From: an uncultured Saprospiraceae bacterium
GTDB lineage: Bacteria; Bacteroidota; Bacteroidia; Chitinophagales; Saprospiraceae
Assembly: GCA_937974625.1 (NCBI GenBank)
Contig: CALJVJ010000202.1
Coordinates: 1-64,000, forward strand
Direction: 5' to 3'
Length of the DNA stretch: 64,000 nt
A program made the translations under genes and the position numbers. Every line of letters starts with the position of its first letter. The stretch's first letter is position 1. Positions 1 to 64,000 of the stretch are shown in pieces. The notes below the pieces were generated by a model. That model ran no database searches and had not been told where the DNA came from. It worked only from the letters and a program-made list of their open reading frames with translations.

Positions 1-79
1 TCAAGATTGAAATCCTAGTCCTAATTCGTATATTGAGTAATTTTATATTAGGTACAAGCTTACCAGGTTTTACTATCCA

Positions 80-1555
80 CTACCTCGGCATTATCGTAAC
101 AATCACTCGTTTATATCTTGATAAACGAGGGGTTCCTCTATCCGTAACTTTCACTATAAAATGTGCCGTTTCTGCTTTGTCTACTTTTGGCGCAGTAAAA
201 TAAGCTAGGTGTACATTTTCTGCTCCATTTACTTTTATCAATTTTTTATAAGTACCAGCCTCTGGATAATTAAACCATAAAAAACTTATATTATCACCAT
301 CAGGGTCGGTGGTATCAAAAGCATCTAGCGTAAAGTTTTCTCCAGATTTTACGGTTATCTTTTCTGGATGAATTAATTTTGGAATAGGTGGATGGTTGGC
401 TTCAGCATATGACTGTAAGCACCAATCCATACGGGCAGCAAAATCATTTTGAAAATCATCTCGCCAACGCCACAATGTTACCTTGTCATTCTTAAAAGAA
501 ACGGTGTCTTGTTTGACCGAACGACCATATTCTTTAGCAATATATGGCGTATAACTGTCTATCGTGTTGGTCCAAATTGCCCTAGTTTCTGGTGCTATTT
601 CTACAATAGAACCACCTTTTTTGGTCTTAGAAAAATCAGGTATGGATAGTTCATACCGACCGCCCCATCCACCTAATTCGGGATGTTCGGAATCATTTAA
701 TCCATTGGGTATTAAGGATAAAAACGCGGGTGTATCTCCCTCTACGCCCCAGGCTACATCTGGATAAGCAGAACCCAATGGGCCATGATTTTTTTGGATA
801 TTTTGGGCTATCCAACTATTACTTATGGTCGTATTGTCTATGCCTTTTACAAAGGCATTTATTCCAGTCCAAGTAGCACTACCATAATCATCTCCTGGAC
901 TAACGATATAGAATAAATCAGGAAAATTATTCCTAATCCAAATACCACTATCATCTTGGTCAGATATGGTATAAACTCTAAGTTTAGCGATTAAACTTTT
1001 TGCTTCTTTTGCAGTTTTGGTATTTTTAATTTTATATAATGCTTGCGCAAGGGTGTTTACGCCTCCCCAAGTAGATATCCATAATGGTCGTTCATCGTCC
1101 GCTTCAAGTAACTTTATAATCCACTCCGAACCTTCAGAATCCATGCCATCACCAACTCCTTTCATACCATATTTTGGTAACCCTACTTTAACTAAAGTTG
1201 ATAGCGTTTTGGCATCAGGGAAGCCTGCCTCATGCTTTAATAGGTTAGGTTGTATTTTTCCATAGGCTCGAATTACGTTTTCAATAGATTCGGGATTTAC
1301 CTTCGAAGGTAGCCAACAAGAGGTAGTAGCAATTATACCTTTAATGTCAATTTGATTCGAATATAAAAACAAACGAATCAAGGATTGTGTATCATCGGGG
1401 TCTGCTTCAATATCAGTTAAGATAATGACTCTGTTATTTTGATTGTTTTGTCCCAACAAAAGGGTGTTGTTGGTCAAATAGACGCATACAAGCAGGATTA
1501 CGAGGTTGATTCTCATAAGGAGATTTTTGAATGATAAGTCTCTGTCGTTCAACAT
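80..1555 (-). CDS. DUF1593 / nucleoside-hydrolase-like secreted protein
   Basis: 491 aa ORF with N-terminal hydrophobic signal; RVIILTDIEADPDDTQSLIRLFLYSNQIDIKGIIATTS resembles DUF1593/nucleoside hydrolase N-terminal motif; Ig-like C-terminal part. Confidence 0.85.
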   Translation of the reverse strand: MLNDRDLSFKNLLMRINLVILLVCVYLTNNTLLLGQNNQNNRVIILTDIEADPDDTQSLIRLFLYSNQIDIKGIIATTSCWLPSKVNPESIENVIRAYGKIQPNLLKHEAGFPDAKTLSTLVKVGLPKYGMKGVGDGMDSEGSEWIIKLLEADDERPLWISTWGGVNTLAQALYKIKNTKTAKEAKSLIAKLRVYTISDQDDSGIWIRNNFPDLFYIVSPGDDYGSATWTGINAFVKGIDNTTISNSWIAQNIQKNHGPLGSAYPDVAWGVEGDTPAFLSLIPNGLNDSEHPELGGWGGRYELSIPDFSKTKKGGSIVEIAPETRAIWTNTIDSYTPYIAKEYGRSVKQDTVSFKNDKVTLWRWRDDFQNDFAARMDWCLQSYAEANHPPIPKLIHPEKITVKSGENFTLDAFDTTDPDGDNISFLWFNYPEAGTYKKLIKVNGAENVHLAYFTAPKVDKAETAHFIVKVTDRGTPRLSRYKRVIVTIMPR

Positions 1556-1640
1556 TTTTTGCTACTTGACCATGTGGAAACCATTTTAAAAAACTAAAAA
1601 GCATATTTGGGTACTTTAGCCTAAAGTCTTTTATGCACAC

Positions 1641-3851
1641 TTACTTATCCCCTTTAACCAATGATTTAAAGTTTTCGACAAATTGAATCATATTAATATA
1701 ATCTTTAAATTGTGCAAGAGACAGGTTATTACTAAAAATCAAAATAGCTTCTCCATTGCTTTCAAAATGATGTAAACCACTTATCTCAATCAATACTTTT
1801 AGTTTATCTGTCAAAAAGGCATCCATTGCGGCAATATCTCTAACTTTTACCGTATAGTTTTTTGGTGCATTATGGTAGAGGGAATAATCAATATCCTTAT
1901 GTTCTGAAATATGAAGGATTTTATCTAAGAAATCTTTTTTCTCAATGATAAACTTTGGAATGGGATAACTAAGTTTCAATAAGCCAACAGTCGTTTTATA
2001 TTCATCGGGAAAAATATCAGCCCCTTCTTCAAAAGTTACATCAATTAATTCTAGGTGCATATCTTTGTCGTCGTCCGCAATACAATTAGCTTCTGCTTCA
2101 ATCGGGCGAGTTTTAAAGAAATAAAAGGACTGAAAATATTCCAAATCTTCTACTGGCCCAACTTGAAAACTCCAACCATAACTTTCTGCCATTTCCTTAA
2201 GCATGGTTTGCCGTCGGTTAAGGGGTTCGATAGCATCAATTTTGATTTTTGTTGCTAATTTATGGTCGGTACTAGAAATATGTTTGTCTAATCCTTGAAT
2301 TTTAATAGTTCCACCAGCATTTTGGTGGGCTTTCTGAAAATCATATAAGTCTTCCAACACCGTTGTACCAACCAATCGGGTCTCTGATAAATCAATGGTG
2401 GCGGTAGCCCCAGTAGGAATTTGAGCAACTAATTTATTGATTTTTAAGATGCCTAAAAAATTAGCAATCCCTCTAATTTTCAAATCATAACTGCCATCTG
2501 GTTTCATGACCAAATTTGAACCCGAGCGATAAATCATTTTAAAAAATCGAGGAATAGACACTTTTGCCAATAACATATGACTGACCAAAGCCAATAATAG
2601 TCCACCAAATAAGCCCACCAACAAATTGGTATAAAGCGTCAAAACCATCGTACCAACAAAGAATATCAATTGCTCAATGCCATGACTGAAAACTTGTTTG
2701 AATACCGCTGGTGATGCTAATTTGAATCCAGTATAAACTAAGAGGATGGCAAAAGCACATAGGGGAACCTGTCGCATTATCGGACTTAAAATCACGATAA
2801 AAAGCAACAATAATAAGCCCTGATACATGTTAGACCACTTCGTCTTTGCTCCGTTATGAACATTGACCGTACTTCGAATAATCACGGCAATAATAGGCAA
2901 ACCACCAATAAAACCAGCAACCATCGTACTCAATCCGATGCCCATTAAATCCTTATTCAAATCTGTTTTTCGTTTGTAAGGGTCAATTTTATCAATCGCT
3001 TTGGCAATCGCCAATGATTCAATACTCGTAATCATTAAAATAGACATTACGGTTGTCCAAAATTCAATTTTATCAATCTTACCAAAATTGGGATGCAAGA
3101 TGGAATCCATAATACTATCGGGCATTTCCAATAATAAACTCGGCCCAACTTCATAGGCTTTTCCCAAAAAAGAAAGCGTATGCTGTTCAAAAAAATTGAA
3201 AAAATACACAAATGGAATAGAGAGGGCTATCACCCACATAGGGGTCGGCAAAATATGGAAAAACCGATAACTAATTTTCGAGTGAAACAAGGATAAAAAT
3301 AAGCCCATTAACGAAATCATGACCACAAAGGGATTGGCTTGCGGTAAGAATAAAACCGCATCCACCAAATTCTGTATGATGTTAGGACTATCAGAATGCG
3401 TACCTAAAGCTACATGAATTTGTTTGGCAAAAATAATAATTCCGATGGCTGCCAAAATGCCATGAATCACTGACGAATGGAAAATGTCCGCCAAACGTCC
3501 CAATTTTAACAAACCCAATACCACTTGAATCGCTCCAGAAACGACGACTGCTGCCAAGACATAATTAAAGGCTTGCCCAGTACCATCATCCATCAAGCCA
3601 ATGCCCAAAAGGATAACCGCAATGACGCCTTTTGCAGGTCCATTGACCGAAATATGTCCACCTCGATAAAAAGTGGTGACAACCCCTCCTACAATTGCCG
3701 AAAAAATCCCTGCCATCGCAGGTGCACCTGCTGCTAAGGCAATGCCAATAGAAAGAGGTAATGCGATAAGTGCGACACTTACTGCAGCTATTAAATCACT
3801 TTGCCAATTTTCAATTAATCCCTGAAAACCTTTTTTAGGTATTATCTCCAT
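1641..3851 (-). CDS. SulP family inorganic anion transporter with STAS domain and extra C-terminal region
   Basis: 736 aa, multi-TM; AAVSVALIALPLSIGIALAAGAPAMAGIFSAIVGG and VNGPAKGVIAV are SulP motifs; STAS-like segment follows the TM region. Confidence 0.92.
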   Translation of the reverse strand: MEIIPKKGFQGLIENWQSDLIAAVSVALIALPLSIGIALAAGAPAMAGIFSAIVGGVVTTFYRGGHISVNGPAKGVIAVILLGIGLMDDGTGQAFNYVLAAVVVSGAIQVVLGLLKLGRLADIFHSSVIHGILAAIGIIIFAKQIHVALGTHSDSPNIIQNLVDAVLFLPQANPFVVMISLMGLFLSLFHSKISYRFFHILPTPMWVIALSIPFVYFFNFFEQHTLSFLGKAYEVGPSLLLEMPDSIMDSILHPNFGKIDKIEFWTTVMSILMITSIESLAIAKAIDKIDPYKRKTDLNKDLMGIGLSTMVAGFIGGLPIIAVIIRSTVNVHNGAKTKWSNMYQGLLLLLFIVILSPIMRQVPLCAFAILLVYTGFKLASPAVFKQVFSHGIEQLIFFVGTMVLTLYTNLLVGLFGGLLLALVSHMLLAKVSIPRFFKMIYRSGSNLVMKPDGSYDLKIRGIANFLGILKINKLVAQIPTGATATIDLSETRLVGTTVLEDLYDFQKAHQNAGGTIKIQGLDKHISSTDHKLATKIKIDAIEPLNRRQTMLKEMAESYGWSFQVGPVEDLEYFQSFYFFKTRPIEAEANCIADDDKDMHLELIDVTFEEGADIFPDEYKTTVGLLKLSYPIPKFIIEKKDFLDKILHISEHKDIDYSLYHNAPKNYTVKVRDIAAMDAFLTDKLKVLIEISGLHHFESNGEAILIFSNNLSLAQFKDYINMIQFVENFKSLVKGDK

Positions 3852-4031
3852 TTCGTCTACGCTTTTTTAAAAAATTATAAAGTGTGGTTTAAAAGCGCGT
3901 AAAATAGTAAATATTCGGAATTTTTAAAGGATAGGAATATATTTTTTCATATACGAAGCTGTTATTATTGAAAAAGAGGAATGGATAAAAAAGAAAAAAT
4001 CATTTCTTTTTGACCACAACTGCTATACAAC

Positions 4032-4213
4032 TTAACGTACCAAACTAACATCTCCGATAAAAACCTCTTCAATTTCATCCAAATAAATCACTTTTGCATA
4101 ATAACTATAAACGCCGTTTTCTGCATTTCGTCCATCAAAAAGCTCGTCCCAACCGAGTAATGCATCATTGATGTCTCCGCTATCTTTTGAAAAGACCAAA
4201 TTCCCTCAACGCT
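4032..4213 (-). pseudogene. Decayed fragment of a T9SS type B sorting (gliding motility-associated C-terminal) domain
   Basis: Reverse strand reads LVFSKDSGDINDALLGWDELFDGRNAENGVYSYYAKVIYLDEIEEVFIGDVSLVR*, near-identical to the C-terminus of the ORF at 5285..7237; conserved DRWGN Trp replaced by TGA; no upstream coding remainder. Confidence 0.85.
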
Positions 4214-4281
4214 CGGTTCAGACGACGTGCGCCTTTTAGGGAGTATTGCTGTTGTAGCCATTATTTATTGGCAACAGTATT

Positions 4282-4446
4282 TTATTTAAACGTTGGGAGT
4301 ATATATTTTGGAATTATTTCATTCGGAGGAGTACTTTTTCCATACAATTGTTTTCCTTCATAGTCTAAAAGGTTTTCGTAATTAGAATCTTGTTTTTGTT
4401 TCGAACAACTCATTATCAATAACAGCAAGAATATGGTTTTTTTCAT
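4282..4446 (-). CDS. Small putative lipoprotein (54 aa)
   Basis: MKKTIFLLLLIMSCSKQKQDSNYENLLDYEGKQLYGKSTPPNEIIPKYILPTFK*; signal peptide plus lipobox-like IMSC; below the ORF-track length cutoff. Confidence 0.5.
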   Translation of the reverse strand: MKKTIFLLLLIMSCSKQKQDSNYENLLDYEGKQLYGKSTPPNEIIPKYILPTFK

Positions 4447-4549
4447 TTTTGATTTTTTATTGTTGCCAACCGGTATTGATAGTATTGCATATTATTATGG
4501 ACTTAAAAACTAGACTTTGGATATAGGATTATCAGGACTTAAAAAAAGT

Positions 4550-4945
4550 TTAAGTAGCAAAGGGGATAAATTCGCCTTCGGGGGTAATAATTTGCACCTG
4601 AATGGGAGGACTTCGACCAATCGGGAACCATTGTTGAGGAATAAATCCAAGTGTTTTTAAAGTTTTTTGCCCACAAAAAGAACAAACATCTACATCCTTT
4701 CCTGTTAATTGCTCCAATCTTTCTTTCCAATGTAAAGGATTGATAGCAGGAGGTTGATGTTTTAAAAGTGCTTGAACTGCCTTGAGTTTAGTTTTTCGAT
4801 TTCTAATTGCCAAGATGCCAAAATAGCGAATCCGATGGAAGTCTATAGTTAGTACATGGAGTAAAAATCGCCTAATAAATTCAAAAACATTTAAGGTTAA
4901 TTTTTTGATTAAGGGAAGCCCTTTTTTCTTAATGGTGTCATAAAA
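4550..4945 (-). pseudogene. IS91-family (Y2) transposase C-terminal remnant
   Basis: Reverse frame DTIKKKGLPLIKKLTLNVFEFIRRFLLHVLTIDFHRIRYFGILAIRNRKTK...; EFIRRFLLHVL..FHRIRYFG is characteristic of IS91-type transposases, followed by CxxC; N-terminal catalytic part missing. Confidence 0.8.
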
Positions 4946-5284
4946 CTAATTATTGATGAATATATTTTTTACAACATCAATTTCTAGTTTTAATAACTTG
5001 TTTTCAATTGGTATTCAGTACTTTAATTGACTGTCTAAAGAGTTACCGCAGAGCGGTTTTGTTCAACTCATTGATATACCGTAAATATACAAAATATTTC
5101 AATCATTACATTTATATAGATTAGAAGTTTAATTTGTTGATAACTAAGTGTTTATGAAAGATAGGCGATAATTTATTAATGATTAATATTAAAAATAGGA
5201 CGAGTCATTACATTTATATAGATGTAATATGTTTTGGTTATAAAAAGATTATAATTACAATAAAACCATTTTTTAAAATAAAAA

Positions 5285-7237
5285 CTACCGCACCAAACTA
5301 ACATCTCCATAAAAACTATCCTCAATTTCATCCAAATAAATCACCTTGGCATAATAGCTAAATACCCCATTCTCTGCATTTCGGCCATCGAAGGTACCGT
5401 CCCAACCAATAGTAGCATCATTAATCTCCCCGCTATCTTTTGAAAAGACCAAATTCCCCCAACGGTCAAATACCTGAAAAACAAGAATTTGCGCAAAGCC
5501 TTTGCCCATGATATAAAATTGGTCATTGATACCATCAAAATTAGGGCTGAATACATTAGGAATGTAAATACCTCGGTCTTTGGTGACCGTTACAGGAACA
5601 CTTGAAGTTGCCATACAACCAGAAGGGCTGGTAATCTTGATTTCATAATTGGTATCAAAAAAAGGACGTGCATCCAAAGTATTACAATCCAAGCAATTGA
5701 TAAATTCCCCTTTCTCTGACCAATCGTATTGAATTTCTCCAATAGCATTGGTAATTGGATTGAGATTGATATAATCGCCTAAATTAATAGTGATAGCATC
5801 GCCTAAATCGACCGAAATAGGTTCTTCTGAAATGAGCACAGAATCCACCTCCACTTCACAGCCATTGGTAATAGTTACGGAATACTGACCAGGGTCACTA
5901 ACCATTAGCGTAGAGGAGGTGCTACCCGTATTCCATTGATAATCAATACCATTGATTGTGCCAGCTATCAATTCAATGCTCGCACCTTCACAAAGATTTT
6001 GTTGTTGATTAGATAGGTTGACCACCAAGGGAAAAACTTCAATAGATGTAGAGTCATCCGACAATACGGTCAATGGGTCATCGGACGGTGAACGACCGCC
6101 CAATCCTTCGGGTAGGTCATCCAAATAAGCTTGATTTTTATAAACGCCTTGGGCAAAAGGTAAAGTTTCTATGACTACTTTTATACTATCTTGACCGAGT
6201 GGCACGGTCATGTCTTCTATCCTTAGAATGTTGGTCCCTGTTCCTGTAAATGTACCGCCGTAAGGATTTTTATCCAGTCTTAAAATGACAAAATCTTCTG
6301 GCATGGTATCGGTTAGGTCAACCCCCATAATGGTTTCTCCTGATAGATTGGAGATTTGAAAATTGTAAGTCAATTCCGTACAAGGAACGACTTGTCTTGG
6401 TGAGACATCTTTTAATAAATCTATGGTGAACGGGCAGGCGCAACCATCCTTATTACTGGTATTGGGTCCTGTTCCAAGGTTTGTAACGAGTCCTGTATTT
6501 TTATCGATTCCAAAAAACGTTCGGGCACTATTATCATTGACGGCATTTCCATAGCCAAACATTTTTCCAAAAGCATCAAAATACAATCCACCCATTCTAT
6601 CTGCCACATTAGAAGTTGGAAAATTAGTAGTAACCGCTCCAGAAATTGGGTCAATCGTAATTAGGCGACTTTCCCTAGCATCAAACCCGTATAATATTCC
6701 AGAAATTGGGTCAAAAGCAATATCTGTAGTCTGAACATTCGGTCCTGTAAAAGGGGTTCTTCTTTTGGTAGGATAATTTGGGTCTGTCAAATCAACTACC
6801 ACCAAAGCCACACTTCCACCATTAAAAGTATTTGTTTGTTCGACAATAATCATTTCATCTCCATTCGGGGTAATTGTCGCGGCATAATAGCCATTATTAA
6901 GATTAACATCTAAGATAGTTAAAGGAAAACTTCTTCCTGTAGCATCGACTTGGTACAAGCGTTGGGTAGCTGTACCTACTCCATAAATCAAATTGTCTGT
7001 TGACCGATAACCCACTGCATTTAAAGCTACGCCTGTTGAATTAGGCAAAGGCACAAAATTTACATTGCCATTAGGTTCCACGATTACCTCGTGTAGACGA
7101 CTAGCACCACCAGATGTACCAAAAGAAAAGTAGAAATTATTTTGGCAAACAAAAGGTTCTTGGGCATAAAGTGAGGATTCCCCGAAAAGGACAAAGAGGA
7201 GAAGTATCCATTTTAAGTCAAGTAGTTGTCCTTGCAT
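5285..7237 (-). CDS. T9SS type B sorting domain-containing secreted protein (beta-propeller-like N-term, DUF11-like and Ig-like repeats)
   Basis: 650 aa; NVFSPNFDGINDQFYIMGKGFAQILVFQVFDRWGNLVF is the gliding motility-associated C-terminal domain signature. Confidence 0.9.
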   Translation of the reverse strand: MQGQLLDLKWILLLFVLFGESSLYAQEPFVCQNNFYFSFGTSGGASRLHEVIVEPNGNVNFVPLPNSTGVALNAVGYRSTDNLIYGVGTATQRLYQVDATGRSFPLTILDVNLNNGYYAATITPNGDEMIIVEQTNTFNGGSVALVVVDLTDPNYPTKRRTPFTGPNVQTTDIAFDPISGILYGFDARESRLITIDPISGAVTTNFPTSNVADRMGGLYFDAFGKMFGYGNAVNDNSARTFFGIDKNTGLVTNLGTGPNTSNKDGCACPFTIDLLKDVSPRQVVPCTELTYNFQISNLSGETIMGVDLTDTMPEDFVILRLDKNPYGGTFTGTGTNILRIEDMTVPLGQDSIKVVIETLPFAQGVYKNQAYLDDLPEGLGGRSPSDDPLTVLSDDSTSIEVFPLVVNLSNQQQNLCEGASIELIAGTINGIDYQWNTGSTSSTLMVSDPGQYSVTITNGCEVEVDSVLISEEPISVDLGDAITINLGDYINLNPITNAIGEIQYDWSEKGEFINCLDCNTLDARPFFDTNYEIKITSPSGCMATSSVPVTVTKDRGIYIPNVFSPNFDGINDQFYIMGKGFAQILVFQVFDRWGNLVFSKDSGEINDATIGWDGTFDGRNAENGVFSYYAKVIYLDEIEDSFYGDVSLVR

Positions 7238-7417
7238 TTCAATCGTTTTTGATTTTGAAAGGATTGAATTATTCCTTTTTGGAAAGGTACTACCAAAAGT
7301 AGGAAATGAAAAATGTTTGTCTTGAAATCTGATATTATTTTGTAGAAACGACTTTTGGTTGGCAGTTCTATTGGTTTTCTTTATTTTCGCAGTTCATTTT
7401 CTTACTAAAATAAAACC

Positions 7418-10400
7418 ATGCATTTAAAAGCAATATTCCTATTCATTGGGTTGGCCTTATGTTTGAACCTTTCTGCCCAAGACAAAAAAAAGAAAAAAGA
7501 CTGGGAAGTCAGTAATCCTCCAGGAGATAGTTGGAATTGGAAAGAGGTGAAGTTTACCACAGATGAAGGAACGTGGATGAGTTTGGATGTCAGTCCAGAT
7601 GGAAAAACGATAGTTTTTGATATGTTGGGAGATATTTATACGATGCCGATTGGTGGTGGAAAAGCCACACCAATTCGTCAGAATATCGCATGGGAAGTAC
7701 AACCAAGGTTTAGCCCTGATGGTCAAAAAATCTTGTTTACTTCTGACCACGGCGGCGGAGATAATATTTGGACAATGTCGCCAAATGGGGAGGCTGCCAA
7801 ACAAATTACAAAGGAAGATTTTCGCTTATTGAATAATGCAGCTTGGACACCAGATGGGCAATATATAGTAGCTAGAAAACACTTTACTTCTGGTCGGTCT
7901 TTAGGGGCAGGGGAGTTGTGGATGTATCACATTACAGGAGGGAGCGGTATCCAATTGACTAAGAAAAAAAATGACCAACAAGATGTCAATGAACCAATTG
8001 TTTCTCCAGATGGACGCTACATTTATTACAGTGAGGATATGTATCCTGGTGGCTATTTTCAATATAATAAGGACCCAAATAGTCAGATTTATGTGATTAA
8101 AAGATACGACCGAGAAAAAGGAGAAACTAAGACGATTATTCGTGGACCGGGAGGAGCATTTAGACCTCAAATTTCTAATGATGGTAAAAAATTAGCCTTT
8201 CTAAAAAGAGTACGCACCAAAACAGTTTTATACATCCATGATTTAGAAACAGGAGAAGAATTTCCTTTGTTTGACAAATTAAGTAAGGACCAACAGGAAG
8301 CTTGGGCTATTTTCGGTGTGTACCCTGGATTTGATTGGAGCCCAAATGATAAAGACATTATTATCCAAGGTTTGGGTAAGATTTGGAACGTACCCGTGGC
8401 GATTGCAAGTGGCGCTAAGATTGCACCCGTTCAAATTCCTTTTACGGTAGAAGTTAAAAATAAAGTGGCAGAAACGGTTCGATTTAAAAATGATGCCTAT
8501 ACGGACAAAATGACCGTCAAGGCTATAAGAAATGTGGTGACAGCACCTAATGGAAAGTACATTTTATTTAACGCATTAGGACAATTGTGGAAAAAGGATT
8601 TGCCAAATGGTACCCCTCAACCATTGATGACAAGGGCTTCTCGCCAAAGAGAAGCAATCGGACAACCAGCCTTTAAGTCAGAACCTGCATTTTCCCCAGA
8701 CGGCAATTCCATAGCCTATGTAACTTGGGAAGATGAAGAAATGGGGACTGTTCAGACTTATAATATGGCTACTAAAAGCAGTAAAACCTTAACTACCAAA
8801 AAAGGCATTTATCGAACGCCAAGTTATTCGCCTGATGGCAAAATGATTGTGTTTAGAAAAGATGGAGGCAATAGTCATCAAGGGTTTGTGCATTGCAAAG
8901 AACCTGGTATTTATACCGTAATGGCGGATGGCAGTAGCGAACCAAAATTTGTTCATCCAACAGGTTCCTTTCCCATTTTTAATGCCAAAGGCGATAGAAT
9001 CTTTTACCAAGGAGGAGGATATATTTTCGGCAGTTTGACGAAAAGCGTTCAAAGTGTCAACTTAAATGGTAAAGATAAAATCGAGCATTTTGATGGAAAA
9101 TATACCCAACGATATATAATTAGTCCTGATAATCAATGGGTTGCGTGGTCAGAGCTATTTAAAGTATACATAGCTCCATTTCCAAAGACGGGTAAAAAAG
9201 TAGGTTTAACTTCTAAGACAAAAGCCGTACCTGTAGCACAAGTCGCTAAAGATGCAGGGATTAATATCCATTGGTCTCCAGATAGTAAAAAGTTATGTTG
9301 GACACTAGGAGAGGAATACTTTGAAGATAACTTAACAGAAAGATTTAAATTTTTGGAAGGTAGCTCAGACAAATTACCTCCTATGGATTCTGTAGGTATC
9401 AAAGTGAATTTAGAAGTTAATAGCGATAAGCCAAAAGGCATGTTGGCATTAACCAATGCTCGTATCATTACAATGGAAGGTGATAAAGTGATAGAAAATG
9501 GGACGGTCTTAATCGATGGTAATAAAATAAAGGCAGTAGGTGCAAAAGTGAGTGTCCCTGCAGGTACTAAAACCATTGATTGTGAAGGTAAAACGATTAT
9601 GCCCGGCATCATGGATGTACATGCCCATAGTGGTAATTTTCGTTATGGTTTGAATCCTCAAAAACAGTGGGAATATTACGCTAATCTAGCCTATGGAGTC
9701 ACCACCTCTCATGACCCATCGGTTAATACAGAAATGGCTTTTTCAAATGCCGAATTAATCAAAGTAGGAGGAATGGTTGGCCCAAGATTATTTAGCACAG
9801 GTACCATTATTTATGGAGCGGATGGTGATTTTAAGGCAGTGATTAATAATTTAGAAGATGCCAAATCTGCATTGCGAAGAACCCAAGCATTCGGTGCTTT
9901 CTCCGTAAAAAGCTATAATCAACCTAGACGTAATCAACGGCAACAAGTCATTGCGGCGGCAAAAGAATTAGGTATTTTGGTCGTGCCAGAAGGTGGTTCT
10001 TTTTTTCAACATAATCTAAGTATGGTCATGGATGGACATACAGGAGTCGAGCACAATATTCCAGTAGTCCCATTATATAAAGATGTAACCAACTTTTGGG
10101 CAGCCACGAATGCGCACAATACGCCAACTTTAGTAGTCAATTATGCGAGTGTCAGTGGAGAATATTATTGGTATCAAACGACCAATGTTTGGGAAAAAGA
10201 AAGATTATTGAGTTTTACCCCTAGAAATGTAGTAGACAGTCGCGCTAGACATCGTAAGATGTTGCCCATGGAAGAATACGAAAATGGACATATATTGACT
10301 TCCAAAAGTTTGAAAAAATTAACGGACCAAGGCGTAAAAATTAACTTAGGTGCACATGGACAATTGCAAGGTTTAGGAGCACATTGGGAATTATGGATGC

Positions 10401-10744
10401 TCCAGCAAGGCGGTATGACGAATATGGAAGCGCTAAAATGTGCAACTATTAATGGTGCAGAATATTTAGGTATGAGCCATCAATTAGGGTCCATCAAAGA
10501 AGGGAAGTTAGCAGATATTATCGTTTTAGACAAGAACCCTTTAGAAGATATAAAAAATTCAGAATCAGTTATTTATACAATGGTCAATGGCCGGTTGTAT
10601 GACTCTGCGACAATGAATGAAATTGGGAATTATGATACAAAACGAACCCAGTTTTATTTTGAAAAGGCGGGAAGTGGAAATGGCTTTCCTTATTATTTAG
10701 AAACAGGAAGTCATATGATGCCACAGTGTTGTCAGCGGAATTAA
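7418..10744 (+). CDS. Amidohydrolase family protein with N-terminal TolB-like/WD40 propeller
   Basis: 1108 aa; SPDGKTIVF / SPDGQKILF / SPDGRYIYY propeller repeats; IMPGIMDVHAHSG and GSIKEGKLADIIVLDKNPL amidohydrolase motifs. Confidence 0.9.
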   Translation: MHLKAIFLFIGLALCLNLSAQDKKKKKDWEVSNPPGDSWNWKEVKFTTDEGTWMSLDVSPDGKTIVFDMLGDIYTMPIGGGKATPIRQNIAWEVQPRFSPDGQKILFTSDHGGGDNIWTMSPNGEAAKQITKEDFRLLNNAAWTPDGQYIVARKHFTSGRSLGAGELWMYHITGGSGIQLTKKKNDQQDVNEPIVSPDGRYIYYSEDMYPGGYFQYNKDPNSQIYVIKRYDREKGETKTIIRGPGGAFRPQISNDGKKLAFLKRVRTKTVLYIHDLETGEEFPLFDKLSKDQQEAWAIFGVYPGFDWSPNDKDIIIQGLGKIWNVPVAIASGAKIAPVQIPFTVEVKNKVAETVRFKNDAYTDKMTVKAIRNVVTAPNGKYILFNALGQLWKKDLPNGTPQPLMTRASRQREAIGQPAFKSEPAFSPDGNSIAYVTWEDEEMGTVQTYNMATKSSKTLTTKKGIYRTPSYSPDGKMIVFRKDGGNSHQGFVHCKEPGIYTVMADGSSEPKFVHPTGSFPIFNAKGDRIFYQGGGYIFGSLTKSVQSVNLNGKDKIEHFDGKYTQRYIISPDNQWVAWSELFKVYIAPFPKTGKKVGLTSKTKAVPVAQVAKDAGINIHWSPDSKKLCWTLGEEYFEDNLTERFKFLEGSSDKLPPMDSVGIKVNLEVNSDKPKGMLALTNARIITMEGDKVIENGTVLIDGNKIKAVGAKVSVPAGTKTIDCEGKTIMPGIMDVHAHSGNFRYGLNPQKQWEYYANLAYGVTTSHDPSVNTEMAFSNAELIKVGGMVGPRLFSTGTIIYGADGDFKAVINNLEDAKSALRRTQAFGAFSVKSYNQPRRNQRQQVIAAAKELGILVVPEGGSFFQHNLSMVMDGHTGVEHNIPVVPLYKDVTNFWAATNAHNTPTLVVNYASVSGEYYWYQTTNVWEKERLLSFTPRNVVDSRARHRKMLPMEEYENGHILTSKSLKKLTDQGVKINLGAHGQLQGLGAHWELWMLQQGGMTNMEALKCATINGAEYLGMSHQLGSIKEGKLADIIVLDKNPLEDIKNSESVIYTMVNGRLYDSATMNEIGNYDTKRTQFYFEKAGSGNGFPYYLETGSHMMPQCCQRN

Positions 10745-10770
10745 ATAGGATAGGGGTTTTTAATAAACCG

Positions 10771-11047
10771 AATCATAAATTTTACATCATACATCATAAA
10801 TCCATCACGTTTAAATTAAAGATGGATTGTGATTATTCAGGAGACATTTATTTTGCGAGATAGGAACACGAGAAGCAAAAAAAATAAGTGTTTTCTGAAT
10901 AACTTTGACCTAAAACCTTGAAAAAACAACTCTTTTTCTTGCTATGCACTTTTCCTAACCCGCATAAGAGATGTCTCTTCAAGGTTTGCTGAACGGTCAC
11001 GATGGATTTATGATATATGAACTATGATTTATGATTTGGGATTCATG
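10771..11047. repeat. Inverted-repeat-rich region with 7-bp-period arms
   Basis: AATCATA.AATTTTA.CATCATA.CATCATA.AATCCAT left arm; ATCATAAATCCATC (10793..10806) / GATGGATTTATGAT (11001..11014); nested AAACCTTGAA/TTCAAGGTTT. Confidence 0.75.
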
Positions 11048-11068
11048 CATACCCAAGCATTTTTGGCA

Positions 11069-11797
11069 CTAAGCCCCAAGCGCCAAAAATGCCAAAGCAG
11101 CTAAAATACCTCCTAGAAAAGGGCCGACGACAGGCACCCAAGCATAGCCCCAATCATTATCACCTTTCCGAGGAATTGGTAAAATAGCATGCATTATTCT
11201 TGGAGATAAATCTCTAGCGGGGTTAATGGCATAGCCTGTATTTCCGCCTAAACTCAAACCAATTGCTAAGACCAATAAAGCAACAGACAAACCATCTAAA
11301 GAGCCTAGGGAAGCAGATTGGGCACCGACTTGTGCACCTGCAATATGAAAGCAACCAAACACTAAAACAAAGGTCCCAATAATCTCTCCAATGAGGTTGG
11401 ATATTGGATTTCTAATAGCAGGAGCCGTTGCGAAAGTACCTAATTTAGTAGGCCCATCTGCAGTTTCTGCATAATGGTCTTTATAATGTAACCAAACTAA
11501 AAAGGCCCCAATTGCTGCGCCTAAAAATTGAGCCAATAAATATTGAGGAACTAAAGCCCAATCAAAAGAGCCAGCGACTGCAAAACCAATGGTAACTGCA
11601 GGATTGATATGAGCACCACTATTACCTGCCGATGCGATGAAAACACCTGCAAAAACGGCCATAGCCCAGCCAAAAGTGATGACTATCCAGCCCGAATCTT
11701 TACCGTTGGTTTTATCTAAAGATACATTGGCACAAACGCCCCCGCCCAATAAAACTAGGACTATTGTACCTAAAAGCTCTCCTAAAAAAGGTGTCAT
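11069..11797 (-). CDS. MIP family channel (aquaporin / glycerol facilitator)
   Basis: Two NPA-type motifs: AHINPAVTIGF and YAINPARDLSPR; 242 aa multi-TM. Confidence 0.95.
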   Translation of the reverse strand: MTPFLGELLGTIVLVLLGGGVCANVSLDKTNGKDSGWIVITFGWAMAVFAGVFIASAGNSGAHINPAVTIGFAVAGSFDWALVPQYLLAQFLGAAIGAFLVWLHYKDHYAETADGPTKLGTFATAPAIRNPISNLIGEIIGTFVLVFGCFHIAGAQVGAQSASLGSLDGLSVALLVLAIGLSLGGNTGYAINPARDLSPRIMHAILPIPRKGDNDWGYAWVPVVGPFLGGILAALAFLALGA

Positions 11798-11893
11798 ATT
11801 ATTTCGTTTTGTTTGTTAAAATCTATTGAAATCAAATAATTAATTGCGAAAAATAGCTTTTAGTCAGGGATTATCAAAAGAAAATTATGTTTA

Positions 11894-11985
11894 AATGATG
11901 AATGATGAACTATGAATTCGGTTAATTGCCAAAAAACCTTATTTGCAGAATTCATCGTTCATAGTTTATTGTTCATCGTTAAAAA
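11894..11985. repeat. Heptad-period inverted repeat
   Basis: AATGATG.AATGATG.AACTATG.AATTCGG ... TTCATCG.TTCATAG.TTTATTG.TTCATCG. Confidence 0.75.
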
Positions 11986-11987
11986 AA

Positions 11988-13553
11988 TCATTTAAATCGC
12001 TTAATCGTCCCATCTTTCAACCGTTGTTGGTAGCTCATTAACTCCTTTTTCACAATTGGCGCTAAAATGTACAAACCAATAATATTAGGTAAAGCCACCA
12101 AAAAGACCATCGCATCAGAGAAATCCAATACCGCATCTAATTTCATCATACAACCCAATGCCACGAAGCAGCAAAAGATGATTTTGAAAATATTTTCTGC
12201 TAAACTTGATTCCCCAAAAAGATAGGTCCATCCTTTTAGTCCGTAATAGGACCAAGAAATCATGGTAGAAAAAGCAAATAGAATAGCGATAAAAGATAGG
12301 GGAACAACAGACCAACTAATATTTGCCGCAAATGCTTTGGAGGTTAACTCAACCCCTTGCACACCTGAACCTGCCAATCCTGGCTCATAAACAGTGGTTA
12401 GAATGACCAAACCTGTCATCGTGCAAATAACCACGGTGTCAATAAATGGTTCTAATAAAGCCACGTAGCCTTCTGTAACAGGCTCATTAGTTTTTACAGC
12501 AGAATGCACAATAGAGGCGGAGCCGATGCCTGCTTCATTCGAGAAAACTGCTCGTTTAAATCCTAAAACCATGACGCCAATCATTCCGCCCGTCATACCT
12601 TCTGGTGTAAATGCTTGTGTAAAAATGGCCTGGAATGCCCAAGGCACTTTATTTATATTCATTAAAATGATAGCCAATGCAAAAGCGACATAAGTCACCC
12701 CCATAAAGGGGACTAATTTACCAGTTACTTTAGCAATACTCTTTAATCCACCTAAAATTACGGCTCCGACTAAAATGGCTATGACACCACCAAATAACCA
12801 GCCTTTATTAGCAAACCAGCTTTCTGCCCCTCCTGTTATAAATACAAATTGCTCGAAAGCTTGATTGGATTGGAACATATTACCGATGCCCATACAACCA
12901 ATTACCATCGAAATTGCATAGAAAACACCTAATGGTTTGGCAATAGCGTTCAATCCTCTTGCGCTTAATCCTTTTTCTAAATAATACATGGGGCCACCAG
13001 AAATACTGCCATCTGGTTTTACTTTTCGATACATCACACCGAGCACACATTCGATAAATTTGGTAGACATACCCATTAAACCTGCGAAAATCATCCAAAA
13101 TATAGCTCCTGGGCCACCAATCGTAATCAAAATAGCCACACCGCCAATATTACCAATACCAACTGTTCCTGAAAGTGCAGTAGCCAATGCCTGAAAGTGA
13201 CTAACTTCTCCGACATCTTTACCATCAGAATAATCGCCTTTGACTAAACTAATCGCATGTTTAAATCCCGTTAAATTTAGAAACTTAAAATAAAATGTAA
13301 AGAAGACGGCAGCACCTACTAACCAAAGTACGATTAAGGGAACTTCTGCCCCAAACATTTCTATACTAAAGAAAATGAAATCACTCAAGGCTTTGGTGAT
13401 AGGCTTAAAAGCCCTGTTTATGGTTTCATCGAGGCCTTGTGCAGATAAATTTAATGGTCCTAGAAAAAGGAATAAGATTAAGGAGCAATAGCGAAGCGAA
13501 TGCTTTATAAAAATGTTAATCATTGTAGGCAGTCTAGCTTTATTTTTTGTCAA
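11988..13553 (-). CDS. Alanine/glycine:cation symporter (AGCS) family protein
   Basis: 521 aa; ALSGTVGIGNIGGVAILITIGGPGAIFWM and FSNEAGIGSASIVHSA motifs. Confidence 0.93.
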   Translation of the reverse strand: MTKNKARLPTMINIFIKHSLRYCSLILFLFLGPLNLSAQGLDETINRAFKPITKALSDFIFFSIEMFGAEVPLIVLWLVGAAVFFTFYFKFLNLTGFKHAISLVKGDYSDGKDVGEVSHFQALATALSGTVGIGNIGGVAILITIGGPGAIFWMIFAGLMGMSTKFIECVLGVMYRKVKPDGSISGGPMYYLEKGLSARGLNAIAKPLGVFYAISMVIGCMGIGNMFQSNQAFEQFVFITGGAESWFANKGWLFGGVIAILVGAVILGGLKSIAKVTGKLVPFMGVTYVAFALAIILMNINKVPWAFQAIFTQAFTPEGMTGGMIGVMVLGFKRAVFSNEAGIGSASIVHSAVKTNEPVTEGYVALLEPFIDTVVICTMTGLVILTTVYEPGLAGSGVQGVELTSKAFAANISWSVVPLSFIAILFAFSTMISWSYYGLKGWTYLFGESSLAENIFKIIFCCFVALGCMMKLDAVLDFSDAMVFLVALPNIIGLYILAPIVKKELMSYQQRLKDGTIKRFK

Positions 13554-13903
13554 AGAAAGCGGAATATAGCGAAATGATAAGACAATACAAACTATTTTAT
13601 AGAGCGTAGTTTATTGTGAAGGCTTACCAATTGATAAAGTAAGTATTGCACGCTTTAAAATTATATGCAGCTTGTTTTACGCCCCTATTCGATGACTTTA
13701 GCTGGAAATGAATGCCTTTAATAAGTTTGGACACCGTAAAAAATACCATTTTCAATACTTTTTTTTGATAAAAATACTAGCATCACAATATCTTATTCAA
13801 TACATTTGCTACATATACTTATATAATCAATTATTACAGAGTGAATAATTTGCCAAATATTATTGGTTAATTCATTAATAAACACAAATTAATTTAAAGT
13901 CTT

Positions 13904-15457
13904 ATGTCTATGTCTGGTGAAAAGGTTTGGGTGTTTGATACTACCCTTCGAGACGGCGAGCAAGTTCCTGGCTGCCAATTAAATACTCAGGAAAAAATTG
14001 AAATTGCTAAGCAACTAGAAACGCTGGGCGTGGATATTATTGAGGCAGGTTTTCCAATTTCTAGTCCTGGTGATTTTCAATCGGTCAGAGCGATATCCAA
14101 AGCAGTGTCAGATACTATTGTTTGTGGATTGACAAGAGCAGTATTGAAAGACATTGATGTAGCTGCTGATGCACTTAAGTATGCGAAGAGACCTCGAATT
14201 CATACTGGGATTGGAGCTTCTGATTTTCACATCAAACACAAATTTAATAGCACAAGAGAGGATGTAATTGAAAGAGGCGTCAGAGCCGTAAAACATGCCA
14301 AAAAGTATGTTGAAGATATTGAATTTTATGCAGAAGACGCAGGTCGTGCAGATAATGTATTTTTAGCTAGAATGATTGAAGCAGTTATTGCTGCGGGGGC
14401 TACAGTCGTTAATATTCCAGATACCACTGGATACTGTTTACCACATCAATATGGTGAAAAAATTAAGTTTTTAAAAGAGAATGTTTCTAATATTCATAAG
14501 GCAATAATTTCTGTTCATTGTCATAACGATTTAGGAATGGCAACCGCCAATACTATTGCAGGAGTGATGAATGGTGCTCGACAAGTTGAAGTAACGATTA
14601 ATGGAATAGGGGAGCGTGCGGGTAACACTTCCTTAGAAGAAGTTGCTATGGTATTGAAGACCCACCAAATGGGCTATCATACTCGGATTAATTCTCAAAA
14701 GATATATCCGCTAAGTATGTTGGTGTCTAAAATGATGCGGATGCCGATTCAACCTAATAAGGCAATAGTCGGCCGAAATGCTTTTGCGCATTCCTCAGGC
14801 ATTCACCAAGATGGAGTATTAAAAAATAGAGATAATTACGAAATTATCGCACCAGAAATGGTTGGCGTACCTAAGAACTCTATAATTTTGACGGCAAGAA
14901 GTGGTCGACATGCTTTAAAATATCACCTAGAAAGATTGGGGTATGTACAGACCCCTAAAGAATTGTCAGAGACCTACGAACAATTCTTAGTGATTGCGGA
15001 TGGCAAAAAAGATGTGACAGATGATGACTTGTTAGAATTGATGCAAGGCACTGCTAAAACTGGTTTAATAGAATTAGACCACTTACAAGTTACTTGTGGA
15101 GAATCTTTAACACCAACAGCTACCGTTCATTTGAAAATGGGTGTAGAAGTTAAAAAGGCAAGTGCTATTGGGAATGGGCCATTTAATGCCGCGTGTATTG
15201 CTATCGATACTATTTTGCAAGAACAAATTGATTTAGAAGATTATCTGGTGCAATCAAATATCAATAGAAGTTACGACACAGCAAAAGTGCACGTTAAAGC
15301 TCGACATAATAATAAATCTTACGTTGGGTTCGGGGTACATGAAGATATTGTGACCGCCTCCGTTTATGCCTATTTAGATGCTATTAATAAAATTACCGCT
15401 TTGACCGTCCATATTCCTGTGGAGGAAGAAGCCGAAGTTGAAGAAGTGAAGGCATAA
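13904..15457 (+). CDS. leuA: 2-isopropylmalate synthase
   Basis: [62 protein letters not shown]-terminal LeuA dimer-type region. Confidence 0.93.
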
Positions 15458-15477
15458 AATAAGATTTTTAGGCTTCA

Positions 15478-15527
15478 AAAAATGGTCAGTCCTTGTTTAG
15501 GGTTGGCCATTTTTTTGTGAAAGACTG
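15478..15527 (+). terminator. Rho-independent terminator of leuA
   Basis: AAAATGGTCA ... TGGCCATTTT stem followed by T run, ~20 nt after the leuA stop. Confidence 0.8.
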
Positions 15528-15609
15528 TATGGATTAAAAATAAACCCAAAAGTGAAGTCATCCCTCAAAAGTTTAGGAAAATGACCTAAATATATTCACC
15601 TCTTTTAAA

Positions 15610-15723
15610 CACCTAGTTACAATAGTTTTATCACATAGTGAACATAGTTTAACTAAAAAGGTAGAGCTACTTTATATTTCAAAATATGATAACTATGTGC
15701 TTTTTCACTATGTGACTAGGTGG
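15610..15723. repeat. Imperfect inverted repeat downstream of leuA
   Basis: CACCTAGT..CACATAGTGAACATAGTT vs AACTATGTGCTTTTTCACTATGTGACTAGGTGG. Confidence 0.7.
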
Positions 15724-16018
15724 TAAAACCTATAAAAATTGTAGACCTAAGTTTGCTTGTCTACTTTAGTTTATAAAAAAATCTTCCCAATCACCGAGAA
15801 TAAGTCCCAAAAATAAGACCTACAAAAAATCATACCCTCCTCTTGCCTTTTTCTCCTCACAATTCCCTAATTTAGCCAGCCTAATAGGAGTTATAATTTT
15901 TTACTAAAAGTCACACAAGCCGTACTTCAACGACCTAGAACCTGAAGAAGTGTATGCTTCTGAACCGTTATAGCGGATGGGATGCTAAAAGTACGACCTA
16001 TAAAAATCCTGTCATCCT

Positions 16019-17239
16019 GTGAAATTACTACACACATCTGATTGGCACCTTGGCCAAAAATTCCTCACGAATGACCGTAAGGCGGAACACGAATTGGCAC
16101 TCGGCTGGTTAAAAGACACTATCGAAGCCGAAAAAGTGGATGCTTTAGTGGTCTCAGGAGATATTTTTGATATTGGTAACCCACCTAGTTACGCTCGTAC
16201 CTTATATTTTAGAATCCTGAAAGATTTACAAGACACTTGCTGTAGACATATTGTAATTATTGGTGGAAACCATGATTCTCCTTCCATGCTGAATGCACCA
16301 AAGGAATTATTAGAGATTTTAAATGTTCATGTTGTTGGGGCAGCTACTGGAAATATTGAGGATGAGATTGTCGAATTAAAAAATGAGAAAGGGCAATTAG
16401 AAGCAGTTATTGCCGCAGTACCATTTTTGAGAGACCGAGATATTCGACAAAGTGTATCTGGAGAAACAGGATTGGAGCGAATCGCACAAGTTCAAGCGGG
16501 TATTGTACAACATTTTCAAGATGCAGGGGCTGCAGTTCAAAAATACGCAAAGCAGAAAGTGCCAATTTTAGCAACAGGCCATTTATTTGCAAAAGGAGCC
16601 TTGGCTTCAGATAAACAAGATAATATCTATGTCGGAAATATCGAAAATATTGAAGGAGACAATTTTCCTAAAATATTTGATTATGTGGCTTTAGGGCATA
16701 TACATCGAGCGCAATTGGTAGGAGAGCAGCAACATGTGCGTTATTGTGGTTCCATCATTCCTTTAAGCTTTAGTGAAATTCAAGATAGTAAGGTTGTTTT
16801 AGTGCTTGATTTTGATGGAAAGAAATTAGCCGAAATTAAAGAAATAAAAGTACCGAGGTATAGAGAATTGGTTACATTTATAGGAGGGTTGGAATCCGTA
16901 AAAGGTAAGTTGAAGCGCTTTGATGAAAAAAGAAAAGGAGCACTAATGCCTTGGATAGATATTAGTATTGAAATGGAAGAAAATATCCCAAATTTAGATG
17001 GTGAAATTCGAGAATTCGCCAAAGATTTTTGGATGGATATTCTGAAAATACGGACACGTCGCCCGCATGCAGCATTAGAGAGTTTAGCGGAAGAAGTCAG
17101 TCTAGATGACCTTACACCAGAAGATGTATTTATGAAAAAATGTGATAGTGGAGGAGAAATGTCAGCTGATGAAAAGGCTAGTTTATTGTTGACATTCAGA
17201 GAGTTATGTGAGTCAATGGCTGTAGAAGAAGGCGTTTAA
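16019..17239 (+). CDS. sbcD: Exonuclease SbcCD subunit D (GTG start)
   Basis: KLLHTSDWHLGQKF, GDIFDIGNP, GGNHDSP phosphoesterase motifs; followed by sbcC. Confidence 0.95.
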   Translation: MKLLHTSDWHLGQKFLTNDRKAEHELALGWLKDTIEAEKVDALVVSGDIFDIGNPPSYARTLYFRILKDLQDTCCRHIVIIGGNHDSPSMLNAPKELLEILNVHVVGAATGNIEDEIVELKNEKGQLEAVIAAVPFLRDRDIRQSVSGETGLERIAQVQAGIVQHFQDAGAAVQKYAKQKVPILATGHLFAKGALASDKQDNIYVGNIENIEGDNFPKIFDYVALGHIHRAQLVGEQQHVRYCGSIIPLSFSEIQDSKVVLVLDFDGKKLAEIKEIKVPRYRELVTFIGGLESVKGKLKRFDEKRKGALMPWIDISIEMEENIPNLDGEIREFAKDFWMDILKIRTRRPHAALESLAEEVSLDDLTPEDVFMKKCDSGGEMSADEKASLLLTFRELCESMAVEEGV

Positions 17240-17310
17240 GTTTCAATTGTATAGGGTTAACATTAGATTTTAGATGCGGTATTAAAGAACTTTTTTAGTA
17301 TAATTAGTGA

Positions 17311-20300
17311 ATGAAAATACTTAAAATAGCTTTAAAAAATTTAAATTCATTAAAACTAGACACGGTCCTAGATTTTACGGAAAGCCCTTTGCGCGATGCA
17401 GGCTTATTTGCCATTGTAGGAGATACAGGCGCAGGTAAAACGACTATTCTAGATGCGATGACTTTGGGGTTGTATGGACGGGTGCATCGGAATAAAAATG
17501 AAGGGGAAGTTTTATCTTACGGGACAGTGGATGGGCATGCAGAAGTTGAGTTTTTAGTTAAAGAAGAAGTGTATGTCGCAAAATGGATTATCTGGCGGTC
17601 TAGAGGGAAAATAGATGGAAAAATTAATACTAAAAGAGAGCTGGCACAATGGAACAAAGACAAAGAAATATTCGAGATATTAGAAGATAAAACGCGAGCG
17701 GTTAATGAAAAAGTAGAACGAATTACAGGACTGGATTATGAACGATTTAGTAAATCTGTAATGTTGTCTCAAGGTGATTTTGCTGCTTTCTTAAAGGCAG
17801 GGGATAAAGACCGAAGTAATTTATTAGAGCGAATTACAGGAACCGATATTTATTCAAGAATTTCCATTGCTGCCTTCCAAAAACATAAAGAAGAAGAACA
17901 AAAGATAGCTGCTTTAAAACAAGAATTGGATGCCCTACAAATCCTAGACCCTGAAACCCTTAGTTCGCTTAAAAGGGATAAAAAAGCTTTAGAAAAGGAA
18001 AACAAAACGAAGCAAAAGGAGCTAACAAACATTCAAGTTCAAATTCAATGGAGAAATCGTTTGGTGGAATTGGAAACTGAAAAGGAAAAATTAGGGATTT
18101 CTTTGCAAGCAGCCAAACAGAAAATAAAAGATTCTGCTGATGACTTTGCTAAACTAGACCGTCATTTACAGACCGTAGTTTTTCAAAAAGAAATAACCAA
18201 ACTGGAGAATTTAGAGGAACATCAGTCCTTGTTAAAAACGGAAGCTAGTACAGCAAAAATTAAGATTGAAAATTTTCAAAGCGTACAAAATGAATTAGCA
18301 GAGAAATTTAGCCAGTTATCCATTCAATTAAAAGAGGTTAAAGCAGAGAAAACAGCTAAAGAAAAAGTTTTTCAACAAGTGAATGCTTTGGATGTAAAAA
18401 TTGAAGCTAAAGATTTGCCTTTCCAAAATATCAGTAAAGAACAATTAGAATTGCATCAGGAAATTCAAGCGCATCAACAAAAAATTAAAGATAGAAAAGA
18501 GGAGAAAAAAAGTATTGAAGCGGCAATTGAGAAAATTGAAGATTGGCTAAAAGTCGAAACAAGCGCTAAAGATTTAGCAAGTATTTTACCGACAGTCACC
18601 CATCAAATAAATGAATGGCATAATTTGAGTAAAGCGGTAGCGGTTTCTCAAAAAGAGAAAGCGGAAAAAACACAGCAATTACAACAAGCTCAGACTTTTG
18701 TAAGTGAGTTTGAAGGACAATTGGCTACCTATCAAAAAGAATTAAAAGTACTAAATGAGCAATTTGCGCAATCAGTAGCAGAAGCAGACCTGAGCGACCG
18801 AAATAAATTATTAAATCAACAAGGAATAGAAATTGAAAAATTAGAGGGGCAGCACAAACATCTCAAAGATTTAATTGATTTAAATAAGGCATATTTATTA
18901 GGCATCAATCAATTAAATGAATATGAAGCAGAGGAAAGGAACCTTAGGAAATTACTGTACGCAATCGAAAATGAGCTGTTAACGGCAGTCGAATTAGTAG
19001 AAGAATTAGAAGGGATTTTGACCTTTAAAACGGAAATATATGAAAGAGAGAAATTGTTCGCAGGATTTCAGCGAGAACGGGAAAAGTTAAACGAAGGAGA
19101 CGAATGTCCTTTATGCTTGGCAACAACCCATCCTTTTAGGAAAATAAACAATTTTAAAGTCTATACGAATGAGGCGGAAAAAGAGTTTTTATCCATTAAA
19201 ACAGATTTTGAAAAACAACAAAAAAAAGTAAGGGCACTCAGTATAGAGCAAACCTCCACCACTAATGACATTTTACAAATCAGGGGAGAAGCTAGCCAAA
19301 ACCGAGAAGGCAAGCGAGATTTAATCCTAAAACGCATCAAAGAACAAGAGGATAAAATTTCAGAATTGGTTCCCACTTTTAATGATGAAGTGCTTTACAC
19401 CACAAAAACGGATGTTTTACAAGCCAAATTGACCTTGCTTCAAAAAGTTATTGACGACAAAAAGCAACTTCGAACTAATTTATTTGAACTAGATTCAGCA
19501 ATCTTACAAAAAGAAAAAGAGATAGCTAATTTTAAAGAAAAATTTGCGGATGAAAAAATTAATCTAACCTCTGCCAAAGAAATCGATAAAGGAACGGATA
19601 AAAATTTAATTGATTTAGTAAATCGAAAAACATCCGCAGAGGCTAATATTGCTGCTCAGATTGGTGTTTTTGATTTGTCCTTAGCTACCTTGTCGGGAGC
19701 AGAAATTATTAAGCAATTAAATAAGAAAAAAGGAGATTATGAAACGGTGAATAACCGTTTAATCAGTCGGAAAGAAGATTTATTAAAAATCAAGCAAGAA
19801 CTCAAACAATTAGAAAAGAATCAGAAAGCCATATTAAAAAGAGGGGAAAAGATGGATAAACAGGTCGAAAAATTACGACAAGAATTATCCGTGCTAAAGG
19901 AAGAACGAGTTGAATTATTTGGAACAGACCAAGTTGAGATTATACGTAACTCGCTGAATCAACAATTAGAAAATACGGAACAACAAGTTGAATCCCTATC
20001 TCAGCAACTGAAAGAAGCGGAAATTCAATTAAAATCAGAAATCGCCAAAGACAAAAAGAATACTAAAGACCTTGAAAAAATAGGAAAAGAGCTGACGAGA
20101 CAAGGCGAAATTTTACTGCAAAAAATCCAACCTAAAGGCTTTGATACAATTGAAGCCATTAAGATTGCCAACCTATCACAGGAAGAAGTAACGGCATTAG
20201 AAAATTTAAAAGCTTCCTTAGAAAAGCGATTGACGCAATGGAATCAATCTTTAAAAAATGCTTCTAAAGAGCTAGCGAAAACGATAGCCAAAGCATTGAC

Positions 20301-20970
20301 CACCGAAAGTATAGAAACGCTAGCGCTAAAACAGGTTACTGCTAACCAAGAACGCCAAGATTTAGACCAACAAATCGGGAAGATTACCCAACAAATAGAG
20401 GATAATGACCGGAGAAAACAATCAGGAAAAGCATTAGTAGAAAAGATGGAAATCGAACAAAAGGAATATCGGAGATGGGCTAAATTGAAGGATATAATTG
20501 GTTCCGCAGATGGTAAAGTTTTCCGTGCTTTTGCCCAAGGATTGACGTTGAAAAAATTATCAGAATTAGCCAATAGGCATTTATTGCAATTAAATGGTCG
20601 CTACCTGATTCACAAACCGAATGACCAAGATTTAGCCTTAGAAATCATTGACCAACATCATGCGAATAATATTCGGTCGATTCACACTTTGTCTGGTGGA
20701 GAAAGTTTTTTGGTTAGTTTAGCGCTTGCCTTAGGTTTGTCAGATTTGGCAGGTAAAAACACGCAAATAAAATCCCTGTTTATTGACGAAGGATTTGGTA
20801 CTTTAGATGAATCTGCCTTAGATTTAGCGATTTCCACGCTTGAGAACCTGCAATCCAAGGGTAAGCGAATTGGTGTGATTTCCCATGTTCATGCCTTGAA
20901 GGAACGCATTACTACACAAATACAAGTGCAAAAGAAGGGTAGTGGGTTTAGTGAATTAGTGATTACTTAA
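17311..20970 (+). CDS. sbcC: Exonuclease SbcCD subunit C (SMC-like ATPase)
   Basis: 1219 aa; GDTGAGKTTILDAM Walker A, coiled coil with ECPLC zinc hook, HTLSGGESFLVSLALALGLSD signature, SLFIDEGFGTLD Walker B. Confidence 0.96.
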   Translation: MKILKIALKNLNSLKLDTVLDFTESPLRDAGLFAIVGDTGAGKTTILDAMTLGLYGRVHRNKNEGEVLSYGTVDGHAEVEFLVKEEVYVAKWIIWRSRGKIDGKINTKRELAQWNKDKEIFEILEDKTRAVNEKVERITGLDYERFSKSVMLSQGDFAAFLKAGDKDRSNLLERITGTDIYSRISIAAFQKHKEEEQKIAALKQELDALQILDPETLSSLKRDKKALEKENKTKQKELTNIQVQIQWRNRLVELETEKEKLGISLQAAKQKIKDSADDFAKLDRHLQTVVFQKEITKLENLEEHQSLLKTEASTAKIKIENFQSVQNELAEKFSQLSIQLKEVKAEKTAKEKVFQQVNALDVKIEAKDLPFQNISKEQLELHQEIQAHQQKIKDRKEEKKSIEAAIEKIEDWLKVETSAKDLASILPTVTHQINEWHNLSKAVAVSQKEKAEKTQQLQQAQTFVSEFEGQLATYQKELKVLNEQFAQSVAEADLSDRNKLLNQQGIEIEKLEGQHKHLKDLIDLNKAYLLGINQLNEYEAEERNLRKLLYAIENELLTAVELVEELEGILTFKTEIYEREKLFAGFQREREKLNEGDECPLCLATTHPFRKINNFKVYTNEAEKEFLSIKTDFEKQQKKVRALSIEQTSTTNDILQIRGEASQNREGKRDLILKRIKEQEDKISELVPTFNDEVLYTTKTDVLQAKLTLLQKVIDDKKQLRTNLFELDSAILQKEKEIANFKEKFADEKINLTSAKEIDKGTDKNLIDLVNRKTSAEANIAAQIGVFDLSLATLSGAEIIKQLNKKKGDYETVNNRLISRKEDLLKIKQELKQLEKNQKAILKRGEKMDKQVEKLRQELSVLKEERVELFGTDQVEIIRNSLNQQLENTEQQVESLSQQLKEAEIQLKSEIAKDKKNTKDLEKIGKELTRQGEILLQKIQPKGFDTIEAIKIANLSQEEVTALENLKASLEKRLTQWNQSLKNASKELAKTIAKALTTESIETLALKQVTANQERQDLDQQIGKITQQIEDNDRRKQSGKALVEKMEIEQKEYRRWAKLKDIIGSADGKVFRAFAQGLTLKKLSELANRHLLQLNGRYLIHKPNDQDLALEIIDQHHANNIRSIHTLSGGESFLVSLALALGLSDLAGKNTQIKSLFIDEGFGTLDESALDLAISTLENLQSKGKRIGVISHVHALKERITTQIQVQKKGSGFSELVIT

Positions 20971-22126
20971 ACAAGTCTAGTACTCTACTTTCAATTGCCC
21001 GTTTATTTACTAAAAAGAAGATTGCGCCAACCACCAAAACAGCAACATAAACCGTCCAATGTAAGCCTGCAGGAATGGTAAAGGACTGCGTAACCAACCA
21101 TTTTGATAATAGAAAATGACCAATTAATAAAGTAAGAAAAGCAGCGATTAAAACGCCTGCAAATAACTGAATCAACCGTTTAATCAGTAACTGACTGATT
21201 TGTTGGGGTTGGTAACCCAATTGCAATAACAAGCCAATTTCTGAACTTGCTTTAGAAATAATTAATTCAAAATTTAATCGAAAAACGAGGATAGATAAAA
21301 TGGTAATGATAATACCAATAAAAGCAATTAAGCCTAATAAAATATTGATAACCATCCCTACCTGTCCGCCAATCAATTTACCACTTGACACTTCGAAATT
21401 ATTCGCTTTTAAAAAATTGCGCAAAGCAGGACTGTAAGGATTATCAGTTGACAAAATAAGCCGAGAAATAGTGCTTTTTTGGTTGCTACCATATTGACTA
21501 TTCGCCCAATCCATAAAATCTTGTGGCACTAAAACAGAATTAATTCTATCACTAAAACCAACGATTCGACCATTAAAAGTTTGTCTCAAGCCTTTCCCTT
21601 TAATGGTGATATCAACGGATACTTTTTTAATGGTATTTTGCGTGAATTGTGGCAAGCCTTGACTAGGGGCAAATCCAAAATTGTATAAAGCTAAATAGTC
21701 CCTCGAAATGATAACAGGTATTTCTTGCTGTCCTTCTTTCCACCTAAACTTCCTTGGGTGAATATCTAAATAGTCATCTTCAATCGCCTCAAAGAATAAC
21801 TCGGTATAGAAGCCCATCATAGAGCTAGAGGCACTTACTTTAAATTTATTTGGGGTAAATTTTCCGACACTATTGATAAAATCTTGTTGCAATAAGGTAT
21901 CGATTTCAGCCTCAGTAAAAGCAGAAGTTGCTCCAAGTGTATTAAAAATATTCACCTTTTTATTAATCAAAACAAAACGGTCTTCGCCTTTTCCTTCTGT
22001 TAAAGAGCGAATATCATGATATAATTGAATAGCACTCAAAAGCAGGAATAACCCTAAGAAGGCACCTAATAAAGCGCCCCAGATTTGTTTTGGCTGCTGG
22101 TTATTCCAAAGAATTTTTTTTAGCAT
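20963..22126 (-). CDS. FtsX-like permease family protein
   Basis: 387 aa; one N-terminal TM, large extracytoplasmic region, three C-terminal TMs of FtsX/MacB type. Confidence 0.75.
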   Translation of the reverse strand: MLKKILWNNQQPKQIWGALLGAFLGLFLLLSAIQLYHDIRSLTEGKGEDRFVLINKKVNIFNTLGATSAFTEAEIDTLLQQDFINSVGKFTPNKFKVSASSSMMGFYTELFFEAIEDDYLDIHPRKFRWKEGQQEIPVIISRDYLALYNFGFAPSQGLPQFTQNTIKKVSVDITIKGKGLRQTFNGRIVGFSDRINSVLVPQDFMDWANSQYGSNQKSTISRLILSTDNPYSPALRNFLKANNFEVSSGKLIGGQVGMVINILLGLIAFIGIIITILSILVFRLNFELIISKASSEIGLLLQLGYQPQQISQLLIKRLIQLFAGVLIAAFLTLLIGHFLLSKWLVTQSFTIPAGLHWTVYVAVLVVGAIFFLVNKRAIESRVLDLFK

Positions 22127-22131
22127 GTAAT

Positions 22132-22251
22132 TAAGTCATTAGTCGGTTCTACTTATTGTATTCCAATCAGTTGTTTAGCTATAATTTTAATGATTTCTTA
22201 TCAATTTAAAGTAAATCTAATAAACCCACCTATGACTGATGACTTATGGAC
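22132..22251. repeat. Heptad-period inverted repeat between M23 peptidase and FtsX-like genes
   Basis: TAAGTCATTAGTC (22132..22144) / GACTGATGACTTA (22234..22246); TATGACT.GATGACT.TATGGAC heptads. Confidence 0.65.
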
Positions 22252-22265
22252 CAATAATGAATAGA

Positions 22266-23168
22266 TTAATTGAAATTCACATAATCCCAGGGGTCGATAG
22301 GTTTGCCTTTGTGCCACAATTCAAAGTGTAAGTGAGGGCCAGTGGTATGTTCGCCAGTATTTCCGATAATGGCTATGGCTTCTCCTGCATTTACTAAGTC
22401 TCCTACTTTTTTGAGTAAAACAGAGTTGTGTTTATAGAAGGATACGAGATTATCAGGATGTTGGATGCAAATAGTGTTACCTGTTTCTAGCGTCCAATCT
22501 GAGGAGATAACAAAACCACTCATTACCGACTTTACTGGCGTATTTTTCGGAGAGGTAATATCTACTCCATAATGATTTTTATCAGGAGAAAAAGGTAAAG
22601 TTACACTACCACTAACTGGAGGGGTGAAAAATAGTTGTTCCAAAGGTTTTTCTTTAGCGGCAAGATTAACAACAGTAGGAGCAGGCTCGTTGCTTTCTTC
22701 ATCTAAAGAATCTATAGAGATTCTTAAGTCTTGGTCTTCAGGTATTTTATCCACATTCAATTTTCTATCTTCGATACTAACAGGCATTTCTGTTTGACCA
22801 ATACTTCCAGTTGTATCCACATTACCAATCATAATATTTTTAATGCCCTCGGACCAGAGCTTGTAGGAAGCGACTTCTGTTTCCAAAGCATCAATTTGTA
22901 GTTCTAATTGTTCCGCTTTTTGCTCGGCATTAAAATTTCCGTAACCAGGAATAAACTGTTTGAGCGGTGTAAAAATGATTAACAAAAGCACCAAAAAGGC
23001 TACCGCTACAAAAATGCTACTACCGATGGTATACAAATTGGCGAGAGTCAATTTGGTATTATTAACCTCTTCAAAGGAATCATCATTAATGATAACTAAG
23101 CGGTAGGTAGTTGCTAGTTTTGCTTTCCAATTTTCCCACCTATTTGAGTTTTCTTTATTATCTGCCAT
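22266..23168 (-). CDS. M23 family metallopeptidase
   Basis: HYGVDITSPKNTPVKSVMSGFV and HLHFELWHKGKPIDPWDYV; ORF opens at 23294 but MADNKENSNRWENWK at 23168 is the more likely start. Confidence 0.92.
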   Translation of the reverse strand: MADNKENSNRWENWKAKLATTYRLVIINDDSFEEVNNTKLTLANLYTIGSSIFVAVAFLVLLLIIFTPLKQFIPGYGNFNAEQKAEQLELQIDALETEVASYKLWSEGIKNIMIGNVDTTGSIGQTEMPVSIEDRKLNVDKIPEDQDLRISIDSLDEESNEPAPTVVNLAAKEKPLEQLFFTPPVSGSVTLPFSPDKNHYGVDITSPKNTPVKSVMSGFVISSDWTLETGNTICIQHPDNLVSFYKHNSVLLKKVGDLVNAGEAIAIIGNTGEHTTGPHLHFELWHKGKPIDPWDYVNFN

Positions 23169-23403
23169 GTAGTTTCTCTTTTTATAGAATGCCACAAAGT
23201 TAGTGCTTTTACCCAATTCCCATAAAGATTCTAGTTGAATACATTTAAAAGTGTCTATTTTTGGATTAAATTGGTCGGTGACAACAATAATCAAATTGAA
23301 TTTTCCGCTTTATTTTGATGAAACACTTTTTGTGTTTTTTAACGTATAGATTATTCAGCTAATATAGAAGTTGTTTAAAAACTATTTAATTGGCTTTAAA
23401 AGC

Positions 23404-23490
23404 CAGAAAATTGAACCTCAAAAAGGTTTTTATCTTTCCAATAGCTAGGCTATTCAAAAGATAAAATCAATTTTGAGAACCGCTTTTCTG
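23404..23490. repeat. Long imperfect palindrome (hairpin, 3-nt loop TAG)
   Basis: CAGAAAA..CTCAAAA..TTATCTTT-AATAGC-TAG-GCTATT-AAAAGATAA..TTTTGAG..TTTTCTG pairs without length offset. Confidence 0.7.
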
Positions 23491-23574
23491 ACATTTCTAT
23501 CTCAATCAATAATTCTTAGGAATGAAAATTAAATAAGTTAGACCAAGATGCGTAGTTATTTTGTTTTCTAAAAA

Positions 23575-23683
23575 GGCATGAATTCGTAAAACGAATGAAC
23601 CGTTTACGGATGGGGTGCCTCCAGACATAGCAGGGCTATGGCGACTGCCGGGGAGGCAGGTATTTTTAACGCATTTAGAATGC
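23575..23683 (+). ncRNA. Candidate structured 5' leader or small RNA upstream of sprE/porW
   Basis: Consecutive hairpins: ATTCGT-AAA-ACGAAT, CCGT-TT-ACGG, TGCCTCC..(CATAGC-AGG-GCTATG)..GGAGGCA, GCATT-TAG-AATGC; locally GC-rich in an AT-rich intergenic region. Confidence 0.4.
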
Positions 23684-23766
23684 AAAAGAACAAGTAGCTT
23701 GGCTCATGTTATTTATTTTTCATTTCTTAAATAACTTCATAATTTAGAATTCAACTAATACAAAGA

Positions 23767-26742
23767 ATGACTTATTTGAAAAAGATGAATAAAATTTGGA
23801 TTTGTTTAATCGCAGTCGTTTTAATTTCTGCCTGTACGACTCAGAAAAAGAGAGGCGATTTAACTAAAATGCAAAAGTTTTATCAGAATACAACTTCTGA
23901 ATTCAATGGCTACTTCAATGCAAATATTTTATATGAAGAAAGCAAGTTGAAATTAGATGAACAAGTATCTGATAATTATAATAAAATCCTTCCAATATAC
24001 AAGTATACCAAAGCAGACAATCCTAAGGAAGTTCAAGGAGATTTGGATGAAGCTATCAAAAAAGTATCGATTGTGGTCTCTCTGCACCGACAATCTGATT
24101 GGGTAGACGATTGTTACCTGTTGATGGGTAAGTCAATGTTTATGAAACAGGATTACGAATCTGCTCAAGAAGCCTTGGAATATATGGTGGCGGAATATAA
24201 CCCTGATGCCATTGCCAAAAAGAAGTCAAGAAAAAGAAAGAAAGCACTTAAAAAAGAAGACAAAAGTAGCAAAGGCAAAAAGAAGAAAAAGAAAGAAGTA
24301 GAAAAAAAGAAGAAAGACCGTAAAAAAGACATTGAAAAGAAAAAGAAGAATCGTAAAAAAGAAATAAAGGCCAAAAAGAAGGCTAGAGCAAAAGGAAAAA
24401 AAATACCTAAAAAAGTAAAAGTTTCGGAAGAAGAGAAAGCGCGTATAGCAAAAGCAGAAGCAGAAAAGAAAAAAGCAGAAGCAGATGCTGCCGAAAAAAA
24501 GGCAGAAGAAGAAGCAAAGGCGGAAGCAGAAGAGGAGAAGTCTAAACAAAATTACTTTTTGAAACATCGTCCATGCTACCAAGAAGGGGTATTGTGGTTA
24601 GCAAAAACCTACGTAGAGAGAGACGATTATATTCGAGCAGAGTTTTTATTCCAAGAATTAGCAGAAGACCCAAATACCTTCAAAGATATCAAGGAACAAT
24701 TAGCACCAGCAATGGCTTATTTCTATTTGGAACAAAAGAAATACGACGAAGCTGTGAATCCATTGAACCAAGCAATTGAATATGCGTCAGACAAGAATGA
24801 AAAAGGAAGGTATGCCTTTATTTTAGCGCAAATACATCAAGATGCTGGTAGAAATACAGAAGCTCTTGCAAGTTTTGAGCTAGCAAAAAAGTATAGTAAT
24901 GATTACGGGATGGAGTTTTCTTCCAAACTGAATGTTGTGAAAAACTCTTGGGCTACCGGACGTATTACCAATGATCAGGTGCAAAAGGACTTGAAAAAGA
25001 TGTTGAAAGAGTCAAAAAATTCAGACTACCAAGACCAAATTTATTTTGTGTTAGCTGATATTGCTTTAAAAGGAGGGGATAAGCCAAAAGGAATTGAATA
25101 TTTGACTAAATCTATAGAAACCTCAGTAGGTAATCAATCTCAAAAAGGGGAATCCCATTTGTTGCTAGCTAATCTTTATTATGAAGCGGCAGAATACGTA
25201 GATGCTAAATCCAATTACGATGCAGCATTATCCGCATTATCCAAAAATGATGAACGATTTCAAGAAGTCAGTAGTCGAGCTAAAGGATTGACAGATATTG
25301 TTAAAAATATTGAAATCATCACGTTACAAGATAGTTTGTTGATGGTAAGTGAGATGAGCCCTGAAGAAAAGCGAAAGTTGGCAGCAGAGATAAAGAAAAG
25401 CGAAGCAGAAGCTAAGTTGGCATCTGCTAAGGCATCTAATAATTTACCAAATAATGGGAAAAACAATAGATCAAGTGTCCCATTAGGAAATAATGTATCA
25501 GTAGGAGCCGGTGGCGCTAAGTCCAATTTCTTTGCCTATAATGACAAGGCACTAAAGAAAGGAAAAAGAGATTTTGAGCGACAATGGCCGGGTCGAACAA
25601 TTGCTGAAGATAATTGGCGACGGTCAAATCGACCAAATATTACCATTAATAATGAGATTGCGGATGTTTCTTCCTACGAAGAATCTTTGACAGATGAAGA
25701 AGTGACAAAAATGTTAGCAGGAGTTCCTAATTCAGATGCTGAAAAACAAAAGGCGAATGATAAGGTGATGTCCGCATTATTTCAATTAGGGAGCTTATAT
25801 AGAGATCGGTTAAAAAATAACGAGAAGGCAGTAGAAACATTGGAACTATTAAACCAAAGATATCCAGGGTCTCGTCATGAGCTAGAGTCTTGGTATTTCT
25901 TATACTTGGCACATGGGGATTTAGGGAACAATACCAAGAAGCGACAATACTTTGACAAGATTATGGAAAAGTATGGAAATACGGTTTATGCAAGAGTACT
26001 AAAAAATCCAGATTATTTGTCTCAAACAGAAAATAAGGAATCTAAAATCAATACTTATTATAATGAGACCTATGCCATGTTTACTAGCTCCAAATACACC
26101 GAGGTAAAGGAAAGGATAGGTAAGGTAAATAAGCTTTTTGGTGGAAACAATTCTCACCAACCCCGTTTTGCCTTATTAGATGCCATGAGTACTGGTGCGC
26201 TCGAAGAAGGAGGTGGGAAGGAGGTTTATGTGAAAAAATTAAAAGAATTAATCGGCAAGTTTCCTAATACAGATGAAGAGAAAAGGGCTAAAGAAATCCT
26301 TCGTTTGTTAGGAGATAAATCAGTGATTCAAGGTGGTAAGTTGGACCAAGAAAAGATGGATAATTTGAATAAAGTTTTCCGAAAAGAGGAGGATAAGGTA
26401 CATTATGGCATCGTGGTTTTTGATGACAAAGTGGATTTGAATAAAGTGAAAGCCAGTATTTCTGATTATAATAGAAAAAACCACAAATTAGACCGATTGA
26501 GAATTTCCAATATTTATTTAGGAAGTGATACCAATCGACCTGTAATTATAATCAGGAAGTTTAAAGACAAAAAACTAGCCATGAAGTATTATAATGGGGT
26601 AGTAAGTGATTTAAAAGATTTTATGCCTATTAAGGCAGGTTTTGATTTATTTGTGGTGAATCAATATAATTATCGCCAAATTCTTAGAAATAAATCCGTA
26701 GACGATTATCGATTGTTTTTTGCGGAAAATTATTTAGAATAA
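23767..26742 (+). CDS. porW/sprE: T9SS-associated lipoprotein with TPRs, SprE/PorW-like
   Basis: 991 aa; lipobox ISAC; QKFYQNTTSEFNGYFNANILYEESK; TPR-type repeats; Lys-rich linker; C-terminal YYNGVVSDLKDFMPIKAGFDLFVVNQYNYRQILRNKSVDDYRLFFAENY. Confidence 0.85.
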   Translation: MTYLKKMNKIWICLIAVVLISACTTQKKRGDLTKMQKFYQNTTSEFNGYFNANILYEESKLKLDEQVSDNYNKILPIYKYTKADNPKEVQGDLDEAIKKVSIVVSLHRQSDWVDDCYLLMGKSMFMKQDYESAQEALEYMVAEYNPDAIAKKKSRKRKKALKKEDKSSKGKKKKKKEVEKKKKDRKKDIEKKKKNRKKEIKAKKKARAKGKKIPKKVKVSEEEKARIAKAEAEKKKAEADAAEKKAEEEAKAEAEEEKSKQNYFLKHRPCYQEGVLWLAKTYVERDDYIRAEFLFQELAEDPNTFKDIKEQLAPAMAYFYLEQKKYDEAVNPLNQAIEYASDKNEKGRYAFILAQIHQDAGRNTEALASFELAKKYSNDYGMEFSSKLNVVKNSWATGRITNDQVQKDLKKMLKESKNSDYQDQIYFVLADIALKGGDKPKGIEYLTKSIETSVGNQSQKGESHLLLANLYYEAAEYVDAKSNYDAALSALSKNDERFQEVSSRAKGLTDIVKNIEIITLQDSLLMVSEMSPEEKRKLAAEIKKSEAEAKLASAKASNNLPNNGKNNRSSVPLGNNVSVGAGGAKSNFFAYNDKALKKGKRDFERQWPGRTIAEDNWRRSNRPNITINNEIADVSSYEESLTDEEVTKMLAGVPNSDAEKQKANDKVMSALFQLGSLYRDRLKNNEKAVETLELLNQRYPGSRHELESWYFLYLAHGDLGNNTKKRQYFDKIMEKYGNTVYARVLKNPDYLSQTENKESKINTYYNETYAMFTSSKYTEVKERIGKVNKLFGGNNSHQPRFALLDAMSTGALEEGGGKEVYVKKLKELIGKFPNTDEEKRAKEILRLLGDKSVIQGGKLDQEKMDNLNKVFRKEEDKVHYGIVVFDDKVDLNKVKASISDYNRKNHKLDRLRISNIYLGSDTNRPVIIIRKFKDKKLAMKYYNGVVSDLKDFMPIKAGFDLFVVNQYNYRQILRNKSVDDYRLFFAENYLE

Positions 26743-26763
26743 AAGATACTTTTAATTTGACCT

Positions 26764-26801
26764 AAAAAAGGGGACTTGAGCTAGCTTAAGTCCCCTTTTT
26801 T
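26764..26801. terminator. Bidirectional Rho-independent terminator between convergent genes
   Basis: AAAAAAGGGGACTT-GAGCTAGCTT-AAGTCCCCTTTTTT; A and T tracts on the two sides. Confidence 0.9.
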
Positions 26802-27391
26802 ACGTGTAAGCTCTCCTTATAAATAGGACTTTTTATATTGGAAATAACGGTATGGAAATTATGACTTTTAATCGCTTCTTTTAACTTTTTTTCTAAAGTT
26901 GCTTTAAAATTATCATTTTCCTGCGTCGAATATTTTGCATCAACTTCCAGCCATAAAACATAGGTTTTTGTTGCCTTACTGTTCCATAGCGTATAGATTT
27001 GATGCCAGAAATACCAATCTTGTTTATAAAAAAATCGTGCTGGAATAGATGCTTCCAATTTTAAAAAATATCGATACCAAAACTTTCGATTCAAATATTT
27101 TATAATGACCTTGATGGCGGTTAGGGTATCCTCCAGTTTATCGTGTATGTTTTCAATAAATAACTCCGAATCTTCGAATAGGTAAAAAGTACCTTTTGAG
27201 TCAGCTGGATAGGCGCGAAAATTTTTAATTTCAAAAAAGACCAATTGATTTTGTTGGTATATTCCAATAAAATCAACCCCTTTAAGCCCTGCACCACTCA
27301 ATGTTTTAAAGTATTGATGCCCATCATATTTCATAACCTGCCATTGAGTAGGCGTAAAATGGAAATGAAGGCCACTTTCTTGAAAAGTCAT
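26786..27391 (-). CDS. Uncharacterised protein, possible PD-(D/E)XK nuclease-like fold
   Basis: 201 aa; KGVDFIGIYQQNQLVFFEIKNFR matches a D-x(n)-ExK pattern. Confidence 0.6.
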   Translation of the reverse strand: MTFQESGLHFHFTPTQWQVMKYDGHQYFKTLSGAGLKGVDFIGIYQQNQLVFFEIKNFRAYPADSKGTFYLFEDSELFIENIHDKLEDTLTAIKVIIKYLNRKFWYRYFLKLEASIPARFFYKQDWYFWHQIYTLWNSKATKTYVLWLEVDAKYSTQENDNFKATLEKKLKEAIKSHNFHTVISNIKSPIYKESLHVKKGT

Positions 27392-27409
27392 AGATAAACT
27401 TGGAATTTT

Positions 27410-27931
27410 TTAAATCTCATATCGGTCTGCTAAAACCTCCCAGTGATGAATCTCATGTCCAGCAATCATGTATCCGAGTGCTAAAACCGAAACGGGCCCA
27501 TCACTTGCGGTGCCAATTCTATCTAACATTTCAGTGGACATATTTTTGAACATGGAAATGGTAGAACGTCTCATCAATTCATATTCTTCTAATAAAGAGG
27601 CAATGCTTCTGGTATCTGCTTCATAAAAATCGACATAGTCATTTTGTTCAAAACCAGGTAAGGGGGTTTTGTCATTTCGGGAAATACGCAAAGCTCGATA
27701 AGCAAAAATTCGTTCTGTGTCTAAGATATGGATAAGCACTTCTTTGACGGTCCATTTATCTGCTGCATATTGATGATTCCATTGGGATTCAGAAAGGGTT
27801 TGAAGTTTTGCAAGATTTTTGGCTAATAATTGATTTAAAACAGCTACAAAATCATATCCTTCTACTTTATTTATATAGGTTTTATAGTAGGCTAAAGATT
27901 CGTGGTCAGCTGGTCTTCGGTGTACAGACAT
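27410..27931 (-). CDS. DinB family protein
   Basis: 173 aa; WTVKEVLIHILDTERIFAYRALRISR and GHEIHHWEVLADRY with metal-binding His. Confidence 0.9.
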   Translation of the reverse strand: MSVHRRPADHESLAYYKTYINKVEGYDFVAVLNQLLAKNLAKLQTLSESQWNHQYAADKWTVKEVLIHILDTERIFAYRALRISRNDKTPLPGFEQNDYVDFYEADTRSIASLLEEYELMRRSTISMFKNMSTEMLDRIGTASDGPVSVLALGYMIAGHEIHHWEVLADRYEI

Positions 27932-28012
27932 TTTTTATGGGTTAGATATTAGGAATTAAATAGTATTTAAACAACTTCATAAATATAAGGACAACAAGAA
28001 AAACCGTTTAAC

Positions 28013-28053
28013 AAAAAAAGGTTATTTTGACATATAATCAAAATAACCTTTTT
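28013..28053 (-). terminator. Terminator downstream of queA
   Basis: AAAAAGGTTATTTTGA..TCAAAATAACCTTTTT stem with T tract on the minus strand. Confidence 0.85.
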
Positions 28054-28081
28054 GTATTTAGAATGGCAACAGCCAGTAAAT

Positions 28082-29146
28082 TTATATTATCAACATAGCG
28101 TCTCCATAAGTAAAGAAACGGTATTTTTCTTTAATCGCTTCCGCATAAGCTTCTTTAATTAATTCTGAGCCACCAAAGGCACAGGTCATAATTACTAAAC
28201 TTGATTTAGGAAGGTGAAAATTAGTAACCATACTGTTAGCGATACGGAACTCATAAGGAGGAAAGACAAATTTATTGGTCCAACCTTCTACTGGTTTTAG
28301 GTTATCTGTAGCGGAAACTGCAGATTCAATAGACCGCATAGAAGTTGTTCCAACGGAACAAATTTTTCTATGTTCTTTCATCGCCTTATTGACTTTATTA
28401 ACGGTATCTTCATTTATTCTAAAGTATTCGGCATCCATTTTATGCTTTGACAAATCTTCAACGTCGATACTTCTAAAAGTCCCTAAGCCTACGTGTAAGG
28501 TAAGTTCTGCAAAGTTTACTCCTTTGAGTTCTAAACGCTTCATCAACTCTCTACTGAAGTGTAAACCAGCAGTAGGAGCAGCAACTGCACCAATTTCTTT
28601 AGCGTAAATAGTCTGATATCTTTCAATATCCAAAGGCTCTGGCGCTCTATCAAGATATTTTGGAAGCGGCATTGTGCCTAATTTTTCCAATTCTCCATGA
28701 AATTCTGCATCGGTGCCTTCGTATAAAAATCGAATAGTACGACCTCTTGAAGTGGTGTTATCCACTACTTCAGCAATTAAAATATTATTACCTTCTTTGT
28801 CTGAGAAGTATAATTTGTTACCTACTCGAATTTTTCGAGCGGGGTCTACCAAGACATCCCAAAGCCTAGCTTCTTTATTCAGTTCTCTTAGAAGAAATAC
28901 CTCAATTCTTGCTCCTGTTTTCTCCTTTGTACCATAAAGTCTTGCAGGAAAAACTTTAGTATTATTAAAAATCATGACATCATCTTCATCAAAATACCCT
29001 AAAAGGTCTTTGAAGATTTTGTGTTCGATTTTTCCTGTATCCTTATGGACAACCATTAGACGAGATTCGTCTCTATTGTCAGAAGGATATTTAGCTACAA
29101 GTTCCTCAGGGAGCTCAAAATTGAATTGTGACAGTTTAGTCCTCAT
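28082..29146 (-). CDS. queA: tRNA preQ1(34) S-adenosylmethionine ribosyltransferase-isomerase
   Basis: [60 protein letters not shown]. Confidence 0.96.
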
Positions 29147-29582
29147 TCAAAAATACTGTTTACAGTTCTATGTATTCATTGGAATGTTTTCCAAATTTTA
29201 CAAAGAAAAAAATTATTAATAATTCAAAATGACTGTTTCATTAATTATTTTGAGTAAAATCTACCGAATTCGCTCAAAAAAATCTTGAAATAAAATAACC
29301 TGTTTTTTAATATTTTAGACTTAAAAAACTTAGTTAATCATTCGTTATACCTACAAAGAGGGTTTACCAAAAACAAGCCATTTTTTGAAAATGATTGCAA
29401 AGATAAGAAATGTCTCGGTCTTTAAAAATAGGAATAGCCTACTTTCCGTATTATATATCGCTCAGGGTCAATAAAATAGGTTAGAATCGGGTTAGATTAC
29501 CTAATGAATACATATTTTTGACTAAAATGTTTTAAAGAAAGACGAGTTAGCAGAAAAAAGTAAGACCTTTATCGAATGATTG

Positions 29583-29612
29583 TTGTTTTGTGGAAGAAGT
29601 ATATTAATTTTG
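29583..29612 (+). promoter_or_regulatory. Bacteroidota-type housekeeping promoter candidate for the MacB-like permease
   Basis: TTG then 19 nt then TAATTTTG (consensus TANNTTTG), ~110 bp upstream of the ATG. Confidence 0.5.
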
Positions 29613-29720
29613 TAAGAAGCAATAAGCCGAGTAGAGATGATAAATAAATGTACCAAATTTGAACATTCATTTTTTCAAAGTTCCCTAACATTTTTCCACC
29701 CGAAAGTATAAATTATTTAA

Positions 29721-30974
29721 ATGATTACGATTCTAAAAGTTATTCAAGAAAGTTTTCGCCAAGCGTGGCAATCCTTAGTTGGAAATAAGCTTAGGAGTTT
29801 TCTATCCTTATTAGGAATCTCCATTGGAATTTTCTGCATAATAGGGGTTTTGTCAGCAGTTGATTCTTTAGAAGACAATGTGCGCTCTAGTTTTGACAAG
29901 TTAGGAAACGATGTAATTTACGTAGATCGTTTTTCATGGGCAGAAGACCCCGGAATGAATTATTGGAAGTGGATGAAAAGACCTCAACCTTCCTACAAAG
30001 ACTTTAAGGCAATCCAAACAAAAGTCAAATCTGCGGACATGACTTCTTTTTATACGGTGGTTGGGGTAAAAACGGCTAAATATCGGTCAAACAGTGTGGA
30101 AGGGAGTTTTTTGGTAGGCGTTACAGAAGATAGTGGTTCTTTGTTTGGATTTGAATATTCAAAAGGTCGATATTTTTCAAAGGCGGAATTACTATCTGGG
30201 TCACCAAAGGTTATTTTAGGAGCAGTGGTTGCTCAAGAATTATTTGGACAGATAGAGCCAATAGGTAAAAAAATAAACTTAGGCGGAAGAAAGTTAGAGG
30301 TCATAGGGGTAATAAAAGAAGAAGGAGAAAGTATGATACAAATCATGAACTTTGATGAAGGTGCCATTATCCCATTAGAATTAGCTAGAAAATATGCAAA
30401 TATCAAAGAAGGACACAAAATGGGTTCTGCCATTAGTATCAAGGCAAAACCTGGGGTGGATATTAATGATATGAAAGAGGAAATAAGAGGAGCATTGAGA
30501 GCCAAAAGAAGATTAAAACCAAGAGAAGGAGACGATTTTGCCCTAAATGAATTGTCTTTATTGAGTAATTTGCTAGACGGATTATTCGGAGTATTAAATT
30601 CTGCAGGATGGTTAATTGGAGGTTTTGCGTTGATTGTAGGGATGTTTAGTGTCGCTAATATCATGTTTGTATCAGTGAAAGAACGAACAAATCTTATAGG
30701 TGTAAAAAAAGCATTAGGCGCAAAAAGCTATGTGATATTAATTGAGTTTTTAATCGAATCGGTCGTACTGTGTATTCTCGGAGGTCTAGTAGGAATGGGC
30801 TTTATTTGGCTACTTTTGATGGGCATTTCCAAAGCGATAGATTTTCCATTATACCTTGATTCAGGTAATGCTATTTTTGGTTTGTCTGTTTCTATCCTTA
30901 CGGGTGTTTTGGCGGGCATCATTCCGGCATTTCAGGCAGCAAATATGGACCCTGTGGAAGCAATGAGAGGGTAG
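29721..30974 (+). CDS. ABC transporter permease (MacB/FtsX-like)
   Basis: 417 aa; NKLRSFLSLLGISIGIFCIIGVLSAVDSLEDN, VKERTNLIGVKKALGAK, PAFQAANMDPVEAMRG. Confidence 0.92.
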   Translation: MITILKVIQESFRQAWQSLVGNKLRSFLSLLGISIGIFCIIGVLSAVDSLEDNVRSSFDKLGNDVIYVDRFSWAEDPGMNYWKWMKRPQPSYKDFKAIQTKVKSADMTSFYTVVGVKTAKYRSNSVEGSFLVGVTEDSGSLFGFEYSKGRYFSKAELLSGSPKVILGAVVAQELFGQIEPIGKKINLGGRKLEVIGVIKEEGESMIQIMNFDEGAIIPLELARKYANIKEGHKMGSAISIKAKPGVDINDMKEEIRGALRAKRRLKPREGDDFALNELSLLSNLLDGLFGVLNSAGWLIGGFALIVGMFSVANIMFVSVKERTNLIGVKKALGAKSYVILIEFLIESVVLCILGGLVGMGFIWLLLMGISKAIDFPLYLDSGNAIFGLSVSILTGVLAGIIPAFQAANMDPVEAMRG

Positions 30975-31085
30975 TCGCGATAGAATTTTTGACAAGCTCT
31001 AATTTACGATTCAGGATTATTTAATGTAACAACAAAAAAAAATAGCCGTTTTCAAAATTGCAACTTCGAATGAAGGCAGAAAACT

Positions 31086-32423
31086 ATGCACCTAAACACT
31101 TCTTATCGGCAAATATTTTCCATATCTGCGCCAATCATGTTGGGCACAGCAGCGCAAAATGTAATTGCACTTAGTGATAGTATTTTTCTTTTTCATAGAA
31201 GCGAATTAGATTTTGCAGCTATCGGTTTTGTTAGTGTTTTTTATTTAATAGTGGCGGCAATAGGTTACGGATTTTCGAAGGGAGGTCAGATTATTATTGC
31301 CCGTAGAGCGGGGGAGGAGGAATTAGATGAAGTAGGGCACACGTTTTATGCGATGCTCTATTTTGAGCTAATTCTAGCCATTGGACTATTTATTTTTATG
31401 CAGTATGGCTGCACCTACTTTTTTACCCTTTTTGTTGATTCCAAAGAAATTTTAGATAAAAGTATAGCTTATCTAAATTACCGTTCTTGGGGCGTCTTTT
31501 TTAGCTATACAGGATTGGCAATGATAGCTTTCTACACAGGAATTGCCAGGACTAAATTTATTCTAATTGACACCATTATCCTTGGCATAGTCAATATCTT
31601 TCTTAATTATGGTTTAATATACGGTCGATTTGGGCTACCTGAGATGGGTATAGCCGGAGCGGGATTGGCAAGTACCATTGCGGAAATTGTAGCTTTTATC
31701 TGCTTTATAATCTATGTTTATTTTGATAAAGGCATAAAAAAATATAAACTCTTCAAGATTCCTAAAATTAATTGGGACTTAATCCGAGACCAACAACGCT
31801 TGGCATCACCAATCGTGGCGCAGTCAGTAGTAGGTTTAGGCAGTTGGTTTGTCTTCTTTGGAATTGTAGAAAATTTAGGAGAACGTCCTTTAGCGATTAC
31901 GAATCTAGTCCGAATGGTATTTTTATTTTTACAAATTCCGAGTTGGGGTTTTGCTTCGACTATTAATACCTTGGTAAGCCATTTTATAGGTCAACAAAAA
32001 CGACAAGCGGTCATACCCATTATATGGAAAACGGCTAAATTTTCTTGGGTGATTACCATGTTATTGACTATCCCATTAGTGCTATTTCCAACCCAAATTT
32101 TGTATCCACTATTAGGTTCCGAAGACATGTCTCTAATATTAGAAGCCCAACCCATTTTTTATGTTTTGATGGTCATTTTAACCTTAAATTCTATTGGCGT
32201 CGTCTATTTTAATGGACTAGCAGGAGTCGGGGCAACTTATTATGGACTAAAAATTCAGACTTGGTGTGCAGTTGGCTATTTAGTGTACATCTATGCGGTA
32301 ATCAATTTCTTCGAAGGCGGACTTGTTATGGCCTGGACAGCTGAAATCGTTTATTGGGTCATTATGCTAGTTTTAATGGTTTGGTATTTGAGGTCGAAGG
32401 CTTGGTATGATTTGAAGGTATAA
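31086..32423 (+). CDS. MATE family efflux transporter
   Basis: 445 aa, 12 TM pattern; FSISAPIMLGTAAQNVIALSDSIFL and internal repeat. Confidence 0.9.
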   Translation: MHLNTSYRQIFSISAPIMLGTAAQNVIALSDSIFLFHRSELDFAAIGFVSVFYLIVAAIGYGFSKGGQIIIARRAGEEELDEVGHTFYAMLYFELILAIGLFIFMQYGCTYFFTLFVDSKEILDKSIAYLNYRSWGVFFSYTGLAMIAFYTGIARTKFILIDTIILGIVNIFLNYGLIYGRFGLPEMGIAGAGLASTIAEIVAFICFIIYVYFDKGIKKYKLFKIPKINWDLIRDQQRLASPIVAQSVVGLGSWFVFFGIVENLGERPLAITNLVRMVFLFLQIPSWGFASTINTLVSHFIGQQKRQAVIPIIWKTAKFSWVITMLLTIPLVLFPTQILYPLLGSEDMSLILEAQPIFYVLMVILTLNSIGVVYFNGLAGVGATYYGLKIQTWCAVGYLVYIYAVINFFEGGLVMAWTAEIVYWVIMLVLMVWYLRSKAWYDLKV

Positions 32424-32600
32424 AACTGAAAATTTAGACTTATTAGGCTCCTTTTTTCAATATTATAGCCATTCTAAAAATTGGTAATTCCTCCTTTAAT
32501 TTAAAGAAACTTCAAAAAAATTACTTGCCCTTGTGACAATTGCCTCAAAATAGGTACTAACCTAATAAATAGGTTAAATTACCGATATCGAAGTAGCAAT

Positions 32601-33101
32601 ATGCAATCAAGTTTAAAACATACATTTATCAGATTGATTCAAAGCCACCAAGGCATATTGAACAGTATCTGTAATGTCTATTTTAAAACGATTGATGAAC
32701 GGAAAGATGCCAGACAGGAAATTATATTACAATTATGGAAATCTTATCCTACTTTCAGAGGGGATGCTAAACCTAGCACCTGGATTTATAGAGTTGCCCT
32801 GAATACGGTATTGAACTTGGTTAAGAAAAAACAGAAAGAACCGGATACGCACGATTTGGAAGCGCTAAATAATTTGATAATTCCGCCTCTACTAGATGAT
32901 GATATCCAACAATTAAAACAGCTTATTTCTCGGCTAAATCAAGCTGACAAGGCATTGGTGATACTCTATTTAGAAGGCTATAGACACGAAGAGATTGGGC
33001 AAACTTTAGATATAAGTGTGACGAATGTCAGCACACGACTAAATCGAATCAAAGAAAAATTGAGAACCCTGTATAAAAAATATAATCATGAATCTAAATA
33101 A
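32601..33101 (+). CDS. ECF-type RNA polymerase sigma factor
   Basis: 166 aa; region 2 ERKDARQEIILQLWKSYPTFRGDAKPSTWIYRVALN; region 4 EGYRHEEIGQTLDISVTNVSTRLNRIKEKL. Confidence 0.92.
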   Translation: MQSSLKHTFIRLIQSHQGILNSICNVYFKTIDERKDARQEIILQLWKSYPTFRGDAKPSTWIYRVALNTVLNLVKKKQKEPDTHDLEALNNLIIPPLLDDDIQQLKQLISRLNQADKALVILYLEGYRHEEIGQTLDISVTNVSTRLNRIKEKLRTLYKKYNHESK

Positions 33102-33279
33102 CTTTAAAGTTACATGGAGCTACTTTAAAATTATCAATCAATTGGATTCAATTGATTCTACGGAAATATTAAATTTGATAGAAGAGCCTAAAGTAGCTGA
33201 TTGTCAAGTGGTTAGGGTGGGTTTGTTGCCAAATTCGGTATTGTTTGGGCTTTTAATTATGTTTTGCCAAAGTTGCTAA
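33088..33279 (+). CDS. Small protein translationally coupled to the ECF sigma gene
   Basis: 63 aa ORF overlapping the sigma stop by 14 bp; MNLNNFKVTWSYFKIINQLDSIDSTEILNLIE. Confidence 0.6.
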   Translation: MNLNNFKVTWSYFKIINQLDSIDSTEILNLIEEPKVADCQVVRVGLLPNSVLFGLLIMFCQSC

Positions 33280-33324
33280 TTCCAATTTTATAATACCATA
33301 ATTCTTTTATAAAACCACTACATA

Positions 33325-34155
33325 ATGGACCTTACTTTTGTCTGGGATGTCAATCCAGAGATACCTTTTCTATGCAACTATGTACCGATTCGATATTACG
33401 GAATATTGTTCACTACAGGCTTAATATTGGGATACTTTGTGGTTAGGAAATTGTATCAAATAGAAGGATTAAAAGTTGAGCACTTAGATGTTTTAACCAA
33501 CTATATATTTATTGCCACCATAGTAGGTGCTAGATTAGGCCATTGTCTTTTCTACGAACCGAATTATTATTTAAGTCACCCCTTAGAAATGATTTTGCCA
33601 ATAAAATGGATAGGAGGAGAACTTACTTTTGTGGGTTATCAGGGCTTAGCTAGTCATGGAGGAACGATAGGCGTATTTATTGCTATCGTATTATTTTGTT
33701 GGAGGTATAAAAAGTCCGTATGGTCGACCCTTGATAAAATTGCGATAGCAGCACCATTAACAGGCTGTTTTATCCGCTTAGGCAATTTTATGAATTCAGA
33801 AATTATTGGAGTGCAGACAAATGCTGATTGGGGAGTAATTTTTCAAAAGGTAGATAGCGCTTCTAGACATCCAGCTCAATTATATGAAGCTTTTGTTTAT
33901 TTAATTATATTCATTGGCTTAGTATCTTTTTATAGGAAATATGGACAAAATAAAGCTTCAGGTTTTATTTTTGGACTTTCTTTAGTATTAATATTTACTG
34001 CTAGATTCTTTATAGAATTTGTTAAAATAAATCAGGTGTCATTTGAACAAGGGATGCCTTTAAACATGGGTCAAATTTTAAGTATTCCGATAGTACTACT
34101 TTGTGGATTAGTGATGTATTGGAAAAACAGGGCAATAAAAGTGGGAATGCTTTAG
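33325..34155 (+). CDS. lgt: Prolipoprotein diacylglyceryl transferase
   Basis: YYGILFTTGLILGY, GARLGHCLFYEP, LASHGGTIGV, RLGNFMNSEIIG, RHPAQLYEA. Confidence 0.96.
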   Translation: MDLTFVWDVNPEIPFLCNYVPIRYYGILFTTGLILGYFVVRKLYQIEGLKVEHLDVLTNYIFIATIVGARLGHCLFYEPNYYLSHPLEMILPIKWIGGELTFVGYQGLASHGGTIGVFIAIVLFCWRYKKSVWSTLDKIAIAAPLTGCFIRLGNFMNSEIIGVQTNADWGVIFQKVDSASRHPAQLYEAFVYLIIFIGLVSFYRKYGQNKASGFIFGLSLVLIFTARFFIEFVKINQVSFEQGMPLNMGQILSIPIVLLCGLVMYWKNRAIKVGML

Positions 34156-34163
34156 ACATCCTC

Positions 34164-36437
34164 TTAAAGTAGTTTCTCAATTTTCAACCCCTTTTGATAA
34201 TCTAATTTCAAGGTGATACCATTATCTTGTGGATTATCTAATAACCAATTAGCTATTGGATTCACCAATGTATTTTCAATGGCTCGTTGAAGCGGCCGAG
34301 CACCATATTTTTCATCAAAGCCAATGCTTACTAAGTAGTCAACCAAGGCTTCGGTAATAGTCAATTGGATATTTCGTTTGATAAAACCTTCTCGTTTTTT
34401 TAAGGCGTTTAATTCGATGTGCGCTATTTTTCTAATAGCTTCATTATTCAAAGGATTGAAAAATACTATACCATCAATTCTATTGACAAATTCAGGTCGA
34501 AAGAAACCAGAAATAGCGGATAAATAGGCAGTTTCATCGGTAGCCGAATCACCAAATCCAATGGATTGCCGACTGGACGCACCCAAATTGGTGGTCATAA
34601 TAATAATGGTGTTTTTAAAACTAGTAACTCTACCAAAAGCATCCACCAACATCCCCTCATCCAAAACAGTCAATAAAGCATCAAAAATAGAAGGGTCTGC
34701 TTTTTCCACCTCATCTAACAAAAGAACAGAAAATGGTTTTTCTCTAACCAATTGAACCAATTTACCGACTTCCTTTCCCGAACCAATGAAACGATGAATC
34801 ATTCCCGGATGCTGAAATTCACTCATATCAATTCGAATCAAGGGAGATTGCTTCTGACCTTTGCCAAAGAAATAACCTGCCAAAGCTTTGGCACTAGCAG
34901 TTTTTCCCACACCCGTTGGTCCTGCAAACAAAAGGGTTTGGATGGGTTTATACGGATTATTAAGACCTGCTTTAAAGATTTTAACGACCGAAATCATTTT
35001 ATTTACCGCCAGTTGTTGTCCAATAATATTATCTTGAAAATGTCGATTTAAATCGGGTTGGTCTAGCAACAGTTCATCTCTCAAGAACAATTCAGGTAGC
35101 CCAGTTTGTTGAATAAATTGGGCTATAACTTTTTCTTTGGAAATCACCTTTTCTTGATTGAGGTGAGCAATACTTATACATTTGCCAAGAAAATTAACCG
35201 CTTTACCAGGAAAGCTTTCATATGGATAATATCGAACCAATAATCTATAAATAAGGTTAACTGCAGTTTGAGGAATGGAAATTTTTAAATTTTTAGCACT
35301 ATAGTCTGCGAATTGATAGAGTATCGAATGGATTTTATTCTCAGGTAGTTCTTTTACCCTAATTATTTGGAAGTTTTCTACAAAACCAGGCAAGAAGCGT
35401 CGCATACTCTCTAATTCCTGCGGTGTAATTTCACCAACAATTTGCAAATCTCCCTGTTGCAAGAAGGTCAAGAGAAAGGCTGCAACGCTATCTTCGGGAC
35501 CTTGTCCGCCAATACGAATAAGTTGAATTAAATCTTGTACCCAAAGGATACCGTTGACCATTTTGAGTTCCTTGACCAGTTTTTCACAAGTCTCCTGCCA
35601 TTCTCCTAAATATTTAGAAGAGGCGGTTATTCTTTGGGACATGATTCTCCAAAAAGACATTTCTAAAACGCCTTTTCTCACTTGATTGCCCAATCGCTTA
35701 AATACTTGTTTTAATACGGCACTTTTCCCTACACCATGTTTACCTACAACAATTATATTGGCACTTTGCTGAATCAATTTTTCTGATATTTCTTCCACAA
35801 AGTGTTCCAATTCCCAAGCTACATCGGGCAAAGAGGCTTTGTTTTTAAGTACAGATTTGGGGTACGGATATTCTTCTGCTAAACGGTTTAGTACTTTCGT
35901 TTTAGGTCTATTATTATCTTCCCAATTATAATTAAACCCTCTATCTGTTTTAATTTTTAGAATAATCTTATCCAATTTTGGGGTACCGTAAAGCATGATT
36001 CTATGCAATTGCTCAGGCGGCATTCGATTCAGTGCATTTTTACAAAAGTGGGATGCTAAGGCTTTAAATTGTTTAGTTTCATAATAAAAAAATAATTCAT
36101 CTAACAAAGGCAAGTAACATTCATAATAGCCTTGTTGATTTTCCCCATGAACACATGGCATAGAAATTTTTAAATCCTTGCTCATGGGGTATCTACCTTT
36201 TTGGGTTTTATAGGTAGGTCGAACAGGGATTTCTAATATTTTTAACTTAGGTTCGATGATATTGACCAACCAATAATCATCAAATTTTTTGTATTGTTGA
36301 TTGATATAATTATGTAAGCCTGTTTTGAGTGTTGTAATATCTTTTTCGACTAATTGATAATCCGTTCCAACCAAAAGCCCCAGAGTTGCTTCCTCATTTA
36401 ATCGATAGTAAAGTATTGGGTAAGTAATTTTTTCCAT
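34164..36437 (-). CDS. ClpA/ClpC-like double AAA+ ATPase with divergent N-domain
   Basis: Two Walker A motifs (VVGKHGVGKSAVL, FAGPTGVGKTASA), D2 Walker B LLLDEVEKADP, PEFVNRIDGIVFF, GARPLQRAIE; ORF opens at 36482, MEKITYPILYY start at 36437 preferred. Confidence 0.88.
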   Translation of the reverse strand: MEKITYPILYYRLNEEATLGLLVGTDYQLVEKDITTLKTGLHNYINQQYKKFDDYWLVNIIEPKLKILEIPVRPTYKTQKGRYPMSKDLKISMPCVHGENQQGYYECYLPLLDELFFYYETKQFKALASHFCKNALNRMPPEQLHRIMLYGTPKLDKIILKIKTDRGFNYNWEDNNRPKTKVLNRLAEEYPYPKSVLKNKASLPDVAWELEHFVEEISEKLIQQSANIIVVGKHGVGKSAVLKQVFKRLGNQVRKGVLEMSFWRIMSQRITASSKYLGEWQETCEKLVKELKMVNGILWVQDLIQLIRIGGQGPEDSVAAFLLTFLQQGDLQIVGEITPQELESMRRFLPGFVENFQIIRVKELPENKIHSILYQFADYSAKNLKISIPQTAVNLIYRLLVRYYPYESFPGKAVNFLGKCISIAHLNQEKVISKEKVIAQFIQQTGLPELFLRDELLLDQPDLNRHFQDNIIGQQLAVNKMISVVKIFKAGLNNPYKPIQTLLFAGPTGVGKTASAKALAGYFFGKGQKQSPLIRIDMSEFQHPGMIHRFIGSGKEVGKLVQLVREKPFSVLLLDEVEKADPSIFDALLTVLDEGMLVDAFGRVTSFKNTIIIMTTNLGASSRQSIGFGDSATDETAYLSAISGFFRPEFVNRIDGIVFFNPLNNEAIRKIAHIELNALKKREGFIKRNIQLTITEALVDYLVSIGFDEKYGARPLQRAIENTLVNPIANWLLDNPQDNGITLKLDYQKGLKIEKLL

Positions 36438-36818
36438 TTTGTTTTTTATAACGCCCACACACAGCAGGTACGTGGACACCATTATCTTATATTTTATGAC
36501 GGGTTCTTTTTAATTTATACATCCTTGTTTTTTGGAGCAATACGTTGCTATTACTGCAAAAAATGCTTCATCTAAATCAAAAATCTCTTTTGTCAAAAAT
36601 TAAATTTACTTAGGTCCAAGTACTTACCAATTCAATATTAAAATTATAAAATGTATAAAATATATGGCTTAAAGGTAGCGAAGTATTCTAAAAAAGAGTT
36701 TATTTGCAACAAACATTTTGTTAATAAAAATAATTCCACAACTTTAGTACTATTTTGTGGTTAATTTTTAACAAAATCCAAAAATAAAATCTACCAAAAA
36801 CGCCTTGAAGTAGGAATT

Positions 36819-37757
36819 ATGCTAAGTAGAAGGAATATAAGAGTCAAAGTAATGCAAAGTCTATATGCCATTAATAGAGATAAATCCTATGACGGTGATT
36901 TAGATTTGAGCACTCAAGTATATAGGGACAGCATTCGTCAATCCTATCAGCTATATCTTTTCAATATTCTTCAAATGAGGGAAGTGACAAAGCATTCCCT
37001 GAAAGATGAAGCGCACCGAAAAGGTAAACATTTACCCTCAGATTTTGATAAGCAATTCACTTCAAAATTGTATACCAATCCGCTTATCCAATCAACGTTC
37101 AATGACAATGGATTTATAGCAGCCTTGGCTAACAATAAGGTCGAAAAGTTCTTGACGGAAGACGAGACTAGATTATTATACAATGATTTTGCCAAGACAC
37201 CAGAATACAAAGCCTACCTAAAAAATCCGAATACGACGGAAGCCGACGATTTAGAAATTTTATTATTCCTTTTTAAATATTCTGTTACAGGAGAGATTTA
37301 TAATGACTTGATGGACAATTATTTTTCCAATTGGTGGGATGATAAGTCTTTAGTTGTTGGAGCGGTGAAAAAAACCTTAAAATCTTTACCACTAACAGAA
37401 GGATACATCCAAGGTTTACAACCTGGTGAAGATACGGTGACCGAATTTGGAGAAGCATTATTACAAGATGTACTGCGTCATAATGATAAATTACTCGAAC
37501 ACATCGTACCTACTTTAAATAACTGGGATGCGGAGAGAGTAGCGGTTATAGATATGGTTTTATTAAAAATGGCTTTGAGTGAGTTATTAAATTTCCCGAC
37601 CATTCCTACCAAAGTAACGTTAAACGAATTTGTAGAAATTGCAAAATTATATAGTACGGATAAGAGTAAGGATTTTATCAATGGTATTCTTGACCGACTT
37701 CTAAAGAAACTAAATCAAGATGGATTGATAAAGAAAGAGGGGAGAGGGCTGAAGTGA
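36819..37757 (+). CDS. nusB: Transcription antitermination factor NusB (long form)
   Basis: LSRRNIRVKVMQSLYAINR at N-term; VIDMVLLKMALSELLNFPTIPTKVTLNEFVEIAKLYSTDKSKDFINGILDRL. Confidence 0.94.
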   Translation: MLSRRNIRVKVMQSLYAINRDKSYDGDLDLSTQVYRDSIRQSYQLYLFNILQMREVTKHSLKDEAHRKGKHLPSDFDKQFTSKLYTNPLIQSTFNDNGFIAALANNKVEKFLTEDETRLLYNDFAKTPEYKAYLKNPNTTEADDLEILLFLFKYSVTGEIYNDLMDNYFSNWWDDKSLVVGAVKKTLKSLPLTEGYIQGLQPGEDTVTEFGEALLQDVLRHNDKLLEHIVPTLNNWDAERVAVIDMVLLKMALSELLNFPTIPTKVTLNEFVEIAKLYSTDKSKDFINGILDRLLKKLNQDGLIKKEGRGLK

Positions 37758-37964
37758 TACTTGGCACTAGTTGTTAATAGCCTAGAAGGGACATATTAAG
37801 AAATTAGGCTAAATAACTACGGATTTTTCGGGTAATTCTTAGGATTGCTTCATTGGTCAAATAGTTTCAGGATAAACGGCTAGGGTAGCAATCAAACAAA
37901 CCTTACCAATTTTTAGATATCTAAAAGGGAGTTAATTAACCTTTAAGGTTTTTAAAAGAACTGC

Positions 37965-38798
37965 TTAAAGTATCTTTTTTACAATACTACCTACTTTAGG
38001 ATTTTTATCTTTTCCTTTTACTTTCTTTCTGACATATATTAACTTAAATCGACCTCTTTGATTTTCCCGACGTTCTATTTCAAAGCGTCCAGTGGCATCA
38101 ATTAGCGGTGTTAATTTATCGTATCCATAAATACGAGCATCAAAATTTGGTTGCTTTTTCTGGATAAGATTACCTACTTCGCCTAAAAAAGCCCAACCAT
38201 CTTCATCGGCTACATCTGATATGGTATTGGAGATTAAGCGAATGACCTTAGGCGTAATTTTTTCGTAATTAGGTTTTTTACGTTTAATAATTTTCTTAGG
38301 AGTTCTACCAGTTGACTTTGCTTCTTCTTCTGCTTCTTCCGCCTCTTCTTCTTCTGCTTGATTTTTAAGAATTTCTAAGTAAATAAACTTGTCACAAGCA
38401 ACAATAAATGGATTAGGTGTTTTCTTTTCTCCTATGCCAATGACGGTCATAGCCGCCTCTCTTAATCGGGTAGCCAATCGAGTAAAATCACTATCACTTG
38501 ATACAATACAAAAGCCCATTACTTTATTGGTGTACAATATATCCATTGCATCAATAATCATCGCAGAATCCGTTGCATTTTTACCAACGGTATAGCTATA
38601 AGATTGAATGGGGGTTATGGCATTTTCTAAAAGAATTTTTTTCCATTTATTCAAATGAGGTTTGGTCCAATCCCCATAAATTCGCTTAATAGTAGGATTC
38701 CCATATTTCGCAATTTCTTCCATCATCTCTTTGACATAGGCCGAAGGAATATTATCTCCATCAATTAGAACAGCTAATGTTTTGTCTTTAATTTCCAT
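37965..38798 (-). CDS. NYN domain protein with C-terminal OST-HTH/LOTUS-like domain
   Basis: LAVLIDGDNIPSAYVKEMMEEI, NATDSAMIIDAMDIL, FCIVSSDSDFTRLATRLREAAMTVIGIGEKKTP; C-terminal DGWAFLGEVGNLIQKKQPNFDARIYGYDKLTPLI. Confidence 0.9.
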   Translation of the reverse strand: MEIKDKTLAVLIDGDNIPSAYVKEMMEEIAKYGNPTIKRIYGDWTKPHLNKWKKILLENAITPIQSYSYTVGKNATDSAMIIDAMDILYTNKVMGFCIVSSDSDFTRLATRLREAAMTVIGIGEKKTPNPFIVACDKFIYLEILKNQAEEEEAEEAEEEAKSTGRTPKKIIKRKKPNYEKITPKVIRLISNTISDVADEDGWAFLGEVGNLIQKKQPNFDARIYGYDKLTPLIDATGRFEIERRENQRGRFKLIYVRKKVKGKDKNPKVGSIVKKIL

Positions 38799-38901
38799 AG
38801 AGTTATTATCGGTTTATCAAAAAGATGAATTTATTTAGCATTTCTTTTTAGAAGGATTGTGAAATATAATATATATACTGCGTTGTTAGCGATTTAGTTA
38901 C

Positions 38902-38945
38902 CAAAAAAAGTGGTGATAGATACTCCTACGCCCCTATCACCACTT
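38902..38945 (-). terminator. Terminator downstream of yidC
   Basis: AAGTGGTGATAG..CTATCACCACTT 12-bp stem followed on the minus strand by TTTTTTT. Confidence 0.85.
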
Positions 38946-38972
38946 CCCTTATTCTCTAAAGAATTGCGAAGA

Positions 38973-40862
38973 TTATCGCTTACGTTTTTTCTTAGCTGCA
39001 TCCTTTTGAGCTTGAACTTTTTGCTGTTCTTTCATCGCCTCCGCCAAACGTTCACTAAACCCACCTTTCTTTTTGGGTTTGGCTTTACTTGCTTGTAGTT
39101 CTTTTTCTATTTTTTCTTTATTAATCAAGACCTTTTTTGTAAATATCATTTGAGAGACATTCATCATGTTTGATGTAAACATATAAGTCGTCAAACCAGC
39201 AGCATAATTATTAAAGAAAAACAAGAACATAATCGGCATGAAATATTGCATGTACATCATCATCTGAGCTTGTTGACCACCACCCATGGAAGACATATCC
39301 ATTTGCTTAGAATTATAGACGGTATACAAAATCATTGAAACCGCATACAGCAAAGTAAATAAACTAACGTGCCATCCATAAAAAGGAATTTCAAAAGGTA
39401 ACCAAGCAAAAACATCAAAAGAAGACAAATCATGCGCCCATAAAAATGGCGCTTGTCTAAATTCTATAGAGGCGGGAAAAAACCTAAATAGGGCAAACCA
39501 AATTGGCATCTGTGCGGCAATCGGCAAACAGCCTCCTAATGGATTTACGCCATATTCTCTATACATTTTCATGGTCTCCATTTGCATTGCCTGTGCGTCA
39601 TCGCCTAGCTTTTCTTTCATCTTAGCCATTCTAGGCTTCAATGCTGCCATTTTTTGCTGCGAATACACCATTTTGTAGGTCAATGGAAATAATAAGAGCT
39701 TAACTAATAAAGTCATCACAATGATGGCAATTCCTTTATTACTAATAATACTATTTAAAAAAGAGAAAGAAGGCCTAATCAACCATCTATTAATCGTTCC
39801 AAAAATACTAGAACCATAAGGAATAATATCTTCCAAACCGTCGCCTTGAGCTCTTAGACGTTCATATTCGTTGGGACCGACATAAAAGTTCATAGCAAAA
39901 GCACCAGATTCCATAGGTACTGCTAAATTGGTGGTCAATTTTTTTAGATTTTCATCCTCATCATCTAACATCTCAGCAGTCAACGCAGCCTTTTTAAAGC
40001 TGCCTTCTTTTGCCTGTAAGGTGCTATTGAAAAACTGATTAGAATGCGAGACCCATTTGACTCTTTCGTCAGGGGTTTGTTCTTCGTTTCCAGTACATCC
40101 ACAGTCATCTAAATCCTCATCAGTCGTATAAACATAAGCGGCGGAAGTATAGCTTTTTTCATATTTAACGTTCTCCTCAATCTTATCTAAATAATTGACC
40201 CAGTTCAATTGAATGTTACTAGCGTCCACTTCATCGTCTAGACCAACTAATTTAATTGTATAGTCCATGGCATAAGTACCTTCCTTAATACTGTATTTCT
40301 GCTCGAAATATCGACCATTGCCAGCATTCGCTCGGAAAGTAAGGTCTTTGCCACTAACTGTAGGGGTAAAATAGAGACTACTCGTTCTAATTTGACCTGC
40401 CGCCAAATTATTCATTGGTAAAAAGTATTCAAATTTATTTTTATTATCCTCTAATAATTTGAGTATACTTTTTTGAACAACCTTAGCGGTATCCAACTTT
40501 GATTTTTGATATTTTTTTAAAACGACCTCTTTGATGCGCCCTCCTTTATTGGTGAAAACAACCGTCATTAAATCATTTTCGATGGTAGTCGTTTGTTCTT
40601 CTCCCATCGCAGCGGGTGCAAAAACACCATGTGTAGCAACAGCTTGCAAATTACGCATAGAATCAGGCAAGTCGGCTACTGTTGGGCTTTCCATGACAGG
40701 CGCAGCTGCGGTTTCTTCGACCATTGCCGTTTTGATAGAATCTCTAATTCTTTGTTGTTCGGCAATTTGTGCTTCTGAAGGCTCATTTATCTTGGCCCAA
40801 TAAAATAAAATCGCAAAAATCAGCGTAATACCGATAATTTGATTTAGGTTTGTCTTATCCAT
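38973..40862 (-). CDS. yidC: Membrane protein insertase YidC
   Basis: 629 aa; N-terminal MDKTNLNQIIGITLIFAILFYWAKINEPSEAQ, periplasmic domain, GGCLPIAAQMPIWFALFRFFP. Confidence 0.96.
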   Translation of the reverse strand: MDKTNLNQIIGITLIFAILFYWAKINEPSEAQIAEQQRIRDSIKTAMVEETAAAPVMESPTVADLPDSMRNLQAVATHGVFAPAAMGEEQTTTIENDLMTVVFTNKGGRIKEVVLKKYQKSKLDTAKVVQKSILKLLEDNKNKFEYFLPMNNLAAGQIRTSSLYFTPTVSGKDLTFRANAGNGRYFEQKYSIKEGTYAMDYTIKLVGLDDEVDASNIQLNWVNYLDKIEENVKYEKSYTSAAYVYTTDEDLDDCGCTGNEEQTPDERVKWVSHSNQFFNSTLQAKEGSFKKAALTAEMLDDEDENLKKLTTNLAVPMESGAFAMNFYVGPNEYERLRAQGDGLEDIIPYGSSIFGTINRWLIRPSFSFLNSIISNKGIAIIVMTLLVKLLLFPLTYKMVYSQQKMAALKPRMAKMKEKLGDDAQAMQMETMKMYREYGVNPLGGCLPIAAQMPIWFALFRFFPASIEFRQAPFLWAHDLSSFDVFAWLPFEIPFYGWHVSLFTLLYAVSMILYTVYNSKQMDMSSMGGGQQAQMMMYMQYFMPIMFLFFFNNYAAGLTTYMFTSNMMNVSQMIFTKKVLINKEKIEKELQASKAKPKKKGGFSERLAEAMKEQQKVQAQKDAAKKKRKR

Positions 40863-41140
40863 TGAAATAAATACTTTGTTTTTTCACTACTAAAGAATGT
40901 GAGGAGAAAAGAGAGGTGGTTCTATTGCAGGTTTTGTAGAATATCATTTTAGTATTCCGATTTTCTCATAATTAATAGAATCCCATTCACTTTTAGCCTC
41001 CCAAGCTAAATTTTGGGCAAAGGTAATACTTTGTTGCTTTTATTAAAGAATACTTTGGACTTTTGTGGAAAATAGATAGACGAAGAGAACTTTAAAGCTT
41101 ACCAATTGATAAATTATTGACTAGAAACCATTTTAAAAAT

Positions 41141-41662
41141 ATGAAGAATAGATTAAAATTCTTGTTTTACACCCTTGTTTTTGGCTGTTTGGTGGTCGCA
41201 TGTGGAAGTGAAAAAAAATCAAATGCACCTTTTGGTAATTGTCAATATGGTCCACCTAAACCTGTATTTAAGGCAGAAATCCCTAAAATTACCCAACATG
41301 GATTCCAGCTCAATAAAAACGCAGCGGTCGAAAATGTCAAATTTGACAATGGGGTATCTTTAGAATTATTTCAATCTGGCTGCGAAAAACCCAAACAAGA
41401 ATTTCAATTCACTATTCCTGCTCCTACCAATAATTTTAAAGACCTGGATTGGATTAATATGAGTATTGATATGTTTGCTTATATGGGAAATCTTTCCCCA
41501 GAGTTACAACCTTTTCTAATGTGGCAAGGCGCTTTAAAAGATAGAATCGCCCAACTAAAATTAGGATTACCTCATGAATTAGAACAAGGATTTTTTGTGA
41601 AATTGGATAAAGTGGCAAGTGCAGATTCTGGTTTATTATTGGTGACTTTGTATCAGGAGTAA
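41141..41662 (+). CDS. Hypothetical lipoprotein
   Basis: MKNRLKFLFYTLVFGCLVVACGSEKK signal with lipobox VVAC; ORF opens upstream at 41117. Confidence 0.75.
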   Translation: MKNRLKFLFYTLVFGCLVVACGSEKKSNAPFGNCQYGPPKPVFKAEIPKITQHGFQLNKNAAVENVKFDNGVSLELFQSGCEKPKQEFQFTIPAPTNNFKDLDWINMSIDMFAYMGNLSPELQPFLMWQGALKDRIAQLKLGLPHELEQGFFVKLDKVASADSGLLLVTLYQE

Positions 41663-41669
41663 AGATACT

Positions 41670-42509
41670 TTACAACAATTTAACTGCACGAACCATTCGT
41701 TCTTTGCCTTCCATATCTTTTACTAATTCTACTTTTGAAAAACCCATTTTTTCTAAAAGAGTTGCTACCTCTTCAGCATTAAACTCATTGCACTCAAAAT
41801 ATAATTGACCACCTTGGTTTAGGTGTTTTAAGGCAAATAATCCTATTTTTTTATAAAAGACCAAAGGATGGTCGTTTTCAACAAATAATGCCAATTCGGG
41901 TTCGTAATCCAAGACCTGTTTAGGCATCAAAGGCTTTTCTCTGTAAGGAATATAGGGCGGATTGCTCACGATAATATCATAAGAAGGAAGGTTGGACCAT
42001 AGTCTTTCTTCTAAAATATCAGTTAAAATAAAAGAAACGGCTACCTTATTTAAATCAGCATTAGCCTTTGCAATATCTAAAGCCGTTGAACTAACATCTA
42101 TTGCAGAAATATCAGCTCGAGGCAATTTTCTTTTTAAGGTGATAGGAATACAACCACTACCTGTTCCAATATCTAGAATAGTAGGATTATCCTTAACCTG
42201 ATTTTCCAATATCCAATAAACTAATTCTTCGGTTTCAGGCCGAGGAACTAAAACGGCAGGGGAGACCTTAAATTTTAAACCATAAAAATCTGCTTGCCCC
42301 AAAATATATTGAACAGGCTCGTTATTGAGGAGCCTTGCTTCGATTTCTTGTAAAGTGGTTGTCCCATTAAAATTTTTATTCGATTCATAATCGAACAACT
42401 TGAAAGCGTCTTCAAAGACAATTCTAGCAATACTGATAGCTTCTCGATGCTCGAACTTATTGGATAGATTCCGTAAAAACTGTTGATAAGTGTGTTTTAT
42501 GGTTGCCAA
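41670..42509 (-). CDS. prmC: Peptide chain release factor N(5)-glutamine methyltransferase
   Basis: YILGQADFYGLKFKVSPAVLVPRPETEELV, ILDIGTGSGCIPITLKR, IIVSNPPYIP. Confidence 0.95.
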   Translation of the reverse strand: MATIKHTYQQFLRNLSNKFEHREAISIARIVFEDAFKLFDYESNKNFNGTTTLQEIEARLLNNEPVQYILGQADFYGLKFKVSPAVLVPRPETEELVYWILENQVKDNPTILDIGTGSGCIPITLKRKLPRADISAIDVSSTALDIAKANADLNKVAVSFILTDILEERLWSNLPSYDIIVSNPPYIPYREKPLMPKQVLDYEPELALFVENDHPLVFYKKIGLFALKHLNQGGQLYFECNEFNAEEVATLLEKMGFSKVELVKDMEGKERMVRAVKLL

Positions 42510-42582
42510 ATAAAAAGAATATGTAGTTTATTTATAATTTGTGAACTGCAAAACTATAAAAAATTGATACTAAATTAGAAGA

Positions 42583-43413
42583 ATGAAAAATTTTGCTTAC
42601 TTAATTTTTATGGTATTACTTTTTACCGAATGTCTATCCCTTAATGGTCAATTGGAAGATGACGCTGATTTGGAAACACTAGGTAAATGGAGCGTTCAAG
42701 GAAATCAACTAAAAGTAATAGCTAAACAACCGGTAGAAAATAATACCCTTTACGTTCAAAATATGGCGGACTACTGGAAGCAGATTTATGAAGTTTTACC
42801 AAAAAAAGGAATGGATAAATATGTAACCGAGTTAGAATTAATCACAGACGGACCGTCTGAAACATTAGCAGGCGTAAAACCAACAGATGAATCAAATCAG
42901 ACGTGGAACTTTGGCATAGACCCAGCAGATTTACCAAAAGGTAAAATAACGGAAAATCAAGACTTTATGCATACCCTTATTCATGAATTCGGACATGTGT
43001 TAACCTTAAATAATACGCAAATTGAACCATCAGAAGCAGAATACCAAGTAGGTGAAGACCGATATTTGACCATGGAAGGATTGGCTTTTAAAAAAAGTTA
43101 TATCAACCAGTTTGTACAAGAATTCTGGTATAAAGAGGACCGTATTGAATCTTGGGATGAAATTCAAAGCATTCGAAGTGAAAGAAAAAAAATAGACCGA
43201 ATTACCTTATTTTACCTCAATCATAAAGATGCTTTTTTTACCGCCTATGCAGCGGAAAGTCCAGAAGAAGATATTGCAGAAAGTTGGACCTATTTTATCT
43301 TAAAAGAACGCCCGCAAAATGACCACACAGAACTCAATAAAAAGCTATTGTTTTTTTATCAATATGAAGAATTAGTAGCTATGCGTTCAGAGATATTAGC
43401 GACAATTTTTTGA
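42583..43413 (+). CDS. Putative secreted HExxH zinc metallopeptidase
   Basis: N-terminal signal; HTLIHEFGHVLTLN motif; downstream ESPEEDIAESWTYF possible third-ligand segment. Confidence 0.65.
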   Translation: MKNFAYLIFMVLLFTECLSLNGQLEDDADLETLGKWSVQGNQLKVIAKQPVENNTLYVQNMADYWKQIYEVLPKKGMDKYVTELELITDGPSETLAGVKPTDESNQTWNFGIDPADLPKGKITENQDFMHTLIHEFGHVLTLNNTQIEPSEAEYQVGEDRYLTMEGLAFKKSYINQFVQEFWYKEDRIESWDEIQSIRSERKKIDRITLFYLNHKDAFFTAYAAESPEEDIAESWTYFILKERPQNDHTELNKKLLFFYQYEELVAMRSEILATIF

Positions 43414-43632
43414 TGTGAAAAAAATTAACACCCCAATATATTAGAAATAGCTTCAAAAAAACTATCTTTATAACTTATTGATGAAGAAAATATTAGTTGG
43501 TTTTTTAACATCTCACTTTAGCCTTCAATTTCTAACCAGCAAAGCTGTTTATAAATGGAAAACTAAAATAACATGACCAACTAATTTTTTCATGATTACC
43601 TTACAAATTTTTATCATTTAATCACACACGAC

Positions 43633-44094
43633 ATGGCAGTTTATAACCTAACCATTAACGGTAAAAAACATCAGGTGGATGTTGACCCAGACACACCTAT
43701 TCTTTGGGTCCTAAGAGACAATATTAATTTAGTGGGCACCAAATACGGATGTGGTATCGGCCAATGCGGTGCTTGTACGGTTCATTTAGACGGTAACGCC
43801 GTTCGTTCTTGTTCCTTACCAGTTTCCAAAGTGGCAGAGCAGAAAATCACGACGATTGAAGGATTGTCAGAAACGGGCACTCACCCGCTACAAGAAGCAT
43901 GGTTGGCGCATGATGTGCCGCAATGTGGGTATTGCCAAGCTGGGCAAATCATGAATGCTGCATCTTTATTGACCAATAATCCTAATCCAAGTGATGCTGA
44001 TATTGCTGCAGGCATGAATGGCAACATTTGTCGTTGTGGAACCTATACAAGAATTCAAGCGGCCATTAAAACGGCTGCGACTAAGATGGGGTAG
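43633..44094 (+). CDS. (2Fe-2S)-binding subunit, isoquinoline 1-oxidoreductase alpha type
   Basis: [20 protein letters not shown] and [12 protein letters not shown]...[12 protein letters not shown]. Confidence 0.95.
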
Positions 44095-44303
44095 AGGAGT
44101 GATTAGTGATTGGTTGACTAGTGTTTAGTTATGCCAAATACTTATCCAAAAGTTTCTACTATTTCCCAATATAAGTAATAAAGAACGGAACCCAAGAACA
44201 CGTATTATCGGTGTTCCTTCAATAATCCGTGTTAAAGGACAAAACTTGTTTGGGCAATCATTCTAGTATTACTAAATTTATTTAGCATAAAATAATCTTA
44301 ATT

Positions 44304-46517
44304 ATGAATCTTATAAAAACATCCCATAATAGAAGGTCTTTTCTTAAAACTTCGACTGTAGCAGGTGGTGGTTTTGTATTAGGTTTTAGTTGGCTGACAG
44401 CTTGTCAAACGGCTGACCCAGTAAAAGAAGCAGTGGTAAAAGCCATGCCAAAAGAATGGTTTAATATCAATTCATTTTTAAAAATAGGAGATAATGGAAT
44501 TGTGACCATTATGTCGCCAAACCCAGAAATTGGACAAAATGTGAAAACCGCGATGCCGATGATTGTAGCGGAAGAATTGGATGTCGCTTGGGAAGATGTT
44601 GTGGTAGAACAAGCACCTTTAAACACCAAAGATTTCTCTCGTCAACTGGCTGGAGGTAGCCAATCTATCCGTCACGGGTGGGATGGGCTTCGAATGGCAG
44701 GGGCAACGGCAAGAAGAATGTTATTGGAAGCAGCAGCAAAGCAATGGGAAGTACCAGTTGGAGAATTAACAACATCAGAAGGAATCATTTACCACAAAGG
44801 AAGTGGTAAAGAAATGGGCTATGGAGACATCGCTTCGGCTGCTAATGGAATGGTAGTGCCAGAAGAAATCGGGTTAAAAGACCCAAAGGATTTTAAGATT
44901 ATTGGTACTGATAGGTTGAATGTTGATGGTAAAAAAATCGTAACAGGACAACCATTGTTTGGTTTAGATATACAGGAAGAGGGGATGAAGATTGCGATGA
45001 TTGTACATCCACCAGCATTCGGGATGAAATTGAAATCTTTTGATGGCGATGCGATTAAATCTATGCCTGGGATTACAGATGTATTTTCCATTAATACCCA
45101 ACCAAAAGGGGTAGAACTGCAATGGTCCGACAAAAATAACGTATTTCCTGAAATGGTAGCTATTGTAGGGGAATCAACTTGGCAAGTAATGAAGGCCAAA
45201 AAAGCCTTAAAAGTAGAGTGGGGTCCGGGGTCAAAATCTGAGAGTAGTGCAGACCATGAGGCTACGTTGACTAAATTTATGTCTCAAAAAGCCAAAGAAG
45301 TGGCTCGTAGAGACGGAAATCCAGAAGCAGTTTTTGCTAGTTCTGATAATAAAATAGTTGAACGAACATACACTGCTCCATTCTTGGCACATAATACAAT
45401 GGAGCCAATGAATTTTTATGCGAATGTCACTGCTGATAAAGCTATTTTAAATGGCCCGATTCAGACACCTGAATTTGCAGAAAAATCAATAGCTTCTTTA
45501 TTGGGCATGGACCCAGAACAAATCACGATTGACATGACTCGGATGGGTGGTGGATTTGGTCGTAGATTATATGGGCACTTTGTAACCGAAGCAGCTTTAA
45601 TTTCTAAACAAGCGAAGTCACCTATTAAATTAGTTTATACTCGGGAAGATGACATGACACATGGTATTTATCGACCAGCTTATAAAGTAACCTATAAAGC
45701 TGCTTTGGATGCTGATAATAACTTAGTAGCTTTTCACGTAAGAGGGGCGGGTACACACGGAAGTCCAGTATTTGCCAACCGTTTTCCAGCTGGAGCAGTA
45801 GACAATTACTTAGCAGAAAATCATACGAAGGAATCTAATATTTCTACTGGAGCTTGGAGAGCGCCAAGGTCTAACTTTATCGCTTGTGCAGAACAATGTT
45901 TCTTGGATGAAGTTGCTAAAGAAGCAGGTAAAGACCCAATTGACTTCCGATTAGCATTATTTGATAAAGCGATTGCCAATCCTGTTGGAGAGAAGAATGA
46001 TTACGATGCAGAACGATATGCAGGTGTTCTAAAATTAGTGAAGGAAAAAGCCAATTGGTCTAATCCTGCTAATGGGGTACATCGAGGTGTTTCCGCTTAT
46101 TTCTGTCATAATTCATATGTAGCGCAAGTTGTAGATGTAGTGATGGAGGATAATTTACCAAAGGTGCAAAAAGTACATTGTGCGGTGGATTGTGGGATTG
46201 TCATTAATCCATTAAGTGCCAAGAATCAGATTGAAGGTGGGATTATTGATGGTATTGGACATGCGATGTTCAGTGGAATGACTTTTGATAACGGGAAACC
46301 AGACCAAACAAACTTTGATACTTATCGATTAATTCGGCATACAGAAGCACCTGCTTCTATTGAGACACATTTTGTCGATAACGGCATCAAACCAACTGGA
46401 TTAGGCGAACCTTCCTTACCTCCAATTGCAGCAGCTGTAGCGAATGCCATTGCTTCTGCTACTGGTGAACGATTATATAGCCAGCCTTTTATTGCAAATA
46501 AAAAGGTTTTAGGATAA
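44304..46517 (+). CDS. Molybdopterin-binding subunit, xanthine dehydrogenase/isoquinoline 1-oxidoreductase beta family
   Basis: 737 aa; NRRSFLKTSTVAGGGFVLGFSWL Tat-like signal; RMGGGFGRRLYGHFVTEA; CAVDCGIVINPLSAKNQIEGGIIDGIGHAMF; GLGEPSLPPIAAAVANAI. Confidence 0.95.
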   Translation: MNLIKTSHNRRSFLKTSTVAGGGFVLGFSWLTACQTADPVKEAVVKAMPKEWFNINSFLKIGDNGIVTIMSPNPEIGQNVKTAMPMIVAEELDVAWEDVVVEQAPLNTKDFSRQLAGGSQSIRHGWDGLRMAGATARRMLLEAAAKQWEVPVGELTTSEGIIYHKGSGKEMGYGDIASAANGMVVPEEIGLKDPKDFKIIGTDRLNVDGKKIVTGQPLFGLDIQEEGMKIAMIVHPPAFGMKLKSFDGDAIKSMPGITDVFSINTQPKGVELQWSDKNNVFPEMVAIVGESTWQVMKAKKALKVEWGPGSKSESSADHEATLTKFMSQKAKEVARRDGNPEAVFASSDNKIVERTYTAPFLAHNTMEPMNFYANVTADKAILNGPIQTPEFAEKSIASLLGMDPEQITIDMTRMGGGFGRRLYGHFVTEAALISKQAKSPIKLVYTREDDMTHGIYRPAYKVTYKAALDADNNLVAFHVRGAGTHGSPVFANRFPAGAVDNYLAENHTKESNISTGAWRAPRSNFIACAEQCFLDEVAKEAGKDPIDFRLALFDKAIANPVGEKNDYDAERYAGVLKLVKEKANWSNPANGVHRGVSAYFCHNSYVAQVVDVVMEDNLPKVQKVHCAVDCGIVINPLSAKNQIEGGIIDGIGHAMFSGMTFDNGKPDQTNFDTYRLIRHTEAPASIETHFVDNGIKPTGLGEPSLPPIAAAVANAIASATGERLYSQPFIANKKVLG

Positions 46518-46537
46518 GTTAAAATTTATCTTCAATT

Positions 46538-46577
46538 AAGCGCTTCTGGTACTTTGTGTACTAGAAGCGCTTTTTTT
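46538..46577 (+). terminator. Terminator after the molybdopterin subunit
   Basis: AAGCGCTTCTGGTAC-TTTGT-GTACTAGAAGCGCTT followed by TTTTTTT. Confidence 0.9.
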
Positions 46578-46696
46578 ATGAACCGAATTGCAACCTCTTT
46601 TCAAATTGTGCACTAGTAAATATAGAATCAATTATTATTTAATAATAAAGGATGTTTGTAAATTTAATTTCATGAAAAATTAAAAACCTACCATGT

Positions 46697-47608
46697 ATGA
46701 AAACACTATCCGTAAGCTTATCCTTCTTTTTTTTGACCTGTTTCGTTTCAATAAGTTTTTCCCAAAATTCATTTTTAAAGACAAAAAATATTTATTTAGA
46801 AGTAAGCCCTTTTTTAGGAGAGCTTCAAATCAAAAATAATCCATTTAATGAAAGTCTTTCTCTAGGATATGGAGGTGCTATATCCTTTGGAATAAGTAAT
46901 AAAAGTTATTGGGGTATAAATGTAGGAGTGGATTTCTTTGCACAAGAATTTTTCCACCATACAAGTTTTACAGTAAATTATTCAAATCCTAATAATACAG
47001 CGATTTCCTTTAGTGATTTCCGTTATGAAAATTTAGAAAATCCCATTTCAAATTACGATGTAGAATTTAGTCTAAAATTTGACGGTACGAATTGCGAGAA
47101 CCCCGACCTACCTCCGGTAGATGGTGAAATGATAAAATTGAGATTTCAACGAGCCAATATTCTTCAACAAATTGGGATTCCTATTAAAATGGAAAAGGCA
47201 ATTGGGAAGAAGAAACTTAAGTTGTATTTAGGGATAGGTGCCAAGCCAATTTTCTTTGTTAGGGAATCTAAAATTTCAAGAAAATATAGAAATAGTGGGT
47301 CTATTATAGTCCGAGACCATAGGCGCAGATGTTATTCAGGGAATAGCGTATTGGAACAAATTACAGTAACCGAACAAAACATAATCTTGAAAAATCAGAA
47401 TATTTTAAATACTAGACTTGATTTAACCTCAGAATTTGGTCTCCTGCATGAAGGAATAAAAAATACCTTCAAAATGACTTTAGTTTATAATCAATCTATC
47501 ACTGGATATACTCAAGTGGATGTAATAAAATATGATGCCCGAACTGTTGGTTTAAAGTTAGGATTAAGAAAAAATATTTTTAAGAAAAAGGTAAATTCTA
47601 GATTTTAA
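46697..47608 (+). CDS. Hypothetical outer-membrane beta-barrel-like protein
   Basis: 303 aa with signal peptide; alternating amphipathic segments, YLGIGAKPIFFVRE and C-terminal LKLGLRKNIF. Confidence 0.6.
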   Translation: MKTLSVSLSFFFLTCFVSISFSQNSFLKTKNIYLEVSPFLGELQIKNNPFNESLSLGYGGAISFGISNKSYWGINVGVDFFAQEFFHHTSFTVNYSNPNNTAISFSDFRYENLENPISNYDVEFSLKFDGTNCENPDLPPVDGEMIKLRFQRANILQQIGIPIKMEKAIGKKKLKLYLGIGAKPIFFVRESKISRKYRNSGSIIVRDHRRRCYSGNSVLEQITVTEQNIILKNQNILNTRLDLTSEFGLLHEGIKNTFKMTLVYNQSITGYTQVDVIKYDARTVGLKLGLRKNIFKKKVNSRF

Positions 47609-47611
47609 TCA

Positions 47612-49693
47612 CTATCGCTCTACCACCACCAATTCTGACCTTCGATTCTCTTGGCGCCCCTTATCCGTCTCATTCGTCGCAATAGGGTCTGTCTCTCCAA
47701 ATCCCTGTGCTCGAACGATTCTTTCTGACCCAATACCTTTGCTTAATAAATAAGAACGCACTGCTTTGGCTCTATTTTCAGACAAGGTCAAATTCATCGC
47801 ATCATCGCCTCGACTATCGGTGTGTCCATTGACAGCAATCTTTGCTTTAGGATAGGCAGTTAAAACTTTTACGACGTTATCCAATTGAGCAAAAGAAGTA
47901 TTGGTTAATTCAGCGGAACTGAACGGAAATTGAACAGACTCCAATATGAAAACCTTCGGAATAGTTACTTCTGGAAGGCTTAAAAAATCCGCTATTCTTG
48001 CTTCGGCAGTATTGGAGGTCAAGGCTAATTCTAAAGCAGTTGGACCTAATTTTGCGGGCTCAATAGGCACTTTCCTGATAGGTTTAGGGTCTATTGTTAT
48101 TGGTTCTGGGGGGGGCGCTAGTGTTTTTGCAGCTTCTCCACCACACATTTTAAATAATAGGGCAGCTAAAGCTAATAACGCTAAGACCAACCAAATCCAT
48201 TTCCAAGGAAATCCCCTACTAGGTTTTTCTTCGATTATTTCTTTTCTAAAGGGTGCTTTAGATTCATAAACTGGTTCTAGAATGGGAGGGGATGATACAG
48301 CGGCACTAACACTCTCAATAGCAGGTTCCGTTTCTATTTTGACACCTGGTTGGGGTAGAATAGTATCAATTACATCTGGTTGTTCTTGTATGTCTGGAAC
48401 AATTACTTCTGCTATGTCAGGTATTGGTTCAATAATTATTTCTTCTTGCTCGATTGGTTCAGGTGTTTCGGTTTCTACAGTTCCCGCTACTGTAGCAGCA
48501 TTGACATCCACCTCTGTAACGACTTCGGGTAAGTGAATGGTAAGTTGCTTCTCCTTGGTTACTGGCACCACGTTTACTTCTTGTTCATATCCGGCAACAT
48601 TTGTACGTAAATGTTTTAATGCAGCCAGCATTTCTTTTTCGGCAGTAAAATATCGGCTACGGGCAAAGGATTTACCTTTTTTGTCAATGAAAGAAAAGTA
48701 GAATTGATTTTTACTTTTCTTCCAAGTTTTATACGCTTTTTTCTTGCTACCTTTTTTTATAATTTCAGCTATTGCGGCATCTCGTAATTTTCTTTTTTCA
48801 AAAGGCTTGCTGTATAATAATGCTTGTCCGCCTTCATCATGATAATGGAAATAATGGAGTTTGTTTTTATCACTTTTAAACCCTTCAAAGCCAACTAAAC
48901 CTAAAGGAGCCATTTGTTTTAGATGGTATTTTTCTTTGGCTTGCCGCTTTTTCTTGTTTTTCTTTTTAGGCAATTTGAAAGCTTTTTTAGCATTGCTAGC
49001 CTCTTGTCTCAAAAATGAAATAGCAGATTCCATTTGACTTTGACCTTCAAACATTCGACTTCTCCCAATTTCATAGCCATTGTTGGTTTTGAAAATAAAA
49101 TAGTGTTCTCCATCCTGTTGAACCAATTGAAATCGATTTTCTTCCTTACAATTTTTAATAGTGTCTAAGATGGCTTTTATCCGTCTATTTTTACCATCGT
49201 ACATCCGACTATACAACAAAACTTTACCGTTAGCATCATTAAAATGAAAAAAATGGCCTTTTTTCCCTTCCTCAATCAGTTCAAAACCAGCAAGTTTACT
49301 TGTAGATGTTTTATCAAAATTATAGCGTTCTTCTCTCAAACCTAGTTGTTTTTTGGAGACAACTTGTTTTCCTTGCTTTTGATAATTTACAATAAATTCA
49401 TTTCCAGAATTGGCATAATCTTTTAACCTAGCTAATACATCACTAGCTGCTTCGATATCGTCAAAAGAAGGGCTTTGGGTATAGTCTAAAACTTCAAAAT
49501 AATATTGCTTATTATTTCCTGATTGAATAGCAATTTGTTCATTATCCCTTAAATCAACTAGCACTTCTTGTAATTGGGAAATACAAGCTGTTCTATCTTG
49601 GTAATCACTGCTACTTAAATAAGTTTTTGCGGCATTAGAAATTTGAAAAATATAGTCATCTTTTAGACCAGCCCGAATTAAGTCTATTCTCAT
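47612..49693 (-). CDS. DUF1508 (YegP-like) repeat protein with central TM and C-terminal OmpA domain
   Basis: Repeated GFELIEEGKKGHFFHFNDANGKVLLYSRMYDGK-type units; WKWIWLVLALLALAALLF TM; AKIAVNGHTDSRGDDAMNLTLSENRAKAVRSYLLSKGI. Confidence 0.9.
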   Translation of the reverse strand: MRIDLIRAGLKDDYIFQISNAAKTYLSSSDYQDRTACISQLQEVLVDLRDNEQIAIQSGNNKQYYFEVLDYTQSPSFDDIEAASDVLARLKDYANSGNEFIVNYQKQGKQVVSKKQLGLREERYNFDKTSTSKLAGFELIEEGKKGHFFHFNDANGKVLLYSRMYDGKNRRIKAILDTIKNCKEENRFQLVQQDGEHYFIFKTNNGYEIGRSRMFEGQSQMESAISFLRQEASNAKKAFKLPKKKNKKKRQAKEKYHLKQMAPLGLVGFEGFKSDKNKLHYFHYHDEGGQALLYSKPFEKRKLRDAAIAEIIKKGSKKKAYKTWKKSKNQFYFSFIDKKGKSFARSRYFTAEKEMLAALKHLRTNVAGYEQEVNVVPVTKEKQLTIHLPEVVTEVDVNAATVAGTVETETPEPIEQEEIIIEPIPDIAEVIVPDIQEQPDVIDTILPQPGVKIETEPAIESVSAAVSSPPILEPVYESKAPFRKEIIEEKPSRGFPWKWIWLVLALLALAALLFKMCGGEAAKTLAPPPEPITIDPKPIRKVPIEPAKLGPTALELALTSNTAEARIADFLSLPEVTIPKVFILESVQFPFSSAELTNTSFAQLDNVVKVLTAYPKAKIAVNGHTDSRGDDAMNLTLSENRAKAVRSYLLSKGIGSERIVRAQGFGETDPIATNETDKGRQENRRSELVVVER

Positions 49694-49836
49694 AATAGCT
49701 AGGTTTTGTCATTTTATCAATAGGATATAGAAAAATCTGAGGTAAGATAGGAAAATTGATGCTGTACAGGTAATCTACTGTTATATTAATTTTTTTTATA
49801 ATTGATTAGGGCTGTTATTTTTAATCTTTTAAGGCA

Positions 49837-49979
49837 TTATTCCAAAGTAGTAAGATAAAAATAAATTCAGATTCTTCAGAGTCAAAGAATTAAGATAAGT
49901 CGTTTAAAATGAACCTCTTAGTTATCTTATTTCTTTGACGAGAATCTAAATTTATTTTTATCGCGTTCCAAAGGAATAA
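49837..49979. repeat. Long imperfect inverted repeat (about 55-bp arms)
   Basis: GATAAAAATAAATTCAGATTCTTCAGAGTCAAAGAATTAAGATAA (49854..49898) vs reverse complement of 49922..49962 GATAAAAATAAATTTAGATTCTCGTCAAAGAAATAAGATAA; outer TTATTCC/GGAATAA. Confidence 0.85.
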
Positions 49980-50197
49980 AAGCACCATTTTAATTTTTTT
50001 AAATAGCTTGCAACCTCATTCAAAAATATTGCACTAGGTAAAATGAAAAGTATTCTCACTAAAAATACTTATTCAAAATAGATGATTTCAATGGTTTGTT
50101 TACTATTTTACTTGCTGACACAAGTTTCTTAACGTTGATATAGTAATACAAACCATGAATCATCTTATCAAATACGAAAAAACCAATAATCCATCAT

Positions 50198-50743
50198 TTG
50201 AGTAAATCGGATTCTTATATTATTACCGGGTGCAAACAGGGTATCCGAGAAGCACAAAATGAGCTTTTTTTAAAGTTCAGGTCTATGCTTTTTGGTGTCT
50301 GTTTGCGCTATGCTAAGCACCGGCATGAGGCAGAAGACCTTTTGCAGGAGGGGATGATAGTGATATATAGGGATTTGTACCAATATAAACCAATTGGCGC
50401 TTTAGGCGCTTGGTTAAGGAGAGTCATGGTGAATGTATGCTTACAGCATTTACGCAAAAAACATCGAATTATTCCGACTACTTCTATTGAAAATTACGGA
50501 GAACGATTAGAAACGGATGAAGATTTATTTAGTCAATTTAGGGCTAGGGCATTAATTAAAATGGTTCAACAATTACCTCCTGGCTATCGAATGGTCTTCA
50601 ATTTATATGTAATTGAAGGCAATTCTCATCAAGAAATTGCTGATTTATTGGGCATTTCCATAAATACCTCTAAATCACAATTGTCAAGAGCAAAGGCAAC
50701 TTTGCGCAAACTATTGGAAAAAGAACTAGCAGATGAATCTTAG
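50198..50743 (+). CDS. ECF-type RNA polymerase sigma factor (non-ATG start)
   Basis: 181 aa; AEDLLQEGMIVIYRDLYQY, LPPGYRMVFNLYVIEGNSHQEIADLLGISINTSKSQLSRAKATLRKLL. Confidence 0.92.
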   Translation: MSKSDSYIITGCKQGIREAQNELFLKFRSMLFGVCLRYAKHRHEAEDLLQEGMIVIYRDLYQYKPIGALGAWLRRVMVNVCLQHLRKKHRIIPTTSIENYGERLETDEDLFSQFRARALIKMVQQLPPGYRMVFNLYVIEGNSHQEIADLLGISINTSKSQLSRAKATLRKLLEKELADES

Positions 50744-50854
50744 TAGTAATGAAAAATAAGTTGGTCTTTTAACTGAAACTATTTTTTGCTAAACCTGTAA
50801 TTTATTTTAATTTTTTAAAGTGCCTTTCGGTACTCAACATAGGTAACAAATAAA

Positions 50855-52480
50855 ATGAAAGAAGAAAATAAGCCTGATAATTTGGAGCAGTTTTTCCAAA
50901 GAGTACTTAGGGGACATGAAGAAGACCCTGGTGCTGCTTTTTGGGACAGGATTGCGCCAAATATTCCTCCTAAACCGAAGGGTAAATCGCCATTTGTTTA
51001 CAAAGGATGGATGATTATCCTTGCTTTTTTGAGTGGATTAATAGTCAGTACATGTTTACTGAATTGGCAATCAAACACGCTTACAATTGACCGATTGGGA
51101 AAAGAATTATTATTAAAAGAAACGCAAATTGTTGAGATGGAACAAACCATTACTCAACTTCAAAATACCCTTGTAATTAATGAAAATCTAAATGAAAAAG
51201 AAGTCAGTTCTTTGAAAGAAGCGTCAGAAATCACCCAACGTCTTTTGACAAGTAAAGCTGAAAATTTAAAAGAACTAAAGAAGTTAGTTCAAAATTTATC
51301 AGCCGAAAAAGAACGTCTCATTAAGCTGGAAATTGCCCGCGAAACAAGTGTTGTAGCTGCTGCTGAAAAAAATGTAAGTAGTGAGCTACAACCTTTTTAT
51401 GTTGATGGTAAAGTAGGAAGTCTATTTGATACACCTAGTCAGATGACTGCGAATTATAAGTTGAGCCATTTATTATTTGATAATCAATTGATTAGCAATA
51501 GTTTTTTTGCTGGAAACAATGGAATTTATCAACAAGAAAAAGAGCTGGTACCTGCACCAACTAATAATTTTGACCATTTGCCAATGAAGGAAAAGTTAGC
51601 CATTGATTATCCATTAAACATGTTTGATTTAACAGAAGCGGATAAAAGAACCTTATTACCTAATTCAGTTGAGATGATGTCTTTTGGCTTGGGAGAAGAT
51701 GCTTTGACCTCTTATATAACGGCTACTTTTAATCCAATTTCAAGCTACAAGTATAATTTGAATGGCTACAAACCGAGACCTTCAGCCATAGCAGAATCAG
51801 CGGGTATTTCGACCTCATGGAATTGGAGTGTTTATGGAGGATTTGAAACCAAATCTAAATGGTCAGTACAGGTGGGATTAGATTTTAATAAATTAATTAT
51901 AGTAAAAGAGAGTTTAAATAATATCAGATTTAATACAAATGAAGCGACGAGGGTCAATGGAGGCTTTTTATATTCATTTAATCAGCGCTCTGACGGTGCA
52001 TTAGGGCAAGTAGTCGTCAACACAAATATTCTTAATCAATTAAAGAATGATGGAAAGGATGTGTTAAATGGTGATTTATTTAGTCTGTCTGTGCGTACGA
52101 AACAGCCCGTTCGAATTGTTAGGTTACCCATTATGGGAGGATATCGAATAGATTTATCCAAGCGTTTTTATGCCACACCTAAGTTAGGGATTTCAGCGGT
52201 TTGGAAAATTAAAGACCAAACCGAATTAGAATCAGTTAAAACCTTGTCTGAAAGAATCAGTGTTCAAAAAACCAACATATTCCTAACGTCTACGAGTACA
52301 ACAGAGTCTTTAGAAGCTAATTTTCGAACGGAATTTGGCTATAGATGGAGACCGCGTTGGTACCTTATTGCAGAGCCTCGTTTCAAGTATAGTGGGAAAG
52401 GATTATTTAGATATAAAGATTTGGAGTTGGTGGACACACCGTTTCATTTAATGTTCGGCATTCGATTTAATGTAGACTAG
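50855..52480 (+). CDS. Membrane-anchored hypothetical protein downstream of ECF sigma
   Basis: 541 aa; N-terminal cytoplasmic segment, TM MIILAFLSGLIVSTCLLN, coiled coil, C-terminal barrel-like region ending HLMFGIRFNV. Confidence 0.65.
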   Translation: MKEENKPDNLEQFFQRVLRGHEEDPGAAFWDRIAPNIPPKPKGKSPFVYKGWMIILAFLSGLIVSTCLLNWQSNTLTIDRLGKELLLKETQIVEMEQTITQLQNTLVINENLNEKEVSSLKEASEITQRLLTSKAENLKELKKLVQNLSAEKERLIKLEIARETSVVAAAEKNVSSELQPFYVDGKVGSLFDTPSQMTANYKLSHLLFDNQLISNSFFAGNNGIYQQEKELVPAPTNNFDHLPMKEKLAIDYPLNMFDLTEADKRTLLPNSVEMMSFGLGEDALTSYITATFNPISSYKYNLNGYKPRPSAIAESAGISTSWNWSVYGGFETKSKWSVQVGLDFNKLIIVKESLNNIRFNTNEATRVNGGFLYSFNQRSDGALGQVVVNTNILNQLKNDGKDVLNGDLFSLSVRTKQPVRIVRLPIMGGYRIDLSKRFYATPKLGISAVWKIKDQTELESVKTLSERISVQKTNIFLTSTSTTESLEANFRTEFGYRWRPRWYLIAEPRFKYSGKGLFRYKDLELVDTPFHLMFGIRFNVD

Positions 52481-52487
52481 AAGGGTT

Positions 52488-52529
52488 AGTTGTAAGTGGT
52501 AAGTTTATAATGATTTACCACTTACAACT
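52488..52529. terminator. Perfect 15-bp stem hairpin between convergent genes
   Basis: AGTTGTAAGTGGTAA (52488..52502) / TTACCACTTACAACT (52515..52529), 12-nt loop; lacks a clear T tract. Confidence 0.5.
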
Positions 52530-52542
52530 CACTACTGAAAAA

Positions 52543-53646
52543 TTATCCTTTTTTTCGTTTATTATCTTTGTAATCTCTAAAAATAAACTCACCTAAACCT
52601 TTCAAGCTACTGTAAAATGCCTTACCATTATTGGCCTTAGTAAATTGCTCTACAAAATTGACCAAATAAGGGTCTCTAGCAATCATAAAGGTGGTAACGG
52701 GAACATCCATTTTTTTGCACCTAGCAGCAAGGTTAAGCGTTCGATTGACAATTTTACGGTCAAGGCCGAAGCTGTTTTTATAATATTTTTTACCTTTTTT
52801 AATACAAGTGGGCTTACCATCAGTAATCATAAAAATCTGTTTATTTGGATTTCTACGGCGACGAATAATATCAATGGCCAATTCCAAACCAGCAACAGTA
52901 TTCGTATGGTAAGGTCCAACTTCTAAGTAGGGGAGGTCTTTGATTTCAATTTGCCAAGCATCATTACCAAAAACAAGAATATCTAAAGTATCTTTTGGGT
53001 ATTGGGTGGTAATCATTTCAGCCAAAGCCATGGCTACTTTTTTAGCAGGCGTTATTCTGTCTTCCCCATACAAAATCATCGAGTGGGAAATATCTATCAT
53101 TAATACGGTACTCGTTTGCGCTTGATAAAAGGTTTCATGTACTTCTAAATCTTTAGGAGTAAGGCTGAAATTATCTATTCCATTATTGATTTGGGCATTT
53201 CTCAAAGATTCAGAAATGGCTATATTATCCAATGGGTCTCCAAACTCATAAGGACGTAATTCAGAAGTAGATTCATCGCCTTTTCCACTAATTTTAGTAC
53301 TATGATTGCCTTTTTTAGATTTTTTTATTTGGCCGAAAATATCTGTTAAAGATTTCTTTCTTAGGGCTACTTCCATTTTTTTAGAAGGATTGAATTTTCC
53401 TCCAGAACCCTTACCGCCTTGTTGTTGAATATAGCCTTTATCAATTAATTCCTCAATAAAATCAGCCATCCCATAGTCTTCATTGGTCAAGTTATATTCC
53501 TTATCCAATTGGGTTAACCAGGATAATGCCTCACTGACATTACCAGAGGTATGAATTAATAATTCCTGAAATAATTTCAACAATTTTTCAAAAGTACTTC
53601 CTTCTTCAGGGTTAGGTATATATTCAGAAAAACGCCATCCTAGCAT
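52543..53646 (-). CDS. VWA domain-containing protein
   Basis: MIDAS DISHS (VLMIDISHSMILYGEDR), NTVAGLELA, FMITDGKPT. Confidence 0.9.
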   Translation of the reverse strand: MLGWRFSEYIPNPEEGSTFEKLLKLFQELLIHTSGNVSEALSWLTQLDKEYNLTNEDYGMADFIEELIDKGYIQQQGGKGSGGKFNPSKKMEVALRKKSLTDIFGQIKKSKKGNHSTKISGKGDESTSELRPYEFGDPLDNIAISESLRNAQINNGIDNFSLTPKDLEVHETFYQAQTSTVLMIDISHSMILYGEDRITPAKKVAMALAEMITTQYPKDTLDILVFGNDAWQIEIKDLPYLEVGPYHTNTVAGLELAIDIIRRRRNPNKQIFMITDGKPTCIKKGKKYYKNSFGLDRKIVNRTLNLAARCKKMDVPVTTFMIARDPYLVNFVEQFTKANNGKAFYSSLKGLGEFIFRDYKDNKRKKG

Positions 53647-53687
53647 AGATTAATTTTATCAATGAATTATTCCTTATTACCAATAAG

Positions 53688-53813
53688 GGGCGAAAGAAAA
53701 ATAAATTGTACAACTTGCAATTGTTTTAGTTCTCTAAAATATTGACTGCAAGGAAATTTTTGGAGGACTAAGGCAATCGCTCAAAAAAGTTGTACACTTT
53801 ATTTTTGCCCCAC
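53688..53813. repeat. Long imperfect palindrome, MITE-like
   Basis: GGGGC(GAAAG)AAAAATAAATTGTACAACTT...TTAGTTCTC vs reverse complement of right arm GGGGCAAAAATAAAGTGTACAACTT...TTAGTCCTC. Confidence 0.8.
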
Positions 53814-53924
53814 GACTAAGAAACGTCTTACAGTAGGTAAGACGTTCAAATTTACTATTATTATTTTTTAAATTTAACTTTTTATGTTGGATAAATATCT
53901 TGACGACACTTATCACCTTACCAC

Positions 53925-54455
53925 TTATATGACACAACATTCCGCAAGCTTTTCATAATTGGGCCTATCAGAAGCTAATTTGTGAATATAATGTTCTCTG
54001 ATTCTTCCACCCTGTACAATAAAGACACCAGGCATTTGGAAATCATCCCCTAATCGCTGACCTAAACCTTGACCTTCTATAATTCCTTTTTGAAAACCTT
54101 TTATCCAAGAAGAAAGCCCAAATAACTGTCTAAAGTTTCCTTTTACCAAACCAAAAGAAGCATAATATTCACACTCAGGGTCGCTCACATGCTCTGCACC
54201 TTCTAAGTTATAACGTGTAAAATACCGATTGGCTGTCTCGTCATCAGCCATGTGCACAAAAACCAAATTAGACCCCATATCCTTAATAGACTTTCTCTTT
54301 TGGGAAAGTTCTGCCAATGCTTCTCTACAAAAAGTACAACCAAAATGTCGTAAAAAGACCAACATGACTGGACTTTGAGTAGAAAGTTCCGCGATAGAAT
54401 TTCCTCTATCTGTTATCATTCTTGAGAATATAGTTTTCAAGTTATTACTTATCAT
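53925..54455 (-). CDS. Redoxin / AhpC-TSA-type peroxiredoxin-like protein
   Basis: 176 aa; VMLVFLRHFGCTFCREALAELSQKR CxxC thioredoxin-fold motif. Confidence 0.85.
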   Translation of the reverse strand: MISNNLKTIFSRMITDRGNSIAELSTQSPVMLVFLRHFGCTFCREALAELSQKRKSIKDMGSNLVFVHMADDETANRYFTRYNLEGAEHVSDPECEYYASFGLVKGNFRQLFGLSSWIKGFQKGIIEGQGLGQRLGDDFQMPGVFIVQGGRIREHYIHKLASDRPNYEKLAECCVI

Positions 54456-54543
54456 GATTGCTATTTTTAGTAACTAAACAGAAGGTGGTACAAAAGGTTG
54501 TTAAATTATTTAAATGATTTGTAAAATTTAGGTCACTCTAAAA

Positions 54544-54580
54544 TAAAAAAGGAGATTACTTTATCCAAGTAATCTCCCCT
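54544..54580 (-). terminator. Terminator downstream of the UDP-glucose dehydrogenase gene
   Basis: GGAGATTACT-TTATCCA-AGTAATCTCC perfect 10-bp stem, T-rich tract on minus strand. Confidence 0.88.
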
Positions 54581-54612
54581 TTAGTTTAAAAGAAAAAAAT
54601 AAGTAGCTTATT

Positions 54613-55953
54613 TTAAGCTTTCACCTTAGCAGCTTTGGCAGAAAGTACTTTTGATCTACCAATACTTTGGTAAGCAAAACCTAACTCTTGCATCTGCTCC
54701 AAGCTATATAAATTTCTACCGTCAAATATGTGCGGCTCTTGTAATAATTTCTTAACTACTTTAAAGCTTGGTGTTCTGAAAACACTCCACTCTGTTAGAA
54801 TAATTAATGCTTCTGCACCGATTAAAGCTTCGTATTGGTCACCACATAATTGGATTCTATCTCCAAATTCTTTGCCCACATTTTCCATAGCTTCTGGGTC
54901 AAATGCTTTAATCTTTGCGCCAGCTTCCAATAATTCTTCTATAATATAAAGTGCAGGTGCTTCTCGAATATCATCCGTATTTGGTTTGAAAGCTAATCCC
55001 CAAATGGCAAATGTTTTTCCAGTTAAATCATCCCCATATTGGTTTTTGATTTTTTGAACCATGATAGATTTCTGGATTCTGTTAACCTGCATAACAGATT
55101 TCAAAATTTTGAAATCATAATCATATTGCCCTGCAGTTTTAGCCAATGCTTGCACATCTTTAGGGAAACAGCTACCACCGTAACCCACGCCCGGGAAAAG
55201 AAAACGTTTTCCAATTCTTGAATCACTTCCCATTCCTTTTCTTACATCATCTACATTGGCACCTACCTTCTCACAAAGGTTAGCGATTTCATTCATGAAA
55301 GAAATTCTAGCTGCTAAATAGGAATTAGCTGCATATTTAGTCATCTCCGCAGAACGTTCATCCATGAAAATAACTGGATTCCCTTGTCTAACAAATGGGC
55401 TATACAATCTTTCCATCGTCTTGATAGCGCGCTCTGAGGTTGTTCCTATAACTACTCTATCAGGTTTCATGAAGTCATCTACGGCTACACCTTCTCTCAA
55501 GAATTCAGGATTAGAAACTACATCAAATAGTTCTAAATCCAATCGTTCTGCTAAAATATTATGTACCTTTTCTGCTGTTCCTACAGGAACAGTACTTTTG
55601 TCTACAATTACCTTATAATCCGTAATTAAAGTAGATAAATCTTTCGCAACACCAAGGATGTAAGATAAATCTGCAGAGCCATCTTCTCCTGGAGGAGTAG
55701 GTAGGGCTAGAAAGATAATTTCTGCATCTTTAATGGCTTCTGCCAAATTAGTTGTGAACGTCAATCTACCTTGTTTGGTGTTTCGCTCAAATAAAAGTTC
55801 CAAACCTGGTTCAAAAATGGGCACTTCCCCATTACGCATACGCTCCACTTTCTTTTTGTCAATATCAACACAGATTACTTGATTGCCTGTTTCCGCAAAA
55901 CAAGTACCTGTAACTAAACCAACATAACCTGTACCAACTACTGTAATGTTCAT
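54613..55953 (-). CDS. ugd: UDP-glucose/GDP-mannose dehydrogenase family protein
   Basis: MNITVVGTGYVGLVTGTCFAETGNQVICVDID; FLFPGVGYGGSCFPKDVQAL; ORF opens at 56034 but MNITVV at 55953 is the natural start. Confidence 0.94.
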   Translation of the reverse strand: MNITVVGTGYVGLVTGTCFAETGNQVICVDIDKKKVERMRNGEVPIFEPGLELLFERNTKQGRLTFTTNLAEAIKDAEIIFLALPTPPGEDGSADLSYILGVAKDLSTLITDYKVIVDKSTVPVGTAEKVHNILAERLDLELFDVVSNPEFLREGVAVDDFMKPDRVVIGTTSERAIKTMERLYSPFVRQGNPVIFMDERSAEMTKYAANSYLAARISFMNEIANLCEKVGANVDDVRKGMGSDSRIGKRFLFPGVGYGGSCFPKDVQALAKTAGQYDYDFKILKSVMQVNRIQKSIMVQKIKNQYGDDLTGKTFAIWGLAFKPNTDDIREAPALYIIEELLEAGAKIKAFDPEAMENVGKEFGDRIQLCGDQYEALIGAEALIILTEWSVFRTPSFKVVKKLLQEPHIFDGRNLYSLEQMQELGFAYQSIGRSKVLSAKAAKVKA

Positions 55954-56546
55954 ACTCTGAAATTTTTTTTTAGAAATTGAGGTGCGATAATAAATCCAAC
56001 AAAGATTAATTAATCTTTTACAATAGCTACTCAATTTTTTGAAATTAAAAGCATATGAAATTAGCTTTCATCCAATAAAATATAACCTTTTATAAGGTAG
56101 CTATTGTACAAAATTCAATAACTGATTTGTAAAAATCATTACGCACAAAAAAAAGTTAATGTTTCGGAGGGAATGTGTTAAAGGGGATTTTGTGGGTACT
56201 AAATGCAATACAAATATAAATGAAATTTTAATAAAAAGATAGGGGGTAGATAGGAGAAGTTAAATATGTTGTTATTGGTGTATTTTGCAAAATATAAAGA
56301 GGTAGATTTATCAGATTTTATAACATAAGTTTAAAATTTTATTTTTCAATTAACTTATTAATTTTTTTTTTAAGCGATAAAAGAGAAATTCCAAAGTTGA
56401 AAATCTAAATTTGTGATGTTTTTAGCGATAACTAGACTATTTTTTGTAAAATTGGCGAATTAAAGGGCGATAATTTATTAATATCTCAGAAATGATAAGG
56501 TATTACCGCTCTCCCTATTTAATTACAAATTAAATCCTTTAAAATT

Positions 56547-57689
56547 TTGAAGTACCGAATTTTCCTATTATTGATAATTATCTGTGCATTTGGAGCTTGC
56601 AAACCAAAACCTAAAAGAGGGAAGGTTGCCTTACCCAAAGCAGAGGACCCAACAATGTGCTACGATATTGATAAAACTGGACCACCGAGATACCTAAGCC
56701 CGAAATTAGTCGCCGAAATAGAAGCTATCCAACCTGCTGCGACGATGATAGGAGATAAGACAGGAATGGTATTTATAAAAGGAGGAATTTTTGAAATGGG
56801 CGGTGATAATGACCAAGCTAGAACAGATGAATTTCCCAAGGTGCCTACTAAAGTCAATGATTTTTGGATGGATAAGACGGAGGTAACAAATGCACAATTT
56901 GCCAAATTTGTAGCGGCCACTGGCTATAAAACCGTAGCGGAAAGAGCGATTGATGTCGGAGAATTAATGGCGCAGTTACCTCCAGGGACACCACCTCCGC
57001 CACCAGAAGCATTAGAACCACTAAGTTTAGTTTTTGATTCGCCAAGCCAACAAGTTCCTGATAATCCAGCTTATTGGTGGAGAATGGTCAAAGGAGCAGA
57101 TTGGCAGCATCCTTCAGGCCCTGAAAGTTCGATAAAAGGAAAGGAGAATTTTCCCGTTGTTCATGTATCTTGGTATGATGCCCAAGCCTATGCGAATTGG
57201 GCTGGGAAAAGACTACCGACCGAAGCGGAATGGGAATATGCCAGCAGGGGAGGAACGGAAGGACAAATCTACCCTTGGGGAAATGAACCAATAGAAGAAG
57301 GGATTGTAAAAGCTAATTTTTGGCAAGGGAATTTTCCATATTTCAACGAGAAAAAAGATGGTTTTGAACGGTTAGCTCCAGTCGCCACCTTTGCACCCAA
57401 TGGCTATGGATTATACGACATGGCGGGAAATGTTTGGGAGTTTTGTGCAGATTGGTACCATGTGAATTACTATCCACACCGAGTAAAAAATAAAATTGTT
57501 GAGAATCCATTTGGTCCAGGAAACAGTTACGACCCTGATGAAAGTACTACACCTAAAAAGGTCATAAGAGGAGGTTCCTTTTTATGTAATGATAGTTATT
57601 GTTCAGGGTATCGAGTAGCAGCAAGAATGAAAACGAGTGCGGATACAGGTTCTGAGCATGCAGGATTTAGGTGTGTAAGTGATAAGTAA
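56547..57689 (+). CDS. Formylglycine-generating-enzyme (SUMF1) family lipoprotein (TTG start)
   Basis: Lipobox CAFGAC; GGIFEMGGDNDQARTDEFP; RLPTEAEWEYASRGG; GGSFLCNDSYCSGYRVAARMKTSADTGSEHAGFRC. Confidence 0.92.
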   Translation: MKYRIFLLLIIICAFGACKPKPKRGKVALPKAEDPTMCYDIDKTGPPRYLSPKLVAEIEAIQPAATMIGDKTGMVFIKGGIFEMGGDNDQARTDEFPKVPTKVNDFWMDKTEVTNAQFAKFVAATGYKTVAERAIDVGELMAQLPPGTPPPPPEALEPLSLVFDSPSQQVPDNPAYWWRMVKGADWQHPSGPESSIKGKENFPVVHVSWYDAQAYANWAGKRLPTEAEWEYASRGGTEGQIYPWGNEPIEEGIVKANFWQGNFPYFNEKKDGFERLAPVATFAPNGYGLYDMAGNVWEFCADWYHVNYYPHRVKNKIVENPFGPGNSYDPDESTTPKKVIRGGSFLCNDSYCSGYRVAARMKTSADTGSEHAGFRCVSDK

Positions 57690-57787
57690 CACGGATTGTT
57701 AATCCGTACTCCTAATTAATAATTAACCACACTAAAACGTTAATACATCGTTAAAAAAAATAAATTTTATGCATTAACAAATAATTA

Positions 57788-57819
57788 TTCGTCCTAATAG
57801 AGAAATATAAAAGGACGAA
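57788..57819 (+). other. Hairpin in the leader of the alpha-2-macroglobulin gene
   Basis: TTCGTCCT...AGGACGAA perfect 8-bp stem. Confidence 0.45.
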
Positions 57820-57966
57820 ATTTATAGAAAGAAGAGTTAAATACTTTATCTTCGATAAAAATCGTTTCTAAGTCATTACAAACCAGCTCATTAAGGAAAT
57901 GAGTTAATTGATTCTCTTATGAACGATAGACAGCCAAATACCTTGGAATTACCAAAAACAATTATC

Positions 57967-60900
57967 ATGAGAAAACTTCCAATACTATTAGTCGCTATTC
58001 TAGCGATGGTTTCTCTGCAATTTTACTACCATACACAAAACGAACTAATGCCCAATTTGGAAAATGAGAATTATGAGAATGCTTGGAGAAAAGTAGATTC
58101 TTTGGAGCAAAAAGGCTTGCCCAAATCAGCTTTGGAGCAGACAGAAGCCATATATGATAAAGCAAAAAAGGAGAAGAATAGTCAGCAGACCATTAAGGCG
58201 ATAATCTATAAAGGAAAGTATCAAGTTCAATTAGAGGAAGATGGATTAGTCAATGCGATTAATTCGGTAGCGCAAGAAATGGAGTCTGCGCCTTTTCCAG
58301 ATAAGGCAGTCCTTCAATCCATGTTAGGGGAAATGTACAGCCAATATTTACAAAATAATTTATGGAAAATAAGGAATAGGACGGCAACTGTAGATTTTAA
58401 TAATGAGGATGTTAGGACTTGGACGATGACCCAATTGATTGAAAAGAGCAGGGAGTTATATTTAGCTTCTGTGGATGGTCAAATGACAAAGAAAATTGAT
58501 ATTGAGAATTTTGAGGTTCTTTTAAGAAGTGGTAAAAATACAGAGAAGTTAAGACCAACCTTATATGACTTTTTGGCGCATCGGACTTTACAGTTTTTTA
58601 ATAATCAAAGAAATCAACTAACTGAACCAGCCTATAAATTTCACTTGAGAGAGGAGGTAGTTTTTGCACCAGTTAAAGAGTTTGTGAAGGCAAAATTTAC
58701 AACTAAGGATAATACTTCTTCGAAGTTTCAAGCCATTTTATTATATCAAGAATTATTGCAGGCACATATTGATGATAAATCACCTGAAGCATTGATTGAT
58801 GTCGACTTGATGCGCTTAAAATTCGCCTATGACAATGCAATTATTGGCAACAAAGAAGCGCTTTATGAAAAAGCACTAGAGGACTTGGGTGGGCAATATT
58901 TAAATAATCCTGCTTATGCAGAAATAGTTCATAAACTAGCGAGCTTATATCAAATTAGAGGACAAAAATACCAAGCCAATCCAGAAAATATAGGGAAATT
59001 TGATTACTTAAAAGCTTATAATTTATGTACCCAAGCGATTTCGAAATATCCGAATGCCATTGGAGCAAGTTATTGTAGAAATTTGCAAAGCACACTATTG
59101 CGAAAAGAGTTACAATTACAAATTGAAACCGTAAATATTCCAAATCAACCTATTTTAACTGCTATTGCTTATAGAAATGTTGAAAAAGTATATTTAAAAG
59201 TAGTAGAAATCGGTTACGGAGCACAAGATGAAATAACAGGAAAGAACCAGAAGCAAATCGTTAATTGGTTGAATCAACAAAAAATTGTCAATCTGCAAAC
59301 AATAGATTTACCCCAAGAAGGAGATTACAGATTGCACCGAACAGAAATAGGATTAGACAAATTGCCTTTTGGGTACTATGGTGTTTTGGTTTCAGATAAC
59401 GCAGATTTTGTGGGCGAAAATGGTGCAGTAGGGTATACCATGACTCACGTTTCAAACCTAGCAAACTGGTCTAGAACATCTGGCCTGATGCAACCAGAAT
59501 TGGTAATTGTAGATAGAACCACTGGTGCGCCTCTAGTAGGCGTAATTGCCGAATTATATACTCGAAAATATAATGCCCTTACCAGAAAATATAACTTTAA
59601 AAAGACTGGAACGGCAAGAAGTGATGCCAAAGGTATGGTTACTTTAAAAATGAATGAACGAGATAATTTTAAAGTTAAATTAATCAATGGCGAAGACGTT
59701 TTATTTTTAGATGATAATTATTCTAACTACTTCTATAATAATGTTGGCCCATCACAAACTGTTACGCATTTCTTTTTAGATAGAGCTATTTACAGACCGG
59801 GCCAAACGGTGTATTTTAAAGGAATAGTGATTGAAAAAACACCAAATGGGATTCCAACTATTCAAACCAATAAAAAAGTAGAAGTTACCTTTTTTGATGT
59901 AAATCGACAGGAGGTAGAAAAAATGGAATTGCGGACTAATGAATACGGTACCATCAATGGTTCATTTACAGCTCCTAAAAGCGGTCTTTTAGGAAATATG
60001 AGTATCGTTTCTAGTGCAGGTGGAACAAAATATTTTAATGTAGAAGAATACAAACGTCCTAAGTTTGAAGTGAGCTTCAATCCAATTACAGGAAGTTATA
60101 AATTAGGCGAAGAAGTAACAGTAGAAGGGGTGGCTAAAGCATTCGCTGGAAATAATATTGATAATGCCAAGGTACAATATAGAGTAGTGCGTCAAGTACG
60201 ATTTCCTTATAGACCTTACTTCTATTTTTCTCGATATAATCCATATCAGAGACCAGATATGGAAATTACCAATGGAGAAATAACCACCGATGCAGAAGGT
60301 AAATTTAAAATTACCTTTACCGCAATTCCTGATGAGTCCGTTCCAGCAGAGAAAAAACCAGAATTTAATTATAAAATCTACGCCGATGTTACGGATATAA
60401 CGGGAGAAACGCAATCTAATGATTTGCAAACTTCCGTAGGATATATTGCTTTGAAAGCGGATGTGGAAATTCCTACTAAAATTGAAAAATCGGAAGTATT
60501 TCCATTAAAAATAAGTACCAAAAATTTGGCAGGGGAGTTTGAAGCAGCAACCGTAGAAATTACTGTTCATCAATTAAAAACACCAACCATAACTTTCAAA
60601 GACCGTTTGTGGCAAAAACCAGATACTTATCTATTATCTGAAAAAGAATTTGAGGTGCAATTTCCAAGTTTTGCTTACAAAAATGAAGACGATAAAACTA
60701 ATTGGAAAACAGACAAATCTATTTACAAAGAAAATATTGATACGCGATTAAAAAAGTTATGGACATTGCCAGTCAATACTTGGAATGCAGGGGATTATCT
60801 CTTGGTTCTGACAACCAAAGACAAGTACGGACAAGCTATTGAAGTGAAAAAATATTTCCAGTTATATGATTTAGCGAGTAAGCAATTTGCAGGTAGTGAT

Positions 60901-63900
60901 GCACTTTGGTTGAACCATCCAACCAAAAACCATGAACCTTCAGAAACAGCAGAAGTTTGTTTAGCGACTGCTTTAGACAAGGTGCATGCCTTGGTGGAAG
61001 TGGAAAAGAAAGGAAAATTGGTAAGTAGAGAATGGAAAATAATTGAGGGCAAAGAGGATTTACAATTTCCAGTATTAGAAGAAGATAGAGGGAATTTCCA
61101 TTATCACATTACTTTCACGAATGATAATCGAACTTATAAAGAGAGCAAAACGATTAAAGTGCCTTGGTCCAATAAGGAATTGCAGTTTGAATACTCAACA
61201 TTTAGAGACAAACTTAAACCTGGACAAGAGGAAGAATGGAGAATTAAGATATCTGGTCCTAAAAGTGAAAAAGTAGCTGCTGAAATGGTAGCTGGAATGT
61301 ATGATGCTTCTTTAGACCAGTTTGCTAAGAATGATTGGTTTTTAAACGTTTTTCCATTAGATGATTATCCACAAATATCTTGGATAACGAATGGTTTTAA
61401 TAGCAAGCAAACATACATTTACGCAAGAAACTGGCAACCAGAATTTGAAAGGCAACAATCAAAAAGCTATAATTATTTGAACTGGTTCGGTTTTCCATTT
61501 TACGGTCATCGACCACAGGTTATGGCTTCTCGAAGTATGGGAGCCGGAAATAGAGGTAGGATGGCAAAGCGAAGTGCGCCTATGATGGATGCTGCAGCAG
61601 CACCTGCGCCTGAAATGATGGAAAGCGAATCTGCAGCTTTTTCTGACCAGTCAATAGATGCGGATGGTGCAGCTGGTATTATCGCAAATGATGGAAATAC
61701 GAATACAAATAATGGGGTAAGTGATAAACCTAAAACAGATTTATCCGACGTAAAAGTTCGGACCAATCTAAATGAAACGGTTTTCTTTATGCCTGATTTG
61801 CATACGGATGAAGCCGGTAATATTGTCATCAAATTTACGATGAATGAAGCTTTGACTCGTTGGAAATTTTTAGGATTAGCGACGACCAAAGATTTAAAAA
61901 TAGCCACAACTTCTAAGGAAATAGTTACGCAAAAAGAATTGATGGTACAACCAAATGCACCAAGATTCTTTAGAGAAGGAGATAAAATCAATTTTACGGC
62001 GAAGGTCAGTAACCTTACGGAAAATGATTTAAATGGGGAAGCAAAAATTGAATTATTGGATGCGGTGACGATGCAACCGATTGATGCCAAATTAGGCATC
62101 AAGAATCCAGTGGTTTCTTTTATTGCGAAAGCAGGGCAGTCTGCACCTTTAAGTTGGACCTTAGAGATTCCCTTCGGAGAAGTGATGGCGGTGACGCATA
62201 GAGTGATTGCAACAGCAGGCAATTTTTCAGATGGAGAAGAAAGTAGCTTACCTGTTTTAACCAATAGAATGTTGGTGACAGAAACAAAGCCATTGGCATT
62301 AAGAGGAAAAGAAACAAAGACTTTTATTTTAGAAAGTTTGAAAAATGCAGCAGGTTCATCGACTTTAACACCACATAAATATACGCTTGAATTCACTTCA
62401 AATCCAGCATGGTATGCGGTGCAAGCATTACCGTATTTGATGGAATATCCATACGATTGTACTGAACAAATTTTCAATAGATATTATGCCAATGCCTTGG
62501 CAAGTACCGTCGCTAATTCCCATCCAAAAATCAAAACCATTTTTGATAGTTGGAAAGGTACCGATGCCATGAAGAGTAACTTAACTAAAAATCAGGAGTT
62601 AAAATCTGCTTTATTAGAAGAAACCCCTTGGGTATTGGCTGCACAAAGTGAAGAAGCGCAAAAGAAGAATATCGGCTTGTTATTTGATTTGAATAGAATG
62701 GCGGATGAACAAGCCATAGCATTAGCTAAAATTACCGAGCGTCAATTGTCAAATGGAGGTTTTGCTTGGTTCCCTGGAGGAAGAGACAGTTGGTATATTA
62801 CTCAGAATTTAGTAGAAGGAATGGGGCATTTACAAAAATTAAATGCGCTGGATATTGGACGAGAGAGTGCAGTAGATAACATGTTGTACAAAGCCGTAGC
62901 TTATACAGATAATAGATTAATCGAACATTATAATGAGTTAGCTAAAAGAGTAAAAAAAGGAAATGCTAAGTTTGAAGACGACCATTTGAGTAATTTGGTT
63001 ATTCATTACTTATACGCTCGCTCGTTTTTCCCAGACATTAAGCGGGACAAGGCGTCAGACGAAGCTTATAATTATTATGTCGGTCAAGCGGAACAATTTT
63101 GGTTAAACAAAGGAGTTTATCAAGAAGGGATGATTGGTTTGGCATTAAATAGAATGAACAAAAAAGCTGTACCTCAAGACATTCTTAAATCACTCAAGGA
63201 GAGAGCATTGCAAAGTGAAGAATTGGGAATGTATTGGAAAAATCCTTCTGGATTCAGATGGTATCAATTACCAATTGAGACGCATGCCATGGCGATTGAA
63301 TTATTTGAAGAAGTGGCCAATGACCAAGCTTTAGTCAATGAATTAAAAATCTGGTTATTGAAAAATAAGCAGACCAATCATTGGAAAACGACAAAAGCGA
63401 CTAGTGCGGTGACTTATGCCTTATTGATGAGTGGTGATAATTGGATTTTAGAAAACCAACAGGTGGACGTCACTTTAGGAAAAGGGAAAAGCTATGCCAA
63501 GCAAATCGAAGCTGCCCAAAAGACACCAGAAGCAGGAACAGGCTATTTCAAGACTTCTTGGAATGGGGGAGATGTAGCCGCAGACATGGCGCAGATAAAA
63601 GTAAAAAATCCAAACAAACAACCTGCTTGGGGGGCTGTATACTGGCAGTATTTTGAAGACTTGGATAAAGTAACCACCTTCAAAGAAACGCCTTTAACCA
63701 TTGACAAACAGTTGTTTAAAGAAACAAATACCGACAAAGGCCCTGTAATGAAGCCCATTGCTGCAGGGGCAACGCTGAACCCTGGTGACAAACTAAAAGT
63801 CCGAATAGAAATCCGTGTAGATAGAGACATGGAATACATTCATCTAAAAGATATGCGCGCCAGTGGCTTTGAACCGATGAACGTTATCAGTGGCTATAAG

Positions 63901-64000
63901 TGGAAAAATGGATTGGGCTATTACGAAAGCACAGGTGATGTCGCGACCAACTTTTTTATGGACCATTTGCCAAAAGGCACCCATGTTTTTGAATATCCAT
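57967..64000 (+). CDS. Alpha-2-macroglobulin family protein (truncated by window edge)
   Basis: Open frame of 2011 codons with no stop to the window end (not in ORF track); MRKLPILLVAILAMVSL signal; YRPGQTVYFKGI, YPYDCTEQIFNRYYANALAS (CxEQ thioester motif), LPKGTHVFEYP; in-frame upstream ATG at 57919. Confidence 0.93.
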   Translation, partial: MRKLPILLVAILAMVSLQFYYHTQNELMPNLENENYENAWRKVDSLEQKGLPKSALEQTEAIYDKAKKEKNSQQTIKAIIYKGKYQVQLEEDGLVNAINSVAQEMESAPFPDKAVLQSMLGEMYSQYLQNNLWKIRNRTATVDFNNEDVRTWTMTQLIEKSRELYLASVDGQMTKKIDIENFEVLLRSGKNTEKLRPTLYDFLAHRTLQFFNNQRNQLTEPAYKFHLREEVVFAPVKEFVKAKFTTKDNTSSKFQAILLYQELLQAHIDDKSPEALIDVDLMRLKFAYDNAIIGNKEALYEKALEDLGGQYLNNPAYAEIVHKLASLYQIRGQKYQANPENIGKFDYLKAYNLCTQAISKYPNAIGASYCRNLQSTLLRKELQLQIETVNIPNQPILTAIAYRNVEKVYLKVVEIGYGAQDEITGKNQKQIVNWLNQQKIVNLQTIDLPQEGDYRLHRTEIGLDKLPFGYYGVLVSDNADFVGENGAVGYTMTHVSNLANWSRTSGLMQPELVIVDRTTGAPLVGVIAELYTRKYNALTRKYNFKKTGTARSDAKGMVTLKMNERDNFKVKLINGEDVLFLDDNYSNYFYNNVGPSQTVTHFFLDRAIYRPGQTVYFKGIVIEKTPNGIPTIQTNKKVEVTFFDVNRQEVEKMELRTNEYGTINGSFTAPKSGLLGNMSIVSSAGGTKYFNVEEYKRPKFEVSFNPITGSYKLGEEVTVEGVAKAFAGNNIDNAKVQYRVVRQVRFPYRPYFYFSRYNPYQRPDMEITNGEITTDAEGKFKITFTAIPDESVPAEKKPEFNYKIYADVTDITGETQSNDLQTSVGYIALKADVEIPTKIEKSEVFPLKISTKNLAGEFEAATVEITVHQLKTPTITFKDRLWQKPDTYLLSEKEFEVQFPSFAYKNEDDKTNWKTDKSIYKENIDTRLKKLWTLPVNTWNAGDYLLVLTTKDKYGQAIEVKKYFQLYDLASKQFAGSDALWLNHPTKNHEPSETAEVCLATALDKVHALVEVEKKGKLVSREWKIIEGKEDLQFPVLEEDRGNFHYHITFTNDNRTYKESKTIKVPWSNKELQFEYSTFRDKLKPGQEEEWRIKISGPKSEKVAAEMVAGMYDASLDQFAKNDWFLNVFPLDDYPQISWITNGFNSKQTYIYARNWQPEFERQQSKSYNYLNWFGFPFYGHRPQVMASRSMGAGNRGRMAKRSAPMMDAAAAPAPEMMESESAAFSDQSIDADGAAGIIANDGNTNTNNGVSDKPKTDLSDVKVRTNLNETVFFMPDLHTDEAGNIVIKFTMNEALTRWKFLGLATTKDLKIATTSKEIVTQKELMVQPNAPRFFREGDKINFTAKVSNLTENDLNGEAKIELLDAVTMQPIDAKLGIKNPVVSFIAKAGQSAPLSWTLEIPFGEVMAVTHRVIATAGNFSDGEESSLPVLTNRMLVTETKPLALRGKETKTFILESLKNAAGSSTLTPHKYTLEFTSNPAWYAVQALPYLMEYPYDCTEQIFNRYYANALASTVANSHPKIKTIFDSWKGTDAMKSNLTKNQELKSALLEETPWVLAAQSEEAQKKNIGLLFDLNRMADEQAIALAKITERQLSNGGFAWFPGGRDSWYITQNLVEGMGHLQKLNALDIGRESAVDNMLYKAVAYTDNRLIEHYNELAKRVKKGNAKFEDDHLSNLVIHYLYARSFFPDIKRDKASDEAYNYYVGQAEQFWLNKGVYQEGMIGLALNRMNKKAVPQDILKSLKERALQSEELGMYWKNPSGFRWYQLPIETHAMAIELFEEVANDQALVNELKIWLLKNKQTNHWKTTKATSAVTYALLMSGDNWILENQQVDVTLGKGKSYAKQIEAAQKTPEAGTGYFKTSWNGGDVAADMAQIKVKNPNKQPAWGAVYWQYFEDLDKVTTFKETPLTIDKQLFKETNTDKGPVMKPIAAGATLNPGDKLKVRIEIRVDRDMEYIHLKDMRASGFEPMNVISGYKWKNGLGYYESTGDVATNFFMDHLPKGTHVFEYP

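Follow-up and report, generated by a model that had tools for sequence, protein, structure and literature searches.

Two short sequences in the window (the whole stretch of 64,000 nucleotides analysed here), one at the start of sbcD and the other upstream of porW/sprE, appear to be copies of a dispersed, non-coding and non-autonomous structured repeat, in which the folded single strand is selected and hairpins are exchanged between copies; we assign this reading a probability of roughly 0.6. In such a repeat, the core would be a multi-way junction whose fixed joints, ATGA, GAA and AYGGG, carry hairpins that vary in length and are free in sequence. The larger repeats in which it sits may be moved in trans by ordinary transposases reading the repeat ends, while selection would act on the folded strand and not on the duplex sequence. 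The joints themselves are most likely recognised by a host or transposon protein during transposition or replication, and the hairpins could be exchanged through template switching or gene conversion, with the short conserved joints serving as homology. With some 60 hairpin versions in one fixed frame, a single genus provides a series of natural mutants of a folded nucleic acid, which makes testable the upkeep of structure in palindromic repeats, the swapping of hairpins as units and the identity of the reader of the joints.

Two copies of the module in the window

An earlier note on this DNA had matched GAACCGTTATAGCGGATGGGATGC at 15962-15985 to GAACCGTTTACGGATGGGGTGC at 23597-23618 and had described unlike hairpins abutting the two. 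Both sequences are present at these positions, and the hairpins, AGAAGTGTATGCTTCT (15946-15961) and ATTCGTAAAACGAAT (23582-23596), lie directly 5' of the matching stretches, each perfect or near-perfect and differing from the other in sequence. The outer stem that had been drawn around the first copy was likewise recovered, its arms CGTACTT (15921-15927) and AAGTACG (15989-15995) being present in the sequence and pairing in the RNA fold, and they delimit copy 1 of the structured element at 15921-15995 on the plus strand. Inside them a type I module matches covariance model R1, which was built from 17 copies, at 15939-15986 of the plus strand (cmsearch 53.7 bits, E 9.7e-14); its parts, in order on the same strand, are TGA (15943-15945), the P1 hairpin (15946-15961), GAA (15962-15964), the P2 hairpin (15965-15976) and ATGGGATGC (15977-15985). 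Around copy 1 lies a larger unit, to which related sequences were found at other loci of the genome by blastn, and whose features are a common right end and the outer stem. This right end, ACGACCTATAAAAATCCTGTCATCCTGT (15993-16020, plus strand), is repeated elsewhere and overlaps the GTG that starts sbcD, the gene for exonuclease subunit SbcD (16019-17239, plus strand; TIGR00619, 215 bits, cut-off 77.65).

Copy 2, a type I module at 23575-23619 on the plus strand (cmsearch 63.1 bits, E 1.4e-16), is composed of ATGA (23578-23581), P1 (23582-23596), GAA (23597-23599), P2 (23600-23609) and ATGGGGTGC (23610-23618), all on the plus strand, and it lies within a larger element, MITE-B, upstream of the type IX secretion lipoprotein gene porW/sprE (23767-26742, plus strand; NF052312, 495 bits, cut-off 250). 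In a search of the window without filters, model R1 detected only copies 1 and 2, the next best match having an E of 0.75.

Covariation and probable exchange of the hairpins

Across copies, the frame of the module reads ATGA-[P1]-GAA-[P2]-AYGGG-(N)TGC, with the joints ATGA, GAA and GGG conserved at 96-100% per position and the P1 stem positions at 44-83%. When copies were picked by their joints alone, with no P1 pairing demanded, the five outer P1 pairs were complete in 49 of the 59 different hairpins obtained, whereas shuffling of the arms left 15.7% complete. This result is independent of the fitting to the model that underlies the alignment of 118 copies (109 distinct), in which the share of paired cells reaches 98.2% for P1 and 94.7% for P2. 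Double-sided changes occupy 260 cells of that alignment, compared with 90.5 +/- 15.1 after shuffling; every P1 pair position shows compensatory change, and the covariation signal collapses when the partner is slid by one base. The structural covariation that the earlier note had suspected from two copies is thus borne out by compensatory changes in P1 across 109 distinct copies, with shuffles far below, and its provision that the copies might lack conserved pairing is answered by the P1 figure just given. That the folded structure of the module is under selection is well supported. The model's outer closing stem is weaker, with 59% of its cells paired. For copy 2, energy minimisation predicts an alternative in which the 5' arm of P1 pairs with the 3' arm of P2, so the module fold is tentative for that copy. 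Mismatch counts, used as a strand test, gave G-T versus A-C values of 18 versus 8 in P1 and 5 versus 6 in P2.

The hairpins also differ between copies whose surroundings are nearly the same. Within one genome, the P1 of locus L305 is unlike that of L261, L290 and L293, the flanks being 93-94% identical, and between two species, L228 and L282 have their flanks in common and differ in both hairpins. Smaller compensatory changes distinguish L261 from L262, so both modes, the swapping of units and small changes, seem to occur. A handful of such pairs and one orthologous locus support the view that hairpins can be replaced as whole units.

Carrier repeats and distribution

The MITE-B copy of the window occupies 23516-23729 on the plus strand. 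The element proper (23519-23726, 208 bp) is bounded by the inverted repeats GGAATGAAAATTAAATAA / TTATTTATTTTTCATTTC and framed on the same strand by the target duplication TTA, at 23516-23518 on one side and 23727-23729 on the other, recognised by the identity of the flanks. In addition to the module it holds a second internal hairpin unit (23617-23657, plus strand), seen in the sequence as GCCTCC...GGAGGC around CATAGC-AGG-GCTATG, of which the CATAGC..GCTATG part is kept in MITE-B copies whether or not they hold the module. Terminal inverted repeats GRAATGAAAATTAAATAA / TTATTTATTTTTCATTTC were found in 20 distinct copies, and identical 3-bp flanks, mostly TWA, in 16 of 19, so the carrier of copy 2 displays both terminal inverted repeats and target-site duplication, two of the marks of a MITE. 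Module-bearing copies are mostly 200-215 bp in length and module-free copies 157-179 bp, the latter having aaaaaacg in the module slot. For MITE-B, the search for an autonomous partner turned up three lone ends, and inspection of two loci revealed no transposase beside the ends.

The module also sits in several other repeat families whose ends differ, target duplications being well tested for MITE-B only and a short terminal inverted repeat pattern for family F matching too loosely to be of use. Other palindromes recur beside the module, namely CCGATAGCTATCGG and CATAGC..GCTATG units (L282 2243-2426; L296; L297), which suggests a larger set of exchangeable hairpins.

Searching the whole genome, as the earlier note had proposed, with the pattern GAACCGTTN{2,8}CGGATGGG returned 13 matches and none in a reversed control. 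With model R1 (E<=0.01), about 118 module copies were found in G000, the genome of the window, a lower bound since scoring covered only 150 of the roughly 2500 first-look candidates; the note had allowed that no further copies might exist, and there are about 118. G000 is a fragmented draft assembly, many of whose contigs terminate in or next to repeats (L024, L288, L289, L297); the repeats thus probably interrupt the assembly and make the copy numbers too low. All nine genomes of the genus that were examined carry the module, in 23-147 copies each, and outside the genus this short form gave weak matches in 5 of some 298 sampled genomes of the order. The module is intergenic in 105 of 110 copies, with five placed within open reading frames (ORFs) by a rough ORF call; Rickettsia-type palindromic elements, of which frequent in-frame insertion into genes is expected, were rejected on these figures. 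The neighbouring genes of the same 110 copies are arranged as opposite/opposite in 23, same/same in 22, opposite/same in 17 and same/opposite in 10, the others having one neighbour, and the module is without clear orientation preference relative to them.

A longer form, RTGAMYGARYGA-[hpA]-[hpB]-AAGYGARR-GAA-[P2]-RYGGG, has the tail GAA-P2-RYGGG in common with the module. Within the order, its model has matches in 33 of 299 genomes, which belong to 28 of 141 genera and mostly to the family of the window's genome; outside the order, three marginal matches were obtained among 396 genomes sampled across the phylum, and a comparison with virus contigs and plasmids gave no match. The hairpins of the long form covary (202 double-sided cells versus 40 when shuffled), hpA being less secure, with a stem of at least five pairs in 34% of cases versus 12% in shuffled sequence. 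Tandem arrays of the long form occur at L409 117-650 (168-bp period), L463 1714-2398 (about 70 bp) and L095 1540-1730. Portibacter marinus (Saprospirales), which was among the matches listed in a pattern scan of named genomes, most of the listed matches being chance, has a tandem pair with a 72 bp period. The presence of porW, a type IX secretion gene, points to Bacteroidota, and the genus of the window is putatively assigned to Saprospirales. One could envisage a hitherto undescribed kind of mobile hairpin whose joints are recognised and cut by a dedicated single-strand enzyme, so that individual hairpins pass as units from the repeats of one transposon family to those of another, throughout the order; we consider this unlikely.

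Relation to known systems and to the neighbouring genes

It is doubtful that the module is an independently transcribed selfish or catalytic RNA, despite an ATGA-stem-GAA-stem arrangement that resembles part of the hammerhead core, tandem GA flanking P1, a directly adjacent P2, the covariation, and three-hairpin relatives in many genera. The hammerhead core consists of CUGANGA together with A15.1-U16.1/H17. In the module, however, CUG does not precede AUGA, both the A15.1-U16.1 pair and H17 are missing, and the joint from P2 to P0 is too long; a hammerhead ribozyme was rejected on the grounds that the positions before ATGA vary, P2 begins with C-G and the AYGGG joint is long. Rfam was negative as well: version 15 gave no match in the window above the gathering cut-off, and at a relaxed E<=2 five loci yielded two sub-threshold matches, neither of them on the module. 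Moreover, hairpins in DNA account for the same covariation.

A literature search yielded no mention of the sequence strings and no description of an equivalent, and the known repeats resemble the module in part. The BOX elements of Streptococcus are likewise folded repeats and modular mosaics of subunits, but have another sequence and another module logic. The bacterial MITEs, among them RUP, NEMIS, ERIC and Nezha (PMC3733652), are, akin to MITE-B, short, non-coding, intergenic and foldable, with terminal inverted repeats and target duplications; they differ in that here one structured module is common to several MITE-like families with differing ends and its hairpins appear to be exchanged. 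Bacterial stem-loop sequence families (PMC2267715) are also intergenic repeats with a common predicted fold, whereas the module is defined by its joints and not by stem sequence, and extends over many genera. The repetitive hairpins and double hairpins of sponge and fungal mitochondria, in the part of their description considered here (PMC2800124), are likewise mobile-looking, intergenic and also found in tandem, and their copies differ by a few complementary substitutions; unlike the module, they are mitochondrial and have largely conserved stems, with no MITE frame described in that part.

In its workings the family is comparable to REP as well as MITE repeats. The REP and REPIN sequences associated with RAYT genes (PMC3733652, PMC2817692, PMC8266576) are also intergenic hairpins present in high copy number, and they too have a conserved foot that is unpaired. 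A Y1 (IS200-like) transposase might move the hairpins as REPs in the form of single-stranded DNA; in favour of this one could point to their fixed foot and to the Y1 transposase genes, RAYT-like single genes among them, present in all nine genomes. We nonetheless regard this as distinctly improbable. The foot of a REP is defined as GTAG or CGTC (PMC3733652), whereas that of the module is ATGA (96-100% per position); the 27 Y1 loci gave one strong module match, at which the gene is not framed by the module; the terminal inverted repeats and target duplications of MITE-B are typical of DDE transposons; and the module has two or three hairpins with variable stems. Membership in the REP/RAYT group was thus rejected on both foot sequence and framing of the RAYT gene. 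In G000, Y1 transposase genes, one of them RAYT-like, lie at L342 746-1330 and L350 1339-2139, unframed by modules.

Neutral palindromes or terminators accumulated by chance, as might be supposed from the shortness and intergenic position of the hairpins, are a very poor explanation for joints conserved at 96-100%, for stems that covary in about 60 distinct versions and for a module found between genes in all orientations, and an alignment artefact is disfavoured by the joint-only selection.

The genes next to the two window copies could be followed in related genomes. At the sbcD locus of a sister genome, G007 (SbcD 94% identical), the outer sequence is common up to the GTG start, and the right end is again upstream of sbcD; the frame encloses an unlike hairpin, with an additional hairpin beside it. 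Genomes G002 and G006 have no element at sbcD and an ATG start. The repeat being present with GTG and absent with ATG, the GTG start of sbcD seems to have arisen where repeat and gene meet. Among the genomes compared upstream of porW, with the porW start of distant sisters placed roughly, the element was seen only in G000, and a sister species that lacks it has a PorW 93% identical.

That the module serves sbcD and porW as a cis-regulatory leader RNA, either riboswitch-like or bound by a protein, is hardly tenable: both window copies do lie 5' of genes on the plus strand, with copy 1 right at the start codon of sbcD, and covariation is strong, but the 110 copies show mixed orientation, sister genomes with a readable upstream region have no element 5' of porW, the element at sbcD is absent or altered in sisters, and Rfam gave no match. 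Cis-regulation of either gene is largely refuted by the orthologue comparison and the orientation counts, and the module is probably not a switch for sbcD and porW. Of the earlier note's overall reading, the repeat family and its structural covariation stand; the hint that a position 5' of these genes matters is unsupported, given the mixed orientations, a porW copy missing in a sister and a differing hairpin at the sister sbcD, and the link to the downstream genes does not hold. Strong covariation 5' of a gene, we caution, need not imply a regulatory RNA. The SbcCD nuclease is known to cut DNA hairpins, and the palindromic repeat at the start codon of sbcD is, in that light, a curious coincidence.
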